A stretch of 64,000 bases of DNA from an uncultured Aliiroseovarius sp. (lineage in GTDB: Bacteria; Pseudomonadota; Alphaproteobacteria; Rhodobacterales; Rhodobacteraceae), in assembly GCF_947492455.1 (NCBI RefSeq), contig NZ_CANLNB010000001.1:558001-622000 (forward strand), written 5' to 3'. Position numbers and translations under genes: made by a program. Below the pieces are notes generated by a model. It made no database searches, was not told the DNA's origin, and worked only from the letters and a program-made list of their open reading frames with translations. Positions within the stretch are counted from its first letter, which is position 1. Every line of letters begins with the position of its first letter. Positions 1 to 64,000 of this stretch are shown here, in pieces.

Positions 1-1
1 C

Positions 2-1219
2 CATCCATTTGGAGACCGCATCTATGCCCGGCTGACAGAAGAACGCGCCATGTCCGAGGCGCGCGCCGCATCAGTACGCGCGCGTGTTGGGCAACGTTTG
101 GGTCTTTTGGACGGTGTGCCAATCAGCTGGAAAGACCTGTTTGATACGGCGGGTACAGCGACCGAATCCGGCTCTGCTCTATTGAAAGACCGCGTGCCGT
201 CAGCGGATGCCGAGGTTTTGCGCAACGCGACCGCCGTCGGGATGATCTGCCTTGGCAAAACGCATATGAGCGAGCTGGCTTTTTCCGGCCTTGGCTTGAA
301 CCCCATCACCGCGACCAGCCCCTGTGTGAACGATCATGACGCCGTGTCGGGCGGTAGTTCGTCTGGCGCGGCGACCTCGGTCGCGTTTGGCCTTGCCCCG
401 TGTGGGATCGGGTCGGACACCGGGGGATCGGTGAGGATCCCCTCGGCGTGGAACGATCTGGTTGGGTTGAAGACGACCTCGGGCCGGGTATCGCTGAAGG
501 GCGTGGTGCCCTTGGTGGCCAGCTTTGACACGGTTGGCCCCTTGTGCCGCACGGTCGAAGATGCCGCCCTGATGCTGGCCGCGCTGGAAGGCAGGGCGCC
601 CGCCGATCTGCGCGGGGCATCCTTGAAAAACACGCGCCTTCTGGTGCTGGAAAACGGGTTCGAGGGCTGCCGGGACGAACCGCTGGCCGGGTTCGACAGT
701 GCGCTGGGCCGCATCATGGACGGCGGCGCGACGGTCAAACGTCTGCACCTGCCCATCGTGGACGAGGCGCTGGCCATGTCCGGCGTATTGTTCACCACCG
801 AGGCATACGCTACGTGGCGCGAGGAAATCGAAGCCCAGCCCGATCTGATGTTCGGCGAAATCCGTGAACGGTTCATGGCGGGCGCGTCCTTCTCGGGTGC
901 GGATTTTGTGGCGGCGTGGCAGCGGCTTGACGAGATACGCGCCGAATTCCTCTCCGAAATCGCCGGGTATGACGCGGTAGTCCTTCCGACCTCGGCCATC
1001 ATGCCGCCCAATGTGGATCGCCTGATGTCGGACCATGACTACTACGTCGAAGAAAACCTCTGGGCGCTGCGCAATACGCGGATCGGGAACTTGCTGGGCC
1101 TCTGCGGGCTAAGCCTGCCGACCGGGCTGCCCTCGACCGGGATCATGCTTCTGGGCGCGCCGATGGGCGAAGAACGCCTGCTGCGCCTTGGTGCTGCCTG
1201 CGAGGCCGTGTTGTCCTAA
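2..1219 (+). CDS. Amidase (amidase-signature family), 5' truncated
   Basis: The reading frame is open to the window edge, so the true start lies upstream; 405 residues are visible. It has the amidase-signature Ser-cisSer-Lys architecture: the lysine in VPISWKDLFDTAG, the Gly/Ser-rich GGSSSGAATS, and the nucleophile segment GSDTGGSVRIPS. These hydrolases cleave carbon-nitrogen amide bonds; the family includes GatA, but no gatB or gatC is adjacent, so a stand-alone catabolic amidase is more likely. An internal ATG at 50 exists, but the in-frame residues before it resemble the usual N-terminal helix of the family. Substrate cannot be told from the sequence. Confidence 0.85.
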   Translation, partial: HPFGDRIYARLTEERAMSEARAASVRARVGQRLGLLDGVPISWKDLFDTAGTATESGSALLKDRVPSADAEVLRNATAVGMICLGKTHMSELAFSGLGLNPITATSPCVNDHDAVSGGSSSGAATSVAFGLAPCGIGSDTGGSVRIPSAWNDLVGLKTTSGRVSLKGVVPLVASFDTVGPLCRTVEDAALMLAALEGRAPADLRGASLKNTRLLVLENGFEGCRDEPLAGFDSALGRIMDGGATVKRLHLPIVDEALAMSGVLFTTEAYATWREEIEAQPDLMFGEIRERFMAGASFSGADFVAAWQRLDEIRAEFLSEIAGYDAVVLPTSAIMPPNVDRLMSDHDYYVEENLWALRNTRIGNLLGLCGLSLPTGLPSTGIMLLGAPMGEERLLRLGAACEAVLS

Positions 1220-1349
1220 AAGCCACAACCAGCCCGCCCAAGCGTCGATTTTTACGGCGAAATTCTGGACCAGCCGGGATTTGCAGGCTATCGTCATCGG
1301 TAACGGGGCGACATGATCCCGAAAACTGAGGCAGTATAAAGACGTTCCA

Positions 1350-2531
1350 ATGACGTTTCCCGAGCGGTATTCCGGCTTGCCCGAGTATGCATTCCCGCGT
1401 TTGCGGACCCTTCTCGACGCTCATGCGCCGGGGGGCGAGGTCATGCATATGACCATTGGCGAGCCCAAGCATCCTTTCCCCAGCTGGGTTCCTGAAATAC
1501 TGGCCCAAGCCATTGATGGATTTGGGAAATATCCGCCGAATGACGGTGCGCCCGAACTGCTGAATGCGATCTCTGGCTGGCTGGATCGCCGCTATGGCGT
1601 GGATGTTCCTTCCGATCAGATCATGGCGCTGAACGGCACGCGCGAAGGTCTGTTCAACGCGTTGATCGCGCTGTGCCCCGAACAGACGGCGCGTGGCGAA
1701 AAGCCCGTCGTTCTGATCCCGAACCCGTTTTATCAGGTCTATGCGGTGGCCGCTGTGACGGTTGGCGCGGAACCCGTGTTCCTGCCCGCGACCCCCGACA
1801 ACAACTTCCTGCCGGACTATTCGAGGCTGCCGCCTGAGATCCTGAACCGGACCGAGGTCGCCTTCATCTGTTCGCCCACCAACCCGCAAGGGGCCGTGGC
1901 GGATCGTGACTACTGGGCCAACCTAATCGCGCTGGCCGAGAAGTATGATTTCAAGATCTTCGCCGACGAATGCTATTCCGAGATCTATCGCGATACCCCG
2001 CCCCCCGGCGCGCTTGAGGTTGCCCGCGAAGGCGGTGCGGATCCGGAACGCGTGACGATTTTCCATTCGCTGTCGAAACGCTCGAACCTTCCGGGTTTGC
2101 GCTCGGGCTTTGTGGCTGGCGGCCCGGAAAGCATCAAGCGGGTGCGCCAATTGCGCGCCTATGCGGGTGCGCCGCTGCCCCTGCCGCTTCAGCGCGTGGC
2201 CGAACGGGCGTGGACCGACGAAGACCATGTGATCGAAAACCGCCGGCTGTACCAAGAAAAGTACGCCATCGCGGACGAGATTTTTGCGGGCGTTCCGGGC
2301 TACAGGCCCCCGGAAGCCGGTTTTTTCCTGTGGCTGCCCGTCAATGACGGCGAAGAGGCCGCGATGAAAATGTGGACCGAGACCGGCGTGCGGGTTCTGC
2401 CCGGCGCGTATCTGTCGCGGGATGTGAATGAAGAAAACCCTGGCAAGGGGTTCATCCGGGTCGCCATGGTGGCCCCAAAAGAAGACATGACGCGTGGTCT
2501 GAACCAGATCCGCGACGGTCTGTATAAGTAA
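1350..2531 (+). CDS. dapC: PLP-dependent aminotransferase, DapC-like
   Basis: A 393-residue fold-type I aminotransferase. The PLP lysine lies in HSLSKRSNLPGLRSGF, and the SKRSN signature is typical of succinyldiaminopimelate aminotransferases, which transaminate N-succinyl-L,L-2-amino-6-ketopimelate in lysine and peptidoglycan-precursor synthesis. Other family marks are the cofactor-contacting NGTREGLFN, the SPTNPQG turn, and the ADECYSEIYRD aspartate that contacts the pyridine nitrogen. Length fits the family. It ends 12 bases before ftsK and may be co-transcribed with it. A different acceptor among class I/II aminotransferases is possible. Confidence 0.75.
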   Translation: MTFPERYSGLPEYAFPRLRTLLDAHAPGGEVMHMTIGEPKHPFPSWVPEILAQAIDGFGKYPPNDGAPELLNAISGWLDRRYGVDVPSDQIMALNGTREGLFNALIALCPEQTARGEKPVVLIPNPFYQVYAVAAVTVGAEPVFLPATPDNNFLPDYSRLPPEILNRTEVAFICSPTNPQGAVADRDYWANLIALAEKYDFKIFADECYSEIYRDTPPPGALEVAREGGADPERVTIFHSLSKRSNLPGLRSGFVAGGPESIKRVRQLRAYAGAPLPLPLQRVAERAWTDEDHVIENRRLYQEKYAIADEIFAGVPGYRPPEAGFFLWLPVNDGEEAAMKMWTETGVRVLPGAYLSRDVNEENPGKGFIRVAMVAPKEDMTRGLNQIRDGLYK

Positions 2532-2543
2532 GGACGAGGTGGT

Positions 2544-5468
2544 ATGGCGTATCAGGCGAAACAACGAGATCCGATCTTTGACAGCACCACGCAGGCGGTG
2601 TTGGAACGACGCGGGAAAGAGCTTTTGGGCATCGGACTGATTGCCCTGGGCATCGTGATTGCGCTGATCCTTGGAAGCTACTCGCCCGAAGATCCGGGCT
2701 GGATGTCGGCCACCGATACGCCTGCGCAGAACGCGCTTGGCCGGATTGGTGCCTTTATCGCCTCGCCTCTGTCTGTCATTTCGGGCCTTGGGTCTTGGGC
2801 CTTGCCGCTGATCCTTGTGGTTTGGGGCCTGCGCATGACCTTCCATTTCGGGGAAGAGCGCGCCATGGGCCGTCTGATCTTCGCCCCGATCGCCGTGGCG
2901 CTGTGCTCGGTCTATGCATCGACTTTGGTGCCGGGCGCGGGCTGGACCCATTCCTTTGGTCTGGGCGGTCTGTTCGGTGACACCGTACTGGGCGCGATGC
3001 TGTCGGCCCTGCCGGTCAGCGCGGGCACTGGGCTGAAAGCCATGTCGGTCATCGCCGCAATCGCTGCCATCGCCATGACCATGTTTGTCCTCGGTCTGGA
3101 CCGGGCTGAATTGAAACGCATCGGCCATTTCCTGGTGGTTGGCGTCATCATGACCTATGCTGGGCTTGCGTCCCTGTTGGGTAAGGGTGCGAAAGGTGCC
3201 GCCAGCGGAGCTGCCGCCACCGCCCGCCACATGCAGGATCGCTACGCCGCCCGCAAAGAACAACAGCAGCTGCAGGACGAGTATCAAGAGCTGTACGAGG
3301 AAGAGTTCCCCTCCCCGCCGCCCCTGCGCACCGCACGCGTTATGCGCCCGGAGCCGCCGATGCATGCGGCCCCTGAAGTCGTGATGCACGAAGAACCCGC
3401 CCCGGCCCCGCAGAAACAAGGCCTGCTGGCATCCCTGATGCGCCGCAACGTGGAGCCCGAGCCCGAATTGGTCGAACCCGCTGTTTTCGAAGGGGAAATC
3501 CCGGAAGAGCTGGGCGGCGAAGATCGCATTCGTGCCAAGATCGCCTCGGCGCTGAAGAACCGTTCGCGCCAGATGCCGATTGCCAATCCGATGCGCGCCG
3601 AGCCTCCGCTGGAGCGCGCCGTGTCGCGTCACCGCCGCAGCCCGGATCCGATGATCTTGGACACCTCGATGCCGGCCGAGCCCGACATGGCGGTGCCGAT
3701 GGAAGACCCCTATGCCGCGCCGATTGTCGAAGCGCCGATGGCTGATTTGGCCGAAGACGACGACATGATCGTCGAAGATCTGATGGCTCCGTCCGCAGAG
3801 CCCGAGGCACGTGTCTACACGCCTCAGCATTCGGGCTTCACCCAGCCTGCCAAGAAGGTTGTGCAGCACCCGCCGAAGAAACCGACCCAGCCGTCGACCC
3901 GTGCAAAGGCAGAAGCCCAGCCTGCGCTGAAGTTCGATGATGCCCACCCCGGCTACGAGCTTCCGCCGCTGAACCTGCTGGCGAACCCCGCCTCGATCGA
4001 GCGTCATGTTCTGTCGGACGAAGCGCTGGAAGAAAACGCGCGGATGCTGGAAACCGTGCTGGATGACTATGGCGTGAAGGGCGAGATCGTCTCGGTTCGC
4101 CCCGGCCCCGTCGTTACCATGTACGAATTGGAACCTGCGCCCGGCCTGAAAGCCAGCCGCGTGATCGGTCTGGCCGACGATATCGCGCGTTCGATGTCGG
4201 CCTTGTCGGCGCGTGTGTCGACCGTTCCCGGCCGCTCGGTCATCGGGATCGAACTGCCCAATGAGCGCCGCGAGATGGTGTCCTTCCGCGAGATCCTCTC
4301 GACCCGCGATTTTGGCGATGGCAACCACCGTCTGCCGCTGGCGCTGGGCAAGGATATCGGCGGTGAGCCCGTCGTGGCGAACCTTGCCAAGATGCCTCAC
4401 CTGCTGATCGCAGGGACCACCGGATCGGGTAAATCCGTGGCGATCAACACGATGATCATGTCGCTGCTTTACAAGCTGACGCCGGAAGAATGCCGGATGA
4501 TCATGATCGACCCGAAGATGCTGGAACTGTCTGTCTATGACGGCATCCCGCACCTGTTGTCGCCCGTTGTGACCGACCCGAAGAAGGCGGTCGTCGCCCT
4601 GAAATGGGTCGTGGGCGAGATGGAAGAGCGCTATCGCAAGATGTCCAAAATGGGCGTGCGCAACATCGAGGGCTATAACTCGCGCGTCGCCGACACGTTG
4701 GCCAAAGGCGAGATGTTCGAACGTACCGTTCAGACGGGCTTTGACGATGATACCGGCGAACCGATTTTCGAGACCGAGGAATTCGCCCCCGAAAAACTGC
4801 CCTTCATCGTCGTTGTGGTCGATGAAATGGCCGACCTAATGATGGTCGCGGGCAAGGAAATCGAGGCCTGCATCCAGCGTCTGGCCCAGATGGCGCGTGC
4901 ATCCGGCATTCACATCATCATGGCCACGCAGCGCCCGTCGGTTGACGTGATCACCGGCACGATCAAGGCCAACTTCCCCACCCGGATTTCGTTCCAGGTG
5001 ACCTCGAAAGTCGACAGCCGCACCATTCTGGGTGAACAGGGGGCCGAGCAGCTTCTGGGCATGGGTGACATGCTGTACATGGCTGGCGGTTCCAAGATCA
5101 CCCGCGTGCACGGCCCGTTCGTGTCGGACGAAGAAGTTGAAGAGATCGTTAGCTATCTGAAAAGCTTCGGCCCGCCCGAATATGTGGGCGGCGTGTCGGA
5201 TGGCCCGTCGGAAGACAAGGCCGACAATATCGACGCGGTTCTGGGGCTGTCGACCGGTGGCAACACCAACGGCGAAGACGCGCTGTATGATCAGGCCGTG
5301 GCGATTGTGATCAAGGATCGCAAATGCTCGACATCCTACATCCAGCGCAAACTTGGCATCGGCTATAACAAGGCCGCGCGTCTGGTCGAGCAGATGGAAG
5401 ACGAAGGCCTTGTGTCCGCGTCCAACCATGTCGGCAAACGCGAAATCCTTATTCCAGAACAGCAGTAA
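2544..5468 (+). CDS. ftsK: DNA translocase FtsK
   Basis: A 974-residue FtsK/SpoIIIE-type motor that couples chromosome segregation to septation. The N-terminal 210 residues hold about four membrane spans. A long Pro/Glu-rich linker (about 230-460) leads to the alpha/beta motor, with Walker A GTTGSGKS near residue 625 and Walker [12 protein letters not shown] near 754. The C-terminal winged-helix gamma domain (about 905-974, including [16 protein letters not shown]) would read KOPS polarity signals. Length is normal for alphaproteobacterial FtsK. A long reading frame on the opposite strand is only a codon-composition shadow. Confidence 0.96.
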
Positions 5469-5496
5469 CGCCCCGCCCGGACAACGATCCGGACAG

Positions 5497-5520
5497 CGCC
5501 GTCCCTTCGGGGGCGGCGCG
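5497..5520 (+). terminator. Putative terminator after ftsK
   Basis: A ten-base stem (GCGCCGTCCC pairing with GGGGCGGCGC, one G-U pair) with a stable TTCG tetraloop lies 29 bases after the ftsK stop. The T-run after it is weak, so termination strength is uncertain. Confidence 0.55.
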
Positions 5521-5562
5521 ACTTTCAACGACAACAAACGACAACACAACTGAGGCAAACCC

Positions 5563-5910
5563 ATGATTCAACGTCGTCACACTACCGACCGTATGAGCCA
5601 AAGCGTCACCCATAAGGGCGTCGTCTATCTGGCCGGTCAGGTCGGCACCCCCGGCAACAGCGTCGCCGAGCAGACCCGCGAATGTCTGGAACAGGTCGAG
5701 AAGCTGCTCGAAGAGGCAGGTTCCTCGACCAAGCACATGCTGCAGGCGATCATCTGGATGGCCGACATGAAAGACTTTGCCGAGATGAATAAAGTCTGGG
5801 ATGCATGGGTGCCGAAGGGCCATGCGCCTGCACGGGCCACCGGCTCGGCCGATCTGGCCACGCCGGATCACAAGGTCGAAGTGATCGTGACCGCCGCGGT
5901 TATCGAGTAA
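5563..5910 (+). CDS. RidA family protein (YjgF/YER057c/UK114)
   Basis: A 115-residue protein of RidA-family length. It shows the conserved GVVYLAGQVGTPG strand-turn, the QAIIWMADMKDFAEMNKVW helix and the PARATGSADLA segment, whose arginine binds the carboxylate in RidA enzymes. True RidA hydrolyses reactive enamine/imine intermediates released by PLP enzymes. This copy lacks the exact RidA signature C-terminus, so it may belong to another Rid subgroup. The nearby PLP aminotransferase at 1350-2531 is a plausible source of such intermediates, but that link is inference. Confidence 0.85.
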   Translation: MIQRRHTTDRMSQSVTHKGVVYLAGQVGTPGNSVAEQTRECLEQVEKLLEEAGSSTKHMLQAIIWMADMKDFAEMNKVWDAWVPKGHAPARATGSADLATPDHKVEVIVTAAVIE

Positions 5911-5948
5911 CCGCCCACCTTGAAAGGCGCGTTATCGCCTATCATCTA

Positions 5949-6000
5949 CTGTTCGGGCTTAATTTCCCCGTATCAAACGGGATAAGGTAAGCCCGAGCAG
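5949..6000. repeat. Large imperfect inverted repeat before lolA
   Basis: CTGTTCGGGCTTA (5949-5961) pairs with TAAGCCCGAGCAG (5988-6000) with a single G-U-type mismatch. A second stem inside (TCCCCGT against ACGGGA) extends the hairpin. It lies between the RidA-family gene and lolA, ending 15 bases before the lolA start. There is no clear T-run, so it may be a 5' UTR structure of lolA, a read-through-limiting hairpin or a dispersed palindromic repeat. Confidence 0.55.
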
Positions 6001-6014
6001 TAAAGGTAGTATGA

Positions 6015-6620
6015 ATGACCCCCTTGCGTATGACTTTCGCCGCACTGGCCCTGATGGCCACGGCGCTTCCGGCTCAGGCCGATAAGATCAGCCTGAACGC
6101 TATTTCCAGCTATTTGAACGGTCTGAGCACCGCCAGATCGCAGTTCACCCAGATCAATGATGACGGCACGATCTCGACCGGGACGATCTATCTGAAACGT
6201 CCGGGGCGCGCGCGGTTTGAATACAACCCGCCGATGGATGCGCTGGTCGTGGCGGGCGGGTCTCAGGTTGCGATCTTTGACGGAAAATCCAACGCAGGGC
6301 CACAGCAATACCCGCTGAAACGCACGCCGCTGAACTTGATTCTGGCGCGCAATGTGAATTTGGGTCAGGCCAATATGGTGGTGGGTCACAGCTATGATGG
6401 GACGGCCACAACGGTTGTCGCACAGGACCCCGAGAACCCTGATGTTGGGACGATCGAGCTGAAGTTCACGGCGAACCCGACCGAGCTGCGCCAATGGATC
6501 ATCACCGACAACGCGGGATCGCAGACAACCGTTCTGTTGGGTGAGCTTGAGAAGGGTATGGACCTCCGTGCGTCGCTATTTTCGATTACCGCCGAGGTCA
6601 ACAAACGGTCACGCAACTAG
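6015..6620 (+). CDS. lolA: Outer-membrane lipoprotein carrier protein LolA
   Basis: A 201-residue secreted protein. The N-terminal signal peptide (FAALALMATALPAQA) is followed by ADKISLNAISSYLNGLSTAR and the FTQINDDGTISTGTIYLKRPGRARFEY segment that begins the LolA half-barrel. LolA accepts lipoproteins from the LolCDE transporter and ferries them across the periplasm to the outer membrane. The ATG at 6015 gives a proper signal peptide; another ATG at 6011 is out of frame. It converges with an SLT-domain lipoprotein across a shared terminator. Sequence conservation in this family is low, but the N-terminal half is characteristic. Confidence 0.88.
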   Translation: MTPLRMTFAALALMATALPAQADKISLNAISSYLNGLSTARSQFTQINDDGTISTGTIYLKRPGRARFEYNPPMDALVVAGGSQVAIFDGKSNAGPQQYPLKRTPLNLILARNVNLGQANMVVGHSYDGTATTVVAQDPENPDVGTIELKFTANPTELRQWIITDNAGSQTTVLLGELEKGMDLRASLFSITAEVNKRSRN

Positions 6621-6636
6621 GCGAGTTCTTGGAAAA

Positions 6637-6661
6637 TCTGACCCGGGTTTGCCGGGTCAGA
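6637..6661. terminator. Bidirectional terminator between lolA and the SLT lipoprotein
   Basis: A perfect ten-base stem, TCTGACCCGG and CCGGGTCAGA, with a five-base loop lies exactly between the two convergent stop codons (6620 and 6669). It is well placed to end both transcripts. Confidence 0.75.
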
Positions 6662-6668
6662 CTCTGTC

Positions 6669-7244
6669 TTAGCGGCAGTTTGCCAGCTGGATTTGATACA
6701 TGATCGAGCGGCTTGCGACCTCGTCCGCCACACGGACCAGCCAGGATTTCGACTTATAGCTGCCGCGCAAATATCCGGTCCGACCCTCGTGATAGGCCAG
6801 ATACTGGTTGCGCGCGTCATGCAGCGGGATGCCGGTGACCTCGGTCGTTTTGGTCATGTACCAGCCCATGAAATCCGTCGCGTCTTGGATCTTGGTGCGT
6901 TTTGCGCTGCGGCCGCCTTCGGCCCGCTGGTATTCCTTCCACGTGCCGTCCAGCGCCTGCGCATAGCCATAGGCCGAGCTTTGGCGCCCCATGGGCAACA
7001 CGCCCAGCACGTATTTCACAGGTGTGCGCGCATCGTGGACGAACTTCGATTCCTGATAGATAACTGCCATCTGGACGTGAACGGGGACATTCCATTTCCG
7101 TTCTGTCTTCTTCATGGCGCGCAAGATTTTGGGCTGCTGCCGAACGATGCTACATGCATTGTCCAGATTGCGCGGGGCCTTTGAGCCCCCGCCACATGAC
7201 GCCACGAACGCCACGACCATGGTCGCGAGAATGAGTTTTTTCAT
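6669..7244 (-). CDS. Transglycosylase SLT-domain lipoprotein
   Basis: A 191-residue predicted lipoprotein. The signal peptide ends in the lipobox FVASC (Cys at about residue 17). The remainder resembles a lysozyme-like SLT domain: IYQESKF supplies the likely catalytic glutamate, SSAYGYAQALDGTW the substrate-groove motif, and NQYLAYHEGRTGYLRGSY the C-terminal lobe. Such enzymes cleave peptidoglycan between MurNAc and GlcNAc. Anchoring would put it in the periplasm, probably on the outer membrane, which fits lolA being its convergent neighbour. Enzymatic activity is inferred from the motifs. Confidence 0.82.
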   Translation of the reverse strand: MKKLILATMVVAFVASCGGGSKAPRNLDNACSIVRQQPKILRAMKKTERKWNVPVHVQMAVIYQESKFVHDARTPVKYVLGVLPMGRQSSAYGYAQALDGTWKEYQRAEGGRSAKRTKIQDATDFMGWYMTKTTEVTGIPLHDARNQYLAYHEGRTGYLRGSYKSKSWLVRVADEVASRSIMYQIQLANCR

Positions 7245-7462
7245 CTGCCTACTGCTCGTATGTTTTTTCGCTATTCTAGCGGATTTTAGGGCCCGTGGGA
7301 ATCACCTGATCCGCCTTTTTCGCACCCGCGGCACATCTTTGCCGGTCGGCTGAAAACCGCGCCTTCCGGGGGCGTGATGCCCAAACTGTTTCCAAAAAAT
7401 CCGGCCCAGTTGCATGGACAATCCAAGGTGTTCGGCGTTAGTGATGGGACAAGGTTGGATTA

Positions 7463-7789
7463 ATGTTGAAGACACACGCGAAATATCATCTGGGCCAAGT
7501 TGTGCGCCACCGGAAGCATCCCTTCCGAGGGGTGGTTTTTGACGTAGATGCGATTTTTTCCAACACCGAGGAATGGTACGACGCCATTCCCGAAGACAGC
7601 CGCCCGTCCAAGGATCAGCCGTTCTATCACCTGCTGGCCGAGAATGACCAAAGCTATTACGTGGCCTATGTGTCCGAGCAGAATCTGGTCGAAGATCACT
7701 CGGGCGAGCCGGTCGAACACCCTGATCTGCATGATCTTTTCGGCGATTTCGAAGACGGCCAGTACCCGCTTCAGGTACAGCTGAACTAA
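7463..7789 (+). CDS. hspQ: Heat-shock protein HspQ (YccV-like)
   Basis: A 108-residue protein matching HspQ over its full length: KYHLGQVVRHRKHPFRGVVF at the N-terminus, then PFYHLLAENDQSYYVAYVSEQNL and the C-terminal VEHPDLHDLFGDF. HspQ binds hemimethylated DNA and in enterobacteria acts as a specificity enhancer of Lon. The upstream 218 bases between this gene and the divergent SLT lipoprotein contain no further gene and no convincing sigma-32 promoter that I could pick out by eye. It converges with the anti-sigma kinase gene downstream. Confidence 0.92.
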   Translation: MLKTHAKYHLGQVVRHRKHPFRGVVFDVDAIFSNTEEWYDAIPEDSRPSKDQPFYHLLAENDQSYYVAYVSEQNLVEDHSGEPVEHPDLHDLFGDFEDGQYPLQVQLN

Positions 7790-7885
7790 TCAAATTTCCG
7801 CGAATTACAACGCAGTTGGCCTCTGGGCCAGCGCGCTGGTTTGATCGCTTCTTACCTCTCAGAATGGGTGCGCATGGCCCCAAAT

Positions 7886-8338
7886 TCAGGCCTGTTCCTC
7901 TGCAGGTTTTGGGATCTGGAAGGACAGGATATTTCGCCCATCGCGCCGTTCATACTGAAGGCCATCGGTCAGCTCTTGCACCAAAAGCCAGCCGAATCCC
8001 CCCTCGGGCAGATCGCCCGTTTCGCAGGCCAGATCATAATCGACCTGCTTGTTGGGCAGATCTGCGGGCAAGGGCAGCCCTTCGTCCTGTACCAGAACGC
8101 GTAGCCCAGTGTCTGATGGATCGACCGACAACCGAATGTGGCCCGACGGGTCTTCCTGATAGGCGTGCTCGACAATGTTGTTCAGAACCTCGGCCAGAAC
8201 AATTTCGACCACCGATTTTTCATCGTCCGACAGGGTCAGGGAAAGCACCTTCCCCAAGGCCTGTCGCACAGAAAAGTTGTCGCTTGGAAAGTCCAGCTTC
8301 AGGCATTGATCCGAATGTGGCGTCGCCGCGTTCTGCAA
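7886..8338 (-). CDS. Anti-sigma regulatory kinase (RsbW/SpoIIAB-like HATPase)
   Basis: A 150-residue GHKL ATP-binding protein. The N-box is EVLNNIVEHAY, the G1-like box is VQDEGLPLP and a glycine-rich G2-like segment is GGFGWLLVQELTDGL. This is the size of stand-alone anti-sigma kinases, which sequester a sigma factor or other partner and phosphorylate a STAS antagonist. The gene encoding a STAS protein lies immediately upstream on the same strand (8367-8714), forming a classic partner-switch pair. No cognate sigma factor or PP2C phosphatase is adjacent; the PP2C at 41871-42656 is far away and sits with a kinase. Confidence 0.88.
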   Translation of the reverse strand: MQNAATPHSDQCLKLDFPSDNFSVRQALGKVLSLTLSDDEKSVVEIVLAEVLNNIVEHAYQEDPSGHIRLSVDPSDTGLRVLVQDEGLPLPADLPNKQVDYDLACETGDLPEGGFGWLLVQELTDGLQYERRDGRNILSFQIPKPAEEQA

Positions 8339-8366
8339 GTCTGTGCACTCCTATAGCGCGGGTGTG

Positions 8367-8714
8367 TCAGCTTGCGTTGGCAAGGCCGCCATCAAGGGCC
8401 GCATCTACGTTGTCATGGATGGTAAAGACCGAGTCCATACGTGTCAGTGCAAAGACTTTGCCGACGGTGTTGGACAGGGCGGCCAGTTCAAAGCTGCGCC
8501 CGTCGGGCACTTGCTTCATGGCGGCGACAATCGCGCCAAGGCCGCTTGAGTCGATGAAGTCGACTTTCGTCATATCCACGACCACGCGCTGCGGGCCATC
8601 CGACGTCATGTCGCGCATCTGATCCTTGAACTTGATGGCGATGGCGGCGTCAATTCGACTGTTGTCTACGGTGATCACTCGGGCCTTGGGCCCGTCTTGA
8701 TAGGTCAGTTGCAC
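8367..8714 (-). CDS. STAS-domain anti-sigma factor antagonist
   Basis: A 115-residue single STAS domain. VVVDMTKVDFIDSSGLGAIV carries the conserved phospho-accepting serine in the DSSGLG loop. In partner switching the unphosphorylated STAS protein binds the anti-sigma kinase and frees its target. The gene starts at a GTG at 8714 preceded by AGGAAGGAG and is divergent from the thiolase gene. The HATPase gene follows after 28 bases, so the two are almost certainly one transcript. Confidence 0.9.
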   Translation of the reverse strand: MQLTYQDGPKARVITVDNSRIDAAIAIKFKDQMRDMTSDGPQRVVVDMTKVDFIDSSGLGAIVAAMKQVPDGRSFELAALSNTVGKVFALTRMDSVFTIHDNVDAALDGGLANAS

Positions 8715-8813
8715 GGGATCGCTCCTTCCTCGCGGTTAGTAGAACTACAGTCTAGACGGCGATCCTTACCATTCGGTAAGCGAGTACGGGAAAAGCACAG
8801 GTTGGAGGCTAAG

Positions 8814-9992
8814 ATGAAAAACGTGGTTATCGCAGGGGCGGCGCGCACCCCCATGGGCGGATTTCAGGGCGCATTTTCGGGTGTGACGGCTTCCGAGCTG
8901 GGCGGCGCAGCAATCAAGGCCGCTTTGGAAGATGCAGGGGCCGAGGCCAGCCAGATTGAAGAGCTTCTGATGGGCTGCGTTCTGCCCGCCGGTCAGGGTC
9001 AGGCTCCGGCGCGTCAGGCGGGCTTTGCTGCCGGTCTGGGCAAAGAGGTTCCCGCCACCACGCTGAACAAGATGTGTGGCTCGGGCATGAAGACCGCGAT
9101 GATCGCGTATGATCAGGTCGCGCTGGGCGGCACCGACATTATGGTCGCCGGCGGTATGGAGAGCATGACCGAAGCCCCCTATATCCTGCCGAAAATGCGC
9201 AGCGGTGCGCGGATCGGCCACGGTTCGGTCGTGGACCACATGTTCCTGGACGGTCTGGAAGACGCCTATGACAAGGGCCGCCTGATGGGCACCTTTGCCG
9301 AGGATTGCGCCGAGAGCTTCCAGTTCACCCGCGAGGCGCAGGATGAATACGCGCTGAAGTCGCTGTCGAACTCGCTTGAGGCACAGAAATCCGGCGCGTT
9401 CGAGGGCGAGATTGCCCCCGTCACCATCAAGACCCGCAAGGGCGATGTGGTCGTTGGCGAAGATGAACAGCCGGGCAACGCACGCCCCGACAAGATCCCG
9501 ACCCTGAAGCCTGCTTTCCGCAAGGATGGTACCGTGACGCCGGCCAACAGCTCGTCGATTTCGGACGGGGCGGCGGCGCTGGTCGTGGCATCGGAAGAGG
9601 CCGCCACCGCAGCAGGCCTGAAAATCCGCGCGCGGATCATGGGTCACGCCAGCCACGCGCAGGAACCGAACCTGTTCACCACGGCGCCGGTGCCTGCCGC
9701 GCAAAAGCTGCTGGATCGTTTGGGCTGGACCAAAGACGACGTGGATCTGTGGGAAGTGAACGAGGCGTTCGCCGTCGTCCCCATGGCCTTCATGCATGAA
9801 ATGGGCCTGTCGCGCGACATCGTGAATGTGAACGGCGGTGCCTGTGCGCTGGGTCACCCGATCGGTGCTTCGGGCACGCGCATCATGGTGACGCTCTTGA
9901 ATGCGCTGGAAAAGCGTGGTCTGAAACGCGGTGTGGCCGCGATCTGCATCGGCGGTGGCGAAGGCACTGCCATCGCGATCGAACGCGTGTAA
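8814..9992 (+). CDS. Acetyl-CoA C-acyltransferase (thiolase)
   Basis: A 392-residue thiolase. The acyl-accepting cysteine is in NKMCGSGMKTAM, the catalytic histidine in GGACALGHPIGASGTR, and the second catalytic cysteine in AICIGGGEGTAI. It condenses or cleaves 3-ketoacyl-CoA. The start at 8814 is chosen because the family N-terminus MKNVVIAGAARTPMG begins there and GGAGG sits six bases upstream; an earlier in-frame start at 8697 would run across the promoter of the divergent STAS gene. The sequence does not separate acetyl-CoA acetyltransferase from longer-chain thiolases with certainty. Confidence 0.92.
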   Translation: MKNVVIAGAARTPMGGFQGAFSGVTASELGGAAIKAALEDAGAEASQIEELLMGCVLPAGQGQAPARQAGFAAGLGKEVPATTLNKMCGSGMKTAMIAYDQVALGGTDIMVAGGMESMTEAPYILPKMRSGARIGHGSVVDHMFLDGLEDAYDKGRLMGTFAEDCAESFQFTREAQDEYALKSLSNSLEAQKSGAFEGEIAPVTIKTRKGDVVVGEDEQPGNARPDKIPTLKPAFRKDGTVTPANSSSISDGAAALVVASEEAATAAGLKIRARIMGHASHAQEPNLFTTAPVPAAQKLLDRLGWTKDDVDLWEVNEAFAVVPMAFMHEMGLSRDIVNVNGGACALGHPIGASGTRIMVTLLNALEKRGLKRGVAAICIGGGEGTAIAIERV

Positions 9993-10014
9993 GGTCACAC
10001 AGACCTGCAAGATT

Positions 10015-10139
10015 AAAGCATTCGACCTTACAGGTGAGGCGCGAATACCCTGCCATGCTTCGCATTCTCGGGACATTCGCGCCGCAGAGAGTTAGGTTGA
10101 AGGTCGGATGCTTTCGGGCGTGGGTTTCCGCGCCCTTTT
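10015..10139 (+). ncRNA. Candidate structured RNA or leader ending in an intrinsic terminator
   Basis: Between the thiolase stop and msrC is an elaborate nested dyad. A 15-base outer stem (10015-10029, AAAGCATTCGACCTT) pairs with 10100-10114 with one G-U. A perfect nine-base inner stem (GGCGCGAAT 10038-10046, ATTCGCGCC 10075-10083) encloses a smaller ATGC-TTC-GCAT hairpin. An intrinsic terminator follows at once (GGGCGTGG, GTTT loop, CCGCGCCC at 10116-10135, then TTTT). It ends 12 bases before the msrC start codon. It could be a small RNA, a thiolase 3' UTR product or a cis-regulatory attenuator of msrC. It does not match any riboswitch family I can recall. Confidence 0.5.
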
Positions 10140-10151
10140 CATTTGGAAGAC

Positions 10152-10607
10152 ATGATGAAAATCAACTACACCGAGACCGCCCAGATCATCGCATCCCTGA
10201 CGGAAGGGGAAACCGACGAGGTCGCCCTGATGGCCACCGTCACCTGCGAGCTGCATCACGCCGATGATCGGTTCGACTGGACCGGTTTCTACCGCGTGAC
10301 GGAACCCGAGATGTTGAAGATCGGGCCGTATCAGGGTGGGCATGGCTGCCTGCAAATCCCGTTCTCGCGCGGTGTGTGCGGCGCGGCAGCGCGCACGGGT
10401 GAAGTGCAGTTGGTCGATGACGTCGACGCCTTCCCCGGCCACATCGCCTGTGCCTCCTCGACCCGGTCTGAAATTGTTTTGCCGGTCTGGAACGCTGATG
10501 GCGCGCTGATTGCGGTGCTGGACATCGATAGCGATCAACCCGCCGCATTCACGAAGGAAGACGCTGACGCGCTTGCGAAAATCCTGTCGGACACCTTCGC
10601 GCGCTAG
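10152..10607 (+). CDS. msrC: Free methionine-(R)-sulfoxide reductase (GAF domain)
   Basis: A roughly 151-residue single GAF domain of the fRMsr type. The three cysteines of that enzyme are all present: HGCLQIPF, RGVCGAA and HIACASS, together with the GPYQGG lead-in and SEIVLPV strand. The enzyme reduces free L-methionine-(R)-sulfoxide with thioredoxin, repairing oxidised free methionine in the cytoplasm. Adjacent ATGs at 10152 and 10155 are possible starts; GGAAG lies just upstream. The gene follows an intrinsic terminator by 12 bases, so either it has a start site inside the leader or terminator read-through is regulated. Confidence 0.9.
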   Translation: MMKINYTETAQIIASLTEGETDEVALMATVTCELHHADDRFDWTGFYRVTEPEMLKIGPYQGGHGCLQIPFSRGVCGAAARTGEVQLVDDVDAFPGHIACASSTRSEIVLPVWNADGALIAVLDIDSDQPAAFTKEDADALAKILSDTFAR

Positions 10608-10724
10608 GATTTTTCCTGGGCGAAACTCTGAAAATTTGACCCGTTTGGCGGCCTGAACACGACAATTTCCCGTCGCAATCAGGCTTGCCACGAATCACTT
10701 TTGCGCCTCAGTATGAAAAAAATG

Positions 10725-10737
10725 GTGAAAATTTCAC
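10725..10737. promoter_or_regulatory. Putative operator of the XRE-cupin regulator
   Basis: GTGAAA-A-TTTCAC is a perfect 13-base dyad in an A/T-rich stretch 24 bases before the start codon of the XRE-cupin gene. HTH_3 regulators often repress their own promoters, so this is a plausible autoregulatory site; binding is inferred. Confidence 0.4.
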
Positions 10738-10760
10738 GATAACATTCATGCGGAGGTCAC

Positions 10761-11339
10761 ATGCTACACAGCGATCCACAGCACCTGAACCGGACAAGTC
10801 TGGGGGCTGATATTCGGGCCTTGCGCAAATCCCGCGGCATGACCATCGCTGATCTGGCCGAGGCCTTGGGGCGGTCCATCGGGTGGCTCAGCCAAGTGGA
10901 ACGTGACAAATCTGACCCCTCGATTTCCGATCTGCGCGCCATTGGCGAAGCGCTGGGTGTACCCATGTCGCTGCTCTTCGCGCACAAATCCTCGCCCGCG
11001 GGCGAACAGGGGCGGGTCGTACGCGCCGGCAATCGCCGTCCGATGGGGGCCAGCCATGAAGGATTGCGGGAAGAGCTTCTGTCCCCCGACCTGACCGACG
11101 ATTTCGAGATGGTGCACTCGACCTTCGCGCCGCATTCCAAAATGCAGACCCCCGCCAGCCGCCCCACGCAAGAGGTCGGATACATGGTCTCGGGCAAGCT
11201 GGACCTGACCATCGGCGGGCGCAGTTTCACCGTGCAGGCGGGCGATAGTTTCCGCATCAAGCACGAGGCCTATGACTGGGCGAACCCCTATGACGAACCG
11301 GCCGTTGCGATCTGGGTGATCGCGCCGCCGGTCTATTAA
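10761..11339 (+). CDS. XRE-family transcriptional regulator with C-terminal cupin
   Basis: A 192-residue two-domain regulator. An N-terminal helix-turn-helix (about 15-70, with LRKSRGMTIADLAEALGRS and LSQVERDKSDPSIS) is joined to a small cupin sensor (about 115-190, VGYMVSGKLDLTIGG). Regulators of this plan, such as PuuR, usually sense a small amine or amino acid. It heads a same-strand cluster of GFA, LysE and dimethylglycine dehydrogenase-like genes with gaps of 3-16 bases, so it probably regulates methylated-amine catabolism. An AGGAGG-like site (CGGAGG) precedes the ATG. Confidence 0.85.
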   Translation: MLHSDPQHLNRTSLGADIRALRKSRGMTIADLAEALGRSIGWLSQVERDKSDPSISDLRAIGEALGVPMSLLFAHKSSPAGEQGRVVRAGNRRPMGASHEGLREELLSPDLTDDFEMVHSTFAPHSKMQTPASRPTQEVGYMVSGKLDLTIGGRSFTVQAGDSFRIKHEAYDWANPYDEPAVAIWVIAPPVY

Positions 11340-11346
11340 GGGGGCG

Positions 11347-11721
11347 ATGATGATCAAGGGAAGCTGCCTGTGCGGCGCCATCACGTTTTCCACCGACGCG
11401 ACACCGGAAGGTGCCTCGATGTGCCATTGCAGCCAATGCCGCAAGCAATCGGGTGGCATCTGGTCCTCGGCCTTCGTGCCGGAGGCGGCTCTGACCATCA
11501 CCGGCGAGGTGTCGTGGTACGAAGCCAGCGATACGGCGAAACGAGGATCCTGCCCAACTTGCGGGTCCTTCCTGTTCTGGAAAGCCCATGACGAGGACAC
11601 GATCAGCTTTGCACTGGGCGCGGTCGATGGCCCCACCGGGCTGAGGTTGGAAAAGCACATCTTCACGGCGGACAAGGGCGATTACTACCAGATCGCCGAT
11701 GGCCTGCCGCAGAGGGATTAA
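11347..11721 (+). CDS. GFA (CENP-V) family zinc protein
   Basis: A 124-residue protein of the GFA family. Its zinc-binding cysteines are visible in GSCLCGAITF, CHCSQCRKQSGG and GSCPTCGSFLFW. The family is named after glutathione-dependent formaldehyde-activating enzyme, which forms S-hydroxymethylglutathione, though most members have no proven activity. Demethylating dehydrogenases downstream release one-carbon units, so a role in formaldehyde handling is attractive but inferred. Two adjacent ATGs (11347, 11350) are possible starts. It sits 7 bases after the regulator and 3 bases before the LysE gene. Confidence 0.87.
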   Translation: MMIKGSCLCGAITFSTDATPEGASMCHCSQCRKQSGGIWSSAFVPEAALTITGEVSWYEASDTAKRGSCPTCGSFLFWKAHDEDTISFALGAVDGPTGLRLEKHIFTADKGDYYQIADGLPQRD

Positions 11722-11724
11722 GCC

Positions 11725-12348
11725 ATGCTAGAGACGCTTTTCCTGATGGACCCGTGGGTCATTGCCACCTTTATCGGAGCCTCGATCCTGCTTTACCTAA
11801 CGCCCGGCGCGGACATGATGTTCGTGATCGCCAGCGGCATCGCAGGTGGACCGAAATCGGGACTGGCGGCCACTGCAGGCGTGATCTTGGGCGTCGCCTG
11901 TCAGGTCATCCTCGCCGCCGCCGGACTGGCGCTGCTGATCGCGGCCTCTCCTATCGCGCTGGACGTGATCCGCTATGCCGGGGCCATCTATCTGACATGG
12001 CTTGCGTGGCACAGCTGGCGCAGCTCGGGCGCCCCGGATACCCGCAAAGGTCGCGCTGATCTGTGGCGCGCTTTCCGCCGGGGCCTTGTCACCAACCTTC
12101 TGAACCCCAAGGTGATCTTGTTCATCCTCGCCTTTCTGCCGCAATTCGTGGATCCCGAGATTGGCCCGGAATGGCAGCAGATCCTGATCCTTGGCATCAT
12201 CTTCGCTATTGGCGGCTTCATTGCCGACGGGCTGATCGGCATCTTCGCCGGTTTGGCCGCCGACAAGGTCCGCAAATCCACTCACACCATGAACAAACTG
12301 TCCGCCGTGATCTTCGGAGCACTCGCCGCACGGCTGGCATGGAATTGA
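11725..12348 (+). CDS. LysE/RhtB-family amino-acid exporter
   Basis: A 207-residue inner-membrane protein with about six spans. It has the family N-terminal motif LYLTPGADMMFVIASGIAGG (substrate-translocation region) and FRRGLVTNLLNPKVILFILAFLPQFV, the conserved NPK-containing segment. LysE-type proteins export amino acids or related metabolites. In this cluster it may relieve accumulation of sarcosine, dimethylglycine or amino-acid products, but the substrate is not predictable. The next gene starts 16 bases later. Confidence 0.88.
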   Translation: MLETLFLMDPWVIATFIGASILLYLTPGADMMFVIASGIAGGPKSGLAATAGVILGVACQVILAAAGLALLIAASPIALDVIRYAGAIYLTWLAWHSWRSSGAPDTRKGRADLWRAFRRGLVTNLLNPKVILFILAFLPQFVDPEIGPEWQQILILGIIFAIGGFIADGLIGIFAGLAADKVRKSTHTMNKLSAVIFGALAARLAWN

Positions 12349-12364
12349 CCAACAGGAGACCCAA

Positions 12365-14809
12365 ATGTCCGACTTCCCCACCAAAGCACGCGTCGTCATC
12401 ATCGGCGGCGGTGTTGTCGGCGCCTCGACGCTGTATCACCTTGGCCTGAAAGGCTGGACTGACTGCGTTCTGCTTGAAAAGAACGAGCTGACGGCAGGGT
12501 CCACCTGGCATGCTGCAGGCAACGTGCCGACGTTCTCGACCAGCTGGGCGATCATGAACATGCAGCGCTACTCGACCGAGCTGTATTCGCGTCTGGGCGA
12601 AGAGGTCGACTATCCGATGAACTATCACCAGACGGGTTCCATTCGTCTGGCCCACACCAAAGAGCGGATGCAGGAGTTTGAACGCGCCTGTTCGATGGGC
12701 CGTTACCAAGGCATCGAGATGGAGATGTGGACGCCCGAGCAGGCGAAAGAGCGTTATCCGTTCCTTGAAACCCACGACCTGATGGGCGTGCTGTGGGATC
12801 CGTCGGATGGCGACATCGACCCGGCGCAGGTCACGCAGGCACTGGCCAAAGGTGCGCGTGACATGGGACAGAAGATCCTGCGCTTCACGCCCGCGACCGG
12901 TGTCACCCAGAAGGAAGACAAAACGTGGATCGTTCACACCGAAAAGGGCGACATCGAATGTGACTATGTAGTCAACGCCGCCGGGTATTACGCCCAGCGC
13001 GTGGGCGAGATGTTCAAGCCTTACGGCGGACGCACCGTGCCGATGATGGTGATGGAGCACCAGTATCTGCTGACCGAACAGATCCCCGAAATCGAAGCAT
13101 GGTCCAAGGAACATGGCGGTAAGCTGCCCCTGATCCGCGACGTGGACGTGTCGTACTATCTGCGTCAGGAAAAGCACGGCTATAACCTTGGCCCGTACGA
13201 GCCGAACTGTAAGGCGCACTGGCTGGGCGACGACAAAATGCCCGACGATTTCAGCTTCCAGCTGTGGCAGGAAGATCTGGACCGGATCGAGGATATCGTC
13301 GTCGATGCCATGGCGCGCGTGCCGCTGATGGAAACCTCGGGCGTGTCCAGCGTGATCAACGGCCCGATCCCCTACGCCCCGGACGGTTTGCCCCTGATGG
13401 GTCCGATGCCCGGCGTTGAAAACGCGTTCGAGGCTTGCGTCTTCACCTTCGGCATCGCCCAAGGTGGTGGCGCGGGCAAGGTCATGGCGGAATGGATCGT
13501 CGATGGCGCGACCGAGTGGGACATGTGGGCGGTCGATCCGCGCCGCTACACCGACTACACCGATCAGGACTATTGCGACCAGAAGGGGATGGAGGTCTAC
13601 GGCAACGAATACGCCATGCACTTCCCCCACCACGAATGGCCTGCCGCGCGCGACAAGAAACTGTCGCCGGTGCATGACCGCGTGATCGCCGCTGGTGGCG
13701 TCATGGGTGCCTATAACGGTTGGGAACGCGCCAACTGGTTCGCCCAAGACGGCGACGATACCTCGCTTGAAGCGACGCATACATGGGGCCGCTCTGGCCC
13801 GTGGGAGCAACGCATCAAGGAAGAATGCGAAGCCGTGCGTGACGGTGTGGGCGTTCTGGACTTGCCGGGCTTCTCGCGTTTCGTTGTTAAAGGCGACGGT
13901 GCCGCCGAAGCGTTGCGCGGTCTGGTCACTGGTGGTCTGCCCAAGATCGGACGTATCAACTTGGTCTATATCGCCGACAATCGCGGTCGCATCCTGACCG
14001 AGATGTCGTGCATGCGTCTGGGTGAAGACGATTTCGTCATGATCACCGCCGCCACGGCGCAATGGCATGACCGCGATATTCTGGTGCAAGCGATGCCTGC
14101 GACTGTCACGGTCGAGGACATCACCACCACTCGCGACACGCTGATCGTGACCGGGCCGAAGTCGCGCGATCTGCTGGCTGGCATGTCGGATGCGGACCTA
14201 AGCCTTGGCTGGCTGACCCATCAGGCGGCCACCGTGGCAGGCAAACCCGCGCATCTGGTGCGCGTGTCCTTTGCGGGCGAACTGGGCTGGGAGGTCCACG
14301 CTCTGAACGACGATATGCCCGCAATCTATGATGCAATCGTCGCTGGTGGCGCCAAGCCGTTTGGCATGTACGCATTGAACAGCTTGCGTCTGGAAAAAGG
14401 CTATCGCGCGTGGAAGGGCGATTTGTCGACCGACTATTCGCTGCTGGAAGGCGGGCTTGGCCGTTTCGTCAAGCTGGACAAGCCGCAGGACTTCCCGGGC
14501 AAGGCCGCAATCCAGAACGAGATGCAGCAGGGCGTGAAGAAGTCCTTCGTCACCCTGACGGTCGAGGCTGGCGACGCCGACGCGCCCTATATGTCCTGCA
14601 TCTGGTCGGGCGACGAAATCGTCGGCGAAACCACCTCGGGCGGGTGGGGCCATCGTGTGAACAAGTCAATCGCGCTGGGCATGGTCCGCACTGAGCTGGC
14701 CACCCCTGGCACCGCGCTTGAGGTCGAAATCTACGGCGAAAAGTTCAAAGCCGTGGTGCAGGAAGACCAACCGCTGTGGGATCCGGCAAACGAGCGTCTG
14801 CGCGCCTGA
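12365..14809 (+). CDS. Dimethylglycine dehydrogenase-like FAD/GcvT enzyme
   Basis: An 814-residue two-part enzyme. An N-terminal DAO-type flavoprotein domain (FAD motif VVIIGGGVVGAST at about 9-21) contains LTAGSTWHAAG, whose histidine is the covalent flavin site in mitochondrial dimethylglycine dehydrogenase. The C-terminal half (about 430-814) is a GcvT-like tetrahydrofolate domain. Further matches to DMGDH include YHQTGSIRLA, DIDPAQVTQALAKGA, VSYYLRQE and VINGPIPYAPDGLP. The enzyme would oxidatively demethylate dimethylglycine or a related N-methyl compound and pass the methylene group to tetrahydrofolate. A second paralogue follows at 15929. Exact substrate is inferred. Confidence 0.87.
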   Translation: MSDFPTKARVVIIGGGVVGASTLYHLGLKGWTDCVLLEKNELTAGSTWHAAGNVPTFSTSWAIMNMQRYSTELYSRLGEEVDYPMNYHQTGSIRLAHTKERMQEFERACSMGRYQGIEMEMWTPEQAKERYPFLETHDLMGVLWDPSDGDIDPAQVTQALAKGARDMGQKILRFTPATGVTQKEDKTWIVHTEKGDIECDYVVNAAGYYAQRVGEMFKPYGGRTVPMMVMEHQYLLTEQIPEIEAWSKEHGGKLPLIRDVDVSYYLRQEKHGYNLGPYEPNCKAHWLGDDKMPDDFSFQLWQEDLDRIEDIVVDAMARVPLMETSGVSSVINGPIPYAPDGLPLMGPMPGVENAFEACVFTFGIAQGGGAGKVMAEWIVDGATEWDMWAVDPRRYTDYTDQDYCDQKGMEVYGNEYAMHFPHHEWPAARDKKLSPVHDRVIAAGGVMGAYNGWERANWFAQDGDDTSLEATHTWGRSGPWEQRIKEECEAVRDGVGVLDLPGFSRFVVKGDGAAEALRGLVTGGLPKIGRINLVYIADNRGRILTEMSCMRLGEDDFVMITAATAQWHDRDILVQAMPATVTVEDITTTRDTLIVTGPKSRDLLAGMSDADLSLGWLTHQAATVAGKPAHLVRVSFAGELGWEVHALNDDMPAIYDAIVAGGAKPFGMYALNSLRLEKGYRAWKGDLSTDYSLLEGGLGRFVKLDKPQDFPGKAAIQNEMQQGVKKSFVTLTVEAGDADAPYMSCIWSGDEIVGETTSGGWGHRVNKSIALGMVRTELATPGTALEVEIYGEKFKAVVQEDQPLWDPANERLRA

Positions 14810-14824
14810 TCGCATGAAAAAACT

Positions 14825-14852
14825 GCCCCGCGCGCACCAAGATGCGCGGGGC
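14825..14852. terminator. GC-rich hairpin after the first FAD/GcvT gene
   Basis: A perfect nine-base stem (GCCCCGCGC and GCGCGGGGC) with a ten-base loop lies 16 bases after the stop codon and 21 bases before the AraC-type gene. There is no T-run, so partial termination or mRNA stabilisation is as likely as full termination. Confidence 0.45.
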
Positions 14853-14872
14853 CACCAACAGGGAAGGAACAG

Positions 14873-15844
14873 ATGATGAAGGACATGATCCAGCATCCGA
14901 TTCAGGTGGATATCCTGATGTCAGACGGCTTCGTCTTGACCGAATTGTCTGCCATTCTTGAACTTCTGCGCATCGCCAACCGCGTCACCGCGCGCCAGGT
15001 GTTTCGCTGGCAAAACCGCTCGCGTCACGGCGGGGCGATCAGCTGCCGCGCCGGGATCGACGTGGCGACCCATCCGTTCTGCTCCAAGCCGTCCGCGCAT
15101 TACGTCTTTGTTCTGGGCAACTCTGACCCGGACGCGAAAGAGCTGTCGCTGCAGAAAGAAATCAAAGCCTATCAATGGGCTGGCGCGCGCGTGATCCTGC
15201 TATCGGAAGCCGCCAGCCGCCACATCGCCGAGACCGGTGAACAAACGATGAGCCACACCACCCATTGGGAAAACCGCGCGGTTCTGAACGAGCGCGGCAC
15301 GCCGGGCGTGGGATCTTATGCGCTGGTGGCCGATGATGGGCGGATCATCACCTCGGCCGGGATGGGATCGACCCATGACCTTGTGCTGGCGCTCTTGGGT
15401 AGCCACCTGTCCGCAGCCTCGGTTGCGACGGTTGCTGACATCATGCTGCACGAGAAGATCCGGACGTTCTCGACCCTGCAACCCTTTGGTGGGAAAGAGC
15501 TTTCTTTGACGGGGAACCGCGCATTGGATCAATGCGTTGAACTGATGCAGGCCAATCTGGAGGAACCCCTGCGCATCTCGGAACTGGTGGCGCTGCTGGG
15601 GATTTCTGAACGCTCTTTGGAACGTCACTTCCGCGCGCATTTCCATACCACGCCCAACGCGTACTACCGTGAACTGCGCCTGAACCACGCCAACACGCTG
15701 CTTCTGAAAACTGCGATGAGCGTCCGCGATGTCGGGCTGGCCTGCGGTTTCCCCAACGGGTTCTCGTCGCTGTTCCGCCGTCATTTCGGCGTAACCCCCA
15801 TGTCGCTGCGCAAGACCGGAAACTTGCCCGCCTATAATAACTGA
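14873..15844 (+). CDS. GlxA/GbdR-type AraC-family transcriptional regulator
   Basis: A 323-residue regulator. An N-terminal DJ-1/PfpI-like domain (about 10-190) is joined to a C-terminal AraC helix-turn-helix pair (about 225-315, including LRISELVALLGISERSLERHF and VRDVGLACGFPNGFSSLFRR). The plan is that of GbdR, the glycine betaine/dimethylglycine-responsive activator of Pseudomonas. Its position between two FAD/GcvT demethylase genes supports a similar role in betaine-derived methylamine catabolism, though no ligand can be read from sequence. Alternative ATGs lie close by; the first is preceded by GGGAAGGA. Confidence 0.87.
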   Translation: MMKDMIQHPIQVDILMSDGFVLTELSAILELLRIANRVTARQVFRWQNRSRHGGAISCRAGIDVATHPFCSKPSAHYVFVLGNSDPDAKELSLQKEIKAYQWAGARVILLSEAASRHIAETGEQTMSHTTHWENRAVLNERGTPGVGSYALVADDGRIITSAGMGSTHDLVLALLGSHLSAASVATVADIMLHEKIRTFSTLQPFGGKELSLTGNRALDQCVELMQANLEEPLRISELVALLGISERSLERHFRAHFHTTPNAYYRELRLNHANTLLLKTAMSVRDVGLACGFPNGFSSLFRRHFGVTPMSLRKTGNLPAYNN

Positions 15845-15928
15845 TTTCCGGCAATTTTGTCGGAAACAAGATGTTTGGTCGCGACGGCTCGTGCAACGTT
15901 CGACCCGAATCCATCAAGGAGTGATGCC

Positions 15929-18376
15929 ATGTCCCTGCCCACACAAGCCCGCGTTGTCATCATCGGTGGCGGCGTTATCGGCTGCTCTGTCGCCTATCAC
16001 CTGACCAAGCTTGGCTGGAAAGATGTGGTATTGCTTGAACGCAAGCAGCTGACGTCTGGCACAACATGGCATGCCGCCGGTCTGATTGCCCAGCTGCGAG
16101 CGACGGCGAACATGACGAAGCTGGCGAAATACTCGCAGGAACTCTACGGCGATCTGGAAGCGGAAACCGGCGTTGCCACGGGCTTCAAGCGTGTGGGCTC
16201 GATCAGCGTGGCGTTGACGACCGAGCGGATGGAGGAGCTTGCCCGTCAGGCCGCCATGGCCCGCGCCTTTGGCGTCGACGTGGAAGAGATCACGGCTGAA
16301 GAAGCTCTGTCACGTTACGAGCATCTGAACATCGACGGCGTGGTCGGTGGGGTATGGCTACCGAAAGACGGACAGGGTGATCCTGCCAACATCGCATTGG
16401 CGCTGGCCAAGGGCGCACGTCAGCGTGGTGCGACCGTCAAAGAGCGTACCAAAGTGACCGGCATCCAGCGCGACGGGCGCAAGGTGACGGGGGTCGAATG
16501 GGCCTCGGACGACGGGAAAGAACAGGGCAACATTGCGTGCGACATGATCGTGAACTGCGCTGGTATGTGGGGCCATGAGGTCGGCCGCATGGCTGGCGTC
16601 AACGTCCCGCTGCATGCCTGCGAGCACTTCTACATCGTGACCGAGGGCATCCAAGGCCTGCAACAGTTGCCCGTGCTGCGCGTGCCGGACGAATGCGCGT
16701 ACTACAAGGAAGACGCGGGCAAAATGTTGCTGGGTGCGTTTGAACCCAACGCAAAACCGTGGGGCATGAACGGCATCGCCGACACGTTCGAATTCGATCA
16801 GCTGCCCGAAGATTTCGACCATTTCGAACCCATTCTTGAAGCCGCCTGTAACCGCATGCCGATGCTGGCCGAGGCGGGCATCCACACCTTCTTCAACGGC
16901 CCCGAAAGCTTCACGCCGGACGATGCCTATCACCTTGGTCTCGCGCCCGAGATGGACAATGTCTGGGTCGCAGCGGGCTTTAATTCGATCGGTATTCAGT
17001 CGGCGGGCGGCGCAGGTATGGCGCTGGCGCAGTGGATGGAGGACGGCGACAAGCCTTTCGATCTGGGCGACGTGGACATCAGCCGGATGCAGCCCTTCCA
17101 GGGCAACAAGCACTACCTGTATGAACGCTCGAAAGAAACGCTGGGCCTGCTCTATGCCGACCACTTCCCCTTCCGTCAGAAAGCCACAGCGCGCGGCGTG
17201 CGCCGGACACCGTTCCATCACCACCTGAAGGAACAGGGCGCCGTCTTTGGTGAAATCGCGGGCTGGGAACGTGCCAACTGGTTCGCCAACGAGGGTCAAA
17301 AGGCCGAGTACGAATACACGTGGGGCCGTCCGAACTGGTTCGACAACGCTGCCGCCGAACACAAAGCGGTGCGCGAGAATGTTGGCATGTACGACATGAC
17401 CTCGTTCGGCAAAATCCGCGTCGAAGGCCCGGATGCCGAAGCGTTCATGAACTATGTGGGCGGCGGCGACTATTCCGTGCCCAATGGCAAGATCGTTTAT
17501 ACCCAGTTTCTGAACCGTCGCGGCGGGATCGAGGCCGACGTGACCGTCACCCGCCTGACCGAGACCGCCTATCTGGTCGTCACCCCCGCCGCCACACGTC
17601 TGGCCGATCAGACATGGATGCAGCGCCATGTGGGCGATTTCCGCGTGGTGATCACCGATGTGACCGCGGGCGAAGGTGTCTTGGCCGTGATGGGTCCGAA
17701 CGCCCGGAAACTTTTGGAAAAGGTCAGCCCCAACGATTTCACCAACGCCACCAACCCCTTCGGCACCGCGCAAGACATCGAGATCGGCATGGGCTTGGCC
17801 CGCGCCCACCGCGTGACCTATGTCGGCGAGCTGGGGTGGGAGATCTATGCCTCGGCCGACATGGCGGGACACGTCTTTGAGACCCTGTTTGACGCGGGGC
17901 AGGACATGGGTCTGAAGCTTTGCGGTATGCATATGATGGACAGCTGCCGGATCGAGAAAGGCTTCCGCCACTTCGGTCACGACATCACTTGCGAAGATCA
18001 CGTGCTTGAAGCGGGGCTTGGCTTTGCCGTGAAGACCGACAAGCCGGACTTTATCGGACGCGACGCCGTACTGGCCAAGAAGGAAAGCGGGCTGGAAAAC
18101 CGGATGGTGCAGTTCAAACTGACCGACCCCGAGCCGCTGCTTTATCACAACGAACCCGTCATTCGCGATGGCGAGATTGTGGGCTATCTTAGCTCGGGTT
18201 CCTACGGCCACCATCTGGGGGCCGCGATGGGCATGGGCTATGTCCCGTGTAAAGGCGAAAGCGCTGCGGATGTTCTGGCGTCGAGCTATGAAATCGACGT
18301 GGCGGGCACCCGCGTGAAGGCCAAAGCATCACTGAAGCCGATGTATGACCCAAAATCGGAAAGGGTGAAGGTGTGA
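15929..18376 (+). CDS. Sarcosine dehydrogenase-like FAD/GcvT enzyme
   Basis: An 815-residue paralogue of the enzyme at 12365-14809, with the same DAO flavoprotein plus GcvT folate-domain plan. The FAD motif VVIIGGGVIGCSVAYHL and the LTSGTTWHAAGL flavin-attachment segment are present; WERANWFA marks the domain junction and LEAGLGFAVKTDKPDFIG the C-terminal part. The TTWHAAG variant and overall pattern fit sarcosine dehydrogenases better than dimethylglycine dehydrogenases. The start at 15929 is chosen for the AAGGAG upstream; in-frame codons before it (from 15857) do not resemble the family. Its stop overlaps the GNAT start by four bases. Confidence 0.87.
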   Translation: MSLPTQARVVIIGGGVIGCSVAYHLTKLGWKDVVLLERKQLTSGTTWHAAGLIAQLRATANMTKLAKYSQELYGDLEAETGVATGFKRVGSISVALTTERMEELARQAAMARAFGVDVEEITAEEALSRYEHLNIDGVVGGVWLPKDGQGDPANIALALAKGARQRGATVKERTKVTGIQRDGRKVTGVEWASDDGKEQGNIACDMIVNCAGMWGHEVGRMAGVNVPLHACEHFYIVTEGIQGLQQLPVLRVPDECAYYKEDAGKMLLGAFEPNAKPWGMNGIADTFEFDQLPEDFDHFEPILEAACNRMPMLAEAGIHTFFNGPESFTPDDAYHLGLAPEMDNVWVAAGFNSIGIQSAGGAGMALAQWMEDGDKPFDLGDVDISRMQPFQGNKHYLYERSKETLGLLYADHFPFRQKATARGVRRTPFHHHLKEQGAVFGEIAGWERANWFANEGQKAEYEYTWGRPNWFDNAAAEHKAVRENVGMYDMTSFGKIRVEGPDAEAFMNYVGGGDYSVPNGKIVYTQFLNRRGGIEADVTVTRLTETAYLVVTPAATRLADQTWMQRHVGDFRVVITDVTAGEGVLAVMGPNARKLLEKVSPNDFTNATNPFGTAQDIEIGMGLARAHRVTYVGELGWEIYASADMAGHVFETLFDAGQDMGLKLCGMHMMDSCRIEKGFRHFGHDITCEDHVLEAGLGFAVKTDKPDFIGRDAVLAKKESGLENRMVQFKLTDPEPLLYHNEPVIRDGEIVGYLSSGSYGHHLGAAMGMGYVPCKGESAADVLASSYEIDVAGTRVKAKASLKPMYDPKSERVKV

Positions 18377-18924
18377 CGTTTAACGATCAGCCCGAACTGG
18401 ACGGGGATACGCTGCGCTTGCGGGGCTTGCGGGAAGAAGACCGCGAGGCCCTTTACCAAGCCGCCAGCGACCCCGAGACATGGGCGGGTCACCCTGCCAA
18501 AGACCGCCATATGCGGGATGTGTTTGATCCCTATTTCGACATGCTGCTGGCGGCGGGTGGGACGTTGATTGTCTTTGACAAGTCGCGTGATCGGGTCATC
18601 GGGTGTTCGCGCTACTATGTCGGCCCCGATGCGCCGGACGACATTGCAATCGGCTTTACGTTCCTAAACCACCGCTATTGGGGCGGCGAAGTGAACCTGC
18701 GCATGAAACAGTTGATGCTGGATCATGCCTTCGCGCATTTCGACCGCGTCTGGTTTCACATCGCGCCCGATAATATCCGCTCGCAAAAAGCGACGATGAA
18801 GATCGGTGCGGTATTCACCAGCGATGAGGAACTCGACCTGTCAGGCAGTGTGCTACCTTGGAAATGCTATCGTCTGGATCGGGCGGCATGGACGCAGGTC
18901 AAGGCGAACCGGCTTGATGGGTGA
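18373..18924 (+). CDS. GNAT-family N-acetyltransferase
   Basis: A 183-residue RimJ/RimL-like acetyltransferase. LRLRGLREEDREALYQAASDPETW opens the GNAT fold, and IAIGFTFLNHRYWGGEVNLRMKQLMLDHAF spans the acetyl-CoA binding strand and helix. It starts at a GTG that overlaps the stop of the upstream demethylase, so translation is coupled. The acceptor (ribosomal protein, amino acid or drug) is unknown; coupling hints at a metabolite of the methylamine pathway, which is inference only. Confidence 0.82.
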   Translation: MTFNDQPELDGDTLRLRGLREEDREALYQAASDPETWAGHPAKDRHMRDVFDPYFDMLLAAGGTLIVFDKSRDRVIGCSRYYVGPDAPDDIAIGFTFLNHRYWGGEVNLRMKQLMLDHAFAHFDRVWFHIAPDNIRSQKATMKIGAVFTSDEELDLSGSVLPWKCYRLDRAAWTQVKANRLDG

Positions 18925-19014
18925 AGCATCACGGGTCGTGATGTATCGTTTCAAAGAAATCGCTCTATCCAATGCCATCATGCGCTTGCATAAAGGCTGG
19001 GTGAGGAGCGCGAC

Positions 19015-19917
19015 ATGGCTGTGACATCAAAACCGGAAAATGTGGATACGCCGCAAGGGCTTGCCTTTGCGATCACGGCTTACGTGCTGTGGGGGTTCCT
19101 GCCGCTTTATCTGAAGCTTTTGACCCATATGCCCGCGACCGAGGTGCTGGCCCATCGCGTGATCTGGTCCGTTCCCGTCGCAGGTGCCGTGCTGTTCGCC
19201 ATGGGCCGCACGCGTGACATTAAGGCCGTTCTGACCGACCGCCGCAGCCTGCTGCTTGCCTTGGTGACGGCCACGCTGATTTCGGTCAACTGGGGCATCT
19301 ATATCTGGGCGATTGGAGCCGAACAGACGGTCGAGGCCGCGCTGGGCTATTACATCAACCCGCTGTTTTCGATCGTGATGGGGGCCGTGCTTTTGGGCGA
19401 GCGTCTGTCGCCTGCGCAATGGGTGGCGGTGCTGTTGGCAGCGTTGGCGGTGATTGTTCTGACGGTGGATGCGGGCCGCCTTCCGATGGTTGCACTCAGC
19501 CTAATGCTGACATGGGGCTTTTATGCCTATTTCAAGAAATCCCTGCCCATCGGCCCCAATCAAGGCTTCCTGCTTGAGGTGCTGATCCTGACGCCCCCCG
19601 CGTTGGCCTATGTCGTCTGGCTGGGCGTCACCGGGCAGGGGCATCTGTTCACCGGAGTCTGGGACACGGCGCTTTTGATGGGCTGCGGGCTGGTCACTGC
19701 GGTGCCGCTGATGGTCTATGCGAACGGCGCGAAGCTGCTGCGTCTGTCGACCATCGGCATCCTGCAATATATCGCGCCCACGATGATCTTCCTTGTGGCC
19801 GTCTTCATCTTCCGCGAACCGTTCGGAGGCGCCAAACTGATCGCCTTCCCGCTGATCTGGCTGGCGCTGATCGTCTACACCACTGCGCTGTTTCGGCAGA
19901 TGCGGCGCAAGCGGTGA
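19015..19917 (+). CDS. rarD: RarD-type EamA/DMT-superfamily transporter
   Basis: A 300-residue integral membrane protein with about ten predicted spans in two EamA repeats. The RarD signature is clear: GLAFAITAYVLWGFLPLYLK, the EVLAHRVIWSVP turn and QTVEAALGYYINPLFSIVMG. RarD belongs to the drug/metabolite transporter superfamily; its physiological substrate is not established. It is 90 bases after the GNAT gene and 36 bases before the pseudouridine synthase. Confidence 0.92.
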   Translation: MAVTSKPENVDTPQGLAFAITAYVLWGFLPLYLKLLTHMPATEVLAHRVIWSVPVAGAVLFAMGRTRDIKAVLTDRRSLLLALVTATLISVNWGIYIWAIGAEQTVEAALGYYINPLFSIVMGAVLLGERLSPAQWVAVLLAALAVIVLTVDAGRLPMVALSLMLTWGFYAYFKKSLPIGPNQGFLLEVLILTPPALAYVVWLGVTGQGHLFTGVWDTALLMGCGLVTAVPLMVYANGAKLLRLSTIGILQYIAPTMIFLVAVFIFREPFGGAKLIAFPLIWLALIVYTTALFRQMRRKR

Positions 19918-19953
19918 CTTGCGGCGCAGGGTTCCAACCGCTATCCCGCGCGC

Positions 19954-20601
19954 ATGTCGTCTGAATACACCCCGCCTCAGGATCCGCTGGTCATCCTGCA
20001 TCACGATCACGAGCTTCTGTTCGTGGACAAGCCCTCGGGCTTGTTGTCGGTGCCGGGGAAGGGCGAGCATCTGGCCGACTGCCTGATCGCGCGTGTTCAG
20101 GCCGTGTTTCCCGAAGCGCTGCTGGTGCATCGGTTGGATCGCGATACCTCGGGCGTGATGGTCTTTGCGCTGACCCCCCACGCGCAGCGTCATCTGGGGC
20201 TTCAGTTCGAGAAACGACAAACCAAGAAAACTTATCTGGCGCGCGTCTTTGGTCGGGTCGAGGACCGTGAAGGCACCGTCGATCTGCCCCTGATCGTCGA
20301 TTGGCCCAACCGCCCTAAGCAGCATGTGGATTTCGAGAACGGAAAGCCCGCGGTGACCGATTGGAAAGTCCTGCGATATGAGGACAACGCCACCCGGATG
20401 CGCCTGTTCCCCCAGACCGGTCGCAGCCACCAGTTGCGCGTGCACATGCTGGAACTCGGCCATCCCATTTTGGGCGATCCGTTTTATGCCACAGGCGCGG
20501 CGCTGGACGCCCCGCGCCTGATGCTGCACGCCGAAAGCCTGCGTCTGCGCCACCCTGACGGCGGAAAGGGGATCACCATCAAGGCGAAATGCCCGTTCTG
20601 A
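19954..20601 (+). CDS. RluA-family pseudouridine synthase
   Basis: A 215-residue stand-alone catalytic domain without an S4 domain. The catalytic aspartate is in the family motif VHRLDRDTSGVMVFA, and the other core motifs are TKKTYLARV and GRSHQLRVHMLELGHPILGD. It isomerises uridine in rRNA and/or tRNA. The lack of an S4 domain and the small size resemble RluA rather than RluC or RluD, but target positions cannot be deduced. Confidence 0.9.
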   Translation: MSSEYTPPQDPLVILHHDHELLFVDKPSGLLSVPGKGEHLADCLIARVQAVFPEALLVHRLDRDTSGVMVFALTPHAQRHLGLQFEKRQTKKTYLARVFGRVEDREGTVDLPLIVDWPNRPKQHVDFENGKPAVTDWKVLRYEDNATRMRLFPQTGRSHQLRVHMLELGHPILGDPFYATGAALDAPRLMLHAESLRLRHPDGGKGITIKAKCPF

Positions 20602-20680
20602 CGGCTTGACCTTGGGGCAGGAAGTCTTGCCCAGACCCGCGCTTCCTGTTTGACTGGCACGACCTGCGAAGGAGGCCCCA

Positions 20681-21808
20681 ATGCATCAGCCCGTCATTTC
20701 CGGCACCGGCGTTTTCACGCCCGAACAGATCATCACGAACGCCGAACTGGTGGAGGCGTTCAACGCCTATGCCGACAAGTTTAATGCGGCGCATGCCGAC
20801 GCCATCGCGGCGGGCGACGTGGATGAGATGGGCCATTCCTCGGAAGAGTTCATCGTGTCGGCCTCGGGCATTCATCAACGCTATGTCATGGATAAAGCCG
20901 GGGTTCTGGATCCCGATGTGATGCATCCGACCTTGCGCGAGCGCGCGGATGACGAACCGGGGATCATGACCGAAATGGGCGTGGATGCCTGTCGCAAGGC
21001 TTTGGCACAGGCCGGGTGTGACGCGGCAGATGTTGACCTTGTGATCTGCGCGGCATCGAACCACGAACGCGCCTATCCGGCCATCGCGATTGAAATCCAA
21101 CAGGCGCTGGGCGCGGGTGGCTTTGCCTTTGACATGAATGTCGCCTGTTCGTCTGCCACTTTCGGCATCCAAGCCGCCGCCGACATGATCCGCTCGGGAT
21201 CAGTCAAACGCGCATTGGTGGTCAACCCCGAGATCTGCTCGGCCCATTTGGAATGGCGCGACCGCGATTGCCACTTCATCTTCGGGGACGTGGCGACAGC
21301 GACCCTGATCGAGCGCAAGGAAGATGCCAAAGGCGATCATTTCGAGATCCTGTCGACCCGCTGCCTGACGCAATTCTCGAACAACATTCGCAACAACAAC
21401 GGCTTCCTGCGCCGCACCCGGGAAGAGACCGCGGATCTGCCCGATCGCCGTGACATGCAGTTTATGCAGAATGGCCGTAAGGTGTTCAAAGAGGTGCTGC
21501 CGATCGTGTCAAAGCACATCTTGGGGCACATTGCGGATATCGGTGTGCAGCAAGATGATCTGAAACGGCTGTGGCTGCATCAGGCCAACAAGTCCATGAA
21601 CGACTTCATCGGGAAGAAAGTGCTGGGCCGCACGCCCGAAGCCGATGAGCAGCCCAATATCCTTCAGGACTACGCCAACACCTCGTCCGCTGGGTCTATC
21701 ATTGCCTTCTCGAAATATTCGGATGACTTGGCGCCGGGAGACACTGGCGTGATCTGTTCCTTTGGCGCCGGGTATTCGGTCGGGTCGGTCGTGGTGCGCC
21801 GTGCCTGA
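20681..21808 (+). CDS. Beta-ketoacyl-ACP synthase III-like enzyme
   Basis: A 375-residue thiolase-fold condensing enzyme. The nucleophile is in NVACSSATFG, the histidine in LWLHQANKSMND and the asparagine in YANTSSAGS, giving the Cys-His-Asn triad of FabH. It is about 50 residues longer than housekeeping FabH, with an N-terminal insertion near residues 25-55 (AYADKFNAAHADAIAAG). It may therefore be a KAS III variant acting on an unusual primer rather than the main FabH. An AAGGAGG precedes the ATG. It ends two bases before the convergent flgI stop. Confidence 0.87.
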   Translation: MHQPVISGTGVFTPEQIITNAELVEAFNAYADKFNAAHADAIAAGDVDEMGHSSEEFIVSASGIHQRYVMDKAGVLDPDVMHPTLRERADDEPGIMTEMGVDACRKALAQAGCDAADVDLVICAASNHERAYPAIAIEIQQALGAGGFAFDMNVACSSATFGIQAAADMIRSGSVKRALVVNPEICSAHLEWRDRDCHFIFGDVATATLIERKEDAKGDHFEILSTRCLTQFSNNIRNNNGFLRRTREETADLPDRRDMQFMQNGRKVFKEVLPIVSKHILGHIADIGVQQDDLKRLWLHQANKSMNDFIGKKVLGRTPEADEQPNILQDYANTSSAGSIIAFSKYSDDLAPGDTGVICSFGAGYSVGSVVVRRA

Positions 21809-21810
21809 CC

Positions 21811-22914
21811 TCAGCGCACGATGAACTCTGCATGAAGCGCGCCCGCCGCTTTGATGCTTTTCAAGATGTCGATCATGTCGCGCGGGGCCACGCCCAAGGC
21901 GTTCAATCCGGCCACGAGCTCGGACAAGGACGCCCCGCCGCTAACTTCGGCCAGCCCGATGCCCGGCTCTTCCTCGATCGCGGCATTGGTGCGCGGCACC
22001 ACGATGGCCTCGCCGTCCGAGAACGGGTTGGGCTGCACCACGATGGGTTGCTCTTGAATGCGGAGGGTCAGATTGCCCTGCGACACCGCCACCCGACTGA
22101 TCCGCACATCTTCACCCATGACAATGGTGCCTGACCGCTGGTCGACAACCACCTTGGCGCGGCGCTCGGGCTCGACGCCGATGTTTTCGATGGTTCCCAA
22201 CGCATGTGCAGGAGAGATCGCGCGCGTTGCGGTGATGTCGACCACCACCGTCCCGCTGTCCAGCATGCGGGACACCACACGACCATATTTGCCGTTGATG
22301 GCTCGCTCGATCCGTTCGGCGGTGGTGAAATCGGGTGTGCGCAGGGCCAGACGAATGGATTTTAGCTTGGTGAAATCAAAGTCAATCTCTTGCTCGACCC
22401 GCGCGCCGCTGGGGATCACGCCGCTGGTAGGAACGCCCTTGGTCACCGACGCGCCATCCCCTTCGGCCGTTGCGCCGCCTGCGATGACAGTGCCTTGACC
22501 GACGGCATAGATTTCGCCATCTGCGGCATTCAGGGGCGTCATGATCAACGTCCCACCCAACAGGCTTTTCGCGTCCCCAATCGCCGAGACCGTCACGTCA
22601 ATCCGGGACCCCGCGCGGGCAAAGGGCGGCAGAGAGGCCGTGACGAACACGGCCGCCACGTTTTTAGGCCGGAATTGCTCCCCGGTGATGTTGACGCCCA
22701 GCCGTTCCAAGATGTTGGACATAATGTCTTCTGTGAAGGGCGCGTTGCGGATGCCGTCCCCGGTCCCGTTCAAGCCGACAACTAGCCCATAGCCCACAAG
22801 GTCGTTGCCGCGCACCCCGTCGAACTCGACCAGATCTTTGATGCGGATCGAGTTCGCATTGGCGGCGGTCGCCAAAGCGAAAAGCGCTATCAGGCAGGCA
22901 AGCAGGTGTTTCAT
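21811..22914 (-). CDS. flgI: Flagellar P-ring protein FlgI
   Basis: A 367-residue secreted protein with an N-terminal signal peptide (LLACLIALFALATAANA). It opens with the highly conserved RIKDLVEFDGVRGNDLVGYGLVVGLNGTGDG of FlgI. It forms the periplasmic P ring around the flagellar rod. The start codon overlaps the flgL stop (ATGA), so it is translationally coupled as the last gene of the motB-flgE-flgK-flgL-flgI run. The gene ends two bases from the convergent KAS III gene without an obvious terminator. Confidence 0.96.
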   Translation of the reverse strand: MKHLLACLIALFALATAANANSIRIKDLVEFDGVRGNDLVGYGLVVGLNGTGDGIRNAPFTEDIMSNILERLGVNITGEQFRPKNVAAVFVTASLPPFARAGSRIDVTVSAIGDAKSLLGGTLIMTPLNAADGEIYAVGQGTVIAGGATAEGDGASVTKGVPTSGVIPSGARVEQEIDFDFTKLKSIRLALRTPDFTTAERIERAINGKYGRVVSRMLDSGTVVVDITATRAISPAHALGTIENIGVEPERRAKVVVDQRSGTIVMGEDVRISRVAVSQGNLTLRIQEQPIVVQPNPFSDGEAIVVPRTNAAIEEEPGIGLAEVSGGASLSELVAGLNALGVAPRDMIDILKSIKAAGALHAEFIVR

Positions 22915-23921
22915 CGCATGTAATCCGTGAAGCTGAGTTTCGAGAGATGCGCGGTGGTGGTGTAGAGCGCCTCGAGCTGGCCATAGAGCTCTTCCAGCCG
23001 TGCCGCGGTGTCGAACGGATCCGCGGCGGTCAGTTCGTTATAAGACAGCTCCAGCGCGTGTTGTTCGGCGGTGTTGTGCGCCATCGCGTTTTCGATCCGT
23101 GCCTCCACCGTGCCGACCCGCGCTTGCAGCATCGTGGTGTCATCGACCGCGCTAAGAAGCGCGTTGGATGACATCTCGGCCAGAGATTTCTGCTGGTCCA
23201 GATCCCCTGAAAGCGCGCCCTTGGCCAGTACGGTAGTCTTGGCGATTGCGGACAAAAGGTTGCGTACCTCAGGATCATTTGCGCGGACGGGCAGGGTGGC
23301 GGATTCGCCGTTGCCCAATCGGATGGGGCCATAGCTTTCATCCGCCCCCAAATAGCCCAGCGTTTCAAACCCGCCGCCGGGCGTGTTGAACCAATCATCG
23401 ATTGCCGCCGAAACGCCTGCCGCTGTCACTTCGCCCGCGATGGCGGTCATCAGTTCGGCAATGATCGTGTCAGCATCAGCAAGGGCGGGGCCGTCTGTGG
23501 CCGCGCCCGCGAACAGCGATCGCCCGCCCGCGCCTGCGTTGAGCTTTGAAATGATCGAGGCAAATTTTTGCTCTGCATCCAGTGCCGTGGTTTGCAGCAT
23601 GGTCACGTTGTTTGCGCTGCGCGCCGCGATCAGCCCGCTTGAGAGGTCCTGCGCCTGCGCATTAATAGTTGTTAACGCGGCCTGAGTGGTGTCTGCCATC
23701 AGCCGCGCCTCGTTCGTGGCTTGCACATGTGCGGACATCAGTTTCAGGCTGTGTTCAAGCCCCGCGATTGCACCGAAGCCGCCCGTGTTGTGTGCCCCCA
23801 GATCCGTTTTTCGCCCAGTGGACAGCTCGGTGCTGAGCCGCGTCAGATCCTGACGCAACTGCGCGCTATGTCGCCGGGTCAGGAAGGTGCTGGCCATGTC
23901 GCCGAAAGTGGAAATGCTCAT
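22911..23921 (-). CDS. flgL: Flagellar hook-filament junction protein FlgL
   Basis: A 336-residue flagellin-like protein located between flgK and flgI. Its N-terminal helix carries DMASTFLTRRHSAQLRQDLTRLSTELSTGRK, typical of FlgL/flagellin D0-D1, and the C-terminus ends in a flagellin-like coiled coil (ELSYNELTAADPFDTAARLEE is partly seen). FlgL (HAP3) joins the hook-associated FlgK to the filament. Identification rests on domain type plus operon position; by sequence alone it is a diverged member. Confidence 0.87.
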   Translation of the reverse strand: MSISTFGDMASTFLTRRHSAQLRQDLTRLSTELSTGRKTDLGAHNTGGFGAIAGLEHSLKLMSAHVQATNEARLMADTTQAALTTINAQAQDLSSGLIAARSANNVTMLQTTALDAEQKFASIISKLNAGAGGRSLFAGAATDGPALADADTIIAELMTAIAGEVTAAGVSAAIDDWFNTPGGGFETLGYLGADESYGPIRLGNGESATLPVRANDPEVRNLLSAIAKTTVLAKGALSGDLDQQKSLAEMSSNALLSAVDDTTMLQARVGTVEARIENAMAHNTAEQHALELSYNELTAADPFDTAARLEELYGQLEALYTTTAHLSKLSFTDYMR

Positions 23922-23931
23922 CCCGCGCCCC

Positions 23932-25389
23932 TTACATACCTAACAGAAGTTGCAACATTTCGTCGGCAGCTGTGACGACCTGAGCGTTGGCGGCGAAGGC
24001 CTGTTCGATAACCATCAGCTTCTGCATCTCGGCATCCGTATCGACACCCTGCGCCAGTTCCATCTCGCGCAGGCTGTTGTTCTGCGCGACATCAAATCCC
24101 AATTGAGCCTCGCTGTGAGACAGGTTTGCAGCGACCGTGTTAAGCAGATCAGACGCTAACCCAGCCGAGGATCGGGCCGCGCCGGAAAATCCTCCGGACG
24201 CGGTGACCTTGGGGGTGTCCAAGGCGTCGACCAACTGGCCGAGAAGCGTGGCATTGCCGACATTGCCCGGCACTGCGGCCCCCAGCCCATCGCGAAGTCT
24301 CCAAATGGCTCCACCCTGCGCGGGGTCCACGGCGGCGTTTAAGGTCAGGCGACTGCTGAGGGCGATTTCATCCGCAGGATCAAACGTCGCGCCCGCATCT
24401 GTAAACAGACCCGGCGCCCCCGGTACGCGCGTCGCATCCAAGGCCGGGTCCTGAAAACGTTCAACAAGATCGCGGGCGAAGGCATCAAGCTGTTCTTGCG
24501 CGCTCACCGCCAGATCGTCGCGGACCTGAAAATGCGCCGCCAATGATCCGCCTGAGATCGCGTTGCGGTCCGCCGTAGTGTCAATCGGCTGGCCGTTAAT
24601 GGTCAGCCCGGACAAAGCACCACTACCCAATGTCATCTCGGGGACGATTGTGTTGACGGGCGAGAATCCCAGTTCGGCGGCGCGCCCATCCAGCAGAATG
24701 GCCCCGCCGCTCGAGATCAGGGCAACTTGCCCACCATCGCGCGGGACCTGTTTGATCGGGATGATCGAAGACAGCGCGTCGATGGCCTGCTGTCGCTGGT
24801 CCATCAGGCCCGAGGGATCCGCGCCGCGCACGATTGCGGCCTGAATCTTTGTGTTCAGGTCCTGCACGTCCTTCAGGCCTTGGTTCAGTTGCGCGACTTC
24901 TTGCGCGATGGCTTGATCCGCGGTCAGGCGTGCGTCCTGAATGTGATCAGACGTGGCTTTCAGATGAGACACAACATTGCGGGCTGCGTTCAGGCTGGCA
25001 TTCAGGGTTGCCTCGCTGTCGGGGCGGGCAGCGGCCTCGATCAGGGCGGCCTCGAACTGGGCCATGCGGCCCGAAAGGGATCCCGGCTGGTCGGGGGTGC
25101 CAATGGCTTTTTCCAAACCTTCCAGAAAGCCCGACCGCGTGCTTCCGTGACCCAGCGCTGCGTCCGACAAACGGCGGTCGCCCAGAAGACGTTCGTCGAC
25201 GTGGCGGGTGACGCCCTCGATCACGACCCCCGACGGCGCGCCGCCCAGCGTGCGCGATGACAGGCTGAGCGACCGCACGCCATACCCATCTGTCGTCGCA
25301 TTGGCGACGTTGGACGAGACGACATGGGCCGCGCGCGCGTTGGCGCTGAGGCCGGTCAATGCGTTGTAGAGGGCGCTGTTGAGGGTCAT
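23932..25389 (-). CDS. flgK: Flagellar hook-associated protein FlgK
   Basis: A 485-residue rod/hook-axial family protein. The N-terminus (LYNALTGLSANARAAHVVSS, then NVANATTDGYGVRS) is the conserved flagellar basal-body/hook motif, and the C-terminus (EMQKLMVIEQAFAANAQVV) is the matching helix. FlgK (HAP1) caps the hook and links to FlgL. It lies 10 bases before flgL and 23 bases after flgE, in the order expected for a hook operon. Confidence 0.93.
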   Translation of the reverse strand: MTLNSALYNALTGLSANARAAHVVSSNVANATTDGYGVRSLSLSSRTLGGAPSGVVIEGVTRHVDERLLGDRRLSDAALGHGSTRSGFLEGLEKAIGTPDQPGSLSGRMAQFEAALIEAAARPDSEATLNASLNAARNVVSHLKATSDHIQDARLTADQAIAQEVAQLNQGLKDVQDLNTKIQAAIVRGADPSGLMDQRQQAIDALSSIIPIKQVPRDGGQVALISSGGAILLDGRAAELGFSPVNTIVPEMTLGSGALSGLTINGQPIDTTADRNAISGGSLAAHFQVRDDLAVSAQEQLDAFARDLVERFQDPALDATRVPGAPGLFTDAGATFDPADEIALSSRLTLNAAVDPAQGGAIWRLRDGLGAAVPGNVGNATLLGQLVDALDTPKVTASGGFSGAARSSAGLASDLLNTVAANLSHSEAQLGFDVAQNNSLREMELAQGVDTDAEMQKLMVIEQAFAANAQVVTAADEMLQLLLGM

Positions 25390-25412
25390 GGCAGGTTACT
25401 TCTGGTTCCCGA

Positions 25413-26720
25413 TCAGCGTTTGATGTTGGTGGTTTCTTGCAGCATCTCGTCGACGGTCTGGATCACCTTCGCGTTCGAGCTATAAGCCCGCTGGGTTTGG
25501 ATCAGGTTGGTCAGCTCGCCCGCGACATCGGTGGTCGAACCTTCGCGCGCAAAGCCAACGACTTCGCCCGTCGGGCCGTCACCGGCATCCCACATGAAGA
25601 ACGAACCGCTTTCGGGTGACACCTGATAGGCTTGGTTCGAGATCGAGGTCAGGCCGTTCGGGTTCGACACATCGACCAGCGGCACCTGATAGATCGTGCG
25701 GATGAACCCGGTGTCATAGGTGGCTTTCAGGAAGCCATGTTCGTCGATCTGCACCGCGGTCAGGTTGCCCACCGGCGAGCCGTTCTTGGTGATGGCCACG
25801 GGGGCAAAGCTATCCGACAGTTGGGTCAGGCCGTTGGGGTCGCCGATCCCGCCGATGGTTAGCGACAACGGACCGCCTGCAACGGTCAGGTCCAACGTCC
25901 CGGCGGCGGCGTCATAGGCGCCGCCGGACACGACTGTGACCGAGGCGAGCGTACCGCCATCGGCGCGGCTGTCATCGAAGACCAGCGTGTATTCCCCGAT
26001 CACCGCCCCACCCGAGGCGCTGTCGGTGATCTGCATGGTCCAAGTATTCGAAGATCCGGTGCCCGGAACAGAGGGGGTAAAGCTGAAGTCCAGTGTCTCA
26101 GATGTGCCGAGGTTGCCGAAATATTCGACCGACAGCGGCAGTGGGGTGCCGGCAGCGCCTGCCTCCGTCTCGACCGCGGGCAGATTTACGCCAAGCTTCA
26201 TGTTGGTGGTCGGGTCGCCGGCGGTTTGGTTTGCGTTGATGACGACAGGTTCCAGCCCCACGCCCGTGTCGCGCGGATAGGTGCCCACATTGCCGTCTGC
26301 GTCTGCGGGCCAGCCCAATAGGACAAGCCCGGTTTCAGTTTTTAGGACGCCTTCGGAATCGGTGCGGAACGAACCGGTCGTGGTCATCATCATCGGCCGT
26401 TCGCCGGGGTTTGAATCGGCGTAGACCTCTTGCGTGACGGGCAGCATGCCGCGCCCGCCAACCGCGATGTCCATCGGATTCGAGGTCGAGATCAGCGGGC
26501 CATGCTCGTCGATCAATCGCTGCGTGGTCGTACGTACGCCGCCCGCCGAATAAGTACCGGATCCGGAATGCCCACCGATGACAAGGCTTTGGAAATCAGC
26601 CGTGGCCCGCTTGTAGCCAAATGTCGAAGAGTTCGCGATGTTGTCAGAAATCGTTGCCAATTTCGTTGCATGCGCATTCAGCCCGGACACGCCGGCACTT
26701 AGTGAGGAGGAAATCGTCAT
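25413..26720 (-). CDS. flgE: Flagellar hook protein FlgE
   Basis: A 435-residue axial protein. It begins with SSLSAGVSGLNAHATKLATI and DNIANSSTFGYKRA, the hook N-terminal signature, and ends in ELTNLIQTQRAYSSNAKVI with a short DEMLQETTNIKR tail. The central part is a variable Gly/Thr-rich beta domain exposed on the hook surface. It heads the flgE-flgK-flgL-flgI set and is preceded by a CtrA-like site and two palindromes. Confidence 0.94.
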   Translation of the reverse strand: MTISSSLSAGVSGLNAHATKLATISDNIANSSTFGYKRATADFQSLVIGGHSGSGTYSAGGVRTTTQRLIDEHGPLISTSNPMDIAVGGRGMLPVTQEVYADSNPGERPMMMTTTGSFRTDSEGVLKTETGLVLLGWPADADGNVGTYPRDTGVGLEPVVINANQTAGDPTTNMKLGVNLPAVETEAGAAGTPLPLSVEYFGNLGTSETLDFSFTPSVPGTGSSNTWTMQITDSASGGAVIGEYTLVFDDSRADGGTLASVTVVSGGAYDAAAGTLDLTVAGGPLSLTIGGIGDPNGLTQLSDSFAPVAITKNGSPVGNLTAVQIDEHGFLKATYDTGFIRTIYQVPLVDVSNPNGLTSISNQAYQVSPESGSFFMWDAGDGPTGEVVGFAREGSTTDVAGELTNLIQTQRAYSSNAKVIQTVDEMLQETTNIKR

Positions 26721-26776
26721 GGTGCGCCTTTCTGCTGCATCTACCTCTGGTCCGGGACAGAGTGGACCGGGTGTCC

Positions 26777-26808
26777 TTAACAGCCGCCTAATAGGCGCGA
26801 GATTCGCG
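26777..26808 (-). promoter_or_regulatory. CtrA-like site and tandem palindromes upstream of flgE
   Basis: TTAA-N7-CTAA (26777-26791) matches the CtrA box TTAA-N7-TTAA at seven of eight positions, 57-71 bases before the flgE start. It overlaps the perfect dyad CGCCTA-A-TAGGCG (26785-26797), which abuts CGCGA-GAT-TCGCG (26796-26808). CtrA activates flagellar genes in several Rhodobacterales, so control of flgE is plausible; binding is inferred. Confidence 0.4.
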
Positions 26809-26835
26809 ACGATTTCCCCTTAGCTTATGATTTCG

Positions 26836-27669
26836 TTACCTTTTCGAACGCAGCAGGATCAGCTCGATCCGGTTGTTGCGCGCGGCCATCGGGTTGGGTG
26901 TGACCGGTTCATGATCCGCGTGCCCGGTGACGCGCTGGACTTTATCGGGGGATTCGCCCAGCGATTCGTACAACCTGCGCACCGCATCAGCCCGGCCCGA
27001 GGACAGCTGCCACGCGGTGTTTTCAGCCACGACGACCGGTTGCGTGGCCACATGCCCTTCGATCGCGACACCGTTTTTTGCCAGGTCGAACACCTCGGCA
27101 ATGGTTGTCAGGATCTCTTCCAGGATCGGTGTGGGCGTTGTGGTCCCCGCATGGAACAGCGGGGCGTGATCCAGCGCGAAAATCTCGACCAGCAGGCCTT
27201 CGTCGGTCACGCGGGTCACGATATGGCGCCGAAGCTGGTCGCTGGTCATGCTTTCGCCGGACCGGCTGAGCAGCATCTCTTCGACCTCTTTCAGCTTGGC
27301 GGTTTCCTTTTCGCCGCTTTCGCCGGAACTGTCGGCCTGATTTCCGTCTTTGGAGGCTGCAGGATCACGCGGAACGCCGCCTGTGCCGGTTTGCGACAGG
27401 CTTTCTTCGCTTAGCACGCTGTCGCCCCCGAAAGACCCGCTGCCACCGCCCGACACGCGGGTGATTGGAATTGTTGGACTGAAATAATCCGCGATCCCCT
27501 TGCGCTGCTTTTCTGTGGTCGCGTTCAACAGCCACATCAGCAGGAAGAACGCCATCATCGCGGTCACGAAATCCGCATAGGCCACTTTCCATGCACCACC
27601 ATGGTGACCATCACCGCCACCCTTTTTGATCTTCTTGATAATTACCGGAGCTTGTTCATTCGAACGCAT
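26836..27669 (-). CDS. motB: Flagellar stator protein MotB-like
   Basis: A 277-residue stator subunit. One N-terminal membrane span holds the proton-carrying aspartate (YADFVTAMMAFFLLMWLL). A Gly/Ser-rich linker (about 70-125) leads to a C-terminal OmpA-like peptidoglycan-binding domain (about 140-275, with IEGHVATQ and VTGHADHEPV). The lysine-rich N-terminus (IIKKIKKGGGDGHHGG) is typical of alphaproteobacterial MotB. No motA is adjacent, so MotA must be encoded elsewhere. It is 115 bases upstream of flgE and divergent from hmgA. Confidence 0.9.
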   Translation of the reverse strand: MRSNEQAPVIIKKIKKGGGDGHHGGAWKVAYADFVTAMMAFFLLMWLLNATTEKQRKGIADYFSPTIPITRVSGGGSGSFGGDSVLSEESLSQTGTGGVPRDPAASKDGNQADSSGESGEKETAKLKEVEEMLLSRSGESMTSDQLRRHIVTRVTDEGLLVEIFALDHAPLFHAGTTTPTPILEEILTTIAEVFDLAKNGVAIEGHVATQPVVVAENTAWQLSSGRADAVRRLYESLGESPDKVQRVTGHADHEPVTPNPMAARNNRIELILLRSKR

Positions 27670-27761
27670 CCCACCACCTCATTTTTCACCCAAGGTCAGG
27701 GATAGCAGCACCAAGTTTCCATCGGCTTAACTATTCAAATTGTTGCGATTTCATTACTTCT

Positions 27762-27812
27762 CATGTGAAGCATCGCTTTTTCTTGACTTCGTTTCACATG
27801 CAACGATATCAT
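27762..27812 (+). promoter_or_regulatory. Putative hmgA promoter with flanking operator dyad
   Basis: A TTGACT -35-like element (27783-27788) and TATCAT -10-like element (27807-27812) are spaced by 18 bases. They are bracketed by the inverted pair CATGTGAA (27762-27769) and TTCACATG (27793-27800). The dyad overlaps the spacer, as expected for a repressor site controlling the homogentisate operon. Confidence 0.45.
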
Positions 27813-27859
27813 TATCGCGCAACAGGATGGCCCATCTGGGCATTGAAACGGATCGACTT

Positions 27860-29212
27860 ATGAACAAGCATAGCCCCTCGCGCGAGATGCAGCGCGCGGT
27901 GTCAGCCGTTGGCACCGAAACGCATTACATGCCCGGTTGGGCGAATGATTTCGAAACCGAGGCTCTGCCCGGCGCGCTGCCGCAAGGCATGAACAGCCCG
28001 CAGAAATGCGAATATGGCCTGTATGGCGAGCAGCTGTCCGGCACCGCTTTCACCGCCAACCCGCCCGAGCGCACCTGGACCTATCGCATCCGTCCGTCGG
28101 TGAAGCACTCGGCCCGCTACACCAAGATCGATGTGCCCTATTGGAAATCTGCGCCATGCGTGGATCCGGACGTGATTTCGCTGGGTCAGTACCGATGGGA
28201 TCCGGTGCCGACGACTGAGGGTCTGAACTGGATCACCGGTATGCGCACCATGACCACGGCGGGCGATGTGAACACGCAGGTCGGTATGGCCAGCCACGTC
28301 TATTTGGTCACCGAGTCGATGGTCGACGACTATTTCTTCTCGGCTGACAGCGAACTGCTGGTTGTGCCGCAGGAAGGCAAGCTGCGGTTCTATACGGAAC
28401 TGGGCATCATCGACCTTGCGCCGCAGGAAATCGGCATCATCCCGCGTGGGCTGGTCTATCGCGTCGAGCTTCTGGAAGGCCCCGCACGCGGCTTCGTCTG
28501 TGAAAACTACGGCCAGAAATTCGAACTTCCGGGACGTGGCCCCATCGGCGCGAACTGCATGGCCAACCCGCGTGACTTCAAAGCCCCTGTTGCGGCCTAT
28601 GAAGACCGCGAAGTGCCGTCGACCATCACCATCAAATGGTGCGGTCAGTTCCACAAGACCGAGATCGGCCAGTCGCCGCTGGACGTGGTCGCGTGGCACG
28701 GCAACTACGCGCCTTACAAATACGACCTGACCACATACTGCCCGGTCGGCGCGATCCTGTTTGACCACCCGGACCCTTCGATCTTCACCGTGCTGACAGC
28801 GCCCTCGGGTCAGCCCGGCACCGCGAACATCGACTTCGTTCTGTTCCGCGAACGCTGGATGGTGGCGGAAAACACCTTCCGTCCGCCGTGGTATCACAAG
28901 AACATCATGTCCGAACTGATGGGCAATATTTACGGCCAGTATGACGCCAAGCCGCAGGGCTTCGTCCCCGGTGGTGTGTCCTTGCACAACATGATGCTGC
29001 CGCACGGGCCGGATCGTGATGCTTTTGAAGGCGCCTCGAATTCGAACCTCGGTCCGGAGAAGCTGGACAACACCATGTCCTTCATGTTCGAGACCCGCTT
29101 CCCGCAGCATCTGACAGCCTTTGCGGCGAACGAAGCCCCGCTGCAGGACGATTACATCGACTGTTGGGACAGCCTTGAGAAGAAGTTCGACGGGACGCCC
29201 GGCAAGAAATGA
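27860..29212 (+). CDS. hmgA: Homogentisate 1,2-dioxygenase
   Basis: A roughly 450-residue enzyme that opens the ring of homogentisate to maleylacetoacetate with non-haem iron. Diagnostic segments are [35 protein letters not shown] and [13 protein letters not shown] in the N-terminal half. The C-terminal part has the iron-site region [18 protein letters not shown] and [15 protein letters not shown]. The ATG at 27860 is preferred since the family N-terminus begins close to it; an in-frame ATG at 27827 is possible, while starts before that would lie within the promoter. Its stop overlaps the maiA start (ATGA), so the two are coupled. Confidence 0.95.
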
Positions 29213-29850
29213 TGAAACTGTATGGATACTGGCGGTCCACGGCGGCCTATCGCGTGCGGATTGCGCTGAACCTGAAAGGGCTCAGCGCCGAGCATGTCTC
29301 GGTCCATCTTGTGAAAGATGGCGGGCAGCAGCACGCGGAAGATTACGTGGCCAAGAACCCGACCCATCTGGTGCCCTCGCTGGAACTGGAGGACGGCACC
29401 GTCCTGACCCAGTCGCTGGCGATCATTGACTATCTTGAGGCCGTTCAACCGGACCCGGCGCTTCTGCCTGCCGATCCGGTCGCCCGCGCCAAGGTTCTGG
29501 CCGCAGCCCATGTCATCGCGATGGACATCCACCCGGTGAACAACCTGCGCGTGGCGGGGCATCTGGGCGACAGGTTCGGTGCGGATGCCGAGGCCAAACG
29601 CCAATGGATGATCCACTGGATGGACGTGGGCTTTGCCGCCCTTGAACAGATGGTCGACAAGGACAGCACATTTGCCTTTGGCGACACGCCGACGCTGGCA
29701 GACATTTGCCTTGTCGCACAGTACTATAACGCACGGCGCTGGGGGGTCGATCTGACCGCCTATCCGCGTCTGACCGAAATCGAAGAAACCTGTCTGGCCC
29801 TGCCTGCTTTCGCCGATGCGCGACCCGAGGCACAGCCAGATGCCGAGTGA
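29209..29850 (+). CDS. maiA: Maleylacetoacetate isomerase (zeta-class GST)
   Basis: A 213-residue glutathione S-transferase-fold protein. [20 protein letters not shown] carries the zeta-class SSxxxYRVRIAL-type active-site motif, here with STAAYRVR. The all-helical domain contains [10 protein letters not shown], also zeta-class. It isomerises maleylacetoacetate to fumarylacetoacetate using glutathione. It is translationally coupled to hmgA and followed eight bases later by the fumarylacetoacetase gene, giving the complete lower homogentisate pathway. Confidence 0.93.
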
Positions 29851-29857
29851 GGATCAC

Positions 29858-31117
29858 ATGAGCCAACTGAAAAAGTCATGGGTGGACAGCGCGAACTCTG
29901 CCGAGACCCCCTTTCCCCTGAACAATCTGCCGTATGGTGTATTCTCGACCGCCGATAGCGAGCCGCGTTGTGGTGTCGCCATCGGGGATATGATCCTTGA
30001 TATGCAGGCCGCTGAAGAGGCTGGCCTGATCGAGATCGGGGACGAGCCCGTTTTCGACGTTCCCTTCTGGAACGAGCTGATGGAGCTGGGTTCGGACGCA
30101 TGGGCCGCCCTGCGTGCCCGTCTGGAGCAGTTGCTGGCCGAAGGGTCGACCGAGCGTGACGCGGTTGAACCCCTGCTGGTTGCCCAAGCCGAAGCCGAAC
30201 TGCACATGCCGTTCCTTGTCTCGGAATACACTGACTTCTACGCCGGTCGTCAGCACGCCGCGAACATGGGCGCGATCCTGCGTGGCTCGCCCGATCTGCC
30301 CGCCAACTGGCTGCATATTCCGATCGGCTATAACGGTCGTGCGTCGTCCGTTGTGATCTCGGGCACGCCGATCCACCGCCCGAACGGTCAGCGCAAAGCG
30401 CCCGACGCCGAGATGCCAAGCTTTGGCCCCTCGATGCGTCTGGATATCGAGCTGGAAATGGGGGCCATTGTTGGCAAACCCTCCGCGTTCGGTCAGCCGA
30501 TCACCGTAGACGAAGCCGACGACATGATCTTCGGCTATGTGCTGCTGAACGACTGGTCCGCCCGCGATATCCAGGGCTGGGAATACCAACCGCTCGGCCC
30601 GTTCCAGGGTAAAGCCTTCGGCACCTCGATTTCCCCGTGGATCGTCACCGCCGCCGCTCTGGAAGAGTTCCGCGCCCCCACGCCGGAACGCGAGAAAGAG
30701 CTGCTGCCCTATCTGGATGGCACCAAAGACGGTCTTTACGACATCGAGCTTCAGGTACTGATGCAGCCCGAAGGCGCCGACAAGGCAAGCGTTGTGGGCG
30801 AAACCAACTACACCCGCATGTATTACTCGGCCGCCGAACAGCTGTGCCACCACGCGATTGGCGGCTGTGCGATGAACGTGGGCGATCTGCTGGGATCGGG
30901 TACGATCTCGGGTCCGACGAAGACTGAATATGGCTCGCTGATGGAGATGAGCTGGGCAGGCCGCGAGCCCTTCACGCTGGATACTGGCGAAACCCGTACA
31001 TTCATTGAAGACGGCGACACCCTGACCCTGCGCGGTGCCGCCAAAGGTGACGGCTTCCAGATCGGCTTTGGCGATTGCGTCGGGCAGATCCTGCCTGCCG
31101 TTAGCTGGCCCAAGTAA
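29858..31117 (+). CDS. fahA: Fumarylacetoacetase
   Basis: A 419-residue FAH enzyme that cleaves fumarylacetoacetate to fumarate and acetoacetate. The metal-binding and catalytic region is visible as SEYTDFYAGRQHAANMG, HIPIGYNGRASSVV, LDIELEMGAIVG and LLNDWSARDIQGWEY. The N-terminal SH3-like domain (about 1-115) is present. The start at 29858 follows the maiA stop with a GAGGA site; an in-frame earlier start would overlap maiA by 35 bases. Length matches the family. Confidence 0.95.
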   Translation: MSQLKKSWVDSANSAETPFPLNNLPYGVFSTADSEPRCGVAIGDMILDMQAAEEAGLIEIGDEPVFDVPFWNELMELGSDAWAALRARLEQLLAEGSTERDAVEPLLVAQAEAELHMPFLVSEYTDFYAGRQHAANMGAILRGSPDLPANWLHIPIGYNGRASSVVISGTPIHRPNGQRKAPDAEMPSFGPSMRLDIELEMGAIVGKPSAFGQPITVDEADDMIFGYVLLNDWSARDIQGWEYQPLGPFQGKAFGTSISPWIVTAAALEEFRAPTPEREKELLPYLDGTKDGLYDIELQVLMQPEGADKASVVGETNYTRMYYSAAEQLCHHAIGGCAMNVGDLLGSGTISGPTKTEYGSLMEMSWAGREPFTLDTGETRTFIEDGDTLTLRGAAKGDGFQIGFGDCVGQILPAVSWPK

Positions 31118-31132
31118 ATGGCGGTCTGGGCA

Positions 31133-31699
31133 TCATCCCCCTGCGCTTTGCCATTCGAGGATCGCCTCGGATGGTACCAGCAGCATGATGATGTTCAGCG
31201 CCAGTCCATCGCGGATCAGGAAGGTGGTCAGCACTTCAAAGCCCACGATGATCAGGATGCTGAGCCAGACGGGCAGACGAAGTGCCAGCCAGAAGCCAAG
31301 GAACATGGCCGCCAAATCCGCGGCCGAGTTCACCACGCTGTCGCCCCAATATTCGCCGGACACGGTGAACTCGCGATAGCGCTGGATCACGGCTTCGGTG
31401 TTTTCGGCCACCTCCCACGCGCCCTCGATGATGGTGGACACCAGCAGCCGCCAGCCAAGGGTAAAGCGGCGCATGAAAAGGAAGGTCGCGCCGTAGAACA
31501 GGATGCCGTGGATCAGATGGCTGGGGGAATACCAGTCCAGCAGATGCTGCGAGCCCTGACCGCTGTCATCTCCGGCATACCACAGCAGGGTATAGCCGCA
31601 GGGACATGAGAAATTACGACCCATTGCCAGCAGGGTGACCAGCGTGGCGACGGACACAAACACAACGCCCCAATAGGGCAAGAAACGACGATCAAACAT
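31133..31699 (-). CDS. UPF0314 (DUF2585) membrane protein
   Basis: A 188-residue inner-membrane protein with about five hydrophobic segments. It carries the family hallmark FSCPCGYTLLWYAGDDSGQG and the polar cluster WYSPSHLIHGILFYG, with conserved Cys, Asp, Ser and His facing the membrane. A second conserved patch is EGAWEVAENTEAVIQRYR. The function of UPF0314 is unknown. It is convergent with fahA, 15 bases apart, and its start lies 53 bases from the divergent MBL-fold gene. Confidence 0.85.
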   Translation of the reverse strand: MFDRRFLPYWGVVFVSVATLVTLLAMGRNFSCPCGYTLLWYAGDDSGQGSQHLLDWYSPSHLIHGILFYGATFLFMRRFTLGWRLLVSTIIEGAWEVAENTEAVIQRYREFTVSGEYWGDSVVNSAADLAAMFLGFWLALRLPVWLSILIIVGFEVLTTFLIRDGLALNIIMLLVPSEAILEWQSAGG

Positions 31700-31751
31700 A
31701 AGGGCAAGGGATCACCAACCCGCGCGCTTGTCCAGAAAGGAAAACCGGACC

Positions 31752-32702
31752 ATGGCAAAGGCATTCGCGTCGCAAGGCGACATGACCGAAAAGAAAATCA
31801 CCTTCGACCAGATCGGTGACGGGCTGTATGCCTTCACCGCCGAGGGCGACCCGAACTCGGGCGTGATCATTGGCGATGACAGCGTCATGATCGTTGAAGC
31901 TCAGGCGACCCCGCGTCTGGCCAACAAAGTGATCGAATGCGTGCGTTCGGTGACCGATAAGCCGATCAGCCACTTGGTTCTGACCCACTATCACGCCGTA
32001 CGCGTGCTGGGTGCATCGGCATATGGTGCGGATCAGATCATTATGGGTGACCAAGCCCGTGCGATGGTTGTGGAACGCGGTCAGGAAGACTGGGACAGCG
32101 AATTCCAACGCTTCCCGCGTCTGTTCGAAGGCCACGAATCAATCCCGGGCCTGACCTACCCGACCACCACGTTCTCGGATGACATGACCGTCTATCTGGG
32201 CAACCGCCGCATCGACCTGATGCATCTGGGCCGCGCCCACACGTCGGGCGATATCGTGATCCACGTGCCGGACCAGAACGTCATGTTTACCGGCGACATC
32301 GTAGAAGATCACTCGGCTTGCTATTGCGGCGACGGTCACTTCTCGGATTGGGGCGACACGCTGGACAACATCGCGTCCTTCGACGTGGACGCCATCGCGC
32401 CGGGCCGTGGTGGAGCACTGATCGGCAAAGAAGCCGTCGAGCGCGCCATCGAAAGCACCCGCGACTTCGTTTACAGCACCTACGCCCCGGCCGCCAAAGT
32501 GGCCGCCCGTGGTGGCTCGCTGAAAGAAGCCTGGGATGCTGTCCGCGCCGAGTGCGATCCAAAATTCGCAGACTATGCCATCTACGAGCATTGCCTGCCC
32601 TTCAACGTCGCCCGCGCCTATGACGAAGCGCGCGGCATCGACACCCCCCGCATCTGGACCGCCCAGCGCGATCTGGAAATGTGGGAGGCCCTGCAGGGCT
32701 AA
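31752..32702 (+). CDS. MBL-fold hydrolase-like protein with altered metal motif
   Basis: A 316-residue metallo-beta-lactamase-fold protein. The usual first motif HxHxDH reads THYHAVRVLG, so the first two histidines are kept while the Asp and third His that bind the second zinc are Val and Arg. Later ligand positions are visible in HLGRAHTSGD and FTGDIVEDHSA. A one-metal enzyme or a changed chemistry is therefore likely. The ATG at 31752 is favoured over an in-frame 31728. It precedes a flavin monooxygenase and a DUF2783 gene; a role in aromatic degradation is inferred from context. Confidence 0.85.
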   Translation: MAKAFASQGDMTEKKITFDQIGDGLYAFTAEGDPNSGVIIGDDSVMIVEAQATPRLANKVIECVRSVTDKPISHLVLTHYHAVRVLGASAYGADQIIMGDQARAMVVERGQEDWDSEFQRFPRLFEGHESIPGLTYPTTTFSDDMTVYLGNRRIDLMHLGRAHTSGDIVIHVPDQNVMFTGDIVEDHSACYCGDGHFSDWGDTLDNIASFDVDAIAPGRGGALIGKEAVERAIESTRDFVYSTYAPAAKVAARGGSLKEAWDAVRAECDPKFADYAIYEHCLPFNVARAYDEARGIDTPRIWTAQRDLEMWEALQG

Positions 32703-32768
32703 GACCTTTGGGGTTCGGCCACGAGGGTCGGACCCCACACGAAACGCGCGCAGCCGGAGGAGAACCCG

Positions 32769-34391
32769 ATGTTCGACGATAGATACACGCTTGCGTACAA
32801 GCGCTATCCTTATAAGAAATCTGCCGATCAGGATGCGGCCACGCCCGTGCGCCATCCGGTCGTGGTTATGGGAGGAGGACCCATCGGTGTGGCCACAGCG
32901 CTGGACCTTGGCCGCCAAGGCATCCCGACGCTGGTGCTGGACGACCACGAAGGCGTCGGCATGGGTTCGCGCGCGATTTGTTTCGCCAAGCGCTGCCTTG
33001 AGGTTGCGGGCCGTTATGGCTGCGGCAAGCCGATGGTCGACAAAGGCGTTGTGTGGAACATCGGTAAGGTGTTCAACAAGGACGATCAGGTCTTTGAATT
33101 CAACCTTCTACCCGAAGAAGGTCACGAATACCCCGCCTTCATCAACATGCAGCAGCCCTATTATGAAAGCTTCCAGCTGGACCGCTTTGAAGAGCTGCAG
33201 AAGGACGGCGCGCCGATCGAAATTCGCGGCAAGAACCGCGTGGATTCGGTCGAGGTCCATGACGATTACGTCACCTTAAATATCATGACCCCGGACGGCC
33301 CCTATACAATCGAAGCCGATTGGCTGATTGGCTGTGACGGGGCATCCTCGCCCCTGCGCACGATGCTGGATCTGGACTTCACCGGGAAGGTCTTCCAAGA
33401 CAGCTTCCTGATTGCTGACATCAAGATGAAGAACGACGATTTCCCGACCGAGCGTTGGTTCTGGTTTGAACCCACCCATGGTGGCGGCGCGTCGACCCTT
33501 TTGCACAAGCAGCCCGACGATGTCTGGCGCGTTGACTTCCAGATCGGCTGGGATGTCGACCGCACCGAAGAGATGAAAGAGGAAAACATCCGCCGTCGTC
33601 TGGACGCCTTCCTTGGCGAAAACGTGCAGTACGACATGGTCTGGTCCTCGATCTACACGTTCCAGTGCAAGCGCATGGACAGCTTCCGCCATGGCCGCGT
33701 GTTCTTTGCCGGGGACGCCGCACACCAAGTGTCGCCCTTCGGCGCACGTGGCGCAAACTCGGGCATGCAGGACGTGGACAACCTGGGTTGGAAACTGGGC
33801 ATGGTTATGCGCGGTGAAGCACCCGACAGCCTGCTGGATACCTACAACTACGAGCGTATCCACGGCGCGGATGAGAACATCCTGAACTCGACCCGTTCGA
33901 CCGACTTCATCACTCCGAAATCAGAGATGAGCCGTGTCCTGCGTGATGCTGTTCTGGACCTGTCCGAGAAGCACGAATTTGCCCGCCCGATGGTGAACTC
34001 GGGTCGCCTGTCGGTGCCCTGCACCTATGATGGCTCGCCGCTTAACTCGGCCGATGCGCTGGACGGTCCCGCGCGGTCGCGTCCCGGTTCGGTCTGCCCT
34101 GATGCGCCGCTGGGGGATGACTTCCTGCTGAACAAGCTGGGCGACAAGTTCATCCTGCTGACCATCGACGCTGACGCCCCCGACATGATCGAGGAAGCCG
34201 GCATCAAGGTCGAGCGTCTGGCCCTGTCGACTGCTGACGACAAGACGGGCGCTCTGCGCGAGCGGTACTTGGGTGACAACGACAAAGCCGTCTATCTGAT
34301 CCGCCCGGATCAGCACGTCGCGGCCCGTCGCCCCAGCTTTGATGAAAACCAGATCCGCGCCGCGATCCGTCGCGCCATCGGTAAGGAGTAA
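32769..34391 (+). CDS. FAD-dependent aromatic monooxygenase (PheA/TfdB, MhpA-like)
   Basis: A 540-residue class A flavoprotein hydroxylase. The Rossmann motif is VVVMGGGPIGVATALDLGRQ (about 31-50), the middle motif is DWLIGCDGASSPLR and the flavin ribityl motif is RVFFAGDAAHQVSPFGARG. A thioredoxin-like C-terminal domain (about 425-540) ends the chain, as in phenol hydroxylase-type enzymes. It probably hydroxylates a phenolic acid. Location behind hmgA-maiA-fahA suggests it could make homogentisate or a related diphenol, which is inference. Confidence 0.87.
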   Translation: MFDDRYTLAYKRYPYKKSADQDAATPVRHPVVVMGGGPIGVATALDLGRQGIPTLVLDDHEGVGMGSRAICFAKRCLEVAGRYGCGKPMVDKGVVWNIGKVFNKDDQVFEFNLLPEEGHEYPAFINMQQPYYESFQLDRFEELQKDGAPIEIRGKNRVDSVEVHDDYVTLNIMTPDGPYTIEADWLIGCDGASSPLRTMLDLDFTGKVFQDSFLIADIKMKNDDFPTERWFWFEPTHGGGASTLLHKQPDDVWRVDFQIGWDVDRTEEMKEENIRRRLDAFLGENVQYDMVWSSIYTFQCKRMDSFRHGRVFFAGDAAHQVSPFGARGANSGMQDVDNLGWKLGMVMRGEAPDSLLDTYNYERIHGADENILNSTRSTDFITPKSEMSRVLRDAVLDLSEKHEFARPMVNSGRLSVPCTYDGSPLNSADALDGPARSRPGSVCPDAPLGDDFLLNKLGDKFILLTIDADAPDMIEEAGIKVERLALSTADDKTGALRERYLGDNDKAVYLIRPDQHVAARRPSFDENQIRAAIRRAIGKE

Positions 34392-34396
34392 GCCCC

Positions 34397-34585
34397 ATGA
34401 CTGATCTGATCCTGACCCCGAACATCGACGGTGTGGACGATTTCTATGCCGAGCTCATCGCCGCGCATGAAGGTCTGTCGAAAGAAGACAGCGACGCCCT
34501 GAACGCACGCCTTGTGCTGGTTCTGGCCAACCACGTGGGTGACCGCGAGGTGCTGAGCCAGGCTCTGAAAGCGGCCGAGAAGTAA
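34397..34585 (+). CDS. DUF2783 small protein
   Basis: A 62-residue, mostly helical, acidic protein (VDDFYAELIAAHEGLSKEDS, then LNARLVLVLANHVGDREV). It matches DUF2783, a short family typically encoded beside this type of flavin monooxygenase in Rhodobacterales. It begins five bases after the monooxygenase stop. A subunit or chaperone role for the monooxygenase would fit; function is unknown. Confidence 0.83.
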   Translation: MTDLILTPNIDGVDDFYAELIAAHEGLSKEDSDALNARLVLVLANHVGDREVLSQALKAAEK

Positions 34586-34613
34586 GGCTGAACTTTCAGT
34601 CTGTGGACACAAG

Positions 34614-34643
34614 AAGGGCCCGTGCATATCTGCGCGGGCCCTT
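34614..34643. terminator. Bidirectional terminator after DUF2783 and peroxiredoxin genes
   Basis: AAGGGCCCG (34614-34622) and CGGGCCCTT (34635-34643) form a perfect nine-base stem between convergent stops at 34585 and 34652. A-rich and T-rich flanks suit termination in both directions. Confidence 0.75.
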
Positions 34644-34651
34644 TCGTTTGC

Positions 34652-35320
34652 TTATTCTGCTGCGACCGCGCTGGGATCGGCGGTGGTACGCAGATACGGC
34701 AGCTTGATGTCGATCTCGCCAAATTTCTCTTTCGCGGCCTCATCGCTGAGCGACAGGGCGACGATGACGTCCTGACCTTTGACCCAGTTCGCCGGGGTAG
34801 CGATCGGTGTGTTGAAGGTGGCCTGCAGGCCGTCCAATGCGCGCAGCACCTCGGCGAAGTTGCGGCCCACCGACATCGGGTAAGTCATGACCAACTGCAC
34901 CTTCTTGTCAGGCGAAATGATAAAGACCGACCGGACCGAGGCGCTGTCAGCCGCAGTGCGCCCGTCGGGCAGATAGGCTTCGGCGGGCAACATGTCGAAC
35001 AGCTTCGACACGGCCAGATCTTCGTCTGCGATGATCGGGAATCCTGCTTTCGCGCCCGAGAAGCCTTCGATGTCGGCTTTCCACGACACGTGCTCTTCTG
35101 CGCTGTCGACGGACAGGCCAATCACCTTGGTGCCGCGCTTTTCCCATTCATCAGCCAGTTGCGCGACGGCGCCGAACTCGGTCGTGCAAACCGGGGTATA
35201 GTCTTTCGGGTGCGAGAAAAGGATGGCCCAGCTGTCGCCAATCCAGTCATGAAATTTGATTTCGCCCTGATCCGTTTCGGCAGTGAAATTCGGCACGATA
35301 TCGTTGATGCGCAGTCCCAT
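34652..35320 (-). CDS. 1-Cys peroxiredoxin (Prx6-type)
   Basis: A 222-residue peroxidase. The peroxidatic cysteine lies in SHPKDYTPVCTTEFG. The long C-terminal extension (about 160-222, with GQDVIVALSLSDEAAKEKF) is typical of the Prx6 group, and no resolving cysteine is seen in the usual 2-Cys position. It reduces hydrogen peroxide and organic hydroperoxides. The gene is divergent from an aldehyde dehydrogenase across a 193-base region with two perfect palindromes, suggesting shared regulation. Confidence 0.92.
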   Translation of the reverse strand: MGLRINDIVPNFTAETDQGEIKFHDWIGDSWAILFSHPKDYTPVCTTEFGAVAQLADEWEKRGTKVIGLSVDSAEEHVSWKADIEGFSGAKAGFPIIADEDLAVSKLFDMLPAEAYLPDGRTAADSASVRSVFIISPDKKVQLVMTYPMSVGRNFAEVLRALDGLQATFNTPIATPANWVKGQDVIVALSLSDEAAKEKFGEIDIKLPYLRTTADPSAVAAE

Positions 35321-35425
35321 TCGTCGTTCTCCTATAGATGTAAATTCTGCTTAAAGAACAGGTAGGTTTCTTGGCTCAGGATGAAAGTCTGGTGCGACAG
35401 TTTGATCCAACTTGATTTCATCTGA

Positions 35426-35466
35426 ATAATTTGATCAAATTATGATTCCACGGGTTGCGCAACCCG
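35426..35466. promoter_or_regulatory. Two perfect palindromes in the peroxiredoxin/ALDH divergent region
   Basis: An 18-base perfect palindrome ATAATTTGATCAAATTAT (35426-35443) and a 16-base one, CGGGTTGCGCAACCCG (35451-35466), lie within 41 bases. TTTGAT-type half-sites also occur just upstream (35401-35417). They look like operator sites for a dimeric regulator, possibly LysR-type (T-N11-A), serving either or both genes. Confidence 0.5.
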
Positions 35467-35513
35467 CGCCACGGTGCCACAGTGCCCGCAAACCCGTCCA
35501 AGGAGTCAGGAAT

Positions 35514-36953
35514 ATGATCGAGAAACGCGACTTTTACATCAACGGCAAATGGGTCGCCCCAGCCGCCGCCAACGATTGCAATGTGATTGACCCTTCGACC
35601 GAAGAGGTCTGCGCGGTCATCTCGCTTGGTGATCAGGCGGATACGGATGCCGCCGTGGCCGCCGCCAAGGAAGCCTTCAAGACCTGGGGCTTTTCATCCA
35701 AGGCCGAGCGTCTGGAGCTGATCGAGAGCATTCTCGAAATCTACAACCGTCGCGCGGAAGATCTGGCCCAAGCCATGAGCCTTGAGATGGGTGCGCCGAT
35801 TGACCTGTCGCGCAGCTCGCAAGTGGGCGCGGGAAGCTGGCACATCAAGAACTTCATCCGTGCCTTCAAAGATTTTGAATTCGACAAGATGCTGAGCGAG
35901 CGTGCCCCGAACGACCGTCTGCTCTATGAACCCGTTGGAGTAACCGCGCTGATCACACCGTGGAACTGGCCGATGAACCAGGTGACGCTGAAGGTTGTGG
36001 CTGCCGCCGCCGCTGGCTGTACCATGGTTCTGAAACCTTCCGAAGTCGCGCCGCTATCCTCGATCGTCTGGTCCGAGATCATGGACGAAGCCGGCACCCC
36101 TGCTGGTGTCTACAACATGGTGAACGGCGATGGTGTGGGCGTTGGCAGCCAGCTGACCTCGCATCCTGACGTGGACATGGTCAGCTTCACTGGTTCGACC
36201 CGTGCAGGCATCGCGATTTCGAAAGCGGCCGCCGACACGATCAAACGCGTAGCGCTGGAACTGGGCGGCAAAGGGGCCAACATCCTGTTTGAAGATGCGG
36301 ATGAGAAAGCCGTGAAGCGTGGCGTGCTGCATATGATGCAGAACACCGGTCAAAGCTGTAACGCGCCGTCGCGCATGCTGGTCCAAAGCTCGATCTATGA
36401 TCGTGTGGTTGAAGAGGCCGCCGAGGTTGCAAACAAGGTGCAGGTCGGTCCCGCATCCGAGGAAGGCCGCCATATCGGCCCCGTCGTGAACGAGCTTCAG
36501 TGGAACAAGATCCAGGATCTGATCCAGAAAGGCATCGACGAAGGCGCGCGCCTTGTGGCCGGTGGCACCGGGCGTCCTGACGGTCTGAACAAAGGCTACT
36601 TTGTGAAGCCCACCGTCTTTGCCGACGTGACCAATGACATGACCATCGGCCGCGAGGAAATCTTCGGCCCGGTTCTGTCGATCATGAAGTTCGACACGGA
36701 AGAAGAAGCCATCGAGATCGCGAATGACACCGTCTATGGCTTAACCAACTACATCCAGACGCAGGACGGCGCCCGCGCCAACCGCGTGGCCCGCCAGATG
36801 CGCTCGGGCATGGTCGAGATGAACGGCACCTCGCGCGCGGCAGGCTCGCCCTTTGGCGGCTACAAGCAGTCCGGCAACGGGCGCGAGGGCGGCATTCTGG
36901 GGATCGAGGACTTCTTGGAAGTCAAAGCCGTGTCGGGCTGGTCGAACGACTGA
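35514..36953 (+). CDS. NAD(P)-dependent aldehyde dehydrogenase
   Basis: A 479-residue ALDH. The catalytic cysteine is in QNTGQSCNAPSR, the general-base glutamate in LELGGKGANI, and the cofactor region in ALITPWNWPMNQ and FTGSTRAG. It oxidises an aldehyde to a carboxylate; the substrate is not evident. The start at 35514 has AGGAG nine bases upstream. An in-frame ATG at 35442 falls inside the palindromic operator region and is unlikely. A strong terminator follows. Confidence 0.92.
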   Translation: MIEKRDFYINGKWVAPAAANDCNVIDPSTEEVCAVISLGDQADTDAAVAAAKEAFKTWGFSSKAERLELIESILEIYNRRAEDLAQAMSLEMGAPIDLSRSSQVGAGSWHIKNFIRAFKDFEFDKMLSERAPNDRLLYEPVGVTALITPWNWPMNQVTLKVVAAAAAGCTMVLKPSEVAPLSSIVWSEIMDEAGTPAGVYNMVNGDGVGVGSQLTSHPDVDMVSFTGSTRAGIAISKAAADTIKRVALELGGKGANILFEDADEKAVKRGVLHMMQNTGQSCNAPSRMLVQSSIYDRVVEEAAEVANKVQVGPASEEGRHIGPVVNELQWNKIQDLIQKGIDEGARLVAGGTGRPDGLNKGYFVKPTVFADVTNDMTIGREEIFGPVLSIMKFDTEEEAIEIANDTVYGLTNYIQTQDGARANRVARQMRSGMVEMNGTSRAAGSPFGGYKQSGNGREGGILGIEDFLEVKAVSGWSND

Positions 36954-36977
36954 CCCGAACCACAGACTGAACACATG

Positions 36978-37006
36978 CACCCCCGGCCGGTCCGGGGGTG
37001 TTTTTT
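36978..37006 (+). terminator. Strong intrinsic terminator after the ALDH gene
   Basis: CACCCCCGG and CCGGGGGTG form a perfect nine-base stem with a five-base loop, followed by six T residues (37001-37006). This is a textbook rho-independent terminator 25 bases after the stop. Confidence 0.9.
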
Positions 37007-37108
37007 GTCCAGATCGTTTGATTTCAATCATAGCTCGCGCCGCTGCCACATGGCTGTTACATCTTTGGTATGAATGCATAACCCAACGCGCGACACAGGA
37101 AGGGGCAT

Positions 37109-37849
37109 ATGACCGATACGCTTGGAAAGCTGTTCGGCTATTTGGGCGGGACCGCCCGTGACCTTGCTCCGATCCTTCTGATCGTGGGCTTCTTCCAGCT
37201 TGTGGTCTTGCAGCAACCGATTGACAATATTGGGCAATTCGCACTGGGCTTCCTGTTCGTCCTGTTGGGCCTGACGGTGTTCATCCGCGGACTCGACATG
37301 GCGCTGTTTCCACTGGGCGAGGCGTTGGCGAATGCGCTGGCCCTGCGTGGTTCACTGCCACTTTTGGTCCTCTTTGCCTTCAGCCTTGGCTTCGGTACCA
37401 CCGTCGCCGAGCCCGCCCTGATCGCTGTAGGCGCCGAGGCCGCGACTGTCATGTCCGAGGCGGGCGTGATTGGTCAAAGCGAGGCCGAACTGAGTTTCAT
37501 GGCGACCGCTCTGCGCTATACCGTGGCCGCGTCCGTCGGCGCATCACTGGTCTTGGGCGTCTTTCGCATCCTGATGGGCTGGCCGATCCAATGGCTGATC
37601 ATCGGAGGCTACATCTGTGTGGTGGTTCTGACTCCCATCGCCCCGCGCGAGATTGTAGGGATCGCCTATGACAGCGGGGGCGTCACGACCTCGACCATCA
37701 CGGTGCCGCTGGTGACGGCGCTGGGTGTCGGTCTGGCTTCCGTCATCAAGGGCCGAAACCCGATGATCGACGGGTTCGGGCTGATCGCCTTTGCCTCGTT
37801 GATGCCGATCATCTTCGTGTTGTTGTTCGGATTGGTGGTGGCGACATGA
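37109..37849 (+). CDS. DUF1538 membrane protein, first copy
   Basis: A 246-residue inner-membrane protein with about seven hydrophobic segments. It has the DUF1538 marks: [13 protein letters not shown] near the N-terminus, [30 protein letters not shown] and the repeat motif [19 protein letters not shown]. Function is not established; the fold looks transporter-like. AGGAAGGGG precedes the ATG. Its stop overlaps the second DUF1538 gene by four bases, so the two are coupled and likely form one heteromeric membrane unit. Confidence 0.85.
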
Positions 37850-38643
37850 TCACGATCCTGACGGACCTTTTTTGGACCTTCCTGAGCGTTGTGCGCGACG
37901 TGCTGCCGATCGCGGCGGTGCTACTCTTGTTCCAGCTCGTCATCCTACGCAAGCCGATCCCGCATCCGCAGAAGGTCGCCGTGGGCATGTTCTACGTGCT
38001 TCTAGGGCTGGCGCTGTTCCTGTCAGGGCTGGAGCTTGCCCTGTTCCCGCTGGGCCGCGAGATGGCCGCACAACTGACCGACCCGTCCTTCCTTGGCATC
38101 GAACCCGGCGGTGTCGTTCAATGGCTGGACTATTACTGGGTCTATATCTTCGCTTTCGCCATCGGCTTTGCGACGACCATCGCCGAGCCGTCCCTGATTG
38201 CCGTCGCCTTGAAGGCGCAGGAGGCCTCGGGTGGCGCGGTCAAGGCGAATGGGCTGCGGATCGCTGTGGCCTTTGGGGTTGCTATCAGCCTTGCGGTGGG
38301 GACGTTCCGTATCGTGACGGGTACGCCGCTCTATCAATACATGATCGTGGGCTATGTGATCGTGGTGATCCAGACGCTGATGGCGCCGCGCATGATCATT
38401 CCGCTGGCCTACGACAGCGGCGGGGTGACGACCTCGACTGTGACGGTGCCTTTGGTGGCGGCCCTTGGGCTGGGCCTTGCCAGCACCGTGCCGGGGCGCA
38501 GCCCCCTTCTGGATGGGTTTGGCCTGATTGCCTTGGCCAGCCTATTTCCCATGATTACCGTGATGGGCTATGCCCAAATCAGCAACTGGCTGTCGCGCCG
38601 CAAGGCCGATCAGGACAGCCAAGGAGAGAACCATGAAGTTTAA
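37846..38643 (+). CDS. DUF1538 membrane protein, second copy
   Basis: A 265-residue paralogue of the preceding gene, again with about seven membrane segments. The shared elements recur in the same order: [43 protein letters not shown] and [19 protein letters not shown]. Sequence and order argue that the two genes are halves of an internally duplicated transporter-like protein. It overlaps the PII-like gene by 11 bases. A transport or channel role gated by the PII and CBS partners is inferred from this arrangement. Confidence 0.85.
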
Positions 38644-38986
38644 ACTGATCATTGTGATGACACAGGATGAACTGACGGACACCGCCATCGAAGCGGCCCG
38701 CGAGAAAGGCGCAACCGGGTGTACCGTCATCACCTCGGCGCGGGGCGAAGGGTTGAACCCAACAAAGACCTTCTTCGGTCTGACTGTGGGCGGTCAGCGG
38801 GATGTGATCCTGTTTCTGGTCGAAGAACACCACAGCCGTCTGATCCTTGAAAGCATCGGCGCGGCCTGCCGTTTTGACGAAGATCCCGGCACCGGGGTCG
38901 CCTTCCAGTTGGATATCGAGGATGCGATTGGTCTGTCGGGTCAAATCGCCTCGATCCAAGAGGAAATCAGCAAGGAGGACTTGTGA
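38633..38986 (+). CDS. PII-family signalling protein
   Basis: A 117-residue ferredoxin-like-fold protein resembling GlnB/GlnK in size and core ([20 protein letters not shown] and GATGCTVITSARGEG). It has a shortened T-loop region and lacks the canonical GlnB uridylylation-site context, so it is a PII-like variant and probably not the global nitrogen sensor. The ATG at 38633 follows AAGGAGAG; an earlier in-frame start (38570) would lie well inside the DUF1538 gene. PII-type proteins commonly bind a membrane transporter and respond to nucleotides, which fits the two membrane genes upstream. Confidence 0.83.
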   Translation: MKFKLIIVMTQDELTDTAIEAAREKGATGCTVITSARGEGLNPTKTFFGLTVGGQRDVILFLVEEHHSRLILESIGAACRFDEDPGTGVAFQLDIEDAIGLSGQIASIQEEISKEDL

Positions 38987-39390
38987 TGGACGAGAACACG
39001 AAAAAGGTCCGGGATGTGATGCAGGGCACGATCTATATGATCAGTGGTCTGGCAACTGTGCGCGAAGCTGTGAACGAGATGGAGGCCAAGGGCGTCACTG
39101 CGCTGATCATAGAACGGCGGCACGAAGATGATGAATACGGCATCGTCTCGATCGATATGATCGCTGAACGGGCGATCGCGCTGAACAAGTCGCTGGACCG
39201 CACCAATGTCTACGAGGTGATGGACAAGCCCGCCCTGACGGTCTCGGACCACATGGCGGTTAAATACGCCGTGCGTCTTCTGTCGCGTCTGGATCACCGC
39301 CGCGCCTTGGTGATCGAGCACGGCAAAGCTTGCGGGCTGGTGACGCTGCGCGACATGGTGCTGAGCTATGCGAAGGCGCAAGACAGCTAA
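38986..39390 (+). CDS. CBS-domain protein
   Basis: A 134-residue protein made of a tandem CBS pair (about 10-70 and 72-132). Visible core motifs are VRDVMQGTIYMISGLATVREA, GIVSIDMIAERAIA and the second-motif ending CGLVTLRDMVLSY. CBS pairs bind adenine nucleotides and gate enzymes or transporters. The start codon overlaps the PII stop by one base after AAGGAGG, giving a tightly coupled four-gene operon with the two DUF1538 genes. It converges on the LysM/solute-binding genes across a hairpin. Confidence 0.88.
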   Translation: MDENTKKVRDVMQGTIYMISGLATVREAVNEMEAKGVTALIIERRHEDDEYGIVSIDMIAERAIALNKSLDRTNVYEVMDKPALTVSDHMAVKYAVRLLSRLDHRRALVIEHGKACGLVTLRDMVLSYAKAQDS

Positions 39391-39415
39391 CACGCCCTTG
39401 AGCATCTCAAACGAA

Positions 39416-39441
39416 AATGGCCGGCATAATCGCCGGCCATT
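39416..39441. terminator. Bidirectional terminator between CBS and LysM/SBP genes
   Basis: AATGGCCGGC and GCCGGCCATT make a perfect ten-base stem with a six-base loop between convergent stops at 39390 and 39468. A-rich and T-rich flanks are short. Confidence 0.7.
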
Positions 39442-39467
39442 CGCATATTCAGACTAAGCGGTGTGGC

Positions 39468-40568
39468 TTAGTTCGCGTTCATGCGGTCGTTATGCTCGCG
39501 CAGGGTGTCCGAGATGATGGCGTACCATTCACCCGACTCACGCATCTCGTTCAGACCTTTGTTCATCATGGCGACGTACTGACGGCCGAACGGGTTGGTG
39601 CGGTGCACAAGGAAGGCCAGCGACGACAGGGTCGACACGAAGGGGTTCTCGACCAGATCGTTCTGGGTCAGGCCCATTTCGCTCATTGTGTCAGCAGCGA
39701 GCTGAACTTCGAACGAAGCAGCGTCGGCGGTGCCGTTCAGAACGGCGTCCAGACATTCACGCGCGGTGGTCGGGCGGACCACATTCACGTTGTCTGCGTT
39801 CAGACCTTGCTCTTCAAGGTCGATCATGCTCCAGCCGTCCATACGGCAGATCGTGGCGCCTTCAAACTCGGCGAAGGTGGTCGCGTTGACATATTGGCTT
39901 TCCGGCAGAGTGTAGAAGCCGCGTACGGTGTCATAGACGGGCACGGTGGCGTAGAACTGCGTGCAGCGCGTGGTGGTTTCTTCCGACCATTCATAGGAAC
40001 GGTTGGTACAGTCGGGCATGGTCCAGGCAACCGACACGTCGAATGCGCCCAGCGGCAGCAGCGTGCTGAGGTGCGCGCCCCAGTCATCCACGAAGCTAAC
40101 CGAGTAGTCGCGCGAGTTGCCGGCGCGGTGCAGGCTGGTCGTCGCGATACGGGTCATGAAGCCACCGCCGTTCAGCGATTCGTCGGTGAAGGGGGCCCAG
40201 CCGTTGCCGGTGACCAGACGGATCGGAGGCTCATAAGCGTTCGAACGGCGGGTGTTCTGGAAACGGTTTTCCTCGGCCGCGATCACTTCCTGTGCCGAAC
40301 GACCGTCGGGCAGGCTGCCATCCTCACAGGGCATGGCCAGCACCAGACCCGGTTCCAGGTCGTTGGGGTTGCTGACGATGTTGCGGTTCGCGTTGAAGAT
40401 CTGCTGGTAGTTCGAAGTGCCATAGGCGGTGATGGCGATGGTCGCCAGCGTGTCACCGTCGGCTACGGTATAGTTGGTACAGGCCTGCTGAGCGCTTGCC
40501 ATACCGGCCGACAAGGCGACGGTAGCGGTCGTCGCGATTGCAAGCTTCTGTGCAGTTTGTTTAAACAT
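39468..40568 (-). CDS. Secreted LysM plus solute-binding-domain protein (distal copy)
   Basis: A 366-residue exported protein. A signal peptide (ATTATVALSAGMASA) is followed by a LysM domain (about 29-82, with NYTVADGDTLATIAITAYG and a closing MPC). A family-3 periplasmic solute-binding-like domain covers about 95-366 (IRLVTGNGWAPFTDES). LysM should anchor it to peptidoglycan, an uncommon partner for a binding protein. No ABC permease or ATPase is adjacent, so it is more likely a sensor than a transport component. It is a paralogue of the next gene upstream and ends the kinase/FHA/PP2C run. Confidence 0.85.
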   Translation of the reverse strand: MFKQTAQKLAIATTATVALSAGMASAQQACTNYTVADGDTLATIAITAYGTSNYQQIFNANRNIVSNPNDLEPGLVLAMPCEDGSLPDGRSAQEVIAAEENRFQNTRRSNAYEPPIRLVTGNGWAPFTDESLNGGGFMTRIATTSLHRAGNSRDYSVSFVDDWGAHLSTLLPLGAFDVSVAWTMPDCTNRSYEWSEETTTRCTQFYATVPVYDTVRGFYTLPESQYVNATTFAEFEGATICRMDGWSMIDLEEQGLNADNVNVVRPTTARECLDAVLNGTADAASFEVQLAADTMSEMGLTQNDLVENPFVSTLSSLAFLVHRTNPFGRQYVAMMNKGLNEMRESGEWYAIISDTLREHNDRMNAN

Positions 40569-40607
40569 TTCCTATCCTCCAGGTATTCTTATCGGCCCGG
40601 AAAGGCC

Positions 40608-41837
40608 TTAGCTATTTTCCATTTGATGGCGCAAAGCGGTGGACACGATGTCCCGCCATTCGCCAGATTGTTGCATGATGTCCAAACCCCGGTTCAGGAT
40701 CTCGAGCACAGCTTCCCCGTCGGGATTGTCCACATGGGTCATGACGTTCAGACCCTTGATCGCTGCAAGGTTGGGGTTTTCGATGATTTCGTCCGTGTAG
40801 CCGAGGCGGCTGATGGCCTCGACGGCGAGGTGCGCTTCGATGGCGACGATGTCGACAGTGCCGTTGGCAACGGCGTCAAAGCAGGCGTCGGGTTCTGTAG
40901 GCCGGACCAAGGTGATGGCCGGTTCATACAGGCCAACCGCGTCCATGTGGCTGAGCGACCAGCCTTCGGGACGGCAAATCGTGGCGCCCGCGAAGTCTGC
41001 GTGGCTCATGGCGGTTTCGTAGCCCGAGCCATTGCGCGCGAAATAGGTGTCGACCACCTCGTAGAACGGGTTCGAGAAGTTATAGGTCTCGCAGCGCGCG
41101 CGGTCGCTTGACGACAACCCGTCCGCGTCTTCGCAATTCGGGCGCGACCACGGGAATGTGCCGTCGAACGCAAGGGTCGGCATCAAAAGGTCCAGATGCG
41201 AGTTCCAGTCGTTCACGAACTGGATCTTATAGGCCTGTTCCGGCGCGGCACGCAGAAAGGCGGTTTCAACCAGCTTGGTATAAAGCCCGCGGTTGGGCAG
41301 CGCTTCGTCGGTGAAGGGTGAATAGTTTCCGCCGGTGATCAGCAGAATCTGGCGCTCGTCCACGGGCGAGGTGCCCGGCTTGGCGGCCTTGCGGATCAGT
41401 GCAGCCCCTTCGGCGCGGGCAGCTTCGATCGCAGCAGCGGCGTCAGCTTTCGCGGCCGCGACAGCCTCGGCGGTGGCTTTCTGCGCTTCTGCGATGGCGG
41501 CTTCGGCGCGGGCTTCGGCTTCGGCGATCAGCTCTGCCGACATCTCGCGTGCCATCTTCTCGGCTTCGGTCAGATCTGCGGTGTTGGCTGCCGAACGGTT
41601 CGTCGGGCAGGGGATCTTCAGAGTCATGCCCACGCGGATGATGTTGGGGTCTTTCCCAATGGCATCTTTGTTCGCGTTATAGATCTGACGGAAATCCGTG
41701 CTGCCGAATACACGCAAAGAAATCTCGCGCAGGCTGTCGCCGCGTTCGACCACATAATTCGAGCAAGCCTCTTGAGCAACGGCGGAACCAGCCATTGCAG
41801 TTAGGGCGAGACCAGAGGCGAAGAAGAGGTTTCTCAT
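40608..41837 (-). CDS. Secreted LysM plus solute-binding-domain protein (proximal copy)
   Basis: A 409-residue paralogue of the protein at 39468-40568. It has a signal peptide, a LysM domain (about 25-80, NYVVERGDSLREISLRVFG), then an Ala/Glu-rich helical stretch (about 88-150) that the other copy lacks. The solute-binding-like domain spans about 160-409 (ITGGNYSPFTDEALPNRG). The Ala-rich helix may form a coiled coil that spaces the sensor from peptidoglycan. The gene lies 33 bases after the PP2C gene on the same strand, hence likely one transcript with the phospho-signalling genes. Confidence 0.85.
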   Translation of the reverse strand: MRNLFFASGLALTAMAGSAVAQEACSNYVVERGDSLREISLRVFGSTDFRQIYNANKDAIGKDPNIIRVGMTLKIPCPTNRSAANTADLTEAEKMAREMSAELIAEAEARAEAAIAEAQKATAEAVAAAKADAAAAIEAARAEGAALIRKAAKPGTSPVDERQILLITGGNYSPFTDEALPNRGLYTKLVETAFLRAAPEQAYKIQFVNDWNSHLDLLMPTLAFDGTFPWSRPNCEDADGLSSSDRARCETYNFSNPFYEVVDTYFARNGSGYETAMSHADFAGATICRPEGWSLSHMDAVGLYEPAITLVRPTEPDACFDAVANGTVDIVAIEAHLAVEAISRLGYTDEIIENPNLAAIKGLNVMTHVDNPDGEAVLEILNRGLDIMQQSGEWRDIVSTALRHQMENS

Positions 41838-41870
41838 ATTTGTCGTGGGTCCTCAGTTAGAAGCGTGGTT

Positions 41871-42656
41871 TCAAATATTCAGGGGTTTGATCACAGCGAT
41901 CGTGATGTTGTCTTGGTCCGGATGGGCCTTGGCGCGCAGGGCCTGCACAAGGGCCACGGCAAGGTCGCGGGCGGGATTGTCTTTGTGAGCGATGGCAAGA
42001 GACTGGATCTGGTCATCGTCCAGATACTGAAGCCCATCGCTGGCCGCCAAAATCACGTCGCCCTTGGCCAGTTCGACCGGCGCGTCCGGGCAATCCAGCT
42101 TGGGCACAGGCGCGCCCATGATGACCGAGGTCAGCTGATTGCGGTCGGGATGGGAGCGGGCCTCTTCCTCGGACAGGGTGCCATCTGACACCTGCGCGTC
42201 GATCATCGGGGCCATCGAGTGGTCCTCGTTGATCTGCATCATGAACCCGTTACGACACAGATAGAGCGGCGAATCCCCGACGGACACCCAGTTCAGATGC
42301 TTGCCGCGCAACAGAACGCCCAGAAGGGTGGACCCCATACGCAGGTCAGAATCGCTTTCCTCAAGATAGGCCGCCACGGCATCGTTGGTGCGCAGCGCGA
42401 TTTGCGTCAGGTTTTCCGTCACCTGATCATCCGCGCAGCCACCGTTTTCCAGAAGGCCATCCAGTTCCGTCTGCCACGTAGCCTTCACCAGGCCCGAGGC
42501 AACGTCCCCGGCATCGTGTCCGCCCATGCCGTCCGCGACGACGACATATCCCGAATCCAAGGCATCGAAGAAACGCGCAGCAATTGCGTCTTCCTGCGTG
42601 TCACGTTTGCCCTGATCCGCCACGAGGGCGATGTCATATGCCGGGTTGGCCAACAT
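41871..42656 (-). CDS. PP2C-family Ser/Thr protein phosphatase
   Basis: A 261-residue cytoplasmic PPM/PP2C phosphatase. Metal-binding motifs are seen in KRDTQEDAIAA, VVADGMGGHDAGDVASG and the C-terminal DQDNITIAVI. It should reverse phosphorylation by the Ser/Thr kinase encoded upstream at 43853-45883. The start is two bases after the FHA-gene stop, so expression is coupled. The kinase, FHA reader and PP2C eraser set is complete and contiguous. Confidence 0.92.
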   Translation of the reverse strand: MLANPAYDIALVADQGKRDTQEDAIAARFFDALDSGYVVVADGMGGHDAGDVASGLVKATWQTELDGLLENGGCADDQVTENLTQIALRTNDAVAAYLEESDSDLRMGSTLLGVLLRGKHLNWVSVGDSPLYLCRNGFMMQINEDHSMAPMIDAQVSDGTLSEEEARSHPDRNQLTSVIMGAPVPKLDCPDAPVELAKGDVILAASDGLQYLDDDQIQSLAIAHKDNPARDLAVALVQALRAKAHPDQDNITIAVIKPLNI

Positions 42657-42658
42657 GC

Positions 42659-43657
42659 TTAGGCGTCCTGCCAGTCAAAGCTGTCGTCGCAGAACGCGAC
42701 AAAGCGCAAGGTGGTGTCGCTGATGCGGATCATGTCGCCATTCGACAGGGGAACAGTGCTGAGCACCGGACCACCGTTCAGGCGCACCAGATTGGCCTTG
42801 CCTCCGTGACCCAGATAGCAGGTGCGGTCTTCAGCGTTGTAGGCCACAACCGCATGCCCGGCGCGCGAGATGCCATTGTCGCCAAAGTCCAGCTGAACCG
42901 CCTGATCGTCGTTGCGACCGATCTGCGCCAGACCTTCCACCAGCGCAAAGCTGGTGCCGCGACCCGGGCCTTGGGTGATGACCAGCCAGCCCACCGGGAA
43001 GGAGTTCTGCGCGACCACCTGCTTGGCGACCGGAGCGGCCTCCATGCTTTCTTGCACGTGCGAGTCAGGGCGTTCGAAGCCCAAGAACGTGGTTTTCACA
43101 CGCTCGCTGCGGTCCGCCGCGGGGGCGGGGGCAGCGGGGGCCGGTACGGGCTCGGGCGCGATCTCGGCTTGCGGGACTTCGGCCACTTCCAGTGTTTCGG
43201 TCATCGCGATGCCAGGGGTGCGTCCGGGCAGATCTTCGGCCAGAATCGTGTTCACGATGGCATCCGCATCCGCGTCTGCGGCGTCGTTTTCAACAGCAGG
43301 GGCAGGTTGGGCCGCCGGGGCAGGCTCGACCTCTGGGGCTGCTTCGGCCACGGGGGCCTCTTCGACTTCGATCGGGGCGATCTCTTCGGCCGCAACCGGT
43401 GCGATGTCTTCAATCGGCGCGATATCCTCGGCGCGGATTTCGTCGATCTGGATGTCTTCCACGGGTTCTTCCGCGACCGCTTCGGGCTCGGCTTCCGTGG
43501 TCTGGTTCCCTCCGGCCAAAGCTTGTCGAAGGGCGTTCAGGTCCGCAATTGGCTCTTCCGAGGCTTCGTCACGATCTTCCTCGTGCGATTCGTCCTTGTT
43601 TGCGTGTTTAGCGCTACCTTCAAGCAGCCGGCTCAGCGGGCTTTTATATTTGAACAT
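42659..43657 (-). CDS. FHA-domain protein with long acidic Pro/Ala-rich N-terminus
   Basis: A roughly 333-residue protein. The first 210 residues are acidic and low in complexity (many Glu, Pro and Ala runs, such as EEPVEDIQIDEIRAEDIAPI). A C-terminal FHA domain (about 225-325) has the pThr-binding marks AQIGRNDD, GISRAGH and RLNGGP. FHA domains read phosphothreonine, so this is the probable reader in the kinase-phosphatase pair. The ATG at 43657 gives a basic FKYKSPLSRLL start; an in-frame start at 43687 is possible. Confidence 0.87.
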   Translation of the reverse strand: MFKYKSPLSRLLEGSAKHANKDESHEEDRDEASEEPIADLNALRQALAGGNQTTEAEPEAVAEEPVEDIQIDEIRAEDIAPIEDIAPVAAEEIAPIEVEEAPVAEAAPEVEPAPAAQPAPAVENDAADADADAIVNTILAEDLPGRTPGIAMTETLEVAEVPQAEIAPEPVPAPAAPAPAADRSERVKTTFLGFERPDSHVQESMEAAPVAKQVVAQNSFPVGWLVITQGPGRGTSFALVEGLAQIGRNDDQAVQLDFGDNGISRAGHAVVAYNAEDRTCYLGHGGKANLVRLNGGPVLSTVPLSNGDMIRISDTTLRFVAFCDDSFDWQDA

Positions 43658-43852
43658 GGCAACTTCACCTTTCACTCTCTTCGCCAAGACTGGGGCTTGG
43701 TCTGTGACGTCTCATTCCAGCCGGACAGTACGCCCAGACAGAGTTTGATGTGGATACTCGGTTACTTGCTAAATACTGCGGCGGATCCAACATCCGCCCG
43801 GGCGCGTCGGCCCGCAGAGAACACTTTCTGGCAGTCAGTTCATTGGGTCGTG

Positions 43853-45883
43853 TCAGGTTCTCCCTGCAAGTTGCATGGTGACCTGAACCTCGGCGCCGTT
43901 GCGCAGGGCAGTCAGGCGTGCTTGGGACACACCGTCGGCGACAAGGGTTTCAAGAATACGATCAAGGCTTTGGATGGCGTTGATCTGCTGGCCGGTCGTG
44001 TCTTCCGACAACAGGATGTCGCCTACACGTAGGTCGCCGGCAAAGCCTTCGGGCAGGCGCGTGACACGCACGGTCCAATTGCCGTTGTCTGCAGTGTTTG
44101 AGGTCAGCGTAACGCCGTTCTCAAGACCGAAGAAACGGATCGCGGGCAGCGCAAGCAAGCCGTTTACCGGCAGCGCACTGCCATGCTTGCGATAGCGAGC
44201 GGCAACGCGGATATAGCCATCTGGGTCAACCTTCACGTCGTCCAGAACGCGGTTCACGAAGCTGGCGCTGCTGGTAACCGGGTCGCCATTGATCGTGAAG
44301 ATCACAGTCCCACGAGAGACCCAGTCACCGATGATCGACATATCCCGCTTTGTATCGACGCCTGAAATCGCGACGGCGCTGCCAGTGGATAGGCGACGTT
44401 CACTGGTCGCGAAGGGGAGTTCGACATCCCAGTGACCGAACGCGATTTGCTGTTCCAGCAGATCCGCGGCCGCAACCGGGGTCGGAGCCGGGGCGGGTGC
44501 CTCGGTGATCGCAGTTTCCTCGGTGGCGGGCTCTTCGGTCGCAACAGGAGCCGTTTCAGCAACGGGTTCAGCTTCCGGTTCTGCTGCGGGTTCGGGTTCT
44601 GGCGTCGCCGGTGCCGGAGTGACAGCGGCCACTTCGACCGGTGCCGCAGTGTCAGCCTCGTCCGAGCCGCTGAAGGCGAAGTATCCGCCCGCGCCAAGCA
44701 CCAGAAGCGCGACGACGCCAGCGATGGCCTTGCCGCCGCCGCCCGAACTGCTTTTGACAACGGTGACCGACGGATCGCTTTCCGGTTGCGCTGGCGTTAG
44801 CCCTTCGGACTTCGCGGTCGTCGCGACATCATCATCGCTGGACAGCAGCGCAGTGACGATCGCCTCGGCGTTCTCGTTGTCCGCTTTCTTATCTTCCGGG
44901 CGCTCCAGCGCCACGATGACCGAGCTGGGGCGATAGCCGAATTCCTCGAACACAACGGTCGGTCCGCGGAACATGCGCAGCCATTCCAGCGCCGATTGCG
45001 GGCGGTTCACGATGTGCACTTCCATTGCCTTGTCCAAGGCGCTGAGGAAGCCTTCGGGATAGCCCTCGAAGCGGCCCGACAGCGGAACATAGGGGTCGTC
45101 TTCGCCTGCGTTGAACGCATCCAGACGCGACTTGCCGTCGATCGGGCGCTCGCCGCTGATGGCGTGGTACAGCGTGGCGGCCAGCACATACAGGTCGCTG
45201 GTTGCGTCCTGATCGGCGCCACGCGCGTAGAATTCATGCGGAGAATATCCGTCTTTGATCACCCGCAGCGTCAACAGCGCCGCCGAGCGGTTCGCCGCCC
45301 GCTCGCGCGCCGCGCCGAAGTCGATCAGAACCGGCTGGCCGTCTTCGTCGATCAGGATGTTGTCGGGCGAAATATCGCGGTGCAGCATCCCGTTGTCGTG
45401 GATGAACGACACAGCCGACAGCATCTTTTCCGTGACCTTCACGATGAAGTCCGGCGTCACGTCGTTGTTTTTATCTTGAACGTAATCAAGCAGATCGCCG
45501 CCATTGATCAGGTCCATCGCGATATAGGCGGTCTGGTTGTCTTCGAAGACCTGATGCACGTTTACGATGTTCGGGTGAACCAGACGCGCGTGGTTGCGGG
45601 CTTCCTGAATGAACAGCCCGATGATCGATCGCAGATCTTCTTCATAGGCGGGGTCCGAGGCCTCGACATTGTTGCCGACACGGCGGCACAACGCGCCCGG
45701 AAAGCATTCTTTGATGACGACATTCCGGTCCAGACTGTCACGCGCCAGATAGGTGATGCCAAAACCACCGTTGTTCAGAAAACGAAGGATCTCGTACTGG
45801 TCGCGCAGCAGTTTTTCACCGGGCTGCAACGCCGCAATCTGGGGGGGTTCATTTGTCTGCCCCGATGCCTGATTCTGGCTCAT
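43853..45883 (-). CDS. Membrane Ser/Thr kinase with C-terminal PDZ-like domain
   Basis: A 676-residue Hanks-type kinase. The kinase domain (about 25-305) has a Gly loop NNGGFGITYLA, lysine at about 58 (VVIKECF), HRD at 168-170 in LHRDISPDNILI and DFG at 188-190 in LIDFGAARE. A single membrane span near 385-404 (AIAGVVALLVLGAGGYFAF) is followed by a Pro/Ala/Glu linker, a beta-rich region and a PDZ-like end (about 590-676, GDLRVGDILLSE). The C-terminal half would be periplasmic. It lies just upstream of FHA and PP2C genes and downstream of the GTPase genes. Confidence 0.9.
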   Translation of the reverse strand: MSQNQASGQTNEPPQIAALQPGEKLLRDQYEILRFLNNGGFGITYLARDSLDRNVVIKECFPGALCRRVGNNVEASDPAYEEDLRSIIGLFIQEARNHARLVHPNIVNVHQVFEDNQTAYIAMDLINGGDLLDYVQDKNNDVTPDFIVKVTEKMLSAVSFIHDNGMLHRDISPDNILIDEDGQPVLIDFGAARERAANRSAALLTLRVIKDGYSPHEFYARGADQDATSDLYVLAATLYHAISGERPIDGKSRLDAFNAGEDDPYVPLSGRFEGYPEGFLSALDKAMEVHIVNRPQSALEWLRMFRGPTVVFEEFGYRPSSVIVALERPEDKKADNENAEAIVTALLSSDDDVATTAKSEGLTPAQPESDPSVTVVKSSSGGGGKAIAGVVALLVLGAGGYFAFSGSDEADTAAPVEVAAVTPAPATPEPEPAAEPEAEPVAETAPVATEEPATEETAITEAPAPAPTPVAAADLLEQQIAFGHWDVELPFATSERRLSTGSAVAISGVDTKRDMSIIGDWVSRGTVIFTINGDPVTSSASFVNRVLDDVKVDPDGYIRVAARYRKHGSALPVNGLLALPAIRFFGLENGVTLTSNTADNGNWTVRVTRLPEGFAGDLRVGDILLSEDTTGQQINAIQSLDRILETLVADGVSQARLTALRNGAEVQVTMQLAGRT

Positions 45884-46220
45884 TTAGTCTTACCTGCGTC
45901 TTTTTTTTCTGGCAGTGGGATTTCCCAACCGCGGGATCAATTTAACAAGGTAAATTCAACCGGCGGTGCCACTGAAGTTAGACTTAGGAATTGAGACCAA
46001 ACTGTGGCACCCGCATGGCTTCGCTATGACTCGGGGCGACAAAGTTGGGGATGTTACCTCTTTGTTGCTGATTCGAAGAAGGTGTGCAGGGCGGTAGCTG
46101 TACGAAGGGCGAGGAATCCACAACGATCACGGTAAATCCGCTAGGAATCCGCGGGACATGAGAACGGTGATTCCGCTAAAGGTTGAGGCGATTCTGTGGA
46201 TAACTTGAAGGAAGCCGCAG
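45884..46220. other. 337-base gap between kinase and GTPase genes
   Basis: No gene is seen here. It is the upstream region of the kinase gene and the 3' flank of the last GTPase gene, so it should carry the kinase promoter. AGGAATCC occurs twice (near 46109 and 46143), and a perfect single DnaA-box sequence TGTGGATAA lies at 46195-46203. I could not identify a clear terminator or a -35/-10 pair. Confidence 0.5.
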
Positions 46221-47537
46221 CTACGCGTCTTTGCCGCGGGTTCCGGCCCAAGACAGGTTGTCGCTCAGCTGGGTCATCACCTTCAGGACCGTCTCGGTCG
46301 CGTGCGGGGTGTCTTCGAATTGCATCAGGGTTAACAGGTCCGACGCGTTCTCGAACTCGCCCACGATCCACTCGGCCGAGGAGTCGATGCTGCTGCCGGG
46401 GTCCAGTTGTTCGGTGAAGTCATCGACCAGCTCTTGGCAACGTTGCAGCAGGTCAGTGATTTCAAGATCAGGGGTGTCGCGCAGTTCGGTCAGCAACTCG
46501 CGCAATGCGTCTTTCCAGTCGTCCAGCAAGGGGTTTTCCAGATCGGTGTCTTCCGGTTCTGGTTCAGGCGCAGCCACAGCCGTTTCCGCCGCAGCGGCCG
46601 CCGCCGCCGCGACAGCTGCCGCGGCTTCTTTCAGGTCGGCCCCGGCGGGCTCTTCTGCCACGCCCAACGCGGCCAGCGCCGGGGTGAGTGTGGTCTCAAG
46701 GTCTTGGCGGGCTTTCTCAAGGTCCCGCGTCTTGCGCGTGGCGGCCAGCCCCAGAACACGCTGCGCCAGATCTTCACCGCCGCATTCAGCCCAAAGGTCG
46801 AAATCCGGCTCCGGTTCTTGCGCCATCGCCTGAACGGCGACGGGCGTCCCGATGGGCACAACGGCTTGGAACATCCCTTCGCTGTCACGCTCTAGATGCG
46901 GCACCAACCGGGGCAGAGATTCCCGTACGGACGTAAGGTCGGTATGGGTCAAGGCCAGCAGGCTGTTGTCCTGAAGGTCTTTCGAAACATGCGACCACAA
47001 GAACCGTTCCGTTTCCCGCCACGCATTGGTGCCGTTGGTGCACCAGATCGCGCAATCAACGAATTTCAGCAGCTCAAGCGTCTGCTTATAGCTTTCATCC
47101 AGAGCGCCCGAGCCGGGCAGGTCAAACAGCACGAGTTCTTGCAAGGCATCAGACGGCAACCCGACCGAGATGAACTCGGGGTCGTACCCGGCCGCTTTTT
47201 CCAGATCGACGCCGGGAAAGGTTTCAGGGGTCTTTTCCCACCAGCCGACCGTGGTTTCAGGTTCGGCGGCGTATTTCACGATCACCAAGGGCAGCTTCAG
47301 GTGCTGCGGACCGGTGGGCAGAATGTCGGTGCCTGCCAGCATGTTCGCCAGACTGGATTTCCCCGCCCCGAATTCGCCCGCGAAGCCGATGGTCACGGCG
47401 CTGGTCAACTGTTCGATATGGGCCTGCGCCAAACTGCGCATGCCATCCAGCGGAGCCGATCTTGGCGCGGCCTCGGTCTTCGCGAGAAACGCTTTCAGTT
47501 GACCAAGAACTGATTCTGTTTCTGGAAAGTTGATCAC
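46221..47537 (-). CDS. Dynamin-like GTPase, B-type, second pair
   Basis: A 438-residue GTPase. G1 is GEFGAGKSS (54-62), G3 is DLPGSG (139-144) and the G4-like motif is THTD (197-200). A distinctive segment, WCTNGTNAWRETERFLW (165-181), recurs almost unchanged in the protein at 50981-52672, marking the two as a subtype. The C-terminal half has an Ala-rich stretch (about 308-335) and acidic helices. Its start overlaps the stop of the neighbouring A-type GTPase by four bases, so the two are coupled and probably form a heteromer. Function unknown; membrane remodelling is inferred from family. Confidence 0.82.
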   Translation of the reverse strand: MINFPETESVLGQLKAFLAKTEAAPRSAPLDGMRSLAQAHIEQLTSAVTIGFAGEFGAGKSSLANMLAGTDILPTGPQHLKLPLVIVKYAAEPETTVGWWEKTPETFPGVDLEKAAGYDPEFISVGLPSDALQELVLFDLPGSGALDESYKQTLELLKFVDCAIWCTNGTNAWRETERFLWSHVSKDLQDNSLLALTHTDLTSVRESLPRLVPHLERDSEGMFQAVVPIGTPVAVQAMAQEPEPDFDLWAECGGEDLAQRVLGLAATRKTRDLEKARQDLETTLTPALAALGVAEEPAGADLKEAAAAVAAAAAAAAETAVAAPEPEPEDTDLENPLLDDWKDALRELLTELRDTPDLEITDLLQRCQELVDDFTEQLDPGSSIDSSAEWIVGEFENASDLLTLMQFEDTPHATETVLKVMTQLSDNLSWAGTRGKDA

Positions 47538-49570
47538 GTTACCGCCTCGAGTTGCTGTACAGGTTCGATACCCTCTTCGAACAACTCTTCCAACTCATTT
47601 GCAAGCCTCTTGGCATTTTCCAAGGCGGCGTGTGCATCAGGACGCGATGCGGTTTGGGTTGCGTCCAGCTCTTCAAAGCGGGTCGCAAGTACGGCCAGAT
47701 GATGCTCCATCACCGTGTTCAGACGGCTTGTCAGATCCAGGTGGAACTGGTTCACAAGATCGGTTGCGATGGACTGGAACTCGTGCGTGATCATCTGTTC
47801 GCCGCGATTGACGACGGATTGTTGTTTCAACAGACGGGCCAGCCACGAGACGCGCAATTCTACCGTGATGCCGCGGGTTAGGATGCTGGTGTCGGGGCGG
47901 TACCAGCGCAGCGCACTGGCATCCACGTTCAGCGGCGCGTCGGCGGTTGCGGCACCGTTTTCGGCCAAAGCCGCGTTCGATTGCATGTCCAACGCGAACA
48001 GCTCGTTCAGCATTTTCTGGCGCTGGGCATGGGCTGCGTCCAGCAACCGCTCGCGCATGGTCTGGCGTAGCGCGCCAAAGTCCAGCTCGGTCGCGCCACC
48101 CGCTGACAAAAGCGGCGATACGCCATCCTCGCCCCGCACCACGGTCGAGACGGTCGAGCGCACGATGGCATCAAGTTCTTGCCGTAACGCGGCCATGTCG
48201 GTCTCGGCGCCCGTGGTCAGGCGATCCTTGGTATCGAGCACAAGCTGGCTAAGCTGCGCGCGGGTTTTGTCTTCGGTCCGTGCAAAGTGGGCTTCTGCGG
48301 TGTCGTCGTCGACGATCTTCAGATGCACGCGGCGCCGTTCCAGTTCACTGTTGGCGAAGTTGCGCAGATGCTGGGCGGCGATGTGAATGCGTTCGCTACG
48401 CGGCCCCATCGACATCTCGCGCATGACGTGGCTGCGCAGGTCCGGCAGGCCCGAGGCAATCATCGCGGCCAAACGCAGCGCGCTTTCGGCGGCACCTTCT
48501 TGCTTGGTTTGCTTCAGCCGTTCAACGCCCTCAAGGAAGCGCTGCATTTTCTTCGGATGGGCCTTCAGCCACGCCAGAATCTGGTCGTGGTCAATGCCGG
48601 TCGCGTCCCCGGTCAGCGCATAGTGGGCCCATTGCGCGCTGCCCATCAGTACGGTCATGCGGCTGCTGTCCAACGCGCGCTCAAGTCCTGCGTGGACATC
48701 GGCATGCACGCTGGCGGCATCCTCGACCCCGCGGTTCAGCTCGTCCACCCGGTTCACAAAGACCACCATCTGCCCCAGCTCTAGCGCCTGCATCAGTCGG
48801 AACAGTTTCAGGTCTGCCTGCGACAGCGCCTGATGCGCAGACAGGACCACGACGAAGAAGTCGGAGTTGCGCAAATACTGGTGCGAGATCTCTTCCCGGA
48901 TCAGCAGCGGGTCATTGATGCCCGGCGTGTCGGTCACCGTGACAGGGAACGAGAAATGGCCCTGCTCGAAAAACACCTCGGCCTTGCGGGTCAGATCGCT
49001 GTAATAGGGCGCCGCTGTGCCGTCGGTCTGCGTGGGTTCGTCTTCGGGATCGGCGCCAGCGCTGACATAGCGGGCCAGATCGTCCTGCGTCAGATCTTCC
49101 AGGTCATGGGACGTGCCCAGCAGGTCTTCGTACCGATCTCCAAGTCGCGCCTTCGCCCGCGTCTTCATCGCCTCGATCTGCTCTTCGATGATCTGGCGCT
49201 TATAGTTGTCTTCCGCATCCGGAAGCAGGTCGCGGATTTCGTCCCCCTCGGACAGAAGTGCCTGCCATTGGGCGTTGTCGAAGAAGTGGAAAATGCCCCC
49301 GTTGGTGCGCCCGGATGGGTGCCCGAAATGCATGTCGGTCACAACAGTGGTCCACGGGTTTACATCCGATGGCAGGAAATTCGCCTGCCCGGTAAAACCA
49401 TTGATCAGACGCGATTTGCCCGCCTTGATCTGGCCCACGAAAGCGACGCCGGGTTTTAACGATTTGAGGTCCGTCAGGATGCGCGAAATGAACGGCTTGG
49501 CTTCATCGCTAGCCGTTTGCGACATCTGTTCGGCGATCCGAACCAGCTCCTGTCGGCGTCCCTCGTCCAT
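47534..49570 (-). CDS. Dynamin-like GTPase, A-type, second pair
   Basis: A 678-residue dynamin-like protein. G1 is GQIKAGKSR (46-54), a G2-region motif is LPSDVNPWTTVVT (66-78), G3 is DTPGIND (214-220) and G4 is NRVDEL (273-278). The rest is helical, as in bacterial dynamin-like stalks. Near 565-580 a basic hydrophobic stretch (LRVSWLARLLKQQ) could be a membrane-contacting segment. SDVNPWT, DTPG and NR-D-EL are shared with the 670-residue protein at 52677-54689, so the two are paralogues. It follows the 298-residue unknown by 76 bases. Confidence 0.85.
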   Translation of the reverse strand: MDEGRRQELVRIAEQMSQTASDEAKPFISRILTDLKSLKPGVAFVGQIKAGKSRLINGFTGQANFLPSDVNPWTTVVTDMHFGHPSGRTNGGIFHFFDNAQWQALLSEGDEIRDLLPDAEDNYKRQIIEEQIEAMKTRAKARLGDRYEDLLGTSHDLEDLTQDDLARYVSAGADPEDEPTQTDGTAAPYYSDLTRKAEVFFEQGHFSFPVTVTDTPGINDPLLIREEISHQYLRNSDFFVVVLSAHQALSQADLKLFRLMQALELGQMVVFVNRVDELNRGVEDAASVHADVHAGLERALDSSRMTVLMGSAQWAHYALTGDATGIDHDQILAWLKAHPKKMQRFLEGVERLKQTKQEGAAESALRLAAMIASGLPDLRSHVMREMSMGPRSERIHIAAQHLRNFANSELERRRVHLKIVDDDTAEAHFARTEDKTRAQLSQLVLDTKDRLTTGAETDMAALRQELDAIVRSTVSTVVRGEDGVSPLLSAGGATELDFGALRQTMRERLLDAAHAQRQKMLNELFALDMQSNAALAENGAATADAPLNVDASALRWYRPDTSILTRGITVELRVSWLARLLKQQSVVNRGEQMITHEFQSIATDLVNQFHLDLTSRLNTVMEHHLAVLATRFEELDATQTASRPDAHAALENAKRLANELEELFEEGIEPVQQLEAVT

Positions 49571-49646
49571 AATTTTTTTCCAACTCGTTATTCAAAGCAA
49601 ACTGCAAACCCAAATCCCAACGTGGGAAGCGGGCGTTTCATAGTAT

Positions 49647-50543
49647 TCAGCTAAAATTTTCGTTCGAAGTCAATGATTTCCACAATTGTACGGCCGAACC
49701 CAACCTACGCGTGTGGTGGGCCGTCATCGTCGTGGAATCGGTGTCGCGGCAAATGGTCAAACTGGGCATATCCTGCCCCTGCGCCCGCAAGATAATCAGC
49801 TGCGGACCCGAATCTTCTTCGCCGCTGTCGGCATCCCACGCGGACAGGTCTTCCATCAGCTGCTGAACGGCGTCCAAATTCTCGGTCAGGATCCCGTCTG
49901 GACCGGCAACCGTGGCGTCTGCATGGTTTACCAAGATCCGCAGATCGCTGACCTTCGTTGCGTTCTCGAAAAACTGGGCGGCGATGCTGTCACCGATATC
50001 GCTGGGCGTGGGGGCAGTCGGTTCCGGCGCTGGAGTCGCGTGCTTGGCGACGGGAATCTCGACCTCGGCCTCGATGGCTTCCGGGCCCGAGGGTTCCGAC
50101 GGCGTGGGCGGCGGGCTCATCGGTTCCAGCGCGCTGATGGCGGCGTCGATGTCAGACATTTTCAGACCCGTGGCGACGATGTCTTCGCCATCCTCGGGCG
50201 GGTAGCTGGTCACGCGCACGCCCGAGCCAGAACATACCATGCTGAGGATTTGCGCCACGTTCTGGGCCGTGGTTTCTGGCGGGGTGGCCTGCACCCCGTC
50301 CATCACGGCCCCGGTCATGTCGGCCACGCGACCTTTGCTGACCGCCAAAACCACCCCGTCATCCTGATCATTTGTGATCTCGACGATGCGGGGCAAAAAG
50401 GTTGTCCGCACGACAGCCAGCGCCGCCATGCTGCGGGCTTCGGGTGTGTCTTGAGACAGGGAAATGCTTTGGTTGCGCCGGGGGTTTGCCTCGTCCACGA
50501 TGCGTTCGAGCTGATCAAGAATGTCGGATTGGATCACAGTCAT
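49647..50543 (-). CDS. Unrecognised two-part protein inside the GTPase operon
   Basis: A 298-residue protein that I do not recognise. The N-terminal part (about 1-140) is a mixed alpha/beta region with a core VVLAVSKGRVADMTGAVMDG. A Pro/Glu/Ala linker (about 140-185) leads to a second region (about 190-298, VSDLRILVNHADATVAG and QLIILRAQGQDMPSL). No signal peptide or membrane span is visible. It is six bases downstream of the Roadblock-like gene, so it likely acts with the GTPases as an adaptor. That role is inference. Confidence 0.75.
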   Translation of the reverse strand: MTVIQSDILDQLERIVDEANPRRNQSISLSQDTPEARSMAALAVVRTTFLPRIVEITNDQDDGVVLAVSKGRVADMTGAVMDGVQATPPETTAQNVAQILSMVCSGSGVRVTSYPPEDGEDIVATGLKMSDIDAAISALEPMSPPPTPSEPSGPEAIEAEVEIPVAKHATPAPEPTAPTPSDIGDSIAAQFFENATKVSDLRILVNHADATVAGPDGILTENLDAVQQLMEDLSAWDADSGEEDSGPQLIILRAQGQDMPSLTICRDTDSTTMTAHHTRRLGSAVQLWKSLTSNENFS

Positions 50544-50549
50544 CTTTAT

Positions 50550-50975
50550 CTACACCGCAGCCGAGATGAGTTTCAGGTTCGCCGCGGATTTGGCCAAAGC
50601 CAGCCCGACATTCGCGCTGTCGTCCGAGACATAGCAGATCAGATGGTCCGGCTGATCAGGCCGCCTCAGCAACAAATACAGGCGCTTGCCCGAACAGATC
50701 GCAATCTCGCCAAATCCCGCGCCCTGGGTGTTTCCGCCCGAAAGCAGCTCTTCCACGGCGCGCACACCGCGCCCCATCAGCAGGCTGGCGATCGAGGTCG
50801 ACATGGCTTCCAGCGCGGCGATGCTGTCATCATCGCGCCCCTGCACACCCAGAAGAAACCCGGTCTGCATGTCGACATAGCCGGCCGCGACGCAGTTCGG
50901 AACGGTTTGCATGCCCGCTGAAAGCGCGTCGTCCAAGGACAAGGTCGCGTCAGCCAAAGTGGTGTTATGTATCAT
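50550..50975 (-). CDS. Roadblock/LC7-like protein inside the GTPase operon
   Basis: A 141-residue protein whose pattern resembles Roadblock/LC7 domains: a first strand pair GYVDMQTGFLLGV, an amphipathic helix IAALEAMSTSIASLLMG, a strand EIAICSGKRLYLLLRR and a closing helix SANVGLALAKSAANLKLI. Such proteins (MglB for example) form dimers that bind or regulate small GTPases. Here it sits between two pairs of large dynamin-like GTPases, five bases from its upstream neighbour and six from the next gene. A role as GTPase regulator or platform is inferred. The family match is by eye and should be confirmed. Confidence 0.65.
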   Translation of the reverse strand: MIHNTTLADATLSLDDALSAGMQTVPNCVAAGYVDMQTGFLLGVQGRDDDSIAALEAMSTSIASLLMGRGVRAVEELLSGGNTQGAGFGEIAICSGKRLYLLLRRPDQPDHLICYVSDDSANVGLALAKSAANLKLISAAV

Positions 50976-50980
50976 CTGTT

Positions 50981-52672
50981 TTACAGTACGTGCCAGACAG
51001 TGTCGCTGTCAGAGGCCGTGTCGCTTAGGGATTGCAGGGAGCCTTCAGACTGTTGCGCGTGGTGATCACGGGCGCGGTTGTCAAAATGCGTCAGGAAATT
51101 CACGATCTCCTCGTGCAAATCATCCGGGTGGTCGATTTTTTCTAGGGTCGACAGGTGTTCGGACCATGCCTCTAATGCACTCAGTGGCTTGGTTTCCGGC
51201 ATGCTGAAGACGGGCTGGTTTGCGGCTAAGGCGATGGCTTCGGCAGACGGCGCAGCCTCGGCTTCTTCCGCATGATCTTCATATTCCTGCCCGCGATCCG
51301 ACACCAAATCGGTGATCGACGCGATCAGATTTTCCGTGTCTTCGGCGCCGGTCTCGTCGCTCTCGGAGGCGTCGACAGGTGCCGGTGGGTCGTCGGTGGC
51401 GGCCGCGTCCAGAAGTTCAAGCGGTTCACTGTCTTCGGCCTCGTCAGCCTCGACCGTTGAGCCTACCTCGTCCTCGATCTCGGCGACGTCTTCGTCGCCC
51501 CACTCCGACGTGGGCTCGGCGGCGATTTCCTCGGGCTGTTCGGGGATCTCATTCACCAAGGTCAAGGTGTCGGACTTGTCCTCCTCCGCATCTGCGCTAT
51601 CGGCAACATGGAAGACGGATTTCAGATCTTGCCTGTCTTGGTCGTCGGGCGTGTCGGTGTGCACCTGCGCGCGCAACTTGTCGGCTTCGTCCGCCGCAAT
51701 GCGCTGGCGGGTCTCGGTCGTGTCTCTGTCCCGCGCCGCCCGGCGCGGGCGGGCAGGGCGGATGTTAACCACGTTCGAGGTTTCTGGCGCCATCGGAGCG
51801 GGCGCTGGATCGTCCGCGACGGACATAACCGGCGGGCTCCAGATCCGGGTCGAGGTCTCCTCGCCCAGCTGCAGCGCATCAATCGCTTGCTCTTCGGTCG
51901 AGCCGTCTATCTGATAGCGCGCCAGCATCTCGGCGCGTGCGGCCATGATGTCGGCGGTGATGGTCAGGAAGTTGTCGACCAGCTTGCCGCCGCCGCTTCC
52001 GGTCCACAGGTGGGCCTTATCTTCATTGTCGCGGGCAATGATCGCATCGCGGGCGGAAATCATGATCGTGCGGCGGAACATGTCGCCCGCTTCACGATTG
52101 ATCCGGCGCAGCACCTTGGCCTGATCCGTTTCGTTCAGCGCGTCCGCACGCGTCACCAGCAGAAGCGAGTTTTGACGCAGGCGGTTGGGCAGCGAGGCCC
52201 ACGTCGCGCGTTCGGTTTCACGCCAGGCTTGGGTCGAGTGAGTACACCACAGCACGCCATTGGCCTGTCCAACCGCACGGCGCCAAACATCTTCCGAAAT
52301 CTTCGGGTCCGAGATGCCGGGCGTGTCGATCAGGTCCACGGCTTCCAGAATGTCGGCTTCCAGATAGACCCGCACGAAATGCGCGCCCTGCACGCCGACT
52401 TCGCCAATCTTGCTTAACTCAATGGTCTCGCGACTGCCGTCCAAGTTCTGTACATAGGAGGGCTTGTTGCCCCACGAGAACCAGATGGGTGGCAGTTGCG
52501 TTGCCGTGACCTGCGTGGGCAGGGTTTCTTTCTTCAACAGGAAGTTCAGAAGCGTGGATTTACCTGCGCTGAATTCGCCCATCAGGGCGAAGACCGGTTT
52601 ACGGTGCGACCAGCGCTTTAGACGTTTCCATTGCTCTGCTGTGACAATGCGCGGGGGAATGTGATCTTTCAT
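50981..52672 (-). CDS. Dynamin-like GTPase, B-type, first pair
   Basis: A 563-residue GTPase. G1 is GEFSAGKST (32-40), G3 is DTPGISD (116-122) and G4-like is TRAD (174-177). WCTHSTQAWRETERATW (142-158) matches the same segment in the B-type protein at 46221-47537. From about residue 270 to 500 the chain is strongly acidic and low in complexity, rich in Asp, Glu, Ser and Thr. That stretch could be a phosphorylation target of the neighbouring kinase, which is inference. The start at 52672 lies four bases after the upstream GTPase stop; an earlier in-frame start would overlap it. Confidence 0.83.
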   Translation of the reverse strand: MKDHIPPRIVTAEQWKRLKRWSHRKPVFALMGEFSAGKSTLLNFLLKKETLPTQVTATQLPPIWFSWGNKPSYVQNLDGSRETIELSKIGEVGVQGAHFVRVYLEADILEAVDLIDTPGISDPKISEDVWRRAVGQANGVLWCTHSTQAWRETERATWASLPNRLRQNSLLLVTRADALNETDQAKVLRRINREAGDMFRRTIMISARDAIIARDNEDKAHLWTGSGGGKLVDNFLTITADIMAARAEMLARYQIDGSTEEQAIDALQLGEETSTRIWSPPVMSVADDPAPAPMAPETSNVVNIRPARPRRAARDRDTTETRQRIAADEADKLRAQVHTDTPDDQDRQDLKSVFHVADSADAEEDKSDTLTLVNEIPEQPEEIAAEPTSEWGDEDVAEIEDEVGSTVEADEAEDSEPLELLDAAATDDPPAPVDASESDETGAEDTENLIASITDLVSDRGQEYEDHAEEAEAAPSAEAIALAANQPVFSMPETKPLSALEAWSEHLSTLEKIDHPDDLHEEIVNFLTHFDNRARDHHAQQSEGSLQSLSDTASDSDTVWHVL

Positions 52673-52676
52673 TGTA

Positions 52677-54689
52677 TCAGGCCGCCTCGGTGCCAAGATC
52701 CTTCAGGATGTCTCCCAAAAGTTCATCCGGGGTTTTCGCGGCCTTAAGGCCAGCCGCTTTCAAGGCTTCTTCGTCCATCTGCGCTTGCGCCGATTGCGAA
52801 ATTCCCAGAAGTGTTTCTTGCTGCTCTACCATGAATTCTGCCAGCGACGCGCGGACGTTTTCCAACACGGCTGCGATCTGGTTTTCTTCGATGTCCTTGG
52901 TGATCGAGCTGGCCTCGGACGCCACAAGCCGGGTGTAATCCGCAGCGTAGGAAGCGGCACCCCGGCGGCGTTGCCACCAGCGACGCCACCATGTGCTTTG
53001 CAGGTCCAGCGCGATTGTGCGGCCAATGGCAAGGGGAGGCGGGACGTTGGGCACGATCGGCGGTTCGATCGCGAACTCGCCCAGATGCTGGCCCAGCATG
53101 TTGCGGTACACGGCCTCGATATCATGGGCTGCAGAGGCGTACAGCGCGCCCACCTCTTTGCGCATTGCGCGCGCGAAGTTGAAATAGGCGGATTTTTGAA
53201 GCGCGCGGAATCCGGCGGGATCGTATTGCCATGTACCGTCTTCGCCATGCTGCTCGATATGTTCAATCAGCGATTCGGTTGCGCGTTTGATGAAGTTTTC
53301 TTCGGTGCGCGCCAGCCGCTGCATCACCTTATCGCGGAGTTTCCCGGTCAGCTCGGTCGCGCGGTGTTCATAGTCGTTTGCAACGGTTCGGATCGCGTCT
53401 TCCGGCGTTTTGCCGTCCAGATCATAGACCATCGTGCCCGTGTCAGTCAGCGTCTTCGCGACCGAAGTCGCGCGGATCTGGCTGGCCATGTTGCGGGCCC
53501 GATTGCGGACCTTGTTGCACAGGCGTGCGCCTGCGCCTTCGGCGATGCGTTCGTTGATCGACAGCAGCAGGTCCGGCAGACCCGACAAAGCCCAGATATG
53601 TTCCAGCTCGATGTTTTCGCTGTCGAACCCGGCAGCCACGCACAGCTTGTTCAGCGACGATGCTGCGTGATCAGTCAGCATGCTCGAATCGCCCGTTAGC
53701 GCAGCTTCACCCCACAGGGCGCTGCCAAAGATCACACCCGCTTCGGTGTTGATGCTGCTTTGCTTCAGCATCTCGGTCACGCGGTCGCGGATTTCCGGGA
53801 CTTCGCGCACCGGGTCATGCAGTTCGTCGATGCGGTTGATGAACAGGATGATCTGGCGGTTCTCAAACTGCGAGATCATGCGCATCAGCGCCAGATCCAT
53901 CGTGGTCAGGGCTTGGCTGGCGGCCATCACGACCACGCAGACCTCGGACCCGCGCAGGCTGCGCAGGGTGATCTGCTCGCGGACCATGAAGGTATCGTTC
54001 ACACCCGGCGTGTCGCTGAGGTTGATCGCCATCGGGTATTGCGGGATGTCCAGATACAGCTCGGCCGTTTTGGTCACATCCGCGAAACGTCCGCTGTCGG
54101 CGCTGATATCCGGATCGTCTTCGTCACCCATGCAGACATAGCGCTGCACCAGATCGTCGTCGAAATAGTCATACGAGTGGCTTTGACCCATGATCAGGTC
54201 GAAATGCTTGCCCAGACGCTCTTCCGAGCGGGCTTTCATATCTTCAACCTGTTTGCGGATGTCGTCCATTTCGTCATCCGCACCGGCACGGTGGGCCAGT
54301 TCGCCCAGACGCCCGCCACCGGCGGTCAGGTTCTGCCATTCGTCGTGGTCGAAGAAGGTAAACTTGGCTTTCGTGTCGCCCGGCGTACGGGTGTTCACGT
54401 GCAAGGTGGTCGCGACCGAGGTCCACGGGTTGACGTCCGACGGCAACAGACCGGGGCGTCCTGCCATGATGTTCACAAGCGACGACTTGCCCGCCTTGAC
54501 CTGACCCACAAATGTCACGTTTGCGGTGAATTCGTCCATCCGCGATTTCAGTTTGGCCAGCCGGGCCGAACTGCGTGCGTCCGCAATTGCCGTCAGCTGG
54601 TCAATCGTCGCGTTCAACCCGCCGAACGCATCGTTCAGCGGGTCCAGTGCTTCGTTGCCTGTTGCGAGTAGGTGTATGTTTCGTGCCAT
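52677..54689 (-). CDS. Dynamin-like GTPase, A-type, first pair
   Basis: A 670-residue dynamin-like protein. G1 is GQVKAGKSS (62-70), the G2-region motif is LPSDVNPWTSVAT (82-94), G3 is DTPGVND (226-232) and G4 is NRIDEL (285-290). A long helical region follows. Near 565-575 there is a striking Trp/Arg cluster, STWWRRWWQRRRG, well suited to contact membrane lipid. It is closely patterned after the 678-residue protein at 47534-49570. Three bases separate it from the upstream unknown gene. Confidence 0.85.
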   Translation of the reverse strand: MARNIHLLATGNEALDPLNDAFGGLNATIDQLTAIADARSSARLAKLKSRMDEFTANVTFVGQVKAGKSSLVNIMAGRPGLLPSDVNPWTSVATTLHVNTRTPGDTKAKFTFFDHDEWQNLTAGGGRLGELAHRAGADDEMDDIRKQVEDMKARSEERLGKHFDLIMGQSHSYDYFDDDLVQRYVCMGDEDDPDISADSGRFADVTKTAELYLDIPQYPMAINLSDTPGVNDTFMVREQITLRSLRGSEVCVVVMAASQALTTMDLALMRMISQFENRQIILFINRIDELHDPVREVPEIRDRVTEMLKQSSINTEAGVIFGSALWGEAALTGDSSMLTDHAASSLNKLCVAAGFDSENIELEHIWALSGLPDLLLSINERIAEGAGARLCNKVRNRARNMASQIRATSVAKTLTDTGTMVYDLDGKTPEDAIRTVANDYEHRATELTGKLRDKVMQRLARTEENFIKRATESLIEHIEQHGEDGTWQYDPAGFRALQKSAYFNFARAMRKEVGALYASAAHDIEAVYRNMLGQHLGEFAIEPPIVPNVPPPLAIGRTIALDLQSTWWRRWWQRRRGAASYAADYTRLVASEASSITKDIEENQIAAVLENVRASLAEFMVEQQETLLGISQSAQAQMDEEALKAAGLKAAKTPDELLGDILKDLGTEAA

Positions 54690-54692
54690 GGC

Positions 54693-55121
54693 TTAACCCT
54701 CGGTACCGTTTAAAACATTTCTCAGACCGAGTTCTGTTTGTAGCTGTCCTGCAGGCAGGTTCGATGGTGTGTCGATCAGCTCGACCAGATCGATGACATC
54801 CAGTATTAACTGCATTTCATGTGCCGCCTGTCCGATGTACCCGTCTGGGATATCTGCAAAGACTTGAATGGTCTGAAAGCGCTTGCCGTCTTCCAGTTTG
54901 GCGACCTGTTCGCCTTTCGGAAAGCCATCCGCTTTGTTGGCAGGAAGTGCCATCTTGGGATTGGCAAGCATGTAATGATCCCCGTGCTTGGTCTCCAGCG
55001 ATACACCAAAGCCGACATGTGGATACTCCGCGCTAAGATACTGCAACCTATCGCTAAGCCCTTTGCGCATGACAAAGGCGGCATTGGCCTGAATATCAAC
55101 AACTTTGGACGTAGCGTGCAC
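54693..55121 (-). CDS. Unrecognised first protein of the GTPase operon
   Basis: A 142-residue protein of unknown family. A GTG at 55121 with GAGG eight bases upstream is preferred. The frame extends further to a TTG at 55208, but that start would lie upstream of a TATATT -10-like element at 55195-55200. Visible segments are DIQANAAFVMRKGLSDRLQ, a beta-rich middle (VGFGVSLETKHGDHYML) and a helical end (AAHEMQLILDVIDLVELID). No signal peptide or membrane span is seen. It begins the run of co-directional GTPase genes. It could be an adaptor, but nothing in the sequence shows function. Confidence 0.65.
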   Translation of the reverse strand: MHATSKVVDIQANAAFVMRKGLSDRLQYLSAEYPHVGFGVSLETKHGDHYMLANPKMALPANKADGFPKGEQVAKLEDGKRFQTIQVFADIPDGYIGQAAHEMQLILDVIDLVELIDTPSNLPAGQLQTELGLRNVLNGTEG

Positions 55122-55738
55122 GGTGAGGTCCTCGGCATTAGGTAGAGTGGGGTACCAGGTTGACCTCAAGTAAAGAAGAGGTCGGGGACTCATTAATATA
55201 CATCCCAATGAGTCTGCCCCAGAACGGGGCCTAATTGAGACACAATTGAGAGTTGTTTAGGCCGGAAATGGGGCGCAATTATGGCGTAAGGAAAATGCTT
55301 TTGTTTCCACCGTTAAGGGAGCGTGAACGCCGCCACAAATCTGCGGAAACTTTTAGCTAGCCCCTCTTTTCGCGCGCGGAATTGCTGGAAACACAAGGAA
55401 TTAAGGCAAATTCGGAAAGGGATTCGCCGTCGAGCAACGATTCGCTTGCTGCTGACTTGCACGATTTAAGGGCTGAAACGCGCTATGCGACTAAACGGGG
55501 TTTTCGGATCAGGTTGAGTTGCCTGGGTACAGGAATGTGTGAAGGATGGGAAAGGACATTGCTTCGGACCTCGAAGAAGCAGCAGATTCGCCCACAATCC
55601 TGCCGCAAAGGCTTGTGCGAGCACCCGTGGCGCCAAACAACCTTGCGATGAAAAAAATGCCGCCGTTTGATCTGCGACAAATTGCGCTTCCGTGTGGTCA
55701 GCTAGGTAATTTGCGAATCCACCACATGAGGCTCTCAC
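55122..55738. other. Divergent intergenic region before the GTPase operon and cytochrome c gene
   Basis: No convincing gene is seen in these 617 bases. On the minus strand TATATT (55200-55195) could serve as a -10 element for the GTPase operon, without a good -35. An imperfect 11-base-phased direct repeat AATTGAGA (55233-55240 and 55244-55251) lies upstream of it, and GCCCC-AGAAC-GGGGC forms a short hairpin (55216-55230). These fit regulator sites at the operon promoter but are unproven. Short frames here (for example 55382-55651) lack family signs. Confidence 0.4.
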
Positions 55739-56194
55739 ATGACCAAGTTGTATCCCGCACTGGCAGCACTGCTTCTCTTCCCCGGTTTGGCGGGTGCAGA
55801 AGGCGATCCGGCCAAGGGCGAAAAAATGTATAACCGTTGCTCGGCGTGCCACGCTGTCATCAGCCCCGAAGGCGAGGTGCTGGTCAAAGGCGGCATCACC
55901 GGCCCGAACCTGTATGGTGTCGTTGGCCGCGTGGCTGGCACCGAAGGCGACTATCGCTATGGCAGCGAACGCCTGCCGGTCGGCATGTTTACCGATGACA
56001 TGATCCGCGCGGGCGAAGAGGGTTTGGTTTGGACCATCGACAATCTGGTCGAATACACGAAAGATCCGATTGGCTTTATCCGCACCTTCCTGGACGATCC
56101 AAAAGCACGCCCGAACATGGCCGTGAAGCTGCGCAAGGGTGCCGAAGATATCGTCGCCTATGTTGCGACGTTCTCGGACGCGCCTGCGGAGTAA
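55739..56194 (+). CDS. Cytochrome c (class I, c2-like)
   Basis: A 151-residue periplasmic cytochrome. The signal peptide (LYPALAALLLFPGLAGA) precedes GDPAKGEKMYNRCSACHAV, with the haem motif CSACH at 34-38. The methionine ligand is probably in RPNMAVKLR near residue 124. It would shuttle electrons in the periplasm. Length and the GPNLYGVVGRVAG segment fit small soluble c-type cytochromes of Rhodobacterales. It is divergent from the GTPase operon and is followed by a hairpin terminator and a tRNA gene. Confidence 0.92.
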   Translation: MTKLYPALAALLLFPGLAGAEGDPAKGEKMYNRCSACHAVISPEGEVLVKGGITGPNLYGVVGRVAGTEGDYRYGSERLPVGMFTDDMIRAGEEGLVWTIDNLVEYTKDPIGFIRTFLDDPKARPNMAVKLRKGAEDIVAYVATFSDAPAE

Positions 56195-56237
56195 TGTCGG
56201 GGCAGGGGCCGCCCTGCCTGCAGACCCTAAAACAACA

Positions 56238-56259
56238 AAAGGCCCCGCGAGGGGCCTTT
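56238..56259. terminator. Terminator after the cytochrome c gene
   Basis: AAAGGCCCC-GCGA-GGGGCCTTT is a perfect nine-base stem with a four-base loop. It lies between the cytochrome stop (56194) and the 3' end of the convergent tRNA gene (56265), so it can end both transcripts. Confidence 0.8.
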
Positions 56260-56264
56260 GTCAT

Positions 56265-56341
56265 TGGTCGGGCTGAGAGGATTCGAACCTCCGACCCCCT
56301 GCTCCCGAAGCAGGTGCGCTACCAGGCTGCGCTACAGCCCG
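56265..56341 (-). tRNA. tRNA-Pro (CGG)
   Basis: Read on the minus strand, a seven-base acceptor stem CGGGCTG pairs with CAGCCCG, then discriminator A and an encoded CCA. The anticodon arm is CCTGC-TTCGGGA-GCAGG, giving anticodon CGG, which reads proline codon CCG. The T arm GGAGG-TTCGAAT-CCTCT is intact. 77 bases including CCA. Confidence 0.95.
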
Positions 56342-56474
56342 ACCGTGGCGCGTGAATTATACCTCGTTGGGCTGATTTGCAAGCGCGTTTTCCACACGGA
56401 AAGACCTTATCGCGGCTTCTTGTGAACTTAGGCCGATTGGGACAGAGTAAAGTGAAACAAAAAGGGGTAAGCCC

Positions 56475-58070
56475 TTGCAGGTCTACTATGCCATTGGTGG
56501 TGTCGGAATGTTCCTGGTCGGGATGGAGATCCTGACCAACGCACTGCGCGACGCCGCTGGATCGAATCTCCGCCGCATGTTGGGCCGCTTCACCACCACA
56601 CCTCTGCGTGGCGTGCTGACCGGAGCGCTGGGCACCGCCGTCATCCAATCCTCAAGCGCGACCACGGTGTTGACCGTGGGGTTTGTTGGCGCTGGGCTGT
56701 TGTCGATGGTGCAGGCGCTGGGGATCATCTATGGCGCCAATATCGGTACGACGGCGACGGGATGGCTGGTGTCGCTGGTTGGGTTCAAGCTGGATCTGGA
56801 CATTGCGGCGATGGCGCTGCTGTTGCCTGCCAGTCTTCTGGATCTGCTGGGCAAGTCGATGTGGAAGCGGATCGGGCGTGGGCTGGCGGGGCTGTGCCTG
56901 CTGATCATCGGGCTTGAGATGATGCAGACGGGCCTTGGCGGCTTCAAGGATTCGGTGACGCCCGACATCCTGCCCGGCAGCGGGATCGGAGGGCTTCTGT
57001 TTCTGGTTGGCGTCGGGCTGGCTATGACCATCGTCATGCAATCCTCAAGCGCTGCAATGGCCTTGGCGCTGGTGCTGCTGCAAGGCGGCGCGATCGAGCT
57101 GGTGCAGGCCGCAGCCCTTGTGATTGGTATGAATATCGGCACCACCTTCACAGCCATTCTGGCCTCGGTCGGGGGCTCGCTGCCGATGCGGCAGACGGCG
57201 ATTGCCAACCTGATTTTCAACTGCGTGACGGCTGGGTTTGCTTTCCCGTTGCTTTTGCTGTTTTTGCCGATGCTCAGCGGGCTAGCGCACAGCTTTGACG
57301 ACCTCACCGCGCTTCTGGTGTTCCACACCGGGTTCAACCTGATCGGCGCGGCGGCGTTCCTGCCCGTGACGCCCAAATTTGCGGCGATGGTGGCACGATT
57401 GGTGCCCGAGAAAGAGGAAGGCAAGCTGATCGCTCTGGATCGCAGCCTGCTGAAAGATACAGACGCGGCGCTGGTGGCCGCACAGGGCGCCAGTGAAAAG
57501 ATTGCCAACAGGCTGTTTGACGCCTTGGGGCAGGCGATGAACACACCTCCGGATTATCGCGGTATCTCGGCCCTTGCCCCATGTCAGGACGCGATCGAGG
57601 AGCTGTCCGAATTTCTGTCGCATATCCATCCGGAGCGGGACAATCAGGTAGAGGAAGAGACCTACTCCGCACTGCTGCACCAGACAGATCACATGGCTCG
57701 CCTGATCAACCGGGCCAGCCGAACCACCCATGTAAGCGAACTGCTGGATGACCATGTCCTGCGCCGTCCGACCCTAGCGCTTGGGGCGACGTTGCGACGT
57801 TTCGCAGACGCCGCGTTCGACCCGCGCGAGGCCGCACGACTGACCCGCCTGCATGACATCGTCAAGCACCGCAAAAGCAAGCACCGTCGCGGTCTTTTGC
57901 TGGGCGAACATGCGGGGATATATGATCTTCAGGACGTGTTTGCGCATACCGATGCGATGCGCTGGTTGGACCGTAGTCTGCACCATGCCGAACGTGTCGC
58001 CCATTATCAGGCCATCGCGCGGCGGGGGTTCCCCTCGGCCCCGGAAAAGGCCGAAGGGAAAGAGATTTAG
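56475..58070 (+). CDS. Na/Pi cotransporter family protein
   Basis: A 531-residue membrane protein of the NptA/PNaS type. Two repeats carry the QSSS signature: [19 protein letters not shown] and [20 protein letters not shown], each followed by GxNIGTT (IYGANIGTT and [13 protein letters not shown]). About eight to ten spans fill residues 1-310, and a helical PhoU-like cytoplasmic domain follows (about 335-520). It would import phosphate with sodium. The start is read as TTG at 56475 with AGGGG upstream; an in-frame ATG at 56508 would cut the first helix. Its stop overlaps the convergent leuB stop by four bases. Confidence 0.9.
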
Positions 58071-59170
58071 AGGCTGGCGTCCAGCGCGGCGATAACGGCA
58101 TCGCCCATTTCGCTGGTCGAGACCGGCTTTACGCCTTCTTCGTTCAGCAGGTCGCCGGTGCGGACACCGTCAGCCAGAACTTTCTCGACAGCCGCTTCCA
58201 GACGATCGGCTTCTTCGCCCATGTCAAAGCTGTAGCGCAGGGCCATCGCGAAGCTGAGGATACAGGCGCAGGGGTTGGCTTTGCCTTCGCCAGCGATGTC
58301 CGGAGCCGAACCGTGGACGGGTTCGTACATGGCTTTCGGGCGGCCGTTCTCCATCGGAGCACCCAAGCTGGCCGAGGGCAGCATGCCCAGAGAGCCGGTC
58401 AGCATGGCAGCGCAATCCGACAGGATGTCGCCGAACAGGTTGTCGGTATAGATCACGTCAAACTGCTTGGGTGCGCGGACCAGCTGCATGGCGCCGTTGT
58501 CAGCGTACATGTGCGACAGCTCGACCTCGGGGTAATCCTTCGACACCTCGGTCACAACATCGCGCCACAGGATACCCGATTCCATCACGTTGGCTTTTTC
58601 CATCGAACACAGACGCTTGTCGCGCTTCATGGCCAGTTCGAAAGCAGCACGTGCGCCGCGTTCAATCTCAGCTTCGGTGTAGCGCTGGGTGTTCACGCCC
58701 ACGCGCTGACCGTCGACTTCGGAGATGCCACGCGGCTCGCCGAAATACACGCCCGAGGTCAGCTCGCGCACGATCATGATGTCCAGACCCGACACGATGT
58801 TCTTTTTCAGGGACGAGAAGTCGGCCAGAGCGTCAAAGCACTGCGCGGGGCGCAGGTTGGCGAACAGGTCCATTTCCTTGCGCAGGCGCAGCAGGCCGCG
58901 CTCGGGCTTCACCGAGAAGTCCAGATCGTCATACTGCGGACCGCCTACGGCACCCAGCAGAACAGCGTCGACTTCCTGTGCTTTCGCCATGGTTTCGTCG
59001 GCCAGCGGCACGCCGTGTTTGTCATAAGCGGCACCGCCCACCAGATCCTCGCTGACATCAAATGTCACGCCGCGTTTCGCGCCGATCCAGTCGATCACCT
59101 TGCGCACTTCGGCCATCACTTCCTGACCAATGCCGTCGCCGGGCAGAATAAGCAGAGAGGGGTTCGTCAT
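58067..59170 (-). CDS. leuB: 3-isopropylmalate dehydrogenase
   Basis: A 367-residue beta-decarboxylating dehydrogenase of leucine synthesis. Characteristic segments are [17 protein letters not shown] at the N-terminus, [20 protein letters not shown], the active-site [15 protein letters not shown] and the metal-binding [20 protein letters not shown]. It oxidises 3-isopropylmalate to 2-ketoisocaproate with NAD. The start at 59170 is the family start. leuC and leuD are 2-4 kb away on the same strand, separated by two unrelated genes, so they are probably transcribed separately. Confidence 0.96.
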
Positions 59171-59245
59171 GGGGGCATTCCTTGCACTGAATTCGTCGCA
59201 GATGGGCCTAGCCTGACGCGGGCGCAGGGTCAAGAAAACAACGGC

Positions 59246-60322
59246 TCAAAACGCAATATCGACCCAGACAAGCCGGTGACGGGACGCGGTTTCGACCGTT
59301 TGCGCAAACGGATGGTCGGGTAGGGGCCAGATGACGCCGCTGTCTGTTACGCGCAGGCGGGCGTCGGGCAGCACATAGCTGACCCGCAGATTGCCCGGTT
59401 TTTGGTCCGGCCAGTCGGCGGTATCCAGCGCCGGGTCGGCGCGATGGTCTGTATCTGCGGCGGCTGCTCCCCCGGCGCTTTGCGGGCGGGGGTCTTGCAG
59501 CTGCGGGTGTCGAAGAAGCGTTTGGATCGCCTCGTGGCGCCCGTCTCCGTCCAGCGCGTCTAGGTTGGCGTTCCCGGCAATCACCACGGGGGCGTCTGGG
59601 GCCGGGAAGGGCAGGGCGCCGTTCAGATACTTGGCCCAGAAGGTGACCTCGTCATGGTTGCGGCGGCCATTGCGATCTTCGGGCCCGTCGAAAACGGGCG
59701 TGTTGGCGTGGAAGGTCAGAAGGTGAAACGGAGGGGTGTTTTCGGGGCGCAGCTCGATGTCCCAATGGGCCACGCTGCTGAGGCGTTGGACCGTCAGTGC
59801 TTCAGGTGTTGGGAAGGGTGTTTCATCCGGGCCGGGCAAAAACGCGCCGGGCAGGTCTGTCCACAGAAGGTCCGAGAAGTCGCGCACGTCCCCAATCGGC
59901 ACCCGTGACAGTACCGCCATGCCGCCTTCGCCGGTGTAGCGGCCATAGCTTTGCATGTCCTCGGGCTCGGCCAGACGACCGTCGCCATCCACATCAAACC
60001 CGGTGTCGATCCCTGTATTTGGGGCGGCGGCGAAGCTGTGGGGCATCGGGTGGCCCGCAGACGTCAGAACATTCTGAAACGCGGCCAGCGCATGGCCTTC
60101 CAGATCGTAGTCAAATCCCTGAAGTGCCAGCACATCCGGCTTGGCCTGCGCAATCACCTGCGCCAGCGCCGCGATCTGGGGATCGTCCTTCAGGATGTCC
60201 CTTAAAAGCAGCCCCGGCCCCTTTTTGCGGATGTCGGCGTGATAGGTCGCGATGCGCAACACTTCGGCCACAGCAGTGCAGGGAGCAAGCGCCAGCCACA
60301 GCGCCAGAAGGGTTCGTTTCAT
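59246..60322 (-). CDS. Secreted endonuclease/exonuclease/phosphatase-fold protein
   Basis: A 358-residue exported protein. The signal peptide is RTLLALWLALAPCTAVA. The fold is suggested by LRIATYHADI, the NPD-like DVLALQGFDYD, and VVIAGNANLDALDGDG near the C-terminus, where EEP enzymes carry a GDxN motif; here it is GNAN. It would act in the periplasm or outside on phosphodiesters. The start overlaps the upstream membrane-protein stop by four bases (ATGA), so the two are coupled. Substrate is unknown. Confidence 0.83.
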   Translation of the reverse strand: MKRTLLALWLALAPCTAVAEVLRIATYHADIRKKGPGLLLRDILKDDPQIAALAQVIAQAKPDVLALQGFDYDLEGHALAAFQNVLTSAGHPMPHSFAAAPNTGIDTGFDVDGDGRLAEPEDMQSYGRYTGEGGMAVLSRVPIGDVRDFSDLLWTDLPGAFLPGPDETPFPTPEALTVQRLSSVAHWDIELRPENTPPFHLLTFHANTPVFDGPEDRNGRRNHDEVTFWAKYLNGALPFPAPDAPVVIAGNANLDALDGDGRHEAIQTLLRHPQLQDPRPQSAGGAAAADTDHRADPALDTADWPDQKPGNLRVSYVLPDARLRVTDSGVIWPLPDHPFAQTVETASRHRLVWVDIAF

Positions 60323-61161
60323 GCGGTGACAGGTTGTCCGTTGCGGGCCGGAACCCCGTTCCTCTCGCGCACTGTGCTGACCATCCGGGCCACGCGCAGC
60401 ATGGCAATTCCGCGCATGAACAGGCTGGCGGGCAGGAAGGCCCATGCGGCGACGGTCCAGATCAGCGTTTGGGTTTCGATGGTCTGGAATGCGCCAAACA
60501 GGGCGGCAGTTTCGACGACGATGATCGGCGTGACGAACGGCAGCAGGAATCCAAGGGCAATGTTCCAGCGCGCATCCCGCTTCAGGCGGCGTACGATATC
60601 GCCGCTGCGAGTGGGGCTGAAGGTGGGCAGATTGACCCACAGGTTGAAGTTTTCCGACCGGAAGAAGGGCCAGTTGCTGAGGCGCAGCGCGATCAGGAAG
60701 ACCGCGATGGACACAAGCGAGATCAGATAGCTCATCCCTGCAAAGGCGCGCAGTTGGACCAGATCCGCGAACGAGGCATCCGCAGGCAAAAGCGAGACAA
60801 CCGCGTGCACGGGGCTGTAGGGGAAATCAATCGCCTGCCCGATCAGGATGCCGATCGACGTCAGAAACTCGACCGCGATAGACGGGTCGGTCTGCGAGCG
60901 GGCGATGATCGACAGGCACAGGATCGAAGCAAACAGCGACAGAAAGCGGATGCGGTTGAAAGGAGGGGCGTTCCGAAATTCAACGATGCTGGGGTAGGGT
61001 GTGGCGTATTCGAACATGGTCAGGGCGGCGGCAGCCAAAGCCAATATGGCCACAACTTGCCCACCTTCGGCGCTTACTCCTGGGACCAGGACCGAAGGTG
61101 TTGCGACCAAAATCACCATAAGACTGGCGCGCACGATGGCACCAAGCAGTCGTCTAACCAT
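60319..61161 (-). CDS. Membrane protein of unknown function
   Basis: A 280-residue inner-membrane protein with roughly five to six hydrophobic segments, among them ASLMVILVATPSVLV, FLSLFASILCLSII, FAGMSYLISLVSIAVFLIAL and IIVVETAALFGAF. The start at 61161 has GGAGGAAGAGG just upstream; the frame extends further but without membrane-protein character. I do not recognise the family. It is translationally coupled to the secreted EEP-fold protein, so the pair may act together at the envelope. Confidence 0.75.
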   Translation of the reverse strand: MVRRLLGAIVRASLMVILVATPSVLVPGVSAEGGQVVAILALAAAALTMFEYATPYPSIVEFRNAPPFNRIRFLSLFASILCLSIIARSQTDPSIAVEFLTSIGILIGQAIDFPYSPVHAVVSLLPADASFADLVQLRAFAGMSYLISLVSIAVFLIALRLSNWPFFRSENFNLWVNLPTFSPTRSGDIVRRLKRDARWNIALGFLLPFVTPIIVVETAALFGAFQTIETQTLIWTVAAWAFLPASLFMRGIAMLRVARMVSTVRERNGVPARNGQPVTA

Positions 61162-61360
61162 GCCTCTTCCTCCGCTATACGGACGGTGCGGTACATGCCG
61201 CATCCTTGTTCCGCTGCTTGTCCCCTCGCCAGGGTCAAACCAGGGTGGTTTCGTCAAGACTGCGCGGGAAGTGCACGGGGCCGCAAGGCTTTGCGTACAA
61301 TTCGAGGGAGTTTCGCCCCAAAAAGGCCACAAATGATGCTGGAATGCACCAGATTGGCAC

Positions 61361-61392
61361 AAAAAAAGGGCCAATCGCGCGGATTGGCCCTT
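61361..61392 (-). terminator. Intrinsic terminator of leuCD
   Basis: On the minus strand a nine-base stem (GGGCCAATC and GATTGGCCC) is followed by seven T residues (complement of 61361-61367). It lies just after the leuD stop at 61415, with good geometry for rho-independent termination. Confidence 0.88.
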
Positions 61393-61414
61393 ACTTTTAG
61401 TTGATTGGCGACAA

Positions 61415-62020
61415 TCAGACCCAGGGACGGGCCGCCGATGCCTTGGCTTCGAAAGCGTCGATCGAGGCTTTCTTTTCCATGGTCAGACCGATGTCATCCA
61501 GACCTTCCAGCAGGCAGTGTTTCTTGAACGCATCCACTTCAAACGCGATGGTTTCGCCGTCCGAGGTGGTGATTTCCTGCGCTTCCAGATCCACGGTCAT
61601 GCGGGCGTTGGCGCCCTTTTCCGCGTCGGCCATCAGCACATCAACTTGTTCCTGCGGCAAGACGATCGGCAGGATGCCGTTCTTGAAGCAGTTGTTAAAG
61701 AAGATGTCTGCAAAGCTGGTCGACACCACGCATTTGATGCCGAAGTCAGCAATTGCCCACGGGGCGTGCTCGCGCGAGGAACCACAGCCGAAGTTGTCGC
61801 CAGCGATCAGGATCTCGGCATTGCGGTACTGCGGTTTGTTCAGCACGAAATCTTCGATTTCGGTGCCGTCGCGGTTGTAGCGCATCTCGTCAAACAGGTT
61901 CTTGCCGAACCCGGTGCGGGCGATCGACTTCAGGAACACTTTCGGGATGATCATATCCGTGTCGATGTTCACCAGCGGCATGGGGGCCGCGATACCTTGG
62001 AGTTTTTCAAACTTTTCCAT
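61415..62020 (-). CDS. leuD: 3-isopropylmalate dehydratase small subunit
   Basis: A 201-residue swivel-domain subunit of isopropylmalate isomerase. Key segments are [18 protein letters not shown], the conserved [16 protein letters not shown] and [18 protein letters not shown]. With LeuC it isomerises 2- to 3-isopropylmalate. It starts 12 bases after leuC and ends before the intrinsic terminator. Confidence 0.97.
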
Positions 62021-62032
62021 TTTGCGGTCCTC

Positions 62033-63442
62033 TTAGATCAAGTCACGAACGTCGGTCAGCTTACCGGTCAGCGCGGCAGCGGCGGCCATTGCGGGCGACA
62101 CCAGGTGGGTGCGGCCCTTATAGCCCTGACGACCTTCGAAGTTGCGGTTCGAGGTCGAGGCGCAGCGCTCGTTCTCGGACAGCTGGTCGGGGTTCATCGC
62201 CAGACACATCGAACACCCTGCCAGACGCCATTCAAAACCGGCGTCTTCAAAGATCTCGGCCAGGCCTTCTTCTTCTGCCTGTGCGCGGACCAGACCCGAA
62301 CCGGGAACGATCATGGCGCGCATGCCGTCTTTGATCTTCTTGCCTTTGACCACATCGGCCACGGCGCGAAGGTCTTCGATACGACCGTTGGTGCACGATC
62401 CGATAAACACGGTGTCGATTTCGATGTCGGTCAGTTTCTGGCCCGGGGTCAGACCCATATAGTCGATCGAGCGTGCAGCTGCGTCGACCTTACCGCCTTC
62501 AAAATCCGATGGGCTGGGAACAACGCCCGAAATCGGCAGAACGTCCTCGGGCGAGGTGCCCCAGGTCACAACCGGCTCGATTTCTTCGCCTTTCAGCGTG
62601 ACGACCTTGTCGAAATGCGCGCCTTCGTCGGTGAAGAGCGTCTTCCAGTACTCCAGAGCCTGCTCGAACTGTGCGCCTTTCGGGGCGTGCGGGCGGCCTT
62701 TGACGTATTCAAAGGTGGTCTCGTCCGGCGCAATCAGACCCGCGCGGGCGCCGCCTTCGATGGCCATGTTACAGACGGTCATGCGGCCTTCCATCGACAG
62801 ATCGCGGATCGCTTCACCGCAATATTCGATGACATAGCCGGTGCCGCCGCCGGTGCCGGTCTCGCCAATCACGGCCAGCGTGATGTCCTTGGCGGTCACG
62901 CCCGGCTTCAGCTTGCCGGTGATCTCGACCTTCATGTTCTTGGACTTTTTCTGGATCAGCGTCTGGGTGGCCAGAACGTGTTCCACTTCCGAGGTGCCGA
63001 TGCCGTGGGCCAGTGCGCCAAACGCACCGTGGGTCGCAGTGTGGCTGTCGCCGCAGACAACGGTCATGCCGGGCAGGGTCCAGCCCTGTTCCGGGCCAAC
63101 GATGTGCACGATGCCCTGACGGACGTCCGAAACCGGATAGTAGTGCACGCCAAACTCCTTGGCGTTCTTGTCCAGAGCAGCCACCTGAATGCGGCTTTCT
63201 TCGGTCATCTGCGCCGGGTCTTCACGGCCCGCAGTGGTCGGCACGTTGTGGTCCGGCACGGCGATGGTTTTGTCCGGTGCGTGCACCTTGCGGCCGGCCA
63301 TGCGCAGGCCTTCAAACGCCTGCGGGCTGGTCACTTCGTGCACCAGATGGCGGTCGATATACAGCAGGCAGGTGCCGTCTTCAGCTTCGTGGGCTACGTG
63401 GGCATCCCAGATTTTATCATAGAGTGTCTTCGGGGCGGTCAT
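62033..63442 (-). CDS. leuC: 3-isopropylmalate dehydratase large subunit
   Basis: A 469-residue aconitase-family enzyme. The iron-sulfur cysteines are in [12 protein letters not shown] and [10 protein letters not shown], and the N-terminal core reads [10 protein letters not shown] and [36 protein letters not shown] marks the first conserved active-site loop. It works with LeuD in leucine synthesis. The gene begins after a 277-base upstream region with no peptide leader that I could identify. Confidence 0.97.
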
Positions 63443-63719
63443 GTCGCTCTCCGTGGATGGTCAAAGGTGTGATGTGTGACAGGGATCATCGGCCCGATTA
63501 CAGGCGATGAGCAGCCACCCGTGCGGGTGGCAACAGCTTATAGTCGGGCGAGCACAGCGTTCTGGGCGCCGTAAAAGCGCCACGGCAAGAACGCGTGGTC
63601 ATCCATGTCAAAAATCCGAGTCATGGCGCTGAGATAACCGTTCCCGCCCTTCAGGGCAAGGGGCGAGGCTCTGGACCTTCCGCATGGGACCATGCCATGC
63701 TGCCAAAAAAGGAGAGGGA
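63443..63719. other. Divergent region between leuC and the MscS-like gene
   Basis: No gene is seen. A perfect six-base hairpin CCACCC-GTGC-GGGTGG lies at 63515-63530 and CCCGCCCTTC-AGGGC runs occur near 63643. No T-box or leucine-rich leader peptide is apparent. It should hold the leuC promoter on the minus strand and the promoter of the plus-strand gene. Confidence 0.4.
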
Positions 63720-64000
63720 ATGGAGCAGGATCCCACAGCAGAGGTCAAACCAGAGACGCCCGCAGAACCCGCGGACGCGGTTGGGCCGTCCCTGACCGAA
63801 CAGCTTTGGGCGCTGTGGGAAGACGGCGGCGACTTCGTGATCAGCCTTGGCCAGACATGGCGCTTGTATCAGGTTCTGATCATGTTGGGGCTGGCGGCGA
63901 CGGCCTATATCATCTCTCGGCTTCTGCTTCCCAAGGTCGAAACATGGCTACGCGCCCGCGAAGGGTGGTCCAAACGCAAGCTGCGCTTTGCCATCCACCT
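63720..64000 (+). CDS. Probable mechanosensitive channel (MscS family), 3' truncated
   Basis: 93 codons are visible before the window ends. AGGAGAGGGA precedes the ATG. The N-terminus is soluble and acidic (EQDPTAEVKPETPAEPADA), followed by a helix (LTEQLWALWEDG) and a membrane span (VLIMLGLAATAYIISRLLL) with a basic stretch after it (WSKRKLRF). This pattern is seen in MscS-family proteins of Rhodobacterales, but the diagnostic pore domain is outside the window. It could be another membrane protein. Confidence 0.6.
   Translation, partial: MEQDPTAEVKPETPAEPADAVGPSLTEQLWALWEDGGDFVISLGQTWRLYQVLIMLGLAATAYIISRLLLPKVETWLRAREGWSKRKLRFAIH

Follow-up and report, generated by a model that had tools for sequence, protein, structure and literature searches.

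The dynamin-like GTPase genes of the window (the whole stretch of DNA analysed, 64,000 nucleotides in length, from a marine bacterium) are part of a set of twelve genes, all on the minus strand, whose core is well supported as a conserved unit. It combines two large/small pairs of dynamin-family proteins, Roadblock-type proteins and a half comprising a kinase, an FHA protein, a PP2C phosphatase and LysM proteins. We propose that it encodes a multi-component dynamin machine, gated by phosphorylation and acting on the inner membrane in response to cell-envelope conditions, a reading to which we assign a probability of about 45%. That relatives keep the same gene set suggests an undescribed, signal-controlled membrane machine. 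The genes are:

Gene A, 54693..55121, minus strand: 142 aa, unknown protein (ORF).
Gene B, 52677..54689, minus strand: 670 aa, large dynamin-like GTPase with predicted stalk (Pfam, AlphaFold2).
Gene C, 50981..52672, minus strand: 563 aa, small dynamin-family G domain with a long acidic tail (Pfam, motifs).
Gene D, 50550..50975, minus strand: 141 aa, Roadblock protein by profile comparison (hhalign with controls).
Gene E, 49647..50543, minus strand: 298 aa, unknown N-terminal domain and probable Roadblock-fold C-terminal domain (around residues 179-298).
Gene F, 47534..49570, minus strand: 678 aa, the other large dynamin-like GTPase, from a deeply separated subfamily (Pfam, tree).
Gene G, 46221..47537, minus strand: 438 aa, the other small dynamin-family GTPase, with intact motifs (Pfam).
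Gene K, 43853..45883, minus strand: 676 aa, Ser/Thr kinase with one predicted transmembrane segment (Pfam, NCBIfam, hydropathy scan).
Gene X, 42659..43657 (ORF open to 43687), minus strand: FHA protein whose N-terminal part is of low complexity, with a KT-x-LLGF-type motif.
Gene P, 41871..42656, minus strand: 261 aa, PP2C phosphatase (Pfam, NCBIfam).
Gene L1, 40608..41837, minus strand: 409 aa, LysM and a solute-binding-like domain (below cut-off in Pfam).
Gene L2, 39468..40568, minus strand: 366 aa, LysM and a weakly matching solute-binding-like region (Pfam).

The initial annotation described seven closely spaced genes at 46221-55121, and the open reading frames reproduce its arrangement of A to G, with gaps of 3 (A-B), 4 (B-C), 5 (C-D), 6 (D-E) and 76 bases (E-F) and an overlap of 4 bases between F and G; the B-C gap presumes the ATG at 52672 as the start of gene C. 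The block is not confined to these seven, as had been thought. Beyond 46221, on the same strand, lie the five further genes K, X, P, L1 and L2, with an intergenic distance of 337 bases between G and K. Of this K-X-P-LysM half, the FHA protein X co-occurs with the dynamins across genomes (see below). Scans for sigma-70-like sites (1 found, 3.9 expected) and terminator-like sites (23 found, 17.1 expected) were uninformative for the locus. The Pfam scan of the window covered selected genes within 37-58 kb. Gene A, one of two proteins initially left as unknowns, retains that status; it has no match in Pfam, NCBIfam or PADLOC, and none to the Roadblock sets in profile comparison. Its homologues have identities of 30-94%, and it occurs in the version of the operon found in Aliiroseovarius, Ruegeria and Roseovarius, with low-identity copies in loci L198 and L205.

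All four GTPases pass the curated Pfam cut-off of 27 bits for Dynamin_N (B 45.2, C 42.3, F 51.2 and G 38.1 bits), and each contains the G1, G3 (DxPG) and G4-like motifs originally reported. They provide the long Dynamin_N matches of their own genome; three others elsewhere span just profile positions 1 to 36-47. The four had been called large, but the large dynamin-like proteins are B and F alone, each with a shorter partner, C and G respectively, and the 'four dynamins' resolve into two large/small pairs, B-C and F-G. The AlphaFold2 model of B (pLDDT 82, pTM 0.83) has a dynamin GTPase domain and a long helical stalk, the combination on which the original proposal depended, and B is accordingly modelled as a full dynamin fold. 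Its matches include BDLP, SynDLP, IniA, Campylobacter DLP and mitofusin. F is by sequence a homologue of B, its stalk being assigned by homology, and in a tree of the large GTPases (95 of 97 proteins; the other two are halves of one split gene in L070) it falls in a subfamily deeply separate from that of B. Where the stalk helices of B turn there is a basic, tryptophan-rich stretch, with four tryptophans conserved in 33, 34, 33 and 29 of 35 B proteins. This conserved tip is at most suggestive of membrane binding and GTP-dependent assembly. A phage origin for B was considered and rejected; a tblastn search of the phage collection with B gave no match at 1e-5.

Gene D had been described as Roadblock-like, and profile-profile comparison using hhalign bears this out, though Pfam misses it. 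Against 26 proteins with a Pfam Roadblock match the probability is 94% (P 1.2e-7), with one reversed and five column-shuffled controls all at or below 0.3%. The assignment of D as a Roadblock protein is settled solely by this comparison; the D alignment has 26 members, not one of which is matched by the Pfam Robl_LC7 profile at E values up to 1, and there is no Roadblock protein among the PDB profile matches of D. An eight-member group of proteins (cluster 11) is tentatively regarded as Roadblock. It matches D weakly (12.7%) and the Roadblock set at 34.6%, with one of its five shuffled controls reaching 7.4%, and of two members scanned with Pfam Roadblock one scored 14.3 bits (cut-off 23) and the other gave no match. 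Gene E, the second of the supposed unknowns, gave no match to the Roadblock sets in profile comparison. The closest VIA match of its C-terminal domain is MglB, and this region (around residues 179-298) is probably a second Roadblock domain, at the level of the fold only.

One Roadblock protein and one probable Roadblock-type protein, together with a dynamin fold that resembles BDLP, SynDLP and mitofusins, might suggest a membrane-trafficking machine, making or severing vesicles or internal membranes with the Roadblock proteins as a platform akin to Ragulator or MglB. We think this improbable, as the operon has no gene indicative of trafficking, and fission or vesicle release is not something that sequence can reveal.

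The other half of the set has the features of a signalling module, with catalytic kinase and phosphatase motifs and an FHA domain in the adjacent genes K, X and P. K contains HRD and DFG motifs and P a DGMGG motif. A hydropathy scan of K predicts a single transmembrane segment at residues 386-404, and the part C-terminal to this is taken to be periplasmic. The FHA domain of X is preceded by the KT-x-LLGF-type motif, which is present in 49 of 51 X proteins and in none of 1185 other proteins. The spacing between motif and FHA domain is 39-66 residues in 45 of the 49; in the other four the loose FHA pattern matched elsewhere. The near-invariant threonine of the motif is a candidate target site for the kinase. 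L1 and L2 have N-termini that were read by eye as signal peptides, and both genes are present in Ruegeria.

Gene order was surveyed in 80 loci from 73 genomes; 12 further stretches were excluded from the counts, and three genomes with partial hits (G310, G434 and G446) were omitted from the 76 others that match B. Ruegeria has all twelve genes in the same order as the window. Across the survey the core K-X-P-G4-B-C-D-E (where G4 is a small GTPase) is exactly colinear in 42 of the 80 loci, and B is directly followed by a C-type gene in 79. The gene-order HMMs were built on the loci they scanned, so this is a test of order and not of independent presence. Other arrangements are B-C-D-E-F-G-K-X-P (the window and Ruegeria), B-C-D-E-G4-K-X-P (L045) and a divergent one (L044). 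The genes just outside mostly differ, falling into 23 clusters among 25 upstream neighbours and 32 among 42 downstream, and this is the conserved block with variable flanks that was anticipated for a system. A multi-component unit with a Roadblock protein is thus upheld, but it does not usually include four GTPases; the usual complement is a large GTPase, a small one and a second small one that is mostly degenerate. Two genomes of the same genus that lack the operon (G666 and G690) retain the DUF1538-CBS side followed by different genes, and in neither was a clean empty site seen.

In seven of the 80 loci an mreB-like gene lies directly downstream on the same strand, followed in six by mreC, mrdA and rodA (identified by eye). 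Together with the LysM genes of the window, this raises the idea of a growth or division machine, in which remodelling of the inner membrane would be coordinated with the peptidoglycan synthesis of elongating or dividing cells. However, six of the seven mreB-linked loci belong to one clade and the seventh is absent from the tree, so the linkage may be a single event, and we rejected it as a general feature. Moreover, the system has no match in 218 of 295 genera and is therefore unlikely to be essential for growth, making such a role distinctly doubtful.

These figures come from a search of 295 genomes of the family, one per genus, of which 77 match the large-GTPase profile. Both B and X were found in 59 genomes, B alone in 18, X alone in 4 and neither in 214; the X profile was derived from loci found with B, which biases the co-occurrence somewhat towards B-linked X genes. 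B and X are at most 11.3 kb apart in 53 of the 59 genomes carrying both, and the two halves are clearly separated in two genomes (G291 and G507). The large-GTPase profile matches none of 285 genomes of the class outside the window's family, taken as Rhodobacteraceae in the GTDB sense. X-like FHA and PP2C genes, mostly with a kinase, occur without dynamins in other alphaproteobacterial families, one such locus including MotA/ExbB and a peptidoglycan-binding protein.

The distribution is patchy, within the genus of the window also, and some copies are borne on plasmids, as might be expected of an anti-phage system whose dynamins hold the membrane together or delay lysis late in infection, with the kinase as sensor. 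K matches the PADLOC PD-T4-6 models (best E 6.8e-46), although this may reflect just the common kinase domain, and the GTPases match the PADLOC LeoA/LeoBC models weakly, at no more than 41.2 bits. Phage lysis is delayed by DynA of B. subtilis (PMC8844932). Yet the flanking genes inspected encode metabolic, transport, regulatory or hypothetical proteins, and a gene order that stays fixed at around 40% protein identity would be unlike that of a fast-swapping defence gene. On balance we consider a defensive function unlikely.

We return to the phosphorylation-gated machine, whose likely role would be membrane tethering or repair coupled to the envelope. Sensing of peptidoglycan or the periplasmic state would fall to the LysM proteins and the outer portion of K, and K would phosphorylate the near-invariant threonine in KT-x-LLGF of X. 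The FHA domain of phosphorylated X could then switch partners in the manner of GarA/OdhI, and D and E might together serve as a Roadblock platform for recruiting or regulating the GTPases. B and F would embed their tips in the membrane and join C and G in tethering or resealing it; the phosphatase P would reset the switch. Slightly more tentatively, we suggest that a dedicated kinase-FHA-phosphatase switch controls the machine and a Roadblock D-E platform governs the two dynamin pairs. The system would then be a bacterial equivalent of the Roadblock-scaffolded GTPase complexes found on eukaryotic membranes, whether through convergence or by descent, and its origin would lie in Rhodobacteraceae, in the coupling of a dynamin pair to a general envelope-signalling module. 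Such a system would bring Roadblock and dynamin proteins, two separate worlds, together in a single bacterium. Little is known of what switches bacterial dynamins on. A conserved operon that combines dynamins with a likely kinase, phosphatase, phospho-reader and scaffold would make the question of activation directly testable, and Ruegeria and Leisingera are marine bacteria that can be grown for this purpose.

Several known systems resemble parts of the operon. Nostoc BDLP (2j68/2j69), SynDLP (7zw6) and mycobacterial IniA (6j72/6j73) share the GTPase and long helical stalk across most of the model of B, at just 12-15% identity or so; these proteins are not known to have a comparable phospho-signalling operon. 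MglA/MglB and other bacterial Roadblock-GTPase couples likewise place GTPases beside Roadblock proteins, but their GTPases are small and Ras-like whereas those here are of the dynamin family. Kinase-FHA-PP2C modules include PpkA-Fha-PppA of type VI secretion and PknB-GarA/OdhI. These too combine the three activities in neighbouring genes, with a threonine motif before the FHA domain (OdhI is phosphorylated at Thr14), but the module here is linked to dynamins, and the related modules of other alphaproteobacterial families have different neighbours.

GTPases, a protein kinase and a PP2C phosphatase share a neighbourhood in the GAP1-N2-type GTPase-centric conflict systems (Kaur et al. 2020, PMC7159879), where the third partner is a vWA gene; that text contains neither 'dynamin' nor 'roadblock'. 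The best match to the Leo (LeoA/LeoBC) dynamin system is weak, 41.2 bits in a library that gives no cut-off. Among the matches listed in a search of the open-access literature (subscription papers and preprints being outside its scope) there was no recognisable description of the operon. The best PDB sequence match for the B profile is Campylobacter jejuni DLP1/DLP2 (5owv, 5oxf), where dynamin-like proteins are also encoded by neighbouring genes of an operon. Bacterial DLP genes are mostly paired, and membrane repair and envelope stress have been raised as speculation for the Campylobacter pair (PMC6104087); the words 'kinase' and 'roadblock' are absent from the text of that paper. Unlike DLP1/DLP2, the GTPases here form large/small pairs, at most two per operon, accompanied by kinase, FHA, PP2C and Roadblock genes, and it is the kinase-FHA-PP2C-LysM half that sets the operon apart from the known bacterial dynamin pairs.

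The window covers 558001-622000 of contig 1 of its genome. ORF calling showed that the minus strand from 55121 to 46221 is occupied by seven genes (A to G), and the intergenic spacings given for them in the initial annotation were reproduced. All four GTPases (B, C, F and G) exceed the Pfam cut-off for Dynamin_N. Five more minus-strand genes begin 337 bases past G, and the gene after the last of them is a CBS gene on the plus strand. The features of the region are:

55121-46221, minus strand: A (unknown), B and F (large dynamin-like GTPases), C and G (small dynamin-family GTPases), D (Roadblock) and E (probable C-terminal Roadblock domain)
From 337 bases past G, minus strand: K (Ser/Thr kinase), X (FHA protein, its gene overlapped by an ORF on the opposite strand), P (PP2C phosphatase), L1 and L2 (LysM proteins)
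37109-39390: DUF1538-DUF1538-small protein-CBS cassette, adjoining the operon and kept in two same-genus genomes that lack it
56265-56341: tRNA-Pro gene, just upstream of the operon
54001-56000: drop in GC (0.553 vs about 0.60), just upstream of the operon

The tRNA gene and the GC drop together mark a possible integration site.

All twelve genes are present in the same order in a Ruegeria-type genome (G331). The same series is found in the RefSeq annotation of a Ruegeria sp. AD91A plasmid, where the counterparts of A, D and E are labelled hypothetical, those of B, C, F and G dynamin, those of K, X and P protein kinase, FHA and PP2C, and those of L1 and L2 substrate-binding proteins; there a glycosyltransferase gene (L267:31566-32741) begins 53 bases past L2. 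A to G together with K and X lie inside the fetched stretch in 43 of the best 80 loci from genome_contigs, an uneven sample in which the closest relatives were retained out of a longer list. Among the matches listed, Aliiroseovarius genes share 89-98% identity with B, and most of those from Ruegeria share 69-73%.

We regard it as well supported that the operon genes form one conserved functional unit, with a probability of about 0.9. At 1e-20 a search with B found matches in 77 of 295 family genomes, and 80 loci were fetched from 73 of the 76 other matching genomes. By clustering and profile searches C is next after B in 79 of these, and the exact order K-X-P-G4-B-C-D-E, where G4 is a small GTPase gene preceding B, occurs in 42. 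An upstream neighbor was detected in 25 of the 42, spread over 23 clusters, and a downstream neighbor in all 42, spread over 32 clusters, the biggest group being six mreB-like cases. Profile searches place the kinase half before the dynamin half in most loci having it, after it in the window, G331 and L045, and divergent from it in L044. An mreB-like gene directly follows the operon on the same strand in L058, L068, L069, L070, L071, L075 and L079; in six of these seven mreC, mrdA and rodA, read by eye, then follow.

X was matched in 63 of the 295 genomes at 1e-10. Both B and X are found in 59 genomes, B only in 18, X only in four and neither in 214 (Fisher P about 1e-40, ignoring shared ancestry and with an X profile derived from B-linked loci). 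The two lie on one contig within 11.3 kb in 53 of the 59; they are clearly separate in G291 and G507 and probably so in G455, while in G434, G482 and G578 fragmentation, or a position close to contig ends, hides how far apart they are. Two of the X-only genomes (G433 and G471, the others being G299 and G544) have K-X-P.

A profile from 35 B proteins matched 60 of 149 genomes in the order sample, being absent from two of the window's own genus. In the class sample it matched two of 289, both in the window's family, and none of the 285 from other families. Plasmid-borne copies number 18 records (Leisingera 12, Ruegeria 5, Rhodobacter 1), and the phage records searched gave no match. X-like FHA proteins occur in five of the 285; within the fetched stretches of these loci (L275-L279) there is a PP2C in all five, a kinase in four, and no dynamin by the operon profiles. 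In a Pfam scan of selected genes from three of them, L278 showed a MotA/ExbB and a vWA protein together with additional FHA proteins and a protein with a peptidoglycan-binding domain; L277 had a trypsin-FHA protein and L279, further off, a caspase-domain protein. On the simplest reading, a dynamin pair was joined in Rhodobacteraceae to a general signaling module, perhaps envelope-related. At four other loci in the family (L111, L112, L115 and L118), two dynamin pairs, each large/small, are accompanied by a distinct small protein (cluster 11), tentatively Roadblock-like, and the fetched stretch shows no kinase module; these loci represent a simpler relative of the kinase-linked operon.

The signaling proteins retain their motifs: HRD in 50 and DFG in 51 of 52 kinases, DGMGG in 49 of 51 phosphatases, and the FHA core pattern in all 51 X proteins. 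A transmembrane segment is present in 14 of the 52 kinases, including that of the window, so envelope sensing by K itself would be limited to some versions. KT-x-LLGF is found in 49 of the 51 X proteins, and in 45 of those it lies 39-66 residues ahead of the FHA core; the 1185 other proteins from the same loci all lack it. The Thr of the motif is invariant among 19 aligned sequences.

Judging from fold and tip, B and F are likely to remodel membranes. A full chain, from envelope signal through kinase, FHA switch and Roadblock platform to the dynamins, can be proposed tentatively. GarA and OdhI are phospho-switch proteins, and the pairing of KT-x-LLGF with FHA in X resembles their switch. The components are each of a known kind; the open-access literature searched contained no description of their combination.
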